Part shown: piece after piece, positions 1-37,135 of the stretch
Numbering within the stretch: the first letter of the stretch is position 1
Layout: each line of letters begins with the position of its first letter
DNA from: Verrucomicrobiota bacterium
Lineage (GTDB): Bacteria > Verrucomicrobiota > Verrucomicrobiia > Limisphaerales > UBA11358
Direction: 5' to 3'
Assembly: GCA_021324235.1 (NCBI GenBank)
Contig: JAJPJM010000078.1
Coordinates: 1 to 37,135 of the forward strand
Length of the DNA: 37,135 nt
The notes under the pieces: generated by a model
Told to the model about the DNA's origin: nothing
The model's database searches: none
The model's input: only the letters and a program-made list of their open reading frames with translations
Translations under genes and position numbers: made by a program

Positions 1-1
1 C

Positions 2-34
2 TCCGGCGATGTCATCGTCGTTCCTCTCAATTAA
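2..34 (+). CDS. C-terminal end of an unidentified gene (partial)
   Basis: Frame 2 reads ten codons ending SGDVIVVPLN followed by a TAA stop. The gene would begin upstream of the window. The GDVIVVP string resembles the tails of polysaccharide-export or SLBB-type proteins, but ten residues cannot support a family call. It would be convergent with the hsp20 gene. Confidence 0.3.
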   Translation, partial: SGDVIVVPLN

Positions 35-43
35 CTGTTAAAA

Positions 44-70
44 GGCCGGCGCGCCGGAAAAGAATTGCGC
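44..70. terminator. GC palindrome between convergent genes
   Basis: A perfect 12-base palindrome, CCGGCGCGCCGG, lies at 46-57, flanked by short A and T runs. A second GGCGCGC-like stretch follows at 64-70. It sits between the partial plus-strand gene and the minus-strand hsp20 gene, so it could act as a bidirectional terminator. The T tract is short, so the call is weak. Confidence 0.3.
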
Positions 71-75
71 GCCGC

Positions 76-495
76 TTAATTTCCTTCAGCGATCGGCACC
101 TTGGTCATTTTGGAATGCGGTTGCGCCATGGGCACGTCAATCCGCAGAAAACCGTTCACATAAATGGCCTTGGCCTGGCTGAGATCGTAACCCGGCGGCA
201 GTTCGAGCACACTCTCGAACGGCCCGTAACTGATCTCCATCACCAAAAAATTGCACTTATTGGCCCGACAGCCGTCCGGTCGGGTGCCGGCAATACGGAG
301 GCGATTGCCCTCCACCGTGATCTCCAGACTATCACTTTTCATGCCAGCCAATTCCACCTTGATGACCAGGTTGGTGTCCGTGGCATAAACGTCCGTGTTG
401 GGGACCCAATGGCCGCTGGCCGTTTCGCCGCGCCCACCCACCGTTGCGCCGCGTGAAATGAAATGAACCGTGGAACTAACCTTCGTTAAAGCCAT
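76..495 (-). CDS. Small heat-shock protein, Hsp20/alpha-crystallin family
   Basis: This 139-residue protein is the usual size for a bacterial Hsp20 chaperone, an ATP-independent cytoplasmic holdase that binds unfolding proteins. The alpha-crystallin domain spans about residues 32-125. It starts with the VYATDTNLVIKVELAG strand pair and ends with the NGFLRIDVP strand, which carries the G-x-L type signature. The N-terminal arm is short and the C-terminal tail ends shortly after the domain; a clear I-x-I motif is not obvious, although KVPIAEG near the end could serve. The ATG start lies 167 bases downstream of the beta-helix gene on the same strand, so it probably has its own promoter. No partner gene is visible. 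Confidence 0.9.
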   Translation of the reverse strand: MALTKVSSTVHFISRGATVGGRGETASGHWVPNTDVYATDTNLVIKVELAGMKSDSLEITVEGNRLRIAGTRPDGCRANKCNFLVMEISYGPFESVLELPPGYDLSQAKAIYVNGFLRIDVPMAQPHSKMTKVPIAEGN

Positions 496-661
496 AATCG
501 AAACAGTATCTCAAAACGTTGAATTAGCAAGTGCCCGGCAACCAGCGCCAGGCAGAATCATCCGCCAACATACCCCCAAAGGCCGTTCGCGCAACGGTGA
601 TTTTATTGGCATTTTTGAGCCAAAAAACGGGGGTATCCGGGCCGCCGATATCACGTACCAT

Positions 662-3160
662 TTACTGTTGCACGCCGACGCGGTAGAAGAACGGGCCGTT
701 GCCCACCGCATTGGTGTCCGTGTAACTCGTCTTGCCCGCCTGGCCAACGATGTTGCTCTGGATGGAGGAAAACGCCGGTTGCGTTCCCAGATTGGTGCTG
801 CCTTGCAGGAAATAGGTTCGGTTGCCCACGCTTTCCCAGCTGACGACGAGGCCCACCGGATTGTTGGTGGACACGGGCGTCAGCATTGCCAAAACGGACA
901 GCGCGTTGGTGGGATTCAAGCCTGCGATCCAATCCTGATAGACATTGAATCCGGTGCCGTCTAAATCCGCGTAATCCACCGAACCATCGGTGGGCAAGCC
1001 GTATTGCTGGAGCCATCCGACGAACTCACCAATGCCAGGACCTTGGAATTCATAAGCTCCAATATCGATCCGGCCACCTACCACTCGGGGACGCCCATCC
1101 AAATCAATAGACCCCGGCGAACCGCTTCCAGCGTTAATGCATGGAGAATTGGTTTGTAGCCGAAAATTACCGGCGGCAAAGTTCACAAAAACCGGACCGT
1201 TCGTGATGTTGGAATTTCCAATTGTAGGCATAGGAGTTGTGCAACAGTAGTTATAGGGTTCAAAGTTCTCAAAATTTGAACCGGCAGGAGCGGAATTGTC
1301 ATAGACAATACTGCTCGTTGCCCCCGACACAAAATATGTTCCGCCGCCGTTACTTGTTGCTGTGTTGCTCACAATTGTCGAGTTATTGATGAAACCTCCA
1401 TAAGCTCCTCCTCCATAAGCGGCCGAATTACCGGTCAGCAAACAATTTGTTATTGAGGAACTGTAGGTTCCGCCTCCATTTGCCCCTGCTGAATTGTTCT
1501 GGATAATGCACCGGGACAATGTCCCCGCCTGTACACCACCACCGCTGATGGTCGCGAAATTGGCTAAGAAAACGCTATTGCTGAAGACGCCGCCGCTAGC
1601 ACCACTGCCAACGTAGGCACCACCACCATTTGCCGCGAAATTACTGGTAAAAGCACAATTAACAAAGGGGGACGGGATGTATCCGATGAAAAATAAATAA
1701 AGCCCTCCACCATTGGTAGTCGCGATGTTTCCTTTGACCGTGCAGTTACTGGTTGTTCCATAAACGCCGCCGCCATTTCCGGCTCGGTTGTCGACGACGG
1801 AACAGTTGTTCAACGCGCCGTAAGCCCCACCACCATTGCCAGCCTGATTGCCGACGACGGAACAGTTGTTCAGCGCTGCACCATAAGCCCCACCACCATT
1901 TCCTACAGCGGTGTTGCCACTAAAGGTACAGTTTGAAGCAGCTATCAGAGAGGGGTATGTGCCGCAGACTCCGCCACCATTGCCACCCGAGGAATTTCCT
2001 GAAAAGGTACAGTTATTCAAAGTTGACTGAGATGAAGATAGGTATGCCCCACCTCCGTCGCTGGCGGCTGAATTGCTGATGAACATCCAGTTGGTGAGGT
2101 TCCCCGCGAAGTAAATGCCGCCTCCGGTACGATTGGCAATGTTGCCTACCACGACGTTGTTCTGACCGGGGCCGTTTGTTTCAGAGCTATCGTTATAAAC
2201 CCCGCCGCCGTTTTGGCCTGCCCAGTTATTTGAAATCGTGCAGTTATTTAAAACACAATCATATGCCCCACCACCATACCAAAGGCCTGTCCAATTATTA
2301 CATACTATACTGTGGCACAAAATGGAGAACACCGCGCCACCCCCGCTGTAAGTATTGGTGTTATTCTCAACGGTGCAATTATTGAGGGTACAGTCGCCGA
2401 CTCCGCCCATTGAATTTTCGGCAACAACACAATTGCTGAGAATGCACATGAAAGCCCCGCCGCTCCCTTTTCCTTCGACGCTAAATACATAATTGCTATT
2501 GATTGTGCTGCCAAGCAGTACACTGTATGCAGCACCGCCACCCCCGCCACTGCTCCCCGTGTTTTGATTTGTGTTGTTATTGATTTGGCAGTCATCCAAG
2601 GTGCCAGCATAGACGCCAGCACCGTAGAATGAACACGCATTGGATACAATGAGGCAGTCGGACACGGTAACATTCGTGGACTGGCACCATATCCCGCCTC
2701 CACTGCCATCAAAATCCGACTCAGAGCTGAACTGTGTGAGTGTAGCGCCGTTTGCCACCGTAAATCCGATCAATTCCGCGCCATCGGTTAGATACACACA
2801 GCGCACAGCGCTGTCGTCATTGAAGCTGCCTGGAATCTGATAACCTTCAATAATTGTTACCCTTGAACCATTCACGCTTTGCACCGTGACGGCTTTATCA
2901 ACAACCACACGGTTTGTGAGTGCAGATCCATTTACCGTGCGGCCGCCGGTTTGATAAACGCCGTTCGTCACCAAAATCAAGTCACCGTCCGAGGAAACAT
3001 CAATAGCGTCCTGAATGTTAGTTGCGGCGGTGCTCCAATCGGCGAAGGGCGGCACAGGATTGGCGCTGTTCAAGTCCACGTAAAGCGTCGCCGCGGGGGC
3101 CATGGATGTGTTGAACGCCACCAATAGCGCTGCTCCCCATTGTACACGGCGAATCTTCAT
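662..3160 (-). CDS. Secreted right-handed beta-helix repeat protein (choice-of-anchor Q type)
   Basis: The 832-residue product has a Sec signal peptide (residues 1 to about 24: two Arg, a hydrophobic stretch, then an APAA cleavage region). Residues of about 90-680 are many imperfect turns of the type 'NNCTV..N.A.NGGGAYG', the pattern of polymorphic-outer-membrane or pectate-lyase-like parallel beta-helices. The segment ending in IDIGAYEF is typical of choice-of-anchor Q proteins. The last ~120 residues hold a linker with a dockerin-like Asp-rich sequence (DYADLDGTGFNVYQDW) and a small beta domain containing TYFLQGSTNL. No catalytic residues can be assigned; a surface adhesin or polysaccharide-binding role is inference. 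Two adjacent turns are nearly identical at DNA level with a 60-base period (1792-1872). The gene is visibly more AT-rich than its neighbours. Confidence 0.85.
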   Translation of the reverse strand: MKIRRVQWGAALLVAFNTSMAPAATLYVDLNSANPVPPFADWSTAATNIQDAIDVSSDGDLILVTNGVYQTGGRTVNGSALTNRVVVDKAVTVQSVNGSRVTIIEGYQIPGSFNDDSAVRCVYLTDGAELIGFTVANGATLTQFSSESDFDGSGGGIWCQSTNVTVSDCLIVSNACSFYGAGVYAGTLDDCQINNNTNQNTGSSGGGGGAAYSVLLGSTINSNYVFSVEGKGSGGAFMCILSNCVVAENSMGGVGDCTLNNCTVENNTNTYSGGGAVFSILCHSIVCNNWTGLWYGGGAYDCVLNNCTISNNWAGQNGGGVYNDSSETNGPGQNNVVVGNIANRTGGGIYFAGNLTNWMFISNSAASDGGGAYLSSSQSTLNNCTFSGNSSGGNGGGVCGTYPSLIAASNCTFSGNTAVGNGGGAYGAALNNCSVVGNQAGNGGGAYGALNNCSVVDNRAGNGGGVYGTTSNCTVKGNIATTNGGGLYLFFIGYIPSPFVNCAFTSNFAANGGGAYVGSGASGGVFSNSVFLANFATISGGGVQAGTLSRCIIQNNSAGANGGGTYSSSITNCLLTGNSAAYGGGAYGGFINNSTIVSNTATSNGGGTYFVSGATSSIVYDNSAPAGSNFENFEPYNYCCTTPMPTIGNSNITNGPVFVNFAAGNFRLQTNSPCINAGSGSPGSIDLDGRPRVVGGRIDIGAYEFQGPGIGEFVGWLQQYGLPTDGSVDYADLDGTGFNVYQDWIAGLNPTNALSVLAMLTPVSTNNPVGLVVSWESVGNRTYFLQGSTNLGTQPAFSSIQSNIVGQAGKTSYTDTNAVGNGPFFYRVGVQQ

Positions 3161-3184
3161 AGCTGCCTTCTACGGAAGAATTCA

Positions 3185-3214
3185 TATATATCATTAGTTT
3201 TGCTGGTGGGTCAA
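3185..3214 (-). promoter_or_regulatory. Candidate promoter of the beta-helix gene
   Basis: On the minus strand TTGACC (3214-3209) is followed after 18 bases by TATATA (3190-3185), about 25 bases before the ATG at 3160. The -35 box is a 5/6 match to the sigma-70 consensus and the -10 box a 4/6 match. Confidence 0.4.
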
Positions 3215-3432
3215 GAGTAAAAGTGGGTGTTTGGCCGGAACCTTGTCTTTGGAGACCAATTGCGGGAAAGTTTTGGTGGGGATGTCTTTGGCAGCGGTAT
3301 TGCGTCGCGATGTCCCTGACGTTAAACCCGTCGGAATCTTTTATCCGCTTGGGGTGCGGATGGCGCAGCGCGCCGTCCCTGCCAGGAATATTTCGAGATG
3401 CGCACCCGGATCAGTTTCGATTTCATTCCGCC

Positions 3433-3461
3433 TTGCGCACCGGGTTTGTGTCTGCGACAAT
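3433..3461 (+). promoter_or_regulatory. Weak candidate promoter of purF
   Basis: TTGCGC (3433-3438) and GACAAT (3456-3461) are 17 bases apart and end 23 bases before the purF ATG. Only 3/6 and 4/6 consensus bases match, so this is tentative. Confidence 0.25.
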
Positions 3462-3484
3462 TCAGCGGCGGGCGCGAGTAAACG

Positions 3485-4954
3485 ATGCAACAAAATTACC
3501 CCAAACATTATTGCGGTGTGTTCGGCATTTTCGGTCACCCGAATGCCGCGGAACTGACCTACTACGGTCTCTATGCGCTCCAGCATCGCGGTCAGGAAAG
3601 CGCCGGCATCGTCACCTGCCACGAGGGAAAATTTTTCAAACACCACGGCATGGGACTCGTGTCCCAGGTGTTCAATCCCAAATTGCTGCACGATCTGGTC
3701 GGCAACATGGCCGTCGGTCACACGCGCTACTCGACCACGGGCACTTCCAATCTCCGCAACGCGCAGCCGCTGACCGTGGATTGCGCCCGCGGCCAGATCG
3801 CCGTCGCTCACAACGGCAATCTGACCAATGCGGCGAAGCTGCGCGACGAATTGGAAAGTCACGGGCTGGTTTTTCAAACGACCGTGGACAGCGAAATCAT
3901 CATCATGATGCTGGCGCAGCCGCTGCTGGGTGGCGTTGAAAATACCATCGTGCAAACGCTCCGCCGCATCGAAGGCGCCTATTCGCTGGTGATCATGACC
4001 GAAAAGGAATTGATCGGCGCGCGTGATCCGTTCGGATTTCGGCCGCTGGCGCTGGGCCGCGTGAACGGCGCCTGGGCGCTTTCGAGCGAATCGGTGGCGT
4101 TCGACCAGATTCAGGCGGAATTCGTCCGCGACGTGGAACCGGGCGAAATCGTCATCATCAACGAAAAGGGAGTGATCAGCCTGCAGGCGTTTCCCGAACA
4201 CCGGCGCCGGGCATTTTGCATTTTCGAATACGTCTATTTTGCGCGGCCGGACAGCACGATTGGCGGGCGCAGTGTTTACAACGTGCGCAAGGAAATGGGC
4301 CGCCAACTCGCGCGCGAACATCCCGTCCAGGCCGATCTGGTGATTCCCGTGCCGGACAGTGGTGTGTGCGCCGGGCTCGGTTATTCCGAGGAATCCGGCA
4401 TCCCGTTCGAGATGGCGTTCATTCGCAATCACTACGTCGGGCGCAGTTTCCTGCAACCGACGCAACTCATCCGCGATTTCGACGTGCGCGTGAAATTGAA
4501 TCTCATCGCCTCGCTCGTGAAGGACAAGCGGGTTGTGATTGTGGATGATTCCATCGTGCGCGGCACGACCTGCAAGACGCGCGTGAAGACGCTCAAGGAA
4601 GCCGGCGCCCGGGAGGTGCACGTGCTGGTGAGCTGCCCGCCGCACATGAACCCGTGCGTATATGGCATCGATTTTCCCGACCGGAGCAAGCTGATGGCGG
4701 CCAATCACAGCCTGGACGAAATCCGCCGCTATCTCAATGCCGATTCACTCCATTACCTTTCGCAGGCGGGCATGGTCAAGGCAACCGGTCTGCCCGCGGA
4801 ATCCTTTTGCATGGCCTGTTATGACGGCCGCTATCCCGTGCCGTACGATCCGGTGCTGGACAAGCACATCATCGAACGCCGCCGCCGCCAGGCGCAAACG
4901 CTCGGCGAAGCCGTGGAAAAGGAGAACGAGCAGATCAAACTGCTTCAGGTCTGA
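3485..4954 (+). CDS. purF: Amidophosphoribosyltransferase, Fe-S cluster type
   Basis: PurF catalyses the first committed step of purine synthesis: glutamine + PRPP to 5-phosphoribosylamine. The 489-residue protein has a short propeptide before Cys10 in CGVFGIFG, the N-terminal nucleophile of the glutaminase domain. The LQHRGQESAGI and TRYSTTG motifs follow. The phosphoribosyltransferase domain carries the PRPP loop VVIVDDSIVRGTT at about 350-362. Four cysteines (Cys245, Cys391, Cys442, Cys445) fall where the Bacillus subtilis enzyme binds its [4Fe-4S] cluster; removing nine propeptide residues gives 236 and 382 for the first two, the known Bacillus positions. This is therefore the oxygen-sensitive, propeptide-processed class. 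The ATG start gives the normal propeptide length. The gene stands alone, divergent from the beta-helix gene. Confidence 0.97.
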   Translation: MQQNYPKHYCGVFGIFGHPNAAELTYYGLYALQHRGQESAGIVTCHEGKFFKHHGMGLVSQVFNPKLLHDLVGNMAVGHTRYSTTGTSNLRNAQPLTVDCARGQIAVAHNGNLTNAAKLRDELESHGLVFQTTVDSEIIIMMLAQPLLGGVENTIVQTLRRIEGAYSLVIMTEKELIGARDPFGFRPLALGRVNGAWALSSESVAFDQIQAEFVRDVEPGEIVIINEKGVISLQAFPEHRRRAFCIFEYVYFARPDSTIGGRSVYNVRKEMGRQLAREHPVQADLVIPVPDSGVCAGLGYSEESGIPFEMAFIRNHYVGRSFLQPTQLIRDFDVRVKLNLIASLVKDKRVVIVDDSIVRGTTCKTRVKTLKEAGAREVHVLVSCPPHMNPCVYGIDFPDRSKLMAANHSLDEIRRYLNADSLHYLSQAGMVKATGLPAESFCMACYDGRYPVPYDPVLDKHIIERRRRQAQTLGEAVEKENEQIKLLQV

Positions 4955-5104
4955 CCGGACAACCAAAGCCCGTCTTCAGAGTCTTCAGATGATGGAAAAT
5001 GGTACTAACCCGGGCCGTTCCTCCCTGCCGCCGAACCGTGAAAAGTTCTATTTTCTTGTAATCGGGCGACCAATGTGAGACTCTGATCCGCGAAACCACC
5101 CCTA

Positions 5105-7756
5105 GTGACGTATTTAAGCCTTATGCACCAGTCATTTCGGCGGATTCGTTCCGGCGCCGGGTTTTTGACAATCCTGATTCCTGCCATTTTTTCAATTTGT
5201 ATTCCGTCCTTGATTCATGCCCAGGGCACGTATGCCAAAATCGAGGCTTCGTTCACGGTAAATACGCCGATTGCGGACCCGTTTGATTACAGCAATGACG
5301 TGCGCGTCCTGATTGTCCAGCCGGATGCGAGCACGGTTTCCCTGCCCGCATTTTTCGACGGCGGCGCCACCTGGCGGGTGCGGCACACGCCGACGATGGC
5401 GGGAGTTTACAGCATCAGCAACATCACGCTGAACGGTTCGCCGCTGTCCTTCGGCAATTTGTCACCGGCTTCCTGGACGGTGACCGGCTTTCCGACCAGC
5501 TCCGGTTTCGTGGAGGTGGACCCCGCCAATCCGCGCCGTTTCATTACCAGCAATGGCCGGCGGTATTTTCCAGTGGGACAGGATGTCGCCTGGGGTTACA
5601 CCAATACTTCGGGAGGAGATTACCGGGTGACGACCATCTTCCCCAAAATGGGCGCGGCACATGAAAACTGGTCGCGGGTATGGATGACCCATTTTTATGA
5701 CTGGCAAGGTTTGGGGCTGAACCTGGACTGGCCGAAAGTCAATAATACCCTGGGCCAACTGAATCTGGCCAATGCCCGAAACTGGGATGCCATCGTTGCC
5801 GCCGCCGACCAGGCCGGCATCCATTTTCAAATGGTGTTGCAGCATCACGGGCAGTATTCGAGCACCAACGGCAGCGACGTCAATCCGAACTGGGAACAGA
5901 ACCCTTACAACGTTGCCAACGGTGGTTTTCTGACCAACGCGACCAATTTCTTCACCGACGCAACGGCCCGGGCGTTGACCAAGCGCAAACTGCGATACAT
6001 TGTGGCGCGCTGGGGTTATTCGCCTGCCATCATGGCCTTTGAGATGTTCAACGAGGTTCAATTCACGGACGCCGCCTACGCGAACCAGTGGGGCAATATC
6101 GAGTCGTGGCACAATGAAATGGCCCAGTTCATCCGCACGAACGACGTTTATCATCACTTGATTACCAGCAGCTCCGTGCTCAACGAACCGATTTGGGACC
6201 GGACGGATTACTATCAACACCATGATTATCCGTCGGATCTGATAACCGGTATTCGTGACGCCCAGGACATTACCGCGTCGCAACCGGTCGCGCCTGATTT
6301 CAGCGGCGAGTGCGGTATTGACTCCACTGCCCATGTCGGCATCAGCCCGCCGGTCTGGGCCGGCCTGATGGCGGCGCAATCCGGCGGTGCGCAACCGTGG
6401 TACTGGGACACGATTGATCCGAACAACGATTACTATTTGATCCAGGCCGCCGCTGATTTTGTCACCGTGTCCGGCCTGGCTGACCAGAACGCCCTGACCA
6501 AATCCATTCCGTCAGTCACTGGCGGCGCACCCGGCCCGCTGGCATTTTCGCCCGGCGGCGGCTGGGCGACGGCGGCGCAAAGTACGTTCACGGTCGGGGC
6601 TGCCGCACCGGATGGCATTGGTTCCGCGCCCAGCTACCTGCAGGGTCAGTATCATAATGCCATGACGCCGGACGGTTATACGTTCCTGGTCAATTATCCC
6701 CAGAACGGGACGTTTTCGGTTCAAATTCTGCAGATTGCCGGCTCCGGCGCCGGCCTGGAAATTTTTCTCGATGGCAGCTTACGAACCAATATTTCATTCC
6801 CCTCCGCCGGCAGCGACACGTCCACGAATTTCACCGCGTCCATTCCGGTTTCCGCCGGGTCGCACAGCATTACTATTACCAACAACGGTCTGGACTGGAT
6901 TCTGCTCGGTAACATTACGCTCAATCCTTATGTGTCCGCGCTCGGTGCCTATGCGGTCGGCACCAACAATTGGCAGGCCCTCTGGCTATGGAATCGCACC
7001 AACGTCTTCGCGGCCACGCCGGGACCGGGCGTCACCGGCACCGTGGTGGTCGCCGGCCTGGATCCGGGCACCTACGCCGGCACCTGGTGGGATACGTTCG
7101 GGGCCGGAGCCGTCAGCAATTTCACCTTTATCGTCAGCAACAGCAGTGCGCCGGTAACATTGGCTACGCCGCCCGTCTTGCGTTCCATGGCGCTTTACGT
7201 TGGGATTCCGGCGCAGGCGGGAATCGTCGCCCCCAACCTGAACCAGGCCGCAGCCTCCAATTCACCGCCGTTCACCGTGCCACTGATGATAACCAACAGC
7301 GGCGGATTGCCCTTGTCTTACTCGCTTTCTTTCACCAGCGCGGTTCCGACATGGTTGAGCCTTTCGTCCACCAACGGATATGTGTCGAAGTCGGGTGCCG
7401 TGACGGTGTATCTGGCTTTCAACCCGGCAGGACTTGCCCCAGGCACTTACACCTTCACGCTCTTTATCAATACCGGCGATCCGCTTCTCCCGGTCACCAC
7501 GCTGCCCATTTCCTTTACGATTTCGCCAGGCACTCCGGCGGCGCCGCAATTGCAGTTCCTGTCCGGCTCCGCCAGTCAGTTGGTGTTCCAGCTCCAGGGC
7601 GACACCAACGTTGCTTACGTGGTTCAGACTTCCACAAATCTGATGACCTGGGTGCCCGTCTCGACCAACACGCTCCCCGGCGGCGTTTTGAACTTCACCA
7701 ATTCGATCCCGCCGGGTGCCGCCCGGCAATTCTGGCGTGCCCTCTGGCAGCCCTGA
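5105..7756 (+). CDS. Secreted glycoside-hydrolase-like protein (DUF5060-like + TIM barrel + beta domains)
   Basis: The product is 883 residues from the GTG at 5105, or 877 from the ATG at 5123, which fits a signal peptide equally well. The signal peptide ends near IHAQG. Residues of about 40-130 resemble the DUF5060 beta-sandwich (ASFTVNTPI... FFDGGATWRVRHTP). Residues of about 150-470 look like a clan-A TIM barrel: FEMFNEVQF places the candidate acid/base at Glu317, after Asn316, and DFSGECG places the candidate nucleophile at Glu402. Beta-rich modules follow: a carbohydrate-binding-like region (~500-620), a second sandwich, a BACON/Ig-like module (~720-810) and a C-terminal YVVQTSTNLMTW domain related to the tail of the beta-helix protein. 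It probably acts outside the cytoplasm on a plant or algal polysaccharide; the substrate cannot be read. No adjacent sugar transporter or regulator is seen. Confidence 0.75.
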   Translation: MTYLSLMHQSFRRIRSGAGFLTILIPAIFSICIPSLIHAQGTYAKIEASFTVNTPIADPFDYSNDVRVLIVQPDASTVSLPAFFDGGATWRVRHTPTMAGVYSISNITLNGSPLSFGNLSPASWTVTGFPTSSGFVEVDPANPRRFITSNGRRYFPVGQDVAWGYTNTSGGDYRVTTIFPKMGAAHENWSRVWMTHFYDWQGLGLNLDWPKVNNTLGQLNLANARNWDAIVAAADQAGIHFQMVLQHHGQYSSTNGSDVNPNWEQNPYNVANGGFLTNATNFFTDATARALTKRKLRYIVARWGYSPAIMAFEMFNEVQFTDAAYANQWGNIESWHNEMAQFIRTNDVYHHLITSSSVLNEPIWDRTDYYQHHDYPSDLITGIRDAQDITASQPVAPDFSGECGIDSTAHVGISPPVWAGLMAAQSGGAQPWYWDTIDPNNDYYLIQAAADFVTVSGLADQNALTKSIPSVTGGAPGPLAFSPGGGWATAAQSTFTVGAAAPDGIGSAPSYLQGQYHNAMTPDGYTFLVNYPQNGTFSVQILQIAGSGAGLEIFLDGSLRTNISFPSAGSDTSTNFTASIPVSAGSHSITITNNGLDWILLGNITLNPYVSALGAYAVGTNNWQALWLWNRTNVFAATPGPGVTGTVVVAGLDPGTYAGTWWDTFGAGAVSNFTFIVSNSSAPVTLATPPVLRSMALYVGIPAQAGIVAPNLNQAAASNSPPFTVPLMITNSGGLPLSYSLSFTSAVPTWLSLSSTNGYVSKSGAVTVYLAFNPAGLAPGTYTFTLFINTGDPLLPVTTLPISFTISPGTPAAPQLQFLSGSASQLVFQLQGDTNVAYVVQTSTNLMTWVPVSTNTLPGGVLNFTNSIPPGAARQFWRALWQP

Positions 7757-7896
7757 TGTTAAAACGCGCTGTCCGGTCCGGCCCGTGCGGTTTTTTGTTC
7801 GCAATTTCAGCCGGCCTGGTTAAAACTTCGCCGCGCTTGGGTGGAACGAACCCGGTGCCTGCCGGTGAGCCAGGACATTAAACCTGAAAGGAATTT

Positions 7897-8097
7897 ATGC
7901 AAAAAGGAATCGGCGTTGTCTGCCTGGTCGTCGCCTTGTGGTTGTTGTGGCAGGGACACGACGTGGCCAATTCGATCGGTTCGCAATTTACCCGTACCTT
8001 TACCGGCGCGCCCATGAGCAAGGCCACCCATTTTTATCTGGCCGGCACGGTGGTGGGACTGTTTGGCGGGGTCCTGATTTTTTGGAAGCGGAAATAA
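7897..8097 (+). CDS. Small two-helix membrane protein, DUF3185-like
   Basis: This 66-residue protein has an N-terminal transmembrane segment (about 5-20), a short soluble loop with SIGSQFTRTFTGAPMSKA, and a second transmembrane segment (about 43-61) ending in a positive WKRK tail. The layout and the 'F-TG-P..KA' loop match DUF3185 as I recall it. The function is unknown. An AAGGA Shine-Dalgarno lies four to five bases before the ATG, which supports the start. It ends nine bases before the convergent pyrB stop. Confidence 0.75.
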   Translation: MQKGIGVVCLVVALWLLWQGHDVANSIGSQFTRTFTGAPMSKATHFYLAGTVVGLFGGVLIFWKRK

Positions 8098-8106
8098 ATC
8101 TAATTT

Positions 8107-9051
8107 CTAATTTCCCGCCACTTCCGACGGCCCTTTGCCGCCGTTGACCAGGAACAAGACGGCCATTCGCACCGCCAGACCGTTGGTCACCTGTTCCAGA
8201 ATCAAGGACCGGCCGGAATCAGCGATGTCGCTGTCAATCTCCACGCCGCGGTTGATCGGACCGGGATGCATGACGAGCGCGTCGGACTTCGCCTTCGCGA
8301 GGCGCGCCTTGTTGAGACCGAAAAGCTGGATGTATTCGTTGATGCTGGGAAACATCGTCTTGCGCTGGCGCTCGTGCTGGATGCGCAGCAGGTTGATAAT
8401 ATCCGCGTCCCGGATCGCCTCGTCCACGTCGTGAGTCACGCGACAGCCCATCTGCTCAAACGTCTTTGGCACCAGCGTGGCCGGACCGCACAAGGTCACG
8501 GTGGCTCCGAGTTTCCGCAGTGCCCAGATGTTTGAGCGCGCCACGCGGCTGTAAAGGATATCGCCCAGAATCGTGATGTTCAGTCCCGCGATTTTTCCCT
8601 TGTGCTCGCGAATGGTGAACACATCCAGCAACGCCTGCGTGGGATGTTCGTGGGCGCCGTCGCCGGCGTTGATGACGCTGGCGTTGAGCACGCGTGCCAG
8701 AAAATGCGGCGCGCCGGAGGCGCTGTGGCGGATGACGATAAAATCGGCGTTAAGCGCCTCAAGATTGCGCGCGGTGTCCTTCAGCGTCTCGCCCTTTTTG
8801 AAGGACGACGCCTCGGCGGAAAAATTGATGACGTCAGCCGACAGGCGTTGTTCCGCCAGCTCAAAACTGATGCGGGTGCGCGTGGACGGCTCCACGAACA
8901 GGTTGACCACGGTCTTGCCGCGCAGCGCCGGGACCTTTTTGATGGCGCGTTCGCCGACCGCCTTGAACGCCCGGGCCGTGTCCAGCACCATGACGATTTC
9001 GTCCGGCGTGAGCGATTCGATGTCGAGCAGATGTTTGCGGGTCCAGGTCAT
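8107..9051 (-). CDS. pyrB: Aspartate carbamoyltransferase catalytic subunit
   Basis: PyrB condenses carbamoyl phosphate with aspartate, the second step of UMP synthesis. The 314-residue length is normal for the catalytic chain. The carbamoyl-phosphate loop STRT lies at 56-59 in [16 protein letters not shown] at 136-139, and the aspartate-binding region is represented by LRIQHER and by [10 protein letters not shown] near the C terminus. The start overlaps the pyrR stop by four bases (ATGA), so translation is likely coupled. No pyrI regulatory gene is nearby; control is more likely through PyrR and the leader upstream of pyrR. The missing chains of the pathway, pyrC and carA, lie some 24 kb away in this window. 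Confidence 0.97.
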
Positions 9052-9584
9052 CTTGGCCTTTCCAGCACGACCTCGTCCACGCCGTCGTTTTCGACCAGCC
9101 GCACGCGGATTTTTTCGCCTTCGGCCGTAGGCACATTTTTGCCGACAAAATCCGCCTTGATCGGCAGTTCGCGGTGACCGCGGTCAATCACCACGGCCAA
9201 TTGGATTTTTTTTGGCCGGCCGAAATCATTCAGCGCGTCCATGGCCGCGCGGGTGGTGCGGCCGCTGAACAGGACGTCGTCCACCAGCACGACCGTTTTG
9301 CCGGTCACATCAAATGGAATGACGGTGGGATGAACCGTCGGTGCGGCCCGCTGGTCCAGATCGTCGCGGTGCATGGACACGTCCAGGATGCCGACGGGGA
9401 CGGGTTGCCGCCAGAGTTCGGAGAGGATTTTGCCCAGTCGTTTGGCCAGATGATCGCCGCCCACCGGAATACCCGTCAGAACCACCTCCGCGCCGTTTTC
9501 ATTGCGCTCGGCAATTTCGTGCGCAATCCGGGTGAGCGCGCGTTGCATCGCGGCGGCATCGAGGATGACGGTGGTTTCAGTCAT
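9048..9584 (-). CDS. pyrR: Bifunctional pyr operon regulator / uracil phosphoribosyltransferase
   Basis: PyrR binds pyr leader RNA in response to UMP and often has uracil phosphoribosyltransferase activity. The 178-residue protein has the type I PRTase fold with the PRPP loop [13 protein letters not shown] at 99-111 and the family-specific [10 protein letters not shown] segment at 68-77. It is the first full gene of a pyrR-pyrB operon. The ATG is confirmed by an ATGA overlap with the stop of a short upstream leader ORF and by the family N terminus. A terminator hairpin lies 80-120 bases upstream, inside that leader ORF, which fits autoregulation by attenuation. Confidence 0.95.
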
Positions 9585-9721
9585 TTGGCAAAATCCTCGT
9601 CGTCGCTCCCGTTCCCGTCATCGAATTTTTTTGGAATCAAGTTCGAGGCCGATGGAACGAATAAAAATCGCGAACCTCTCCGCTGGGCGGAGCTGATTCG
9701 CGTCGCGCAATATGCGTTCAT
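9581..9721 (-). CDS. 46-residue leader ORF of the pyrR-pyrB operon
   Basis: The ORF starts with an ATG at 9721 preceded by an AAGGA Shine-Dalgarno five bases away, and stops with the TGA at 9583-9581, which overlaps the pyrR ATG (ATGA). The product begins [16 protein letters not shown] and ends in an acidic tail ([13 protein letters not shown]). It has no recognisable domain. Codons 7-18 cover the terminator hairpin, so a translating ribosome would prevent it from forming. This layout recalls the 44-codon pyrBI leader of E. coli, whose attenuator also lies inside the leader ORF. Its reality is inferred from the SD, the stop overlap and the position only. Confidence 0.5.
9662..9702 (-). terminator. 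Intrinsic terminator / attenuator upstream of pyrR
   Basis: On the minus strand CGCGAATC (9702-9695) pairs with GGTTCGCG (9676-9669, one G·U pair) and CTCCGC (9692-9687) with GCGGAG (9683-9678). The tip is CCA, and the hairpin is followed by ATTTTTATT. This is a strong rho-independent terminator. The descending arm contains CGGAGAGGTT, which fits the CNGNGAGGYU core of the published PyrR-binding consensus. It could end transcription from the upstream gene, attenuate pyrRB, or both. Confidence 0.7.
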
Positions 9722-9774
9722 ATTTTTCCTTGGCGACCTCGCGGGGCCGCCTTAAAGGAACATTCAATCTTCGG

Positions 9775-9981
9775 TCAGTGGCTGGCGGTTTGGCGCGCCC
9801 GGCGCCAGTTCGCCCGGTGCTTGATGATCCAATCCGTCAATGCCCGTTCGAATCCGATGTCGTGTCCGGCCTTTTCCGACTCAATCCACTTGTGCCTGAG
9901 AATTTCCTCGCGCTCGGCCTGAAATTCCCGATAAAGCGAGGAATTCTTCAGCAAATCGTCCGCTGGAGATGCAGCTTTCAT
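9775..9981 (-). CDS. Small conserved protein of unknown function
   Basis: The likely start is the ATG at 9981 (68 residues); an in-frame ATG at 9993 would give 72. The protein is highly charged and helical: LLKNSSLYREFQAEREEIL, then RHKWIESEKAGHDIGF and ERALTDWIIKHRANW. I recognise this as a recurrent bacterial motif but cannot assign a function. It has no signal peptide or membrane segment. It lies between mrp and the pyrR leader on the same strand, and the terminator at 9662-9702 would also end its transcript. Codons upstream of 9993 look non-coding. Confidence 0.65.
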   Translation of the reverse strand: MKAASPADDLLKNSSLYREFQAEREEILRHKWIESEKAGHDIGFERALTDWIIKHRANWRRARQTASH

Positions 9982-10095
9982 AGCGATCGACATAGAAAAT
10001 GTGACGTAAAAGTTAGATTTTTTCAACCCGATTGCAATAGAAATCTCGTCCCGGCATCGCAACCAGCGCATGGCGAACAGGTTGTGCAACCCTGC

Positions 10096-11136
10096 TCACT
10101 CCAGTTGTTTGCGCAAAGAAGCGGCGATTTGAACAAATACCCGGGCGGCCGGGCCATCCGGCGCCGAGACCACCACCGGCACACCCTGGTCACCCCCTTC
10201 ACGAATTTCCGTAAAAATCGGTACCTCGCCAAGGAACGTAACCTGTTGCCGGACGGCCTCGGCCCGGCCACCGCCATGGCCGAAAATTTCCACCCGCTCG
10301 CCGTTTGGAGCGGTAAAATAACTCATGTTCTCGACAATGCCGAGGATCGGCACGTTCACCTTGTGGAACATCGCAATGCCTTTGCGCACAACGCCCAGCG
10401 ACGCCTCCTGCGGCGTGGTTACGATGACACCACCGTCGAGCGGCACGGTTTGGCAGAGCGATAATTGCGCGTCGCCGGTGCCCGGCGGCAAATCCACCAG
10501 CAAATAATCCAGCTCACCCCATTCCACCGCCATCAGAAATTGCTGGATGGTCTTGGTAATCATCGGCCCCCGCCAGATGACCGGCTGTTCATCCGTGAGC
10601 AGCAAACCGATGCTCATCACCTTCACCCCATGACCCAGCGGCGGCACCAGCCGTTCCTGCGCGCTGATGGTCGGACGTTCATGGACCCCCATCATCAGGG
10701 GAATGCTCGGCCCGTAAATATCGCAGTCCAGCAATCCAATCCTGGCGCCGGTATGTTTGAGCGCACCGGCGAGGTTCACGGACACGGTGGATTTGCCGAC
10801 GCCGCCCTTGCCGCTGGCGATGGCGATGACGCGCTTCACGCCGGGCACGCGATTTTGATTCGCAAAGGGATTGGCCGGCGCGGCCGGGCCGGCGGCGGGC
10901 TGCTGTACTTCCACCTGAACGTGCTTCACGCCCGGCAGGGCCTTCAACACGCGTTCAGATTCCTCCTTGATCTGCTGGGCGGCCGCGGGATTGGCGGAGG
11001 TCAGTTGCAGCAAAACGCTCACCGCGCCATCGGCGGCAGAAATCTCTTTTACCAGTCCGAAGGAAACGATGTCGCGCGAAAAACCCGGATATTTGACGGT
11101 CTTCAGCGCGTTTTGGATGTCTGCTTGTGAAAGCAT
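10096..11136 (-). CDS. Mrp/ApbC-type Fe-S carrier P-loop ATPase
   Basis: The 346-residue protein has an N-terminal MIP18/DUF59 domain (about 1-80), a Pro/Ala linker, and an Mrp/NBP35 MinD-like ATPase domain from about 100 with the deviant Walker A GKGGVGKS at 109-116. YLLVDLPPGTGDAQLSL is the Walker B/switch region. Family members bind and transfer [4Fe-4S] clusters in the cytosol. The CxxC that many Mrp proteins carry after ENMSYF is absent here; the sequence reads ENMSYFTAPNGERVEIFG, as in some other lineages. The gene is divergent from sufD, 112 bases apart, which supports a role in Fe-S maturation. The ATG start places the DUF59 domain at the usual distance. Confidence 0.93.
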   Translation of the reverse strand: MLSQADIQNALKTVKYPGFSRDIVSFGLVKEISAADGAVSVLLQLTSANPAAAQQIKEESERVLKALPGVKHVQVEVQQPAAGPAAPANPFANQNRVPGVKRVIAIASGKGGVGKSTVSVNLAGALKHTGARIGLLDCDIYGPSIPLMMGVHERPTISAQERLVPPLGHGVKVMSIGLLLTDEQPVIWRGPMITKTIQQFLMAVEWGELDYLLVDLPPGTGDAQLSLCQTVPLDGGVIVTTPQEASLGVVRKGIAMFHKVNVPILGIVENMSYFTAPNGERVEIFGHGGGRAEAVRQQVTFLGEVPIFTEIREGGDQGVPVVVSAPDGPAARVFVQIAASLRKQLE

Positions 11137-11212
11137 GTCCCCTCAGGTTGCCAGCTTTGCATCCGAAAACAAGCGCGCTCCAGACTTGCGCGGTGGCAAA
11201 GAGCGTGGGAGA

Positions 11213-11242
11213 TTGACGGTCCAATTTTTGGCTTGGGACAAT
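11213..11242 (+). promoter_or_regulatory. Candidate promoter of sufD
   Basis: TTGACG (11213-11218) and GACAAT (11237-11242) are 18 bases apart. The -10 box ends only six bases before the sufD ATG, so a transcript from it would be leaderless or nearly so. No Shine-Dalgarno is visible before this ATG, which fits. Confidence 0.4.
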
Positions 11243-11248
11243 TGAATT

Positions 11249-12601
11249 ATGACGCAAACGACACCGCAGGCATCCGCAAAGGCCGCCGAACCGTTTTTGG
11301 AGAAATTCCGGCGTTTTGAGTCGGAACCGCAATCGCCGGCGTGGCTGTTGCCGCTCCGCAAGGCCGGCATGGCGCGCTTTGCCGAACTCGGCTTTCCCAC
11401 GGTTCATGACGAAGACTGGCGGTTCACGAACGTGGCGCCACTTGCCAAACTGCCCTTCGAGCCCATGGCGGAACCGACGGACGATGCCGCCGCCAAAGTC
11501 GCGCTGGGAAAATACATCTTTGCGGATCTGCCCGGTTCGCGCCTGGTCTTTGTGAACGGGCATTTTCAGGCCGCGCTTTCAGCCGTGGGCCGATTGCCGG
11601 ACGGTGTAAAAGTCACCAGCCTTGCCGCCGCGCTGGCCACGGATTCCGCGTTCCTTGAGCAGCAGTTCGGCCGGTTCGCGTTGACCGATGGCAATTCCTT
11701 CGCGGCCTTGAACCAGGCATTTTTTATCGATGGCGGCTTCGTCCATATTCCGGCGGGCAAAATGGTCGAAGAACCGATTCAACTTATTTTTGTTTCCACG
11801 GCCAGACACAGTGGCGACACGATCCAGCCGCGCAACCTCATTGTCGCCGGGGCCGGCAGCCAGGCGACCGTCATTGAGAGCTATCTTTCAGCCGACCGTG
11901 CCGCGTATTTCACCAATGCGGTCACGGAAATTGTCGCCGGCGACAACGCCGTGCTGGAACACGTGAAGTTCCAGGACGAGGCGCCGGACGCATTTCACCT
12001 GGCAACCATCGCCGGGAACCTCGGTCGCACCAGCCAGGTAAATGTCCATTCCTTTGCGCTGGGCGCCAGGTTGTCACGCAACAACATCCGCGCCAAACTC
12101 GCCGGCGAAGGCCTGGAATGCATTTTAAACGGCCTTTACCTTACCCGCGGCGAACAGCTCGCTGATCACCACATGATTGTCGAACACGCCCAGCCGCATT
12201 GCGCCAGCCATGAGTATTTCAACGGCATCCTCGATGACAAATCCAAGGGTGTCTTCCACGGGCGGATTTACGTTCATCCCGCCGCGCAGAAGACCGACGC
12301 GAAGCAGACGAACAAAAACCTGTTGCTCTCCGACGACGCGACCGCCGATACCAAGCCGCAACTGGAAATTTACGCCGACGATGTGAAATGCACGCACGGC
12401 GCGACGATCGGCCAGTTGAACGACGAATCCATTTTTTACCTGCGCTCGCGTGGCCTCAGCCAGGACACCGCGCGGCGGATGCTGATTCACGCCTTTGCCG
12501 GCGAAATCATCGCGCGTGTGAAGCACCCCGCCGTGCGCGAGCAACTGGACAAGGTGGTGTGGGACCGGCTGGAGGCCAATCCGCATTTGCTTGGAAAATA
12601 G
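11249..12601 (+). CDS. sufD: Fe-S cluster assembly protein SufD
   Basis: SufD is a scaffold partner of SufB and the SufC ATPase. The 450-residue protein shows the SufD-specific N-terminal helical region with RFAELGFPTVHDEDWRFTN (residues ~48-66), then the right-handed beta-helix core of the SufB/SufD family, including the late GLYLTRGEQLADHHMIVEH, KGVFHGRIYVHP and KCTHGATIGQLNDESIFYLRSRG stretches. Its N terminus separates it from SufB. It heads a row of suf genes on the plus strand, but sufB and sufC are not next to it in this window. A palindromic repeat separates it from sufU. Confidence 0.95.
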   Translation: MTQTTPQASAKAAEPFLEKFRRFESEPQSPAWLLPLRKAGMARFAELGFPTVHDEDWRFTNVAPLAKLPFEPMAEPTDDAAAKVALGKYIFADLPGSRLVFVNGHFQAALSAVGRLPDGVKVTSLAAALATDSAFLEQQFGRFALTDGNSFAALNQAFFIDGGFVHIPAGKMVEEPIQLIFVSTARHSGDTIQPRNLIVAGAGSQATVIESYLSADRAAYFTNAVTEIVAGDNAVLEHVKFQDEAPDAFHLATIAGNLGRTSQVNVHSFALGARLSRNNIRAKLAGEGLECILNGLYLTRGEQLADHHMIVEHAQPHCASHEYFNGILDDKSKGVFHGRIYVHPAAQKTDAKQTNKNLLLSDDATADTKPQLEIYADDVKCTHGATIGQLNDESIFYLRSRGLSQDTARRMLIHAFAGEIIARVKHPAVREQLDKVVWDRLEANPHLLGK

Positions 12602-12604
12602 ATA

Positions 12605-12659
12605 GGTAGGGCGCGACCGCCGGGCGCGCCACGGAGCCTCGGCGAGGGCGTCCCTACCC
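12605..12659. repeat. Palindromic repeat, family B copy 1
   Basis: The 55 bases between sufD and sufU begin with GGTAGGG and end with CCCTACCC, with GC-rich inner palindromes (GGCGCGCC). A related element lies inside rsmB at 22271-22323. It ends three bases before the sufU ATG, so it replaces the usual ribosome binding site. Confidence 0.75.
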
Positions 12660-12662
12660 GAA

Positions 12663-13124
12663 ATGTTTATGTTCGACGAACTGAACGACCTTTACCAGCA
12701 GGTCATTCTGGACCACTGCCGGAAGCCGCGGAATTTCCACGAGCTGCCCGCCGCGTCCCGCTCGGCCCAGGGACACAATCCGCTGTGCGGAGACCAGTTG
12801 AAGCTGTTTCTGGCACTGGACGGCGATACCATCGAGGACATCAGTTTCGTTGGTTCCGGTTGCTGCATTTCCAAGGCGTCGGCGTCGCTGCTCACGGAAT
12901 TCGCCAAAGGCAAAACGAAGGCGGACGTGGAAAAAATGTTCGGTCGGGTGCATGAAATGGTCACGACCGGCAAGATTGAGGGCGACGTGGGCAAACTGGC
13001 CGTGTTCGCCGGGGTCCACAAATATCCGGCCCGGGTGAAATGTGCGATTCTTTCGTGGCATGCGGTCATGGCGGCGTTGCACGGCGAGGTCCAACCGGTG
13101 ACCACGGAAAACGAACAGACCTGA
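12663..13124 (+). CDS. sufU: Fe-S scaffold / sulfur-transfer protein SufU
   Basis: The 153-residue protein belongs to the IscU/NifU N-terminal family in its SufU form. It has DLYQQVILDHCRKPRNF at the start, Cys42 in NPLCGD (with Asp44), the GSGCCISKAS motif (Cys67/68) and a third Cys in RVKCAILSW. It keeps the ~20-residue insertion between the second and third Cys (GKTKADVEKMFGRVHEM) that marks SufU rather than IscU. In Firmicutes SufU accepts sulfur from SufS as a zinc protein; the same role with the downstream SufS is likely. The start could be 12663 or the third codon at 12669 (MFDELNDLY). No SD is seen, because a repeat abuts the start. Confidence 0.95.
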   Translation: MFMFDELNDLYQQVILDHCRKPRNFHELPAASRSAQGHNPLCGDQLKLFLALDGDTIEDISFVGSGCCISKASASLLTEFAKGKTKADVEKMFGRVHEMVTTGKIEGDVGKLAVFAGVHKYPARVKCAILSWHAVMAALHGEVQPVTTENEQT

Positions 13125-13182
13125 TTGATTTCAACGGTGTTTGCGGCGATGATGGTGGAAGTAAACAAAACTTAAGTGTGCT

Positions 13183-13737
13183 ATGAATTCTGAACCGAAA
13201 ACTTTGATCCGCGACGTCGAAGCCGCCGTCGTGCCCGTCGGCACCAAGGTCACGTTGCAAAAGGGCGAGCAGGCTTACATCACCCAATCGCTCGGCGGCA
13301 GCTACACGGTCATCGTCAACGGCAACATGTTTCGCATTGAGGCCAAGGACGCCGATGCGCTGGGGGTGCAGGCGGAAACCAAATCGGTGGCGGCCGCGGT
13401 GCCGGCCGGTCCCGTCACCCAGGAACAACTGGAAAAACAGGTCTGGGAAGCGCTCAAGACGTGTTATGACCCCGAGATTCCCGTCAACATTGTGGACCTT
13501 GGTCTGATTTACGATTGCCACCTGGCGCCGGCCGGCGAAAACAGTTTCAAGGCCGACGTCAAGATGACGCTGACGGCGCCCGGCTGCGGCATGGGGCCGA
13601 CGCTCGCGCAGGACGTGCAAAACAAATTGCTGAACCTCGAACCGATTGACGAGGCGAACGTCGAGCTCGTCTGGGACCCGCCGTGGAACCAGGGCATGAT
13701 GACCGAGGCGGCCAAGCTGCAACTCGGTTTGATGTGA
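13183..13737 (+). CDS. sufT: Fe-S assembly protein SufT (DUF59/MIP18 domain)
   Basis: The 184-residue protein has two parts. An N-terminal ~70-residue portion carries GTKVTLQKGEQAYITQSLGGSYTV, and a C-terminal MIP18/DUF59 domain (about 85-184) carries LKTCYDPEIPVNIVDLGLIYD and LTAPGCGMGP with the conserved Cys. This two-part form is that of SufT, an accessory maturation factor used under high Fe-S demand. It follows sufU by 58 bases and precedes sufS; the gap to sufS is filled by a paired inverted repeat. The ATG start fits the family. Confidence 0.92.
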   Translation: MNSEPKTLIRDVEAAVVPVGTKVTLQKGEQAYITQSLGGSYTVIVNGNMFRIEAKDADALGVQAETKSVAAAVPAGPVTQEQLEKQVWEALKTCYDPEIPVNIVDLGLIYDCHLAPAGENSFKADVKMTLTAPGCGMGPTLAQDVQNKLLNLEPIDEANVELVWDPPWNQGMMTEAAKLQLGLM

Positions 13738-13740
13738 TTC

Positions 13741-13867
13741 ACCGCAGAGGCGCAGAGACGCGGAGAAAAGCGAAGGCAGAATTTACAGAATTGAATTTGG
13801 GCAAAGCGATTCTGCAAGTTTCCGCTAAGTCGGTCTTAAAAATTCTGCGCCTCGGCGTCTCTGCGGT
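13741..13867. repeat. Family A inverted-repeat pair between sufT and sufS
   Basis: The left arm (13741-13765) reads ACCGCAGAGGCGCAGAGACG and the right arm (13845-13867) ends in GTCTCTGCGGT, its reverse complement at the outer end. About 80 bases lie between. The unit begins three bases after the sufT stop and ends 11 bases before the sufS ATG. It resembles a small non-autonomous palindromic element. Confidence 0.8.
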
Positions 13868-13878
13868 AAAATTTTTCG

Positions 13879-15117
13879 ATGAGCGTTTCAAAAAATGTTG
13901 ATTGGCTGGCACTGCGGAAGGATTTTCCCATCCTCGACCAGCAGGTCCACGGCCAGCCGCTGATTTATTTCGATAACGCGGCCACGAGCCAGAAACCGAG
14001 GGTGGTAATTGAAGCGTTGCAGCATTACTACGAATGTGACAACGCCAACGTCCACCGCGGCATCCATGAATTGAGCAACCGCGCCACGTCGGCTTACGAA
14101 GCGGGCCGGGCGCGCGCGGCCAGGTTCATCAATGCCCGGACCGCCGAGGAAATCGTGTTCACCCGCGGCACGACCGAGGGCATCAACCTCGTCGCCAGTT
14201 CCTGGGGCGCGAAAAACTTGAAATCCGGCGACGTAATCCTGCTCACGGAGATGGAGCACCACAGCAATCTCGTGCCCTGGCAATTGCTCGCGCAGCGCAC
14301 CGGCGCCAAAATTACTTATGTGCCCATCACGGGCGACGAAGGTATTCTCGATTTGTCCAAACTTGATTCGCTGCTGACGAGGCAGGTGAAAATCTTTTCG
14401 ATGGTTCACATTTCCAACTCGCTCGGTACCGTAAATCCGGTCGCCGACCTTTGCGCCCGCGCGCGGAAGCTCGGCATCACCACGCTGGTGGATGGCGCGC
14501 AAAGCGCCGGGCATATGCCCGTGGACGTGCAGGCCATCGGTTGCGATTTCTTCGTGTTCTCCGGTCACAAGATTTGCGGGCCGACCGGCATCGGCGTGTT
14601 GTGGGGCCGGCAGGAACTGCTCGACGCCATGCCGCCGTATCAGGGCGGCGGCGAGATGATTTTGTCGGTGGAATACCAGAAGACCGAATTCAAGAAGGCG
14701 CCGCACCGGTTTGAGGCCGGCACGCCGGACATCTCCGGCCCGATCGGCCTGCACGCCGCGATGGATTACCTCGATGCCATCGGCCGTGATCGGATCTGGA
14801 AACACGACCAGGAACTGGCGAATTACGCTTATGAAAAGCTGGCCGCGTTAAAAAACATCCGGCTCTTCGGCCCGAAAACCGGCCGGGCCGGGCTGGTGAG
14901 TTTTTTGCTGAACGACGTTCATGCGCACGACGTGGTGACACTGGCGGACCAGGCGGGCGTGGCGTTGCGCGGCGGGCATCACTGCACGCAACCGCTCATG
15001 CACCGGCTCGGCGTCGAATCCACCGCCCGCGCCAGCTTTTATTTCTACAATACCAAGGCCGAAGTGGACCGGTTTGCGGAAGTGGTGAAGGAAATCCAGA
15101 AATTTTTCGGGCAATGA
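13879..15117 (+). CDS. sufS: Cysteine desulfurase SufS
   Basis: SufS is the group II PLP enzyme that takes sulfur from cysteine for Fe-S assembly. The 412-residue length is normal. The N terminus carries YFDNAATSQKPRVVIEAL, followed by NVHRGIHELSNRAT. The PLP lysine is Lys231 in FSGHKICGPTG, and the sulfur-accepting cysteine is Cys369 in RGGHHCTQPLM. Its stop overlaps the start of the rhodanese gene by four bases (ATGA), which points to translational coupling. With SufU upstream it forms the expected sulfur-donor pair. Confidence 0.96.
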   Translation: MSVSKNVDWLALRKDFPILDQQVHGQPLIYFDNAATSQKPRVVIEALQHYYECDNANVHRGIHELSNRATSAYEAGRARAARFINARTAEEIVFTRGTTEGINLVASSWGAKNLKSGDVILLTEMEHHSNLVPWQLLAQRTGAKITYVPITGDEGILDLSKLDSLLTRQVKIFSMVHISNSLGTVNPVADLCARARKLGITTLVDGAQSAGHMPVDVQAIGCDFFVFSGHKICGPTGIGVLWGRQELLDAMPPYQGGGEMILSVEYQKTEFKKAPHRFEAGTPDISGPIGLHAAMDYLDAIGRDRIWKHDQELANYAYEKLAALKNIRLFGPKTGRAGLVSFLLNDVHAHDVVTLADQAGVALRGGHHCTQPLMHRLGVESTARASFYFYNTKAEVDRFAEVVKEIQKFFGQ

Positions 15118-15662
15118 CAGCGACAGGAAAAATTGATCCAAATTCTGCAATGCGCGAGGTGCTGGAGGTTTTTCCCGGCGCACAGCGGGCGTTGTTTCGG
15201 CGGTATCACATCGGCGGGTGCAGCAGTTGCGGGTTTCAACCGGACGAAACACTGGCCCAGGTTTGCGCGCGCAACGGCAATCTGGACGTGGCCGAGGTGC
15301 TGGCGCACATCCAATCCAGCCACGAGCAGGACGCTAAAATTCTGATTTCACCGAAGGAACTCGCCGGACGGTTGCAGCAGGATAAATCGCTGAAACTGGT
15401 GGACGTGCGTTCGCGCGAGGAATTTGAGGCCGTGCATATCGAAGGTTCGGTTTTGCTGTCGCAGCCGGTAATGCAGGAGCTCATGGCCAGCGGTTCGAAC
15501 ACAAACCCAATTGTGGTCATTGATCACGCGGGCAAGAACGGCCTGGACGCGGCGGCGTATTTTATGGGGCATGGCTTGCAGCACGTGCGCTGCCTGACTG
15601 GCGGCATCGATGCCTGGGCGCAGGAAGTGGATCCGAAGATGCGGCGGTACAAGTTGGGTTAA
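15114..15662 (+). CDS. DUF1858-like CxxC domain fused to a rhodanese-like domain
   Basis: The 182-residue protein has two domains. Residues of about 8-65 resemble the DUF1858 / hybrid-cluster-associated disulfide domain: MREVLEVFPGAQRALFRRY, then GGCSSCGF with Cys36 and Cys39. Residues of about 78-180 are a rhodanese fold: LKLVDVRSREEFEAVHIEGS, then GLQHVRCLTGGIDAW. The catalytic Cys of rhodaneses is replaced: the loop reads VVIDHAGKNGLDAA with His139 at that position. It is therefore unlikely to be a classical sulfurtransferase; the CxxC of the first domain could carry sulfur or metal instead. Coupling to sufS by an ATGA overlap suggests it serves as a SufS partner. Confidence 0.85.
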   Translation: MTATGKIDPNSAMREVLEVFPGAQRALFRRYHIGGCSSCGFQPDETLAQVCARNGNLDVAEVLAHIQSSHEQDAKILISPKELAGRLQQDKSLKLVDVRSREEFEAVHIEGSVLLSQPVMQELMASGSNTNPIVVIDHAGKNGLDAAAYFMGHGLQHVRCLTGGIDAWAQEVDPKMRRYKLG

Positions 15663-15669
15663 ATCTTTT

Positions 15670-15721
15670 ACCGCAGAGGCGCCTGGAAAAATTTAACTTT
15701 GCGTCTCCGCGTCTCTGCGGT
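15670..15721. repeat. Family A repeat pair, likely bidirectional terminator
   Basis: ACCGCAGAGGCG (15670-15681) is inverted as CGTCTCTGCGGT (15710-15721) around an AT-rich centre. It fills the gap between the convergent rhodanese gene and ychF. The RNA could fold into a stem of about 10 pairs on either strand, so it may have been co-opted as a terminator. Confidence 0.75.
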
Positions 15722-15729
15722 TTAACAAG

Positions 15730-16833
15730 CTAAACATTGAACTTGAACAGCATCACGTCGCCGTCTTGCACGACGTATTCCTTGCCTTCCATCCGGTAAA
15801 GTCCCTTTTCCCGCGCCGAGGCGATGGAACCGCATTTTACCAAATCATCGTAGGCTACGGTCTCGGCCTTGATGAAGCCGCGTTCGAAGTCGGAGTGGAT
15901 GACGCCCGCCGCCTTGGGGGCGGTGTCACCCACGTGAATGGTCCAGGCACGAACCTCCTTTTCGCCAGCGGTCAGGAAGGTGCGCAGGCCGAGCAGATGA
16001 TACGTGGCACGGATGAGCGCGCCGACGCCGGACTCCTCCACACCGAGTTCCTTGAGAAACTGTTTTGCCTCATCGGCCGACAAATCAATCAAATCGCTCT
16101 CGATTTGCGCGCTGATGACGACCGCTTCGCAGGCGAGGTGTGTTTTCACATAGTCACGCACCTTTTGGACAAATGCGTTCGTGTCGGCGGTGGCAAGGTC
16201 GGATTCCTTGACATTGCAGGCGAAGATGGTGGGCTTATCCGTAAGCAGGAAGAACGACCGGGCGGTCACCTTTTCCTCGGGCGTGAGTGGCACGGTCAGC
16301 GCGAGTTTTCCGGCGTCCAATACGGGCTCAAATTTGGCCAGCACGGCGTCCTCGGTCACGGCCGCCTTTTCGCCGCGCTTCACGTCCTTGGCCAGTTTGT
16401 CCCGGCGCTTTTTCACGTTGTCCAGGTCGGCGATGGCGAGTTCGGTGTTGATGATTTCGATGTCGCGCACGGGATCAATTGAGCCGGTGACGTGATGAAT
16501 GTCCGCGTCCTCGAAGCAGCGCACGACCTGGACGACGGCGTCCACCTCGCGGATGTGGCTGAGGAACTTGTTGCCGAGGCCTTCACCGGCGCTGGCGCCC
16601 TTGACGAGGCCGGCAATGTCCACGAATTCGATGGCCGCCGGGATGATGACGGTGGTTTTGGCGATTTGGGCGAGCGGTGCGAGCCGCGCGTCGGGCACGG
16701 TGACGACGCCGACGTTCGGGTCAATGGTGCAAAAGGGATAATTGGCTGCCTCGGCCTTGCGGGTGCGCGTGACGGCGTTGAACAGGGTGGACTTGCCGAC
16801 GTTGGGCAGTCCGACGATTCCGGCTTTAAGCAT
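15730..16833 (-). CDS. ychF: Ribosome-binding ATPase YchF (Obg family)
   Basis: YchF/OLA1 is a universal P-loop protein that binds ribosomes and hydrolyses ATP rather than GTP. The 367-residue protein has the P loop GLPNVGKS at 8-15, the switch segment [14 protein letters not shown] and the [10 protein letters not shown] Walker B region. It has NVKE where GTPases have NKxD, the change linked to ATP use. The C-terminal TGS domain contains [26 protein letters not shown] and ends at the family's usual VMLFKFNV. It lies at the end of a minus-strand row after the lysE-like gene, but a family A repeat and 69 bases separate them. Confidence 0.97.
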
Positions 16834-16839
16834 AAATTA

Positions 16840-16866
16840 ACCGCGGAGACGCGGAAGCGCAGAGGA
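16840..16866. repeat. Family A repeat, solo copy
   Basis: ACCGCGGAGACGCGGAAGCGCAGAGG-like sequence just upstream of ychF matches the core of the other family A copies. No second arm is visible nearby. Confidence 0.65.
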
Positions 16867-16902
16867 TTACCATGAAACGGCAGTTGCCGAAAGATTTTGT
16901 CA

Positions 16903-17595
16903 TTAAATTCTGTGCCGGGCCAGTTGCCACACGATGTGGCCGCCGTCAAAAAGTCCCACCGCAATCAGGCAAATGCCGGAAATGTGCTGCAGGCGCACCA
17001 GGGTGCCTTCGCTGAACCGGCCGTGCTTGCGCGACACGCCATAACTCAATGTGCAAAACCACAGGTTGGTGCCCAGCGCCACGCCCACGACGCAAGCGGT
17101 TTTGGCGACCAGGGTGTCCGTGACCCAGTCGTGGGACATGAAATTGGCCGCGAGCACGATCCAGAACAACAGGACGCCGACGTTGCCCAATACCCGCACA
17201 AAGCCGGTCATAAAGGCCGAATGCGGATTAAACTTTTCTTCGACCCGCGCCTCGATTCTGCCGGCGGCGGCGCCGAGCCGGGTGGCAGCGGCGACCGTCT
17301 TGGCCAAAAGAAATTTCATGCCCAGAACCAGGAGAAAGGCGAAGCTGAAAACCTCCATGGAAGCCTTGACGACGCGATGGTCGAAAAAGGACGAAAATCC
17401 CGTGAATGCGATGGCACAGTAAATCAGCTCCATCGCCGACGCGCCGAGTCCGACCAGCATGCCCTGGGTGAACCCGCGCCGGGCGCTTTCGTTGATGATG
17501 GTGAGGTTGACCGGGCCAATGTTGGGCATGGAAAGCAGCAGTCCGCTGATCAAACCCGTGAGGCCCGCAAGGAGTATGGTTGAGAGATCCGGCAT
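16903..17595 (-). CDS. LysE/RhtB-family membrane exporter
   Basis: The 230-residue integral membrane protein has about six hydrophobic segments. The N-terminal one holds the family pattern GLISGLLLSMPNIGPVNLTI, followed by NESARRGFTQGMLVGLG. LysE/RhtB proteins export amino acids or related small molecules across the inner membrane; the substrate here is unknown. The start is three bases after the pssA stop, so it is probably the third gene of a psd-pssA-lysE transcript. A basic C terminus (WQLARHRI) follows the last segment. A link to phospholipid metabolism is suggested only by position. Confidence 0.85.
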   Translation of the reverse strand: MPDLSTILLAGLTGLISGLLLSMPNIGPVNLTIINESARRGFTQGMLVGLGASAMELIYCAIAFTGFSSFFDHRVVKASMEVFSFAFLLVLGMKFLLAKTVAAATRLGAAAGRIEARVEEKFNPHSAFMTGFVRVLGNVGVLLFWIVLAANFMSHDWVTDTLVAKTACVVGVALGTNLWFCTLSYGVSRKHGRFSEGTLVRLQHISGICLIAVGLFDGGHIVWQLARHRI

Positions 17596-17598
17596 CGT

Positions 17599-18453
17599 TC
17601 AGTGCGCCTCCGTTTCGTCCTCGTCTTCCTCTTCGATTTCCCGGCGCCAGGCGCGGGAGAGGCTTGGCCGGACAAAACCATAGACGAGATACAAGGTAAA
17701 AAACGCCGGCAACACGTAATACAGGACCCGTTCCCGCAGGACCAACAGGCAGCCCAGGAACAGCGCCGCGCCGATGGCCTTGGTGAAGGTGCTTTTCGAT
17801 CGCAGTCCCAATGATTTGAAGCTGGGATAGCGCACCGTACTGACCATCATCGCCGACAAAAACACCAGTACCACGGCCAATAGATAGTTCCATTTGCCAA
17901 GGGTTTTTTCGTTTTCGTTGAAATGAATGATGAGCAGGGTGAGCGACGCCACCAGGCCCGCCGCCGAGGGAATGGGAAAGCCGAGAAAATCCTTGCCCCC
18001 GCCCCCGGCGTGGGCGGACAGCACATTAAAGCGCGCCAGCCGGAACGCGCCGCAGAGCAGGTATATGGACGCGATAAACCAGCTGATTTGCCGGTATTCG
18101 CCGAACACGTCCGCCAGCACGACGCGCTGCACCAGAAAAGCCGGCGCCACGCCGAACGAGATCAAATCCGCCAGCGAATCGAATTCGCGACCGAACGGGC
18201 TGTCCGCGCCGCCCAGCCGTGCCACGCGCCCATCCAGCAGGTCAAAAATGCACGCCAGCAGGATGTACGCGAGCGCGAGTTTGATCTGGCCAAAATATTC
18301 CGGATTCGTCGGGTCGGCCTCGACAATCTTGGTCAACGCCACGAAGCCGCAAAACAGGTTGCCCGCCGTCAACAGATTCGGCAGAAAATAAATTTTCAAC
18401 TGGCCATCGTCGTGGTGATCCGTCGGCGGAGTCGGGGAAAGGGGCGCGCTCAT
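17599..18453 (-). CDS. pssA: CDP-diacylglycerol-serine O-phosphatidyltransferase
   Basis: PssA makes phosphatidylserine from CDP-diacylglycerol and serine at the inner membrane. The 284-residue protein is the multi-spanning type of the CDP-alcohol phosphotransferase family. The signature DGx2ARx8Gx3Dx3D is complete: Asp74, Gly75, Ala78, Arg79, Gly88, Asp92, Asp96. Several hydrophobic helices surround it, and the C terminus is acidic (EEEDEDETEAH), longer than usual. The gene follows psd by nine bases, so both enzymes of phosphatidylethanolamine synthesis are made together. Confidence 0.95.
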   Translation of the reverse strand: MSAPLSPTPPTDHHDDGQLKIYFLPNLLTAGNLFCGFVALTKIVEADPTNPEYFGQIKLALAYILLACIFDLLDGRVARLGGADSPFGREFDSLADLISFGVAPAFLVQRVVLADVFGEYRQISWFIASIYLLCGAFRLARFNVLSAHAGGGGKDFLGFPIPSAAGLVASLTLLIIHFNENEKTLGKWNYLLAVVLVFLSAMMVSTVRYPSFKSLGLRSKSTFTKAIGAALFLGCLLVLRERVLYYVLPAFFTLYLVYGFVRPSLSRAWRREIEEEDEDETEAH

Positions 18454-18462
18454 ATATGAAAT

Positions 18463-19152
18463 TCAATCAAAGGCGGCAATCACGGTCTGGCCGCCGACGA
18501 CCCGGTCGCCGAGCTTTACCTTGATTTTGGCGCGCGACGGCAGATAGACCTCCACGCGCGAACCGAATTGAATCAGGCTGATGCGTTCGCCGCGTTGGAT
18601 GACATCGTTTTCCTTGAGCCACGGCACGATCCGGCGGGCGATGAGGCCGGCGATGAGGCGCACCCCGATTTTTTCACCGTGCGGCTCGGCGGCGTCCAGG
18701 CCGATGAGCAGATTTTCGTTGAACTGCGCCGATTCGGTCTTCAGCGCACTAATAAATTGTCCGGGCGTGTATTTGCACAGGGCGACGCGGCCGGCCACCG
18801 GCGCACACTGCACGTGGACATCAATCACGGAAAGAAAAATGGAAATGCGCTGGCATTCGCCGCCGAGATAGTCCGGCTCGGTCGTCGTGTCGATCACATC
18901 CACCTTACCATGCCCCGGGGAAATGACGAGGTTGGGACCGGCGGGCACGAGCGGGTCGGGGTCGCGGAAAAAATAGAACGTAAACACCGCAAACAGCCCC
19001 CACAACGCGACCAGGGCCCACGTCAAATAGCGCAAGATGAAGATGGCGGCCCATTTGGCCAGAAAGGCAACGGCCAGCAACACGATGACCGCTGCGCCTC
19101 CCCAGGCAATCAGCCGCAGCGCGGCGAGCGAGGCTTTGCCAGAGTGTTTCAC
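18463..19152 (-). CDS. psd: Phosphatidylserine decarboxylase, short membrane type
   Basis: Psd converts phosphatidylserine to phosphatidylethanolamine with a self-made pyruvoyl group. From the GTG at 19152 the protein is 229 residues, the usual size of the short PSD-A class; an upstream in-frame ATG at 19266 would add 38 low-complexity residues and leave only 14 bases to the divergent gene. Two membrane segments come first (LIAWGGAAVIVLLAVAFLA, then LTWALVALWGLFAVFTF). FFRDPDP, SPGHGKVD and SVIDVHVQCAPVAGRV follow. The self-cleavage site is Gly-Ser in IQFGSRVEVYLP. It is the first gene of the psd-pssA-lysE row. Confidence 0.93.
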   Translation of the reverse strand: MKHSGKASLAALRLIAWGGAAVIVLLAVAFLAKWAAIFILRYLTWALVALWGLFAVFTFYFFRDPDPLVPAGPNLVISPGHGKVDVIDTTTEPDYLGGECQRISIFLSVIDVHVQCAPVAGRVALCKYTPGQFISALKTESAQFNENLLIGLDAAEPHGEKIGVRLIAGLIARRIVPWLKENDVIQRGERISLIQFGSRVEVYLPSRAKIKVKLGDRVVGGQTVIAAFD

Positions 19153-19280
19153 GCAATCAGAATAAAATTTCTGCGCCCCGCTTGCAATTCGGCATTTTGG
19201 CTCCAACTTAAGCTCACGTTGCAAAATCCGGCACGGAGCCGGAGGCGCAACGGGAGAGAAAATCAAAATTCAAAACGATT

Positions 19281-19724
19281 ATGTCACTGAACACACCTGA
19301 TTTGACAAAGTTTCCTCCGCGCAGCCCGCGCGTGCGGCTGGGCGGTTACGTGATTCTGCCCCGGATGCTCGACAAAGGCCGCGCCACCGTCGCCGGCAAA
19401 AACGGCGAATATCACTACGCCTGCCCTCTGGACCAGCGGTTTCTGGAATTTGCCGGCATTGATCCCGAAAAATTGAAAAAGGAACTCAACAAGAGCGACA
19501 GTGAAGTTCTGGCCTGGGTTGGGAAAAACGCAAAACATAAACGCAGCGATGCCGAAATCGCTGCCTGGTCAAAGGTCGCTGAACAGCGCACTCCCACCGA
19601 CGTGGAATCCCGGGAATATTTCAACGGCCTTCACAAGCAGGTGGCGCCCAAACGCGAGGATATTGCCACATGGTTTGACGTGCTGGATGTGGACGATTAC
19701 GTGAGCTTTGGCGGCAAGCCGTAA
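19281..19724 (+). CDS. DUF5069-like protein
   Basis: This 147-residue soluble protein matches, as I recall it, the DUF5069 family: a start with DLTKFPPRSPRVRLGGYVIL followed by RMLDKGRATVAG, a central helical part with LDQRFLEFAGID, and a C-terminal DVLDVDDYVSFGG. Its function is unknown. It has no signal peptide, membrane segment or evident catalytic motif. It is divergent from psd and convergent with the greA fusion. No SD is visible before the ATG. Confidence 0.8.
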   Translation: MSLNTPDLTKFPPRSPRVRLGGYVILPRMLDKGRATVAGKNGEYHYACPLDQRFLEFAGIDPEKLKKELNKSDSEVLAWVGKNAKHKRSDAEIAAWSKVAEQRTPTDVESREYFNGLHKQVAPKREDIATWFDVLDVDDYVSFGGKP

Positions 19725-19736
19725 CCGGATTTACGA

Positions 19737-19760
19737 TGTTGCCGGTCAGGATCGGCAACA
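19737..19760. terminator. Hairpin between convergent genes
   Basis: TGTTGCCG (19737-19744) and CGGCAACA (19753-19760) form a perfect 8-pair stem with an 8-base loop between the DUF5069 gene and the greA fusion. There is no T run on either side, so intrinsic termination would be weak. Confidence 0.35.
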
Positions 19761-19781
19761 CATAAATCGCAAATCGAAAAT

Positions 19782-21650
19782 TCAAACCTGTGGTTGATGT
19801 GCCGGCGCGGGCACCGCCGGTTCGCCGGCCACAGGCGCCTTCCACGACTCGATTCTTTCGATGCGGTGCCGGTGGGTGGCGCCTTGGAATTCAAATTCAA
19901 CCTCGTCGCCGACCTTGCGGTTCAACAACGATTGCGCCACGGGTGAAAGGTAGCTGATCACGCCCTTCTCCGGGTCGGAATCCCAGGCGCCCAGGATGGT
20001 GAAGGACTCCGACTGATTGGCTCCCAGGTCGACGGCCTGGACGATGGTGCCGATGCCGACGGCGTCGATCTTGGCATTGGAAAAATCCGTGCCGCGCGCG
20101 CGCGAAAGCTGCGTTTCCAGTTCCTCTTTGCGGCGCATGAGGATTTTCTGCATCTCCTTGGCCGCCTTGTATTCGTGGTTTTCGCTGAGGTCGCCATAAC
20201 TGCGGGCGATGGCGATTTCCTTTGAGTTGGCGGGAATCTTCTTTTGCACGAGTTCCTGATATTCACCACGGCGGCGCTCGAGGCTTTCCCAGGAAACCAG
20301 GAGTGCGCTGTCCTGCCGGGTCTGTTCGCCGCTGACGAGCGATTGCACGGCGGGATGTGCCTTGACCAGCCGCGCCAGCAGCGAGCGTTTGTCCATGTCA
20401 TCGAACACGGGCGAAAATTGCAATGCCCGCGTCAGGTCCTTGACGACCTCAATGTCGGCGGATGCGGTCAGTTCGGCGATCAATTCGTGGTCGTCGAGAA
20501 TGAACTCGCGCAGGCGGTTCGAGCGTTTTTCGTTGAACTGGTCGCGTTCCATCGCCGTCAGCATGGCGCGAAACACCTCCGGCCCCAGAATGTCGGCGTA
20601 AGCGTCGCTGCGGTCACGGGCCAGCCAGAGCAGCAGTTCCGTGCTGGCCGTGTGTTGATTGATGAGGCGGGCGAGCGTTTCCTTGAGCAAATCCATTTTG
20701 CCCTCCTGAATCAGCAGGGTGGCAAACTCGCGGCACAGCTTGGCGGAGACAATGTTGAGCGAGCCGCGTAAAATTTCGTGCCAGCGCTCGGGGTTCGCCG
20801 TTTTGTACGATTCCAGCGCGCGATGATGTTTGGCCGCGGGAATCAATTCCAGCACCGGACCGAATTTGACGTTGTCCTGGACCCAGATTTGCGTGTCGGT
20901 GATTTCATCGGTGGCGGGTGGCAGTCCGGCCACGGCGCGCAGTTCGTCGCGCGCAAAAATGGCTTCGAGGGCGACCGCGGGTTGCGTCCGTTGATGGGAG
21001 GCAATGTCCGCGTTCAGCGCCGGAATAATCTCGTTGGCGGCCGCCTGTTTGTCCGCCAGGTCCGCCGCGCTCTTGAGGAATTCCCCGACCACCACCACGC
21101 GCGCCCGCAAACCCTTGGCCGCGCGAAAATCCGCCAGCAACCGGTTTTGCAACGTCGTTTCCTGTTCCTGGAAAATGACCGGCTCGGTTTTTTTCAGCGG
21201 CACGACAAAGTGCCCGTCCTTTTTCATTTCGCGCCGGGCGGTTTCCCACCATTTCCGCCAATCGTCACGAATGACATCGGGCACGAGCGCCTGCTGGATT
21301 TGGTCCGCCGTCGCCCGGCCGCCGTAACTGTTCAGCACCAGCTTGATCAAATCCAGATGCCGGGCGGCCATCTGGCGCAAACCCTCCAGGTCCATGGCTT
21401 TGCGCGCGAGGATATGGTCCTTGGAAATCGGCTTCAGCGACTCCGCCGCAAACGCCAGGTCCATCGTATGTCCCGGTTTGCCCGGAAAATCGATGGTGAA
21501 CCGCGCAAAAACCGTGTCGACGGTCTTGATCCGCCCGAAGCCCCAACTGCGGTGCATGCAAAAACCGCCGGTGGCCAGAAGCGTCAGCGGTTCGACGTGG
21601 CGGCCTTCGATCTTGCCGGCCGCGGCTAATTTTTCAAATTCCTCTCTCAT
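19782..21650 (-). CDS. GreA-type transcript cleavage factor with long N-terminal extension
   Basis: The last ~170 residues of this 622-residue protein are a complete GreA. The coiled-coil finger begins near residue 450, with the tip GDLSENHEY at 486-494; Asp487 and Glu490 match the two acidic residues that GreA inserts into the RNA polymerase channel. An FKBP-like domain follows (GTIVQAVDLGANQSESFTILG, then KVGDEVEFEFQG). The first ~450 residues are soluble and helical, and I do not recognise a domain in them. GreA normally has ~158 residues. Chlamydia also carries an extra-long GreA (~715 residues), so this may be a shared PVC-group architecture. A Pro/Ala tail follows the FKBP-like domain. 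The gene is divergent from rsmB and monocistronic. Confidence 0.88.
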   Translation of the reverse strand: MREEFEKLAAAGKIEGRHVEPLTLLATGGFCMHRSWGFGRIKTVDTVFARFTIDFPGKPGHTMDLAFAAESLKPISKDHILARKAMDLEGLRQMAARHLDLIKLVLNSYGGRATADQIQQALVPDVIRDDWRKWWETARREMKKDGHFVVPLKKTEPVIFQEQETTLQNRLLADFRAAKGLRARVVVVGEFLKSAADLADKQAAANEIIPALNADIASHQRTQPAVALEAIFARDELRAVAGLPPATDEITDTQIWVQDNVKFGPVLELIPAAKHHRALESYKTANPERWHEILRGSLNIVSAKLCREFATLLIQEGKMDLLKETLARLINQHTASTELLLWLARDRSDAYADILGPEVFRAMLTAMERDQFNEKRSNRLREFILDDHELIAELTASADIEVVKDLTRALQFSPVFDDMDKRSLLARLVKAHPAVQSLVSGEQTRQDSALLVSWESLERRRGEYQELVQKKIPANSKEIAIARSYGDLSENHEYKAAKEMQKILMRRKEELETQLSRARGTDFSNAKIDAVGIGTIVQAVDLGANQSESFTILGAWDSDPEKGVISYLSPVAQSLLNRKVGDEVEFEFQGATHRHRIERIESWKAPVAGEPAVPAPAHQPQV

Positions 21651-21684
21651 AAAAGCATCGTTTTTGTCGGGTCATGAAAGCACA

Positions 21685-23037
21685 ATGACTCCATTAAATG
21701 ACGTGAGCGGCCAAAATCCAAGACAAATTGCGGCGGAAGTTTTGCTCCAACGGCGCCCGGGAGGCGACTTTACGGAGGGCTTGTTGGAACGCGCGCTGGC
21801 CCAGGCCGGGCTTTCCACCGTTGACCGCGCCCTGTGCCAGGAATTGGTCTACGGCGTTGTTCGCTGGCAGGCCGCGCTCGACTGGCTCATCGGCCGGAAG
21901 ACGGATGGCCGGGAACAAAAGCCCGGGCTCCAAAACCTGCTGCGGCTCGGGCTCTACCGGATTTTCTGGCTCGACCGGATTCCCGACCACGCGGCCGTGC
22001 ATGAAACCGTTGAACTCGCCCGGCAAAGTGGATTTGACTCGCAAACCGGTTTCGTCAACGCGGTTTTGCGCGGTTATTTGCGCGCCACCGGCGAAACTCA
22101 AAAACTGTTGGCCGGGTTGAAGCGCTCCCAACCGCCGGTTGGCTGGTCGCATCCCGAATGGCTGGTCGTCCGCTGGCAGAAACGCTGGGGCGTCGAGCGG
22201 GCCGCGCAGTTGATGGAATGGAACAACACGCCGCCGAAAACCTTTGCGCGGGTCAACCGGCTCAAGTTGGCAGGGTCGGCTCGCCGGGCCGACCGGACGC
22301 CCGAGCCGGGCGTCCCTACCCTGTTGGAAAAATGGCGCGGGGAAAACGTCGAGTGCGATTCCGCCCGGCGCGAGCCGCTTGAGGAAAATCTGGTTTTCGA
22401 GTTGAAGTCGCACCCGTCCCTGGCGTCGCTCGACAGTTTCCGGCAGGGCTGGTTTTACGTCCAGGACCCCAGCACGTTGTTCGCGCCGCTCATCCTCGGG
22501 GCACAGCCCGGCGAAACGATTCTGGATTTTTGCGCCGCACCCGGCGGCAAGACAACGTTCCTGGCCCAATTGATGAACGACCAGGGCCGCATCGTGGCGC
22601 AGGACATTTCCGGGGAACGATTGAAATTGATCCGGGAAAATTGCCTGCGACTTGGCGTCACCTGCGTCGAACCCGTTTTATTTTCAGCCTTCAGCCTCCG
22701 GCCTTCAGCTTTCGACCGCATTCTGGTGGATGCGCCGTGTTCCAACACCGGTGTGATGCGGCGACGGGTGGATTCACGCTGGCGGATCCAGCCGGAGGAA
22801 ATTTTACGGCTGCAACAAACGCAACTCGCTTTGCTCGAACGGGCTGCGGCCAGGCTGAAACCTGGCGGTGTTCTGGTTTACAGCACGTGCAGCCTGGAAC
22901 CGGAGGAAAATCAGGAGGTCGTAAACCGATTTTTGTACCAGCACACAGAGTTCAAACTGGAATCCGAGCGTGAATTGTTACCGTTCGTGGACAACATGGA
23001 TGGCGCATATATTGCCGCGCTTGTCAAAGCGCGGTAA
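21685..23037 (+). CDS. rsmB: 16S rRNA m5C967 methyltransferase RsmB
   Basis: RsmB methylates C967 of 16S rRNA using SAM. From the ATG at 21685 the protein has 450 residues. The N-terminal NusB-like domain (to ~140) contains RQIAAEVLLQR and FVNAVLRGYLR. The SAM domain has ILDFCAAPGGKTTFLAQL, and the two catalytic cysteines are Cys352 (DAPCSNTG) and Cys402 (STCSLEPEEN). An in-frame palindromic repeat adds about 18 residues at 196-213, between the FARVNRLK strand and the next segment. A second low-complexity stretch lies at about 332-344, where homologues have part of the SAM domain. The open frame extends upstream to 21343, but that part is the antisense of the greA gene. It starts 34 bases from the divergent greA start. 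Confidence 0.92.
   Translation: MTPLNDVSGQNPRQIAAEVLLQRRPGGDFTEGLLERALAQAGLSTVDRALCQELVYGVVRWQAALDWLIGRKTDGREQKPGLQNLLRLGLYRIFWLDRIPDHAAVHETVELARQSGFDSQTGFVNAVLRGYLRATGETQKLLAGLKRSQPPVGWSHPEWLVVRWQKRWGVERAAQLMEWNNTPPKTFARVNRLKLAGSARRADRTPEPGVPTLLEKWRGENVECDSARREPLEENLVFELKSHPSLASLDSFRQGWFYVQDPSTLFAPLILGAQPGETILDFCAAPGGKTTFLAQLMNDQGRIVAQDISGERLKLIRENCLRLGVTCVEPVLFSAFSLRPSAFDRILVDAPCSNTGVMRRRVDSRWRIQPEEILRLQQTQLALLERAAARLKPGGVLVYSTCSLEPEENQEVVNRFLYQHTEFKLESERELLPFVDNMDGAYIAALVKAR
22271..22323. repeat. Palindromic repeat, family B copy 2, inside rsmB
   Basis: CAGGGT at the left and ACCCTG at the right (22318-22323) bound a GC-rich stretch with internal palindromes and the GCGTCCCTACCC end seen in the 12605-12659 copy. 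It keeps the rsmB frame and encodes about GSARRADRTPEPGVPTL. Confidence 0.7.
22682..22717. repeat. TTCAGCC direct-repeat tract inside rsmB (family C)
   Basis: The sequence carries three close copies of a TTCAGCC/CTTCAGC unit within 36 bases, in frame. A similar tract, CTTCTGGCTTTCGGCTTTC, lies upstream of prfB (35448-35466). Confidence 0.55.
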
Positions 23038-23050
23038 TCCGCATTCTCAT

Positions 23051-23063
23051 CCCGCCGTGCGGG
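23051..23063 (+). terminator. Short hairpin after rsmB
   Basis: CCCGC and GCGGG flank a 3-base loop 13 bases after the rsmB stop. No T run follows, so this may instead be part of a REP-like repeat. Confidence 0.25.
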
Positions 23064-23128
23064 ACGCTACACCCGGAGTTGGCTTCAATCCCATTGCCAC
23101 AATACAAACCTGTGGCATTTTAGCCCCC

Positions 23129-23731
23129 ATGGAACTCGACCTCGAAAAGGAATTTGCCGACCGCGCCTATCCGTTGCTGGTCAGTTTGGTGACACCGCGG
23201 CCGATTGCACTGGTCACGACCATCAGCCCGGACGGCAAGGTCAACGCCGCACCGTTCAGCTTCTTCAATGTGCTCGGCGCGAATCCGCCCATCTGCGCGT
23301 TTGCGCCCGGCGACCGTGACGACGGCACGCCCAAGGACACCGCCTTGAACATCCACGCCACGCACGAGTTTGTCGTCAATCTCGTGGATGAAACCATCGC
23401 GGAGGCGATGAATCAATGCGCCGCATCGCTGCCCTATGGAGAGAATGAACTGGCCCGCGCCGGGTTGACCGCCGCGCCGTCGTCGTTGGTGAAACCGCCG
23501 CGCATTGCGGAGTCACCGGCGAGCCTGGAATGTGCTGAATGGGGCACGTTGCAAATCGGCAAAAATCGCGTGGTGATTGGCCTGATCAAGCGCCTCCATC
23601 TGCGCGCTGAATTGTTCGATCCGGAGAAAAAACGGATCCACACGGACAAACTTTTCCTCATCGGCCGCATGGCCGCGCCGCACTGGTATTGCCGGACGCG
23701 CGACCGGTTTGAAATGATTAGGCCGGCGTAA
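23129..23731 (+). CDS. Flavin reductase-like FMN-binding split-barrel protein
   Basis: From the ATG at 23129 the protein has 200 residues. It fits the flavoredoxin / flavin-reductase-like family: LVTPRPIALVTTISPDGKVNAAPFSFFNVLG is the typical start of the FMN-binding split barrel, followed by NIHATHEFVVNLVDE and a late ECAEWGTLQIGKNRVVIGLI strand. Such proteins bind FMN and reduce flavins or act in electron transfer; the substrate is unknown. The frame is open further upstream into the end of rsmB, but family alignment starts at this ATG. It is convergent with fabI, which ends seven bases beyond its stop. Confidence 0.85.
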   Translation: MELDLEKEFADRAYPLLVSLVTPRPIALVTTISPDGKVNAAPFSFFNVLGANPPICAFAPGDRDDGTPKDTALNIHATHEFVVNLVDETIAEAMNQCAASLPYGENELARAGLTAAPSSLVKPPRIAESPASLECAEWGTLQIGKNRVVIGLIKRLHLRAELFDPEKKRIHTDKLFLIGRMAAPHWYCRTRDRFEMIRPA

Positions 23732-23738
23732 GGGATGG

Positions 23739-24509
23739 TCACATCCCCATGATTTGATAGCCGCAATCCACGTAAAGCACCTGGCCGGTGATGGCGGCGG
23801 CGCCGTCGCTGGCGAGGAACGCGCCGGTGGCGCCGAGTTCATCGGGCAACACGTTTCGTTTCAACGGCGCCCGGACTTCGTAGTGTTTGAGAATTTCGCC
23901 GAAGCCGGCGATGCCGCGGGCGGCGAGCGTGTTGACCGGGCCGGCGCTGATGCAGTTGACGCGGATTTTTTTCGGGCCGAGGTCGTAGGCCAGATAGCGC
24001 GTGCTGGCTTCCAGCGCGGCCTTGGCCACACCCATGACGTTGTAGTGGGGCACAACCTTTTCCGCGCCGTAATAGCTCATGCCGATGATGCTGCCGCCGT
24101 CGGTCATCAACGGCGCGGCGGCGCGGGCGAGCGCCACGAGCGAATAGGCGCTCACGTCGTGCGCCACCCGAAAGGCCTCGCGGCTGGTATTGACGAATTC
24201 GCCTTCCAGGGCGGCCTTGGGTGCGAATGCGACCGAATGCAGGAGCAGATGCAGTTTGCCAAATTTCTCACCCACCAGCTTGAAGACACTGGCGATCTCC
24301 TCGTCCTTGGTCACGTCACACGGCAGGATGAGCGTGTCCGCGCCGAAGGCGCCGGCGAGTTCGGCGACGTTTTCCTTGACGCGGTCGCCCTGGTAGGTGA
24401 AGGCGAGTTTCGCGCCTTCCCGGGCCCACGCCTGGGCGATGGCCCAGGCGATGGAACGCTGGTTGGCGACCCCGAAAACCAGTCCGATTTTTCCATCTAG
24501 CAATGGCAT
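23739..24509 (-). CDS. fabI: Enoyl-[acyl-carrier-protein] reductase (NADH), FabI
   Basis: FabI does the last reduction of each fatty-acid elongation cycle. From the ATG at 24509 the protein is 256 residues. It has the FabI-type nucleotide loop GVANQRSIAWAIA (13-25) and CDVTKDE. The active-site Tyr146, Tyr156 and Lys163 coincide in number with those of E. coli FabI (MSYYGAEKVVPHYNVMGVAK). The in-frame ATG at 24557 would add 16 non-conserved residues. The gene is monocistronic between the flavin-binding protein (convergent) and the peptide-binding lipoprotein gene on the same strand. Confidence 0.96.
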   Translation of the reverse strand: MPLLDGKIGLVFGVANQRSIAWAIAQAWAREGAKLAFTYQGDRVKENVAELAGAFGADTLILPCDVTKDEEIASVFKLVGEKFGKLHLLLHSVAFAPKAALEGEFVNTSREAFRVAHDVSAYSLVALARAAAPLMTDGGSIIGMSYYGAEKVVPHYNVMGVAKAALEASTRYLAYDLGPKKIRVNCISAGPVNTLAARGIAGFGEILKHYEVRAPLKRNVLPDELGATGAFLASDGAAAITGQVLYVDCGYQIMGM

Positions 24510-24576
24510 AGATTCGTTAAGGCGTCGGAGCGTAGGAGAAACACCCCGCCGGTTCAACCCTTAAACACAGCCCCGG

Positions 24577-26382
24577 TCAATGCTTGAAATAAAGCTCTTC
24601 GGCGTTCCACGTCGCGCGGTTGTAGCTTAACGCCGTCGGGCGCACGTTGCCGATGTCGGAACGAATGGCGGCGTAATACATCGGCGTGACGGTGAAAATC
24701 ATCGGCACCTGCCCGGCCAGGATTTCCTGAACCTGGTCGTAGTCCTTTTTCCGTTCGGTGAAATCGAGCGTTCTAATTTGTGCGTCCATCAACTGATCCA
24801 GTTGCGCCTCCCAATCGGTCGAAGGTGCCTTTTGCCTGGGAAACCATTGATGGGTGAAGCCGCTGGACTTGATGACGTTCATGCCGTCGGCCGGATCGGT
24901 GCTGCCACCCGGGGCGAGTCCCAGCAGGACGCATTCATAATCGTAGGTGACGTCAATTTTGTTGATGAGCGTGTTGAATTCAATGGGTTGAAAGATGACC
25001 TTGAAACCCAGCTTGTCCTTGCCCAGATCGTTGGCGATGAGTACCGCGGTTTTCTCTCGCGCCCCGTTGCCGGTGTTGGTATTCAGCACGAATTCAATCG
25101 GATGGCCCTCGGCGTCTTCCACATAACCGTCGCCGTTGCGGTCTTCAATGCCGATTTCCTTGAGCAGCTCGCGGGCCTTGGCCAGATCGTGCGGATAGGT
25201 TTTGATGTTTGGGTCGTACCATTTCTGGTTGCCGGGCGTCACGAAGCCGTAATTGGGAATCGCCCGTCCGGAATAGATGGATTGGATGATGGCTTCCCGG
25301 TCAATGGCGTAGGAACAGGCCTGCCGGAACTTTGTATTCCGGAACCATTTTAATTTGTTCGGGTCCACGTAAGGTTTTCCATTCGCGTCCACATTCGTGT
25401 TTTCGTTGAACCAGAGGAACGCCGTTTCCAGCCCGATGCCCGGTTCAAGCAATTGAAAACGGCCCTTGGCGGATTCCGTCTTGAACTGGTCGTATTCGTA
25501 CGGATAGATGAAGTCGTCCACATCGCTCTCACCGCTGAGAAAACGGAGGGACATCGCGTTCATGTCCGGCACCACGGTGAAAACGATGTAGTCAAAATAC
25601 GGCAGGCGCTGGCCGTTGCTGTCCACCTCGAAGAAATAGGGATTCCGCTCCAGCAGGGTGTATTGCGCCGGCTTGCATTCCTTGATGCGAAACGGCCCGC
25701 TGCCGACGATGTTTTCCGGCTTCGTGCTCACACCATAGGTCGAAAGGAACGTTCCGTCCGCCACCGCTTTGGCCAGAATATGTTGTGGCAGAATGGGAAC
25801 CCCCGAGCCAAAACTTTCCAGAAACGGCGCGTAAATTTCCGGCGTGACGACTTGAATGGTCAGGTCGTCCACTTTCGTCACCGTGAATTTTTTGCCGGCG
25901 ATGATGAAAGCATCGCGCATGACGTTGTCGATTTTTGGGTTGTAAATGACATCGTTCCAGGTGAATGCCACGTCGGCGGCGGTCAGCGGCGCGCCGTCGC
26001 TCCAGCGCAAATTTTTGCGCAGCTTGAACGTCCAGGTCTTGCCGTCGGGTGAATTGGTCCAGGACGCGGCCAGGCCCGGCTCGACCCGCTGCGTCGGCAC
26101 GTCAAAGCCGAGCAACGACGCGAACATGAACCGAAGAATATCCTGCGAGGAGGTTTCGTTGGCCGTGATGGGATTAAAGGTTTTGGGGTCGCCCAGCTCG
26201 GTGATCACCAATCGTCCGCCCGGAATGCCCGGCGGGCAAGCGGCCACCAGCGGCGGCTCGGGCAGGGGATAATTCGTTGCGGAATTGGCCGAGGCAACAT
26301 TTCCGGGAGTCTTGCCGCAACCGGCCAAACCAATCACCGCCGCGGCCGCTGCGACCGCGGTTGGGACAAAATAATTTTTCAT
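24577..26382 (-). CDS. Peptide-binding lipoprotein of an ABC transporter (SBP family 5)
   Basis: From the ATG at 26382 the protein has 601 residues. It has a lipoprotein signal peptide with lipobox LAGC, giving Cys22 as the lipidated residue. The mature part is a family 5 (DppA/OppA) solute-binding protein: RLVITELGDPKTFNPITANE and ETSSQDILRFMFASLLGFD near the start, then PGLAASWTNSPDGKTWTFKLR and LRWSDGAPLTAADVAFTW. It captures oligopeptides and delivers them to the membrane permease. It is divergent from the oppBCDF-like genes, so it could be expressed at a different level. The upstream ATG at 26409 would lengthen the signal peptide oddly. Confidence 0.93.
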   Translation of the reverse strand: MKNYFVPTAVAAAAAVIGLAGCGKTPGNVASANSATNYPLPEPPLVAACPPGIPGGRLVITELGDPKTFNPITANETSSQDILRFMFASLLGFDVPTQRVEPGLAASWTNSPDGKTWTFKLRKNLRWSDGAPLTAADVAFTWNDVIYNPKIDNVMRDAFIIAGKKFTVTKVDDLTIQVVTPEIYAPFLESFGSGVPILPQHILAKAVADGTFLSTYGVSTKPENIVGSGPFRIKECKPAQYTLLERNPYFFEVDSNGQRLPYFDYIVFTVVPDMNAMSLRFLSGESDVDDFIYPYEYDQFKTESAKGRFQLLEPGIGLETAFLWFNENTNVDANGKPYVDPNKLKWFRNTKFRQACSYAIDREAIIQSIYSGRAIPNYGFVTPGNQKWYDPNIKTYPHDLAKARELLKEIGIEDRNGDGYVEDAEGHPIEFVLNTNTGNGAREKTAVLIANDLGKDKLGFKVIFQPIEFNTLINKIDVTYDYECVLLGLAPGGSTDPADGMNVIKSSGFTHQWFPRQKAPSTDWEAQLDQLMDAQIRTLDFTERKKDYDQVQEILAGQVPMIFTVTPMYYAAIRSDIGNVRPTALSYNRATWNAEELYFKH

Positions 26383-26397
26383 GCGTTTCGCTTCCAC

Positions 26398-26429
26398 CTT
26401 TGAAAGCATTCAGCTTTGTTTATTCAAAG
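26398..26429. promoter_or_regulatory. Inverted repeat in the divergent opp control region
   Basis: CTTTGAA (26398-26404) and TTCAAAG (26423-26429) are perfect inverted arms 18 bases apart between the binding-protein gene and the permease operon. The position suits an operator for a dimeric regulator acting on both directions, but the match length is small. Confidence 0.3.
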
Positions 26430-26486
26430 TCGAGTTTTTCGTCGCGCCCGGCAACATTTTTTGCGACGTTCCCGACCGGTATCGCG

Positions 26487-27452
26487 ATGTGGTCCTATGT
26501 TTTCAAACGGTTGCTGCACATGATCCCGCTCCTGCTGGGCGTGTCGTTGCTCACCTTTTTGCTCATGTCCCTGGCGCCGGGCAATTACTACACCGCGCTC
26601 CTGCAAAATCCACAAATCTCGCCGGACACCGTCGCCCGCCTCAAAGCCCAGTTCCATCTCGATCAACCGTGGTACGTCCAATACTTCTACTGGCTTAAAA
26701 ATGTCGTGCGCGGCGACTTCGGCTATTCCATGGCCTATCATATTCCGGCCACCTCGCTCATCGTTGGACGCCTGTGGAACACGTTCCTGCTCTCTTTCTT
26801 CGCGCTGATCATCGCCTGGGGCGTGGCCATCCCGCTGGGCATCTGGGCGGCGGTCAATAAGGATTCGTGGATTGACCGGGCGTGTTCCTTGTTCGCGTTT
26901 GTGGGTTTGTCCGTGCCCGACGTGCTCCTGTCGCTGCTGGCCTTGTGGTTCGCGGCGGCCACCGGCTGGTTTCCCGTCGGCGGCGCGCAAAGCCCGCTCT
27001 ACGATTTCCTGCCATCGGCCCAACAATTCTGGGACCGGGCACATCACCTTATCCTGCCGGCCATCGTGCTCGCCGCTTCCGACCTCGCGGGCATCATGCG
27101 CCGGATGCGTTCCTGCCTGCTCGACACGCTCCGTGCCGAATATGTCACCGCCGCCCGCGCCCGCGGACTCGGCGAAGGCTGGGTGGTTTATAAACACGCG
27201 CTCCGCAATGCCATCAATCCATTGCTGACCATCTTCGGCTATTCGCTGGCCGCGCTGTTAAGCGGCGCGTTCATTGTGGAAAACATCATGGCCTGGCCCG
27301 GCCTCGGCCGACTGACCATGGAGGCGTTCTTTGCCAAGGACTCCTATCTGGTTGTGGATTGCGTGGTCATGGCCACCGGGTTGCTGGTGATTGGAAATTT
27401 TGTCGCCGACCTGCTGCTCGCCTGGAGCGATCCGCGCATTCGACTGAAATAA
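26487..27452 (+). CDS. Oligopeptide/dipeptide ABC transporter permease, DppB/OppB type
   Basis: From the ATG at 26487 (MWSYVFKRLLHMIPLLLG) the protein has 321 residues and six membrane segments. It has the N-terminal GxxxxxFLLMSLAPGN region of DppB/OppB. The EAA-type coupling loop reads EYVTAARARGLGE, followed by the AINPLLTIFGYSLAALLSG stretch. It forms the inner-membrane channel with the next gene. The frame is open upstream to 26277, but that part is antisense to the binding-protein gene. Its stop is immediately followed by the oppC start. Confidence 0.95.
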   Translation: MWSYVFKRLLHMIPLLLGVSLLTFLLMSLAPGNYYTALLQNPQISPDTVARLKAQFHLDQPWYVQYFYWLKNVVRGDFGYSMAYHIPATSLIVGRLWNTFLLSFFALIIAWGVAIPLGIWAAVNKDSWIDRACSLFAFVGLSVPDVLLSLLALWFAAATGWFPVGGAQSPLYDFLPSAQQFWDRAHHLILPAIVLAASDLAGIMRRMRSCLLDTLRAEYVTAARARGLGEGWVVYKHALRNAINPLLTIFGYSLAALLSGAFIVENIMAWPGLGRLTMEAFFAKDSYLVVDCVVMATGLLVIGNFVADLLLAWSDPRIRLK

Positions 27453-28538
27453 ATGAACGAAACCGCGCCCATTCGAAATCCGATCGCGGAACAACCGCTT
27501 TCGCCGTGGCAGTTGTTTTGGCGGCGATTGAAACAGCGGCGCATCGCGATGGTGGGCGGCGTGATTCTGGCGGTGCTCTATCTGATGGCATTGATGGCCG
27601 GTTTCGTCGCGCCTTACAATTATGACCGGCAGGATCGCGACCGTTTCTTCCATCCGCCGACGTGGCCCCGGCTTTCCGGTTTTCGCCTCGTGGTGCCGCG
27701 TTATGAACAACTGCCGGGCGATTTCAATTATCGCGCCGTTCCGAATGACACCCGGCCGATCCATTTTTTTGTGCGCGGCGATGAATATAAATTCCTGGGC
27801 TTGGTTCCAGCCAAGATGCATCTGTTCGGCACCGGCGATGAACAGTATCCGGTTTATCTGTTCGGCACCGACCAGTTCGGACGCGATGAGTTTTCGCGTC
27901 TGCTTTACGGTTCGCAAATCTCGCTTTCCATCGGCATTGTCGGCATTTTGCTGTCCTTTACGTTCGGCATGATTATCGGCGGCATTTCAGGTTATTTCAG
28001 CGGCTGGACGGACGCGATCATCATGCGGCTGTGTGAATTGATCATGTCCATCCCCGCCCTCTATCTCATCATTTCGTTGCGTGCCACGTTCCCGCCGAGC
28101 ATGAGTTCCGCGCAGGTCTATGCCATGATCATCATCATTTTGAGCTTCATCGGCTGGGCGAGCATGGCCCGGGTGATTCGCGGCATGACTCTGTCGTTGC
28201 GCGAACAACAGTTTGTCCTCGCCGCCCGCTCGCTCGGCCAGTCCCATCTCAAGGTCATCGTACGTCACATTTTGCCGAACACCTTTTCCTATGTCATCGT
28301 GGCGGCGACTTTGAGCGTGCCGTACTACATCCTCGGCGAAGTCGTGCTGAGCTTTCTGGGCGTGGGCATTCAGGAACCGAATGCCAGTTGGGGCAACATG
28401 CTGACCGCCGCGCAAAACACCGAGTATCTGCGGAATTATCCCTGGCTGCTGGTGCCCGGCGCGGCGATTTTTGTCACCGTTCTCGCTTTCAACTTCCTCG
28501 GCGATGGATTAAGAGACGCCGCGGACACGAAGTCATGA
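27453..28538 (+). CDS. Oligopeptide/dipeptide ABC transporter permease, DppC/OppC type
   Basis: The 361-residue permease starts on the base after the oppB stop. It has the N-terminal SPWQLFWRRLKQRRIAMVGG segment of the OppC_N domain, then a long periplasmic insert (about residues 50-130) and the five-helix core. The coupling loop is EQQFVLAARSLGQSH. The FGTDQFGRDEFSRLLYGSQISL stretch is diagnostic of OppC/DppC. The periplasmic insert is longer than in E. coli DppC. Its stop overlaps the oppD start by four bases (ATGA). Confidence 0.95.
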   Translation: MNETAPIRNPIAEQPLSPWQLFWRRLKQRRIAMVGGVILAVLYLMALMAGFVAPYNYDRQDRDRFFHPPTWPRLSGFRLVVPRYEQLPGDFNYRAVPNDTRPIHFFVRGDEYKFLGLVPAKMHLFGTGDEQYPVYLFGTDQFGRDEFSRLLYGSQISLSIGIVGILLSFTFGMIIGGISGYFSGWTDAIIMRLCELIMSIPALYLIISLRATFPPSMSSAQVYAMIIIILSFIGWASMARVIRGMTLSLREQQFVLAARSLGQSHLKVIVRHILPNTFSYVIVAATLSVPYYILGEVVLSFLGVGIQEPNASWGNMLTAAQNTEYLRNYPWLLVPGAAIFVTVLAFNFLGDGLRDAADTKS

Positions 28539-29539
28539 ACCTGCTCGAAATCAAGAATCTGAAAATGGACTTCGGCGCGGACGCGGAAGCCTTGCGCGCC
28601 GTGGACGGCGTGTCATTGGTCATCGGCGCGGGCGAGACCGTCTGTCTCGTCGGCGAAAGTGGCTGCGGCAAGACCGTCACCGCCTTGTCCATCGCCCGGC
28701 TCGTGCCGACGCCGCCCGCCAATTATGTCGGCGGGGAAATTTTACTCAATGGCCAGGACGTCTTGAAAATGTCGAACGGCGAACTGCGGGGCATCCGCGG
28801 CGGTGTGGTCAGTTACGTTTTTCAGGAACCGGGGGCGTCGTTGAATCCCGTCTTCCGCATCGGCAACCAGATCCGGGAATCGCTCAAGCTGCACAAACCG
28901 GAAAAGGCGACCAACGAGGAGGTCATCCGGCTGTTGAAACTCGTCGGCATACCCGCGCCGGAATCGCGCATCAAAAATTATCCGTTCGAGATGTCCGGCG
29001 GCATGCAGCAGCGCGTGATGATTGCCATGGCCCTGGCGAGCGAACCGAAACTACTCGTGGCTGACGAACCGACCACCGCGCTCGACGTGACTATCCAGGC
29101 GCAGATCCTCGATTTGTTGAGCGACCTCAAGCGGCGGCTGGGCATGGCGATTCTGCTCATCACGCATAATCTCGGCATTGTCGGCGACATGGCCGACCGC
29201 GTGGCGGTGATGTATGCCGGGCAGATCGTCGAGCTGTCGCCCGCGAAGGAATTGTTGCGCCGTCCGTTGCATCCGTACACGAAGGCGCTGATGGCGAGCG
29301 TGCCGAAACTCCACGGCACCGCCGACCGGCTTTCGGCCATTCCCGGCAACGTGCCGCGCATCGGCAATTTTCCGCCCGGCTGCCGTTTCGCGCCGCGTTG
29401 TCCGATCGCCAGGCCGGAATGTTCCGAAAAAATTCCCGAACTGGTCGAAGTCGAGGCTGGACGCTTTGTGAGGTGCCCTTTTTGGAAAAATGAACGGGAA
29501 AACATAACCGCCGAGGCGCCGAGGCGCGGAGATAAATAG
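28535..29539 (+). CDS. Oligopeptide ABC transporter ATPase, OppD/DppD type
   Basis: From the ATG at 28535 the protein has 334 residues. Walker A GESGCGKT is at 40-47, the signature is [14 protein letters not shown] and Walker B is [12 protein letters not shown]. The C-terminal oligopeptide-transporter extension carries [17 protein letters not shown], the Cys-rich stretch known in this family to bind an Fe-S cluster in some members. The last eleven residues ([11 protein letters not shown]) are encoded by a family A repeat, which also supplies the sequence before the stop. It works with oppF in the same operon. Confidence 0.95.
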
Positions 29540-29646
29540 AAATGCAAAATTGCCACGCCATGTTTCATCGAGGACCGCCGGTTTTAACTGGTGGCTTGCT
29601 CAAGGATTTAATGGAAGGCCTCTGCGTCTCTGTGTCTCTGCGGTGG
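29506..29646. repeat. Family A inverted-repeat pair between oppD and oppF
   Basis: The left arm (29507-29531) reads ACCGCCGAGGCGCCGAGGCG and overlaps the end of oppD. The right arm (29619-29646) ends in GTGTCTCTGCGGT. About 90 bases lie between. The pair has the same orientation and spacing type as the copy at 13741-13867. Confidence 0.75.
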
Positions 29647-29654
29647 AACAAGCC

Positions 29655-30665
29655 ATGAGCCTGCTCGAAGTCAAAAACTTGAAGGTGCACTTTCCCGTGA
29701 AACACGGGATGTTCAGCCGCACTCACGAATTCGTGAAGGCGGTGGACGACGTGAGCTTTGCCATCGAGCCGGGTGAAACGCTCGGCCTGGTCGGTGAAAG
29801 CGGCTGTGGCAAGACCACGCTCGGCCGCGCCATCGTCCGGCTGGTCGAACCGACGGCGGGCAATGTGCTGCTGGACGGTGAGGATGTCACCCGGATGAAC
29901 GGTTCGATCCTGCGCGCGCGGCGGCGCAAGTTCCAAATCATTTTCCAGGACCCCTACGGCTCGCTCAATCCGCGCATGACGGTCGAGCAGATTGTTGGCG
30001 AGGCGCTCGACATCCACAAGCTGACCGACAGCAAACCCGCGCGCCAGAAACGCATCACCGAATTATTGAAGGCCGTTGGCCTGGACGCGATCTATGCGCA
30101 GCGGTACCCGCACGAATTCAGCGGCGGCCAACGGCAGCGCATCGGCATTGCGCGCGCCTTGGCGGTGGAGCCGGAACTGATCATCTGTGACGAACCGGTG
30201 AGCGCACTGGATGTTTCCGTGCAGGCGCAGATCATCAATCTGCTCCGCGATTTGCAGCAGGAGCGCGGCATTGCGTATCTCTTCATTGCGCACGATCTCG
30301 CGGTGGTCGAACATATCAGCCGGCGGGTGATGGTGATGTATCTGGGCAAGATCGTGGAAACGGCGGACGCCAAAGCCATCATTCGCGACCCGCAACATCC
30401 CTATACCCAGGCCTTGATCTCGGCCATCCCCGAGGTGGATCCGGAATCAAAACGGCAGCGCATCATTTTGCCGGGCGACGTGCCGTCCCCCATTCATCCG
30501 CCGGGTGGCTGTCCGTTCCATCCGCGTTGTCCGATTGCCGAAGAGCGTTGCCGGACGGAGGTCCCGGCCTTTCGGGAAGTTGCCAAAAACCATTTTGCGG
30601 CCTGCCATCTGGCGGGAACGAAGATTGATTTGCCACGTAACCCGGCCCGGCGCGAAGCCGTCTGA
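29655..30665 (+). CDS. Oligopeptide ABC transporter ATPase, OppF/DppF type
   Basis: From the ATG at 29655 ([18 protein letters not shown]) the protein has 336 residues. Walker A GESGCGKT is at 47-54, the signature is [14 protein letters not shown] and Walker B is [12 protein letters not shown]. The C-terminal extension has [18 protein letters not shown]. It forms the heterodimeric motor with oppD. The 115-base gap from oppD is filled by a family A repeat pair, while the other genes of the operon touch or overlap, so the repeat probably entered a tighter operon. The open frame before 29655 is repeat sequence. Confidence 0.95.
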
Positions 30666-30673
30666 TCCGGCGG

Positions 30674-31141
30674 TCAGGGATTCGGGGACGCGACCGGCGG
30701 CCGGCCGCCCAGTTGGAAATCGCACTGGCCTTTGTACGAACCGGCCCGCACAAACAGGCGGTAAATGACATTGGTTTCCAGTGGTTCCGGAAGTGCGCCG
30801 GGAACGGCGGGTTTCATCCCCGGCAGGGTCATCCCATATCTGAAAAATTCCACCGGGTTGGACCGGGAAGCGGAAACGAGATGCCAGACGGGAGCAACGG
30901 CTGAATTGGTCTGCCACGCGGCGAGGGGGACGACTTGGATTTCCGAGAGCCGGTAGCGCTGTCCGCCGAAGCCAAACAGGATGGCCGGGAAACTCAGGCG
31001 GGAAGGGATTCGTGATGGCAGGGAACGCTCGGTATAGGAAATTTCGATGATTTTAGGGTTGAACCAGCCGCTGAAATGGTAAATATAGACACAAGCCAGC
31101 AACAGCGCGGTAACGATAAGAGCCCATTTACGCTTTGTCAT
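30674..31141 (-). CDS. Small membrane-anchored protein of unknown function
   Basis: The 155-residue protein has an N-terminal transmembrane anchor or uncleaved signal (about 7-22, KWALIVTALLLACVYIYHF). A beta-rich extracytoplasmic part follows with RYRLSEIQVVPLAAWQTNS, VWHLVSASRSNPVEFFRYG and IYRLFVRAGSYKGQCDFQLGG. I do not recognise a family, though similar small proteins accompany pseudopilin genes in Verrucomicrobia. Here it is divergent from the pseudopilin gene, 73 bases apart, and its stop lies nine bases from the convergent oppF stop. Confidence 0.65.
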   Translation of the reverse strand: MTKRKWALIVTALLLACVYIYHFSGWFNPKIIEISYTERSLPSRIPSRLSFPAILFGFGGQRYRLSEIQVVPLAAWQTNSAVAPVWHLVSASRSNPVEFFRYGMTLPGMKPAVPGALPEPLETNVIYRLFVRAGSYKGQCDFQLGGRPPVASPNP

Positions 31142-31214
31142 AATTAAAATTTGAATAAGCCGGGCACGGTGCCGTCCAAGTATTCATTAATACCAGGACG
31201 GGTGGACAAATCGA

Positions 31215-32030
31215 ATGGTTATGAAAATAGCAGGCCGAAAGCAATTGGCCAGCCTGGAAAAGCCGGGGTGCAGGTGGTTTTCTGCGTTCACCTTGATTGA
31301 ATTACTGGTCGTCATTGCCATCATCGCGATTCTGGCCGCCATGCTGTTGCCGGTTTTGAGCCGCGCCAAGGAGGCCGGCCGCCGGATTGCGTGCCTGAAC
31401 AATATCCGGCAACTGAGCCTCGCTTCCCAAATGTACGTCAACGACAATCAAGGCGCCTACCCGCCGCGCAGCGAAACCAACAGCTGGCCAAATCAGTTTT
31501 ACGGCTATTACGCCCAGAATGTGAAGATCCTGCTGTGTCCCACGGACATCGCCACCTTCTCATACCCCGCCACGGTCGGTGCCTCGCCGTCGAATAACGT
31601 GGCGGATGCCTCCCCGCGCAGTTACATCATCAACGGCTGGAATGATTGTTTTGCCGGGCAGTTCGGCACGACCGATTGGGGAACGCTGCAATCAGACATG
31701 TTCGGCGCCAATGTCGTCATGAGGGAAAATGCGATTGCGCATCCGTCCGAGACGGTTGTGCTGGGGGAAAAACAACACACCGCCGGCGATTTTTACATGG
31801 ATTTGCTGGAAAACAACGGCAACGATTTTACCGGCATCCTCGAGCAGGGGCGCCACGATAACTCTGGTCATACCAGCAACCAGGCCAAGGGCGCCGGCAG
31901 CACCGGCGGGTCCAATTACGCCATGGCGGATGGCAGTGCGCGCTTTATAAAATTTCCCGAGGCGGTGGACCCTTTAAGCCTGTGGGCCATCAGCGATGCC
32001 GATCGCGCACTTTACGCCATTGTCTATTAG
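31215..32030 (+). CDS. Type II secretion/type IV pilin-like protein with prepilin N terminus
   Basis: The 271-residue protein has a prepilin leader of about 24 residues (basic, with Lys and Arg) ending before [20 protein letters not shown]. The Glu at position 5 of the mature helix is present, so prepilin peptidase cleavage and N-methylation are expected. The downstream part carries [18 protein letters not shown] and ends with [23 protein letters not shown], the H-x9-DG type tail of the abundant planctomycete and verrucomicrobial pseudopilin family. The start may be 31215 or the third codon. No secretion-system genes are adjacent, so this is an orphan copy. Confidence 0.9.
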
Positions 32031-32040
32031 AAATTTAAGC

Positions 32041-32114
32041 TGGAGCGGGCGATGGGAATCGAACCCACGTGTGAAGCTTGGAAGGCTTCCGTTCTACCAT
32101 TGAACTACGCCCGC
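32041..32114 (-). tRNA. tRNA-Gly (anticodon TCC)
   Basis: The minus strand gives a 74-base cloverleaf. The acceptor stem is GCGGGCG paired with CGCCCGC, followed by discriminator T and an encoded CCA (32043-32041). The D arm is GTTC...GAAC, and the anticodon stem is GAAGC/GCTTC with loop CTTCCAA and anticodon TCC at 32082-32080. The T arm carries TTCGATT. It reads GGA glycine codons. It is head-on to the pseudopilin gene, ten bases away. Confidence 0.97.
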
Positions 32115-32212
32115 CTGCGCTGCGCTTCGGCGCGGCAGGCCCGCTACCAAAGCTGGCCAAGCTTAATCCCCGCGCTTGCATTGTCAATGTCCCGCGTGTA
32201 CCCTCGCCGCGC

Positions 32213-33592
32213 ATGGCAGCGTTGCTTCTTACCGGCGGGCGCGTCGTCGACCCGGCCAACCGCCTCGATGCAAAGGCGGATGTTCTGATTTCCGATGGCA
32301 AAATCGCCGCCGTCGGCGCGGGCGCGGCCAGCCAGGCGCCGCCCGGCGCAGGAAAAATGGATGTGAGCGGCCTGGTGGTTTGCCCCGGGCTGATTGACCT
32401 GCACGTTCACTTGCGTGAGCCGGGACAGACAGCGAAGGAAAATCTGGCGAGCGGCACCGCCGCCGCCGCCCGCGGCGGCTTCACGTCCGTGGTTTGCATG
32501 CCCAACACCTCCCCGGCCATTGACACCGCCGGCACGGTGGCGCTCATTCGCGAACGCGCGGCCCAACAGGGCGTCGTCAACGTGTTCGTGACCGGGGCCA
32601 TCACCAAAAATATCGCCGGCGAGGAACTCGCACCCATCGGCTCGCTCAAGCGCGCCGGTGTCGTGGCCATCACCGATGACGGCCATTGCGTGCAAAACAA
32701 CGAGCTCATGCGCCGTGCGTGCGAATACGCCAAAATGTTCAACCTGCCGGTCATGGATCATTGCCAGGATTATTCGCTCGTCACCGACGGGGTGATGCAC
32801 GAAGGCTACTGGAGCACCGCGTTGGGCCTGCGCGCCTGGCCGGCGGCGGGCGAAGAAATGATGGTCGCGCGCAACATACTGCTCGCCGAACTGACCGGGG
32901 CCCGCATCCATTGCCAGCATCTGAGCGCCGCGGGCAGTGTGGCCCGGTTGCGGGAAGCCAAAAAACGCGGGGTGTCCATCTCCGGCGAGGCCTGTCCGCA
33001 TCATTTCACGCTCACCGACGCGGCGGTCGCCGGGAGCGCGAGATTTTGGGCCAATGACGGGCAAACCTTGGCGGGGTTTCAGGACGAACTGCCGGAATGG
33101 CCGGCCTACGATACCAATTTCAAAATGAATCCGCCGTTGCGGTCCGCCCGGGATCGCGAGGCGATTCTGGAAGGCCTGGCCGACGGCACCATCGAAATTT
33201 TGTGCAGCGACCACGCGCCACACTGTGATTTTGAAAAGGAAGTGGAATTTGACTACGCCCCGTTCGGCCTCACGGGCCTGGAAACCGAACTGGCGTTGTC
33301 CCTCATGCAATTGTATCATGCGCAGCGGCTGGGTTTGCCGGAACTCATCGCCAAATACACCGTGGCGCCCGCGCAATTGCTCGGTCTGGCCAAAGGCACG
33401 TTGAGCATCGGTGCGGATGCGGATGTGACGGTGTTCGATCCGGATCGGGAATGGATCTTTGACCGCGCCGAAACGGCGAGCAAATCGTCCAACAGCCCGT
33501 TTTTTGGATGGAAGCTCAAAGGCCGGGCCGTGGCGACCCTGGTCAGCGGGAAACCGGTCTGGTCGGTGAACCCCGAATTGGTCACCGCGTGA
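32213..33592 (+). CDS. pyrC: Dihydroorotase, class I
   Basis: PyrC cyclises carbamoyl aspartate to dihydroorotate. From the ATG at 32213 the protein has 459 residues, typical of class I. The metal site begins with His64 and His66 in DLHVHLREPGQT. ITDDGHCVQNN carries the Asp that replaces a carboxylated Lys in this class, and CSDHAPHCDFEKE supplies the catalytic Asp and substrate contacts. The open frame extends upstream to 32078, but that part overlaps the tRNA in antisense. It precedes carA by 58 bases on the same strand, so the two make a second pyrimidine locus besides pyrR-pyrB. Confidence 0.96.
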   Translation: MAALLLTGGRVVDPANRLDAKADVLISDGKIAAVGAGAASQAPPGAGKMDVSGLVVCPGLIDLHVHLREPGQTAKENLASGTAAAARGGFTSVVCMPNTSPAIDTAGTVALIRERAAQQGVVNVFVTGAITKNIAGEELAPIGSLKRAGVVAITDDGHCVQNNELMRRACEYAKMFNLPVMDHCQDYSLVTDGVMHEGYWSTALGLRAWPAAGEEMMVARNILLAELTGARIHCQHLSAAGSVARLREAKKRGVSISGEACPHHFTLTDAAVAGSARFWANDGQTLAGFQDELPEWPAYDTNFKMNPPLRSARDREAILEGLADGTIEILCSDHAPHCDFEKEVEFDYAPFGLTGLETELALSLMQLYHAQRLGLPELIAKYTVAPAQLLGLAKGTLSIGADADVTVFDPDREWIFDRAETASKSSNSPFFGWKLKGRAVATLVSGKPVWSVNPELVTA

Positions 33593-33607
33593 ACATCCGC
33601 TTCACGC

Positions 33608-33635
33608 TTGACCGCTTGGCCCGGACTTCTAGCAT
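33608..33635 (+). promoter_or_regulatory. Candidate promoter of carA
   Basis: TTGACC (33608-33613) and TAGCAT (33630-33635) are 16 bases apart, just after pyrC. They end 15 bases before the carA ATG, so carA could be expressed apart from pyrC. Confidence 0.4.
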
Positions 33636-33650
33636 CGCACCGCAATTTTG

Positions 33651-34811
33651 ATGATGAAAGCAATCCTCGCTCTCGAAGACGGCTCGATTTTTCACGGACA
33701 AGGCTTTGGCGCACGTGCCTCCGCGTGCGGCGAGGTCTGTTTCAACACGTCCATGACCGGGTATCAGGAAATTCTTACCGACCCGTCCTATAAAGGCCAG
33801 ATCGTTACGATGACGTATCCGCTCATCGGCAATTACGGCGTCAACGACGTGGACGTGGAATCGTGGCGGCCGCACGCCGCCGGTTTTGTCATCCGTGAGC
33901 TGTCGCCGGTCGTCAGCAACTGGCGCGCGGATTTTTCACTGGCGGAGTATCTGGAGCGGAACGGCATTCCCGGCATTCAGGGCCTGGACACGCGGGCGCT
34001 GACCAAAAAACTGCGGGTGCGTGGCGCAATGAACGGCTTCATTTCCACGGAGGAAATTTCGGACGCGGAGGCCGTGCGGCGCGCGAAGGAATTTGTCTTT
34101 ATCGGCGTGGATTATGTCAAGGAGGTTACGCACCCGAAGGCATTTCGCTGGGACGAAAAAGACGTGCAAAGTGCGAACTTCAAACTCGTGGCCGGCAACA
34201 CGCAAACGGATGCGCGCCATCAGCGGGAACCGTTGCCGCCGGCGGACATTCCCATCGTCGCCTTCGATTACGGCTTGAAATACAACATCTTGCGTCGGCT
34301 GCGACAGCACGGATTTGCGGTGCAGGTCCTGCCGGCCACGGCGTCCGCGGACGACGTGCGGAAACACCAACCGGCGGGTGTTTTTCTTTCCAACGGCCCC
34401 GGTGACCCGGCGGCGCTCGATTACATTGTGCGGGAGGTGAAAACGCTCGTGGACGGCGGCATCCCGGTTTTTGGGATTTGCCTGGGTCACCAGATTCTCG
34501 GCCAGGCGTTTGGCGGGAAGACCTTCAAGCTGAAGTTCGGTCATCGCGGCGCCAACCAGCCGGTGAAGGACCTGACGTCCGGCAAGGTCGAAATCACGTC
34601 GCAAAACCATGGCTTTGCCGTGGATGCAAAATCATTGCCGTCCGAGGTGGTGGTGGATCGAATCAACCTCAACGACCAGACGGTGGAAGGCATGCGACAC
34701 AAGACCAAACCGGTTTTTTGCGTGCAATACCATCCCGAAGCCTCGCCCGGTCCGCACGATTCGACGCCATTGTTCGCGGAATTTCGCGCGCTGATAGAAA
34801 AGCGCGGCTAG
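33651..34811 (+). CDS. carA: Carbamoyl-phosphate synthase small (glutaminase) subunit
   Basis: CarA releases ammonia from glutamine and channels it to CarB for carbamoyl phosphate, which feeds both pyrimidines and arginine. The protein is 386 residues from the ATG at 33651, or one fewer from 33654. The N-terminal CPSase small-chain domain has ALEDGSIFHGQGFGA and CFNTSMTGYQEILTDPSY. The class I glutaminase domain has the triad Cys277 (GICLGHQILGQA), His361 and Glu363 (YHPEASPGP). carB is not next to it in the window; the following gene encodes an FHA protein. Confidence 0.96.
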   Translation: MMKAILALEDGSIFHGQGFGARASACGEVCFNTSMTGYQEILTDPSYKGQIVTMTYPLIGNYGVNDVDVESWRPHAAGFVIRELSPVVSNWRADFSLAEYLERNGIPGIQGLDTRALTKKLRVRGAMNGFISTEEISDAEAVRRAKEFVFIGVDYVKEVTHPKAFRWDEKDVQSANFKLVAGNTQTDARHQREPLPPADIPIVAFDYGLKYNILRRLRQHGFAVQVLPATASADDVRKHQPAGVFLSNGPGDPAALDYIVREVKTLVDGGIPVFGICLGHQILGQAFGGKTFKLKFGHRGANQPVKDLTSGKVEITSQNHGFAVDAKSLPSEVVVDRINLNDQTVEGMRHKTKPVFCVQYHPEASPGPHDSTPLFAEFRALIEKRG

Positions 34812-34883
34812 ATTTTCGACCATGGACTTTAGATTTCCGTTTGACTTGATGCCCACTCCAACCATAATCGAGGCCAGCTAGCT

Positions 34884-35414
34884 ATGGCCAAACTCGTTAT
34901 CCTGACTCAAGGCATGACCGGCCGCACCCTCGATTTGAAGGTGGATAAAACCACCATCGGTCGGGTGGAGGATAACATGTTCCAAATCGCCGAGCCCTCC
35001 GTTTCCAGTCATCACTGCGAAGTGCTGTTGCGCGGAAGCGAGGTGGTCATCAAGGATTTGAACTCCACCAATGGGACGTTCATTGACGATGAAAAGATCA
35101 CCGAAAGCGTGCTGAAACCGGGCCACACCCTGCGGCTCGGCCAGATTGAACTGCGCCTGGAAGACGGCACCGCCGCAGCCGCCAGTGCGCCCGCAACGGC
35201 GGCACCGGCCAAGAAGCCGGAATCCGCAACCCGCGGGACCCGCGGCGTCAGTTTGACCGAGCTGGAGACCGGCGCCCGTCCGCCCGGATTCGATACCGCC
35301 GCCGTCTTTACCAAGAAGCGCAACAAGGTCGGCACCTATTTCTGGATTGGCGCCGTGGTCATCGGTCTCCTGATTATCGGCCTGCTTATTTACGCGCTTT
35401 CCCTGGCCAAATAA
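34884..35414 (+). CDS. FHA-domain protein with C-terminal membrane anchor
   Basis: The 176-residue protein has one forkhead-associated domain (about 5-90), with the phosphothreonine-binding residues in place: Gly26-Arg27, Ser42-x-His44 (SVSSHHCEV) and the NSTNGTF loop at 60-66. An Ala/Pro linker follows (~95-115). The C terminus is a transmembrane segment (about 152-172, WIGAVVIGLLIIGLLIYAL), so the FHA domain faces the cytoplasm as a tail-anchored protein. It probably binds a Thr-phosphorylated partner; no Ser/Thr kinase gene is in the window. It sits alone between carA and prfB. Confidence 0.9.
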   Translation: MAKLVILTQGMTGRTLDLKVDKTTIGRVEDNMFQIAEPSVSSHHCEVLLRGSEVVIKDLNSTNGTFIDDEKITESVLKPGHTLRLGQIELRLEDGTAAAASAPATAAPAKKPESATRGTRGVSLTELETGARPPGFDTAAVFTKKRNKVGTYFWIGAVVIGLLIIGLLIYALSLAK

Positions 35415-35420
35415 ACCCAC

Positions 35421-35455
35421 GTCGCGGCCATGAAACCGCGACTTTCCCTTCTGGC
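35421..35455 (+). terminator. Intrinsic-terminator-like hairpin after the FHA gene
   Basis: GTCGCGG (35421-35427) and CCGCGAC (35436-35442) form a perfect 7-pair GC stem with an 8-base loop. TTTCCCTTCT follows directly. It lies six bases after the FHA stop and before prfB. Confidence 0.55.
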
Positions 35456-35487
35456 TTTCGGCTTTCAGCTTCGGTATTTTGCGGCGC

Positions 35488-36634
35488 ATGTTTGAAACGG
35501 TTAAACCAGAAATTGAAGCCGCCGCCGGGAAACTCACGCATCTGCGGAGGTTTCTTTGACGTGCCCACCGCGCAAAAACGCCTCGGCGAACTCAACTCGC
35601 TCATGGCCGATGACAATTTCTGGAACAACCGTGAAAAGGCGCAGACGCTGATTGACGAAGCCAACTCCCTCCGCAACAAGGTCGAGCCGCTGCTTCAGGC
35701 GGAAAAACAGCTGGACGATTTCCGGGTGATGCTCGAACTCGGCGAGGCCGAGCCGCCCGGCGCGCAATTGAAGGTCCAGCAGGAATTGGAGCGCGACGTC
35801 ACCCGCTTCCTGAAGGAGCTGGATGCCCTCGAATTGAAGGTTTTTCTCAATGGCCCGCACGACCGGAAGAACTGCATCCTGAGCATCAACGCCGGCGCCG
35901 GCGGGACCGAGGCGCAGGACTGGGCGGAAATGCTTTCCCGCATGTACCAGCGCTGGGCCGAATCGCGCGGCTGGGAGGTCGAGGTCACCGACGCACTGCC
36001 GGGCGAAGGCGCTGGCCTCAAGAGCGTTACGATGCTGATTCAGGGTGAGAACGCGTACGGTTTCGCCAAGGCCGAACGCGGCGTGCACCGGCTCGTGCGC
36101 ATTTCGCCGTTCGATTCCAACAAACGCCGCCACACGAGTTTTGCGAGCGTGGACGTGATTGCGGAAATTGAGGAAAACGATTCGGAAATTGTGATCCCGC
36201 CGGGCGAGTTTCAGGTGGACACGTTTCGTTCCGGCGGCAAGGGCGGGCAGAACGTGAACAAGGTCGAAACCGCCGTGCGCATCACGCACCTGCCGACCGG
36301 GTTGGTGGTCGCGTCGCAGACCCAGCGGTCGCAACATCAAAACCGCGCCACGGCGATGCGGCTGTTGTTGTCACGGATTTACGCCCAGCGGCAGGACGCG
36401 GCCAAGGCCGAGATGGAACGGTTTTACGGCGAGAAAGGCAGCATTTCCTGGGGCAACCAGATTCGCAGCTACGTCTTTCAGCCGTATCGGATGGTGAAGG
36501 ATTTGCGTACTGGCGTCGAAACCAGCAATGTGCAGGGAGTAATGGACGGCGATCTGGATCCCTTCGTGAACGGCTGGCTCCGCGCCGGCTGTCCGATCAA
36601 GCGAATGCAGGGGGTGAAAGACGAAGAGGAGTAG
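35488..36634 (+). CDS. prfB: Peptide chain release factor 2 (programmed +1 frameshift)
   Basis: RF2 terminates translation at UGA and UAA. The gene starts at the ATG at 35488 and reads 23 codons (MFETVKPEIEAAAGKLTHL, then RRFL) to an in-frame TGA at 35557. A +1 shift there continues as Asp-Val-Pro-Thr for the remaining 358 residues, 381 in all. RF2 hallmarks are SPF in RISPFDSNKRRHTS, which contacts the stop codon, and GGQ in SGGKGGQNVNKVE, which triggers peptide release. The open frame that starts at the TTG at 35492 is only the second-frame extension and not the true start. The protein level is thus set by RF2 itself. Confidence 0.96.
35546..35560 (+). promoter_or_regulatory. prfB programmed frameshift site
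   Basis: GGAGG (35546-35550) lies three bases before CTT TGA C (35554-35560), the same spacing and slip codon as in E. coli prfB. Slow decoding of UGA when RF2 is scarce lets the ribosome slip by +1. Confidence 0.93.
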
Positions 36635-36637
36635 GAT

Positions 36638-36666
36638 AACCGCAGAGGCGCAAAGGCGCAGAGGAA
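36638..36666. repeat. Family A repeat, solo copy after prfB
   Basis: AACCGCAGAGGCGCAAAGGC and the following CGCAGAGG lie four bases after the prfB stop and 16 bases before the zinc-ribbon start. Only one arm is present. Confidence 0.75.
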
Positions 36667-36682
36667 GAATAAAATTTGCCGC

Positions 36683-36850
36683 ATGAAAAAATGTCCGTAT
36701 TGCGGAAAGGAATATCCTGACGAGGCAATAAATTGTGCCATTGATGGCGAATTGCTTTTCGATAATTCTCCGCAATTGGCAAAAGCAGAAGAACAAGAAA
36801 GCGATGCTGCACCCCAAAAAAACGAACCTTATCTTAAAATAAACTTGTGA
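36683..36850 (+). CDS. 55-residue zinc-ribbon protein
   Basis: The ORF runs from ATG to TGA and encodes [22 protein letters not shown] followed by an acidic, Gln/Glu-rich tail. Cys4 and Cys7 form a CPYC knuckle; Cys18 is a third ligand, and the usual fourth position is Ala19-Ile-Asp, so it is a half zinc ribbon of the kind that heads many verrucomicrobial membrane proteins. No membrane segment follows here. The stretch is AT-rich next to its neighbours. Its TGA overlaps the GTG start of trpC by three bases (GTGA), which suggests translational coupling and supports it as a real gene. Confidence 0.65.
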
Positions 36851-37135
36851 ATATTCTCGACGAAATTGTTGAGCAGAAAAAAATTGAAGCCGCAAAGCTA
36901 CCGGCGCGCCTGATCGCGGCGGGTGATTTGCGTGATGCGATGCTCGAACACGGCGAGCGACGTGATTTTCTGGCTGCGTTGCGGAAGCCGGGCCAGGGTG
37001 GCATGGCGTTGATTGCCGAGGTCAAAAAGGCATCGCCGTCGGCGGGGGTGATTTGTAAGGATTTTGATCCGGTTCGCATCGCCAGGGAATACGAAGCCGC
37101 AGGCGCGAGTTGCCTGTCGGTGTTGACGGATGAGA
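36847..37135 (+). CDS. trpC: Indole-3-glycerol-phosphate synthase (partial, N terminus)
   Basis: The GTG start gives [22 protein letters not shown], the usual N-terminal helix of [20 protein letters not shown] follows, with the catalytic/substrate-binding Lys in the first strand, and then [23 protein letters not shown]. TrpC closes the indole ring in tryptophan synthesis. The gene runs off the window after 96 codons. It overlaps the zinc-ribbon gene; no other trp gene is in view. Confidence 0.93.

What the first reader, a model, noticed from the sequence alone, without database searches (positions are those of the whole stretch)
19782..21650. GreA fused to a ~450-residue unknown region
The cleavage-factor part is intact, with Asp487 and Glu490 at the finger tip, but the protein is about four times the usual size. 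Chlamydial GreA is similarly long. A large soluble extension on a factor that enters the polymerase channel could recruit another machine or tune backtrack rescue in the PVC group.
Basis: partly seen in the sequence, partly recalled or inferred. Interest (0 to 1): 0.6.

Follow-up and report, generated by a model that had tools for sequence, protein, structure and literature searches.

The report
GreA carrying a UvrD-type polymerase anchor
In this phylum of bacteria the protein that rescues stalled RNA polymerase (GreA) is four times its usual size, and its long front part contains a small module of the kind that the repair helicase UvrD elsewhere uses to hold on to RNA polymerase, which these bacteria's own UvrD lacks.

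Summary
The ORF at 19782-21650 (minus strand) encodes 622 aa with an intact GreA (450-602; Asp487/Glu490 invariant in 71 relatives) behind ~450 residues that single-sequence Pfam does not name. It is not an artefact: the Gre N-domain occurs in 240 of 241 sampled genomes of the phylum, in long frames wherever listed. It is the only canonical GreA of its genome. The long fusion is already on record as NCBIfam PRK06330 and PRK14720, and residues 1-441 alone match both models. What those models leave unnamed is resolved here. Residues 29-75 are a UvrD/PcrA-type Tudor domain, shown by structure search, profile comparison and conservation of the residues with which PcrA binds RNA polymerase (K712 is replaced by His). 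Residues 76-160 are winged-helix-like and 167-440 an alpha-solenoid. In this phylum UvrD helicases lack their Tudor (0/241), RpoB lacks the motif that Tudor binds (0/29), and all ten above-cut-off DUF3553/Tudor matches lie in long GreA. Best reading: GreA carries its own polymerase anchor, which keeps the cleavage factor near the secondary channel. Anchoring and its target are inferred, not shown. Classed as a new variant of a known kind.

The parts
21567..21650 (-). residues 1-28: two N-terminal helices; other branches of the phylum and the two NCBIfam families carry longer N-terminal extensions here
   Evidence: AF2 model; profile alignments starting at model position 134/305
21426..21566 (-). 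residues 29-75: UvrD/PcrA-type Tudor (small beta barrel); motif H33-R-S-W36-G-F-G-R-I ... I-D-F55 ... H61-x-M63
   Evidence: Foldseek top hits are UvrD/PcrA C-terminal Tudors; hhalign prob 92.3, score 31 v. max 14.3 in 60 shuffles; Pfam DUF3553/CarD RID/PcrA tudor in relatives
21171..21425 (-). residues 76-160: helical, winged-helix-like domain with the conserved W(K/R)xWW...VPxKKTEP signature
   Evidence: AF2 model pLDDT >90 for most of the domain; weak Foldseek hits to winged helices (histone H1, FoxP3, Z-alpha, RPA2); conservation
20331..21152 (-). residues 167-440: alpha-solenoid (helical-repeat) arm
   Evidence: AF2 model, all-helical, pLDDT mostly >90; only weak TPR/HEAT-like Foldseek hits
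20304..20330 (-). residues 441-449: flexible linker (low confidence 443-447)
   Evidence: AF2 pLDDT <50 at 443-447
20091..20303 (-). residues 450-520: GreA N-terminal coiled-coil finger
   Evidence: PF03449, 64.1 bits; Foldseek to 1grj, 2p4v, 9a7t
20178..20195 (-). residues 486-491 GDLSEN: finger tip with catalytic Asp487 and Glu490
   Evidence: G486, D487, E490, N491 invariant in 71 sequences
19848..20066 (-). residues 529-601: GreA C-terminal (RNAP-binding) domain
   Evidence: PF01272, 69.4 bits

Best explanation
The gene encodes the cell's only canonical transcript-cleavage factor, in a polymerase-anchored form. The C-terminal GreA enters the secondary channel and, with Asp487/Glu490, activates cleavage of the backtracked RNA (inferred from the family). 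The N-terminal Tudor domain (29-75), of the kind UvrD/PcrA uses to bind RNA polymerase, docks on a second site of the polymerase, most likely the beta lobe/SI1 side. The winged-helix-like domain may touch DNA, and the solenoid is the arm between anchor and finger. Tethering would raise the local concentration of GreA on elongating polymerase and might direct it to stalled complexes. In this lineage the same type of anchor is absent from UvrD, the helicase that pulls polymerase backwards. Shown: the fusion, its conservation, the Tudor relationship, the conserved contact residues, the missing Tudor in UvrD and the missing motif in RpoB. Inferred: docking, its site, and the effect on rescue.
For: Intact, invariant catalytic tip and both Gre domains. 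Long frame conserved across the phylum down to 18% identity. Model of residues 1-167 (pLDDT 94) matches UvrD/PcrA Tudors: 7egt_B TM 0.73 (target-normalised), 7egs_B 0.69 (E. coli UvrD CTD bound to the RNAP lobe), 5dma 0.63, 9dqs 0.59-0.62. Profile comparison with four UvrD/PcrA Tudors: prob 92.3, score 31 against at most 14.3 for 60 column shuffles and 8.5 reversed. In that alignment the PcrA residues whose mutation severely reduces RNAP binding (H681, W684, K712, L714; PMC5397179), plus cage F705, fall on H33, W36, H61, M63 and F55, conserved in 56, 58, 56, 59 and 63 of 71 sequences. An unbiased scan of 241 genomes with Pfam DUF3553, described as a UvrD-like Tudor in PMC6511836, gave 10 above-cut-off matches, all in long GreA genes (coordinates). 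A secondary-channel factor can reach the beta lobe/SI1: TraR does (PMC6970531).
Against: Foldseek E-values for the 47-residue barrel are not significant alone (best 0.11). The window protein itself has no Pfam Tudor hit; only relatives do. The contact Lys of PcrA is His here. The RpoB motif that PcrA's Tudor binds (TGE hairpin) is absent in this phylum (0/29), so the docking site cannot be the canonical one. Tudor domains can bind other partners (PcrA's also binds UvrB). Domain orientation is uncertain (pTM 0.62). No binding or cleavage data exist.
Confidence: 0.58

Rival explanations
1. The extension recruits a partner other than core polymerase: the Tudor reads a hairpin motif on a repair or translation protein and the solenoid is the docking platform, so GreA brings that partner to stalled polymerase.
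For: UvrD-type Tudors also bind UvrB (PMC8318588; 7egt is a UvrD CTD-UvrB complex). Alpha-solenoids are common protein-binding platforms. The canonical RpoB motif is missing.
Against: The UvrB of these genomes also lacks the helicase interaction motif (0/29 strict). No partner gene sits next to greA in the window: by reading, the neighbours are rsmB-like and phosphatidylserine-pathway genes.
Confidence: 0.22
2. The extension regulates GreA in cis: the Tudor, winged helix and solenoid fold back on the finger and keep it out of the channel until a signal or DNA binding releases it.
For: Short, low-confidence linker between arm and finger (443-447) and uncertain orientation (pTM 0.62). As sole GreA of the genome it may need control.
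Against: No conserved ligand pocket or switch found. The most conserved barrel residues include those used for partner binding in UvrD, not the buried core alone.
Confidence: 0.12
3. Plain GreA with a lineage-specific stabilising extension that has no separate function.
For: The middle of the extension (166-300) is the least conserved large segment (mean information 1.70 v. 2.89 for the finger).
Against: Extension kept in essentially all genomes of the phylum and homologous to two other long-GreA families; contact-type residues conserved although sequences go down to 18% overall identity.
Confidence: 0.06

Closest known systems
NCBIfam NF004969 / PRK06330 (718 aa), 'transcript cleavage factor/unknown domain fusion protein' (chlamydial GreA, from memory)
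   Same: Same order of parts; N-terminal region alone is homologous (2.2e-25) and so is the Tudor-containing first 85 residues (2.3e-4)
   Different: Longer N-terminus (match starts at model position 134); whole-protein score 197 against an equivalog cut-off of 697
NCBIfam NF011309 / PRK14720 (906 aa), 'transcription elongation factor GreA' (spirochaetal, from memory)
   Same: Homologous over residues 24-603 (3.4e-82); Tudor part alone 1.7e-11
   Different: About 300 extra N-terminal residues; score 277 against a cut-off of 714
E. coli GreA/GreB (PDB 1grj, 2p4v)
   Same: C-terminal 450-602 is a complete GreA with the catalytic acidic tip
   Different: No extension; about 158 aa
PcrA/UvrD C-terminal Tudor domain (PDB 5dma, 7egs, 7egt, 6yi2, 9dqs; Pfam PF21196) and DUF3553 (PF12073)
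   Same: Fold, motif GxxxxHxxWGxGxI...IxF...(K/H)x(L/M), RNAP-contact positions
   Different: Sits at the N-terminus of GreA instead of the C-terminus of a helicase; K712 replaced by His; PF21196 itself below threshold
CarD / Mfd RNA polymerase interaction domain (PF02559)
   Same: Tudor-like fold and the G..v.H..G.G motif; weak Pfam hits in 3 of 33 relatives
   Different: Profile comparison with the Mfd RIDs of related genomes gives only 4% probability

Membership tests
GreA/GreB transcript cleavage factors | GreA_GreB_N and GreA_GreB domains over curated cut-offs | tested here: met
   64.1 and 69.4 bits, cut-offs 24.5 and 26.9
GreA/GreB transcript cleavage factors | acidic residues at the finger tip (DxxE) | tested here: met
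   D487, E490 in 71/71
GreA/GreB transcript cleavage factors | NCBIfam TIGR01462 greA cut-off | tested here: not met
   127.6 bits against 139; the model was made for short GreA
GreA/GreB transcript cleavage factors | stimulates RNA cleavage by backtracked polymerase | not testable with these tools
   needs an in vitro assay
Long GreA fusions (NCBIfam PRK06330, PRK14720) | homologous N-terminal region outside the Gre domains | tested here: met
   residues 1-441 alone: 2.2e-25 and 3.2e-34
Long GreA fusions (NCBIfam PRK06330, PRK14720) | equivalog cut-off of either model | tested here: not met
   197 v. 697 and 277 v. 714 bits: a relative, not a member as those models define it
UvrD/PcrA Tudor domains | Tudor fold closest to UvrD/PcrA CTD | tested here: met
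   best Foldseek hit 7egt_B, TM 0.73; hhalign 92.3% with shuffle control
UvrD/PcrA Tudor domains | Pfam PF21196 match of the window protein | tested here: not met
   no hit; two relatives at E 0.13-0.16
UvrD/PcrA Tudor domains | RNAP-contact residues H681, W684, K712, L714 | tested here: inconclusive
   His, Trp and Leu (as Met) retained, Lys replaced by a conserved His
UvrD/PcrA Tudor domains | binds RNA polymerase | not testable with these tools
   needs pull-down; canonical RpoB TGE hairpin is absent in this phylum
CarD / Mfd RID | profile similarity to PF02559-type domains | tested here: not met
   4% probability v. Mfd RIDs of the same order; three relatives match Pfam below cut-off

The most novel reading that the evidence does not exclude
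An anchor swap: in Verrucomicrobiota, and perhaps in every lineage with long GreA, the UvrD-type Tudor that elsewhere docks the backtracking helicase on RNA polymerase has been lost from UvrD, together with its RpoB and UvrB target motifs, and is carried instead by the anti-backtracking factor GreA. The balance between pulling polymerase back and rescuing it would thereby be reversed.
Probability: 0.3. Interest if true: 0.72.

Novelty: new variant of a known kind. Interest (0 to 1): 0.55.

Why it matters
Long GreA has been on record as a cleavage factor fused to an 'unknown domain', and my searches of the held paper library found no study of the extension. Naming the N-terminal module as a UvrD-type polymerase-binding Tudor turns that into testable questions: does the fusion tether GreA to polymerase, where does it dock, and have these bacteria given up UvrD-driven backtracking for anchored GreA rescue? 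If the same holds for the chlamydial and spirochaetal long GreAs, it would bear on how those groups deal with stalled transcription.

Tried and rejected
Assembly artefact or frame fusion: rejected. A CarD/Mfd-type RID as closest relative: rejected in favour of UvrD type. PDB sequence search with the N-terminal profile: only insignificant hits, though the UvrD1 Tudor 9dqs aligned in register at E=1. Whole-chain Foldseek: only the Gre part significant, solenoid only weakly TPR/HEAT-like. Plasmid records: no relative of the extension. IMG/VR viral contigs: eight hits, matching the Gre part only. Chlamydial, spirochaetal and planctomycete genomes could not be reached: the single genome-contig scan returned the 80 best relatives, all verrucomicrobial where the record names the group, and genome searches were centred on this phylum. 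Literature: no open paper on the N-terminal region of long GreA, and none pairing GreA with Tudor.

Full report
OBSERVATION. The minus-strand frame 19782-21650 encodes 622 aa. It is open for only 629 codons from stop to stop, so the start can hardly move. Pfam finds only the two Gre domains, 452-519 and 529-601, both well over their cut-offs. The best PDB sequence match is E. coli GreA. The tip is ARSYGDLSENHEY, and G486, D487, E490, N491, A497 and G554 are the only columns invariant in 71 sequences, the furthest 18% identical to the window protein.

NOT AN ARTEFACT, AND NOT A ONE-OFF. The 80 best relatives returned from 84,980 species genomes all carry the long frame. In 241 genomes sampled over the phylum, GreA_N is found in 240, and every frame listed is at least 486 aa and usually 610-830 (the list was cut). 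A profile of residues 1-441 alone matches 159 of 241. An iterated profile also finds the divergent forms among the twenty I fetched by place, including ones the first profile missed, although in some of those the match covers only the C-terminal half. In our genome no second GreA_N exists. The other GreA_C match, 159 aa on contig C62, lacks the tip motif.

WHAT THE EXTENSION IS. The extension alone matches two curated long-GreA models, PRK14720 (906 aa) and PRK06330 ('transcript cleavage factor/unknown domain fusion protein'), at 3.2e-34 and 2.2e-25. The first 85 residues alone match at 1.7e-11 and 2.3e-4. By memory these are spirochaetal and chlamydial; I could not verify this here. So the fusion is known and shared beyond this phylum, but its domain was unnamed. 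The whole-protein score stays far under both equivalog cut-offs, so I call it a relative, not a member.

AlphaFold2 on the 71-sequence alignment gives mean pLDDT 91 (pTM 0.62): two helices, a small beta barrel (29-75), a helical domain with a beta wing (76-160), an all-helical arm (167-440), a loose linker (443-447), then GreA. Folded alone, residues 1-167 reach pLDDT 94 and pTM 0.83. In a PDB search of that model the first hit is the T. thermophilus UvrD C-terminal domain (7egt_B, TM 0.73 by target length, 28% identity). The E. coli UvrD C-terminal domain bound to the RNA polymerase lobe (7egs_B, 0.69), 6yi2, 5dma and 9dqs also appear, and the second domain hits winged helices such as histone H1 and FoxP3. 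E-values are poor, as expected for 47 residues, so I sought independent evidence. (a) Pfam, scanned with 33 relatives one by one, puts DUF3553 first (10 members, best 1.7e-4), then CarD/TRCF RID, with PcrA/UvrD tudor close behind. DUF3553 has been described as a UvrD-like Tudor (PMC6511836). (b) Profile-profile comparison with four PDB UvrD/PcrA Tudors gives 92.3% probability and score 31; 60 column shuffles reach at most 14.3 and the reversed profile 8.5. Against the Mfd RIDs of related genomes it is only 4%. (c) In that alignment H33, W36, F55, H61 and M63 fall on PcrA H681, W684, F705, K712 and L714. Single mutations of H681, W684, K712 or L714 severely reduce RNA polymerase binding (PMC5397179). 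Here the positions are kept in 56, 58, 63, 56 and 59 of 71 sequences, with Lys replaced by His and Leu by Met. (d) A scan of 241 whole genomes with DUF3553 gives ten matches over the cut-off, all inside long GreA genes (the two not placed were checked).

WHAT IS MISSING ELSEWHERE IN THE GENOME. PF21196 (UvrD/PcrA Tudor) rings in 8 of 14 control genomes but in 0 of 241 of this phylum. UvrD-like helicases are present, and the C-termini I read end shortly after the helicase core, with no Tudor motif. PcrA's Tudor binds a hairpin motif [VIL]Dxx-TGE-[VIL][VILT] in RpoB SI1 and in UvrB (PMC8318588). E. coli RpoB has it (IDESTGELI, position 302). In 29 RpoB of the phylum it is absent, although the hairpin itself aligns in 28 of them (own: DAVDEEKGLVVARAFEP); UvrB lacks it too (0/29 strict). 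So both halves of the UvrD contact are gone here, and the anchor type survives on GreA. This also means that the GreA Tudor cannot use the canonical motif; Lys to His at the contact site fits a changed partner. That is a suggestion, not a demonstration.

MECHANISM. GreA works in the secondary channel (established). The beta lobe/SI1 lies within reach of secondary-channel factors: TraR contacts it (PMC6970531). I therefore propose that the Tudor docks on the beta-lobe side, the solenoid spans the distance and the finger is delivered into the channel, so that rescue needs no fresh encounter. The winged helix may contact DNA. Only the parts list, its conservation and the absence of the UvrD contact are shown; docking and effect are inferred.

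NOVELTY. The fusion is already catalogued, so this is not a new kind of protein. Naming the anchor and finding that UvrD lacks it in this phylum is, as far as the held literature shows, not described. Limits: one phylum surveyed, MAG-rich sampling, no complex modelling, and no experiment.

Noticed in passing
L002 1495-1974 (minus strand), own genome contig C62: 159-aa paralogue with only a GreA C-domain (25.9 bits on its own, just under the Pfam cut-off) and an N-terminal part reading ...SKAENKYDTRGLEASYLARGQ..., without the Asp of the Gre tip; lies next to a glmS-like gene.
   Followed up: partly
L196 and L189-L217 (RpoB lobe region): The RpoB SI1 hairpin is kept in this phylum but its TGE helicase-interaction triad is lost in every genome where it could be aligned (28 of 29).
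   Followed up: yes
L159-L188 (UvrD/PcrA-like helicases): Two types of UvrD-like helicase; the tails read end shortly after the core without a C-terminal Tudor; PF21196 absent in 241 genomes.
   Followed up: yes
G030 (99% complete genome, phylum sample): The only one of 241 genomes with no GreA_N match at all.
   Followed up: no
phylum sample: About fifteen genomes carry two or three GreA_N copies, many in one family (f5); whether the extra copies are short GreA was not examined.
   Followed up: no
L133-L140: Eight IMG/VR viral contigs encode Gre-like proteins related to the finger region only.
   Followed up: no
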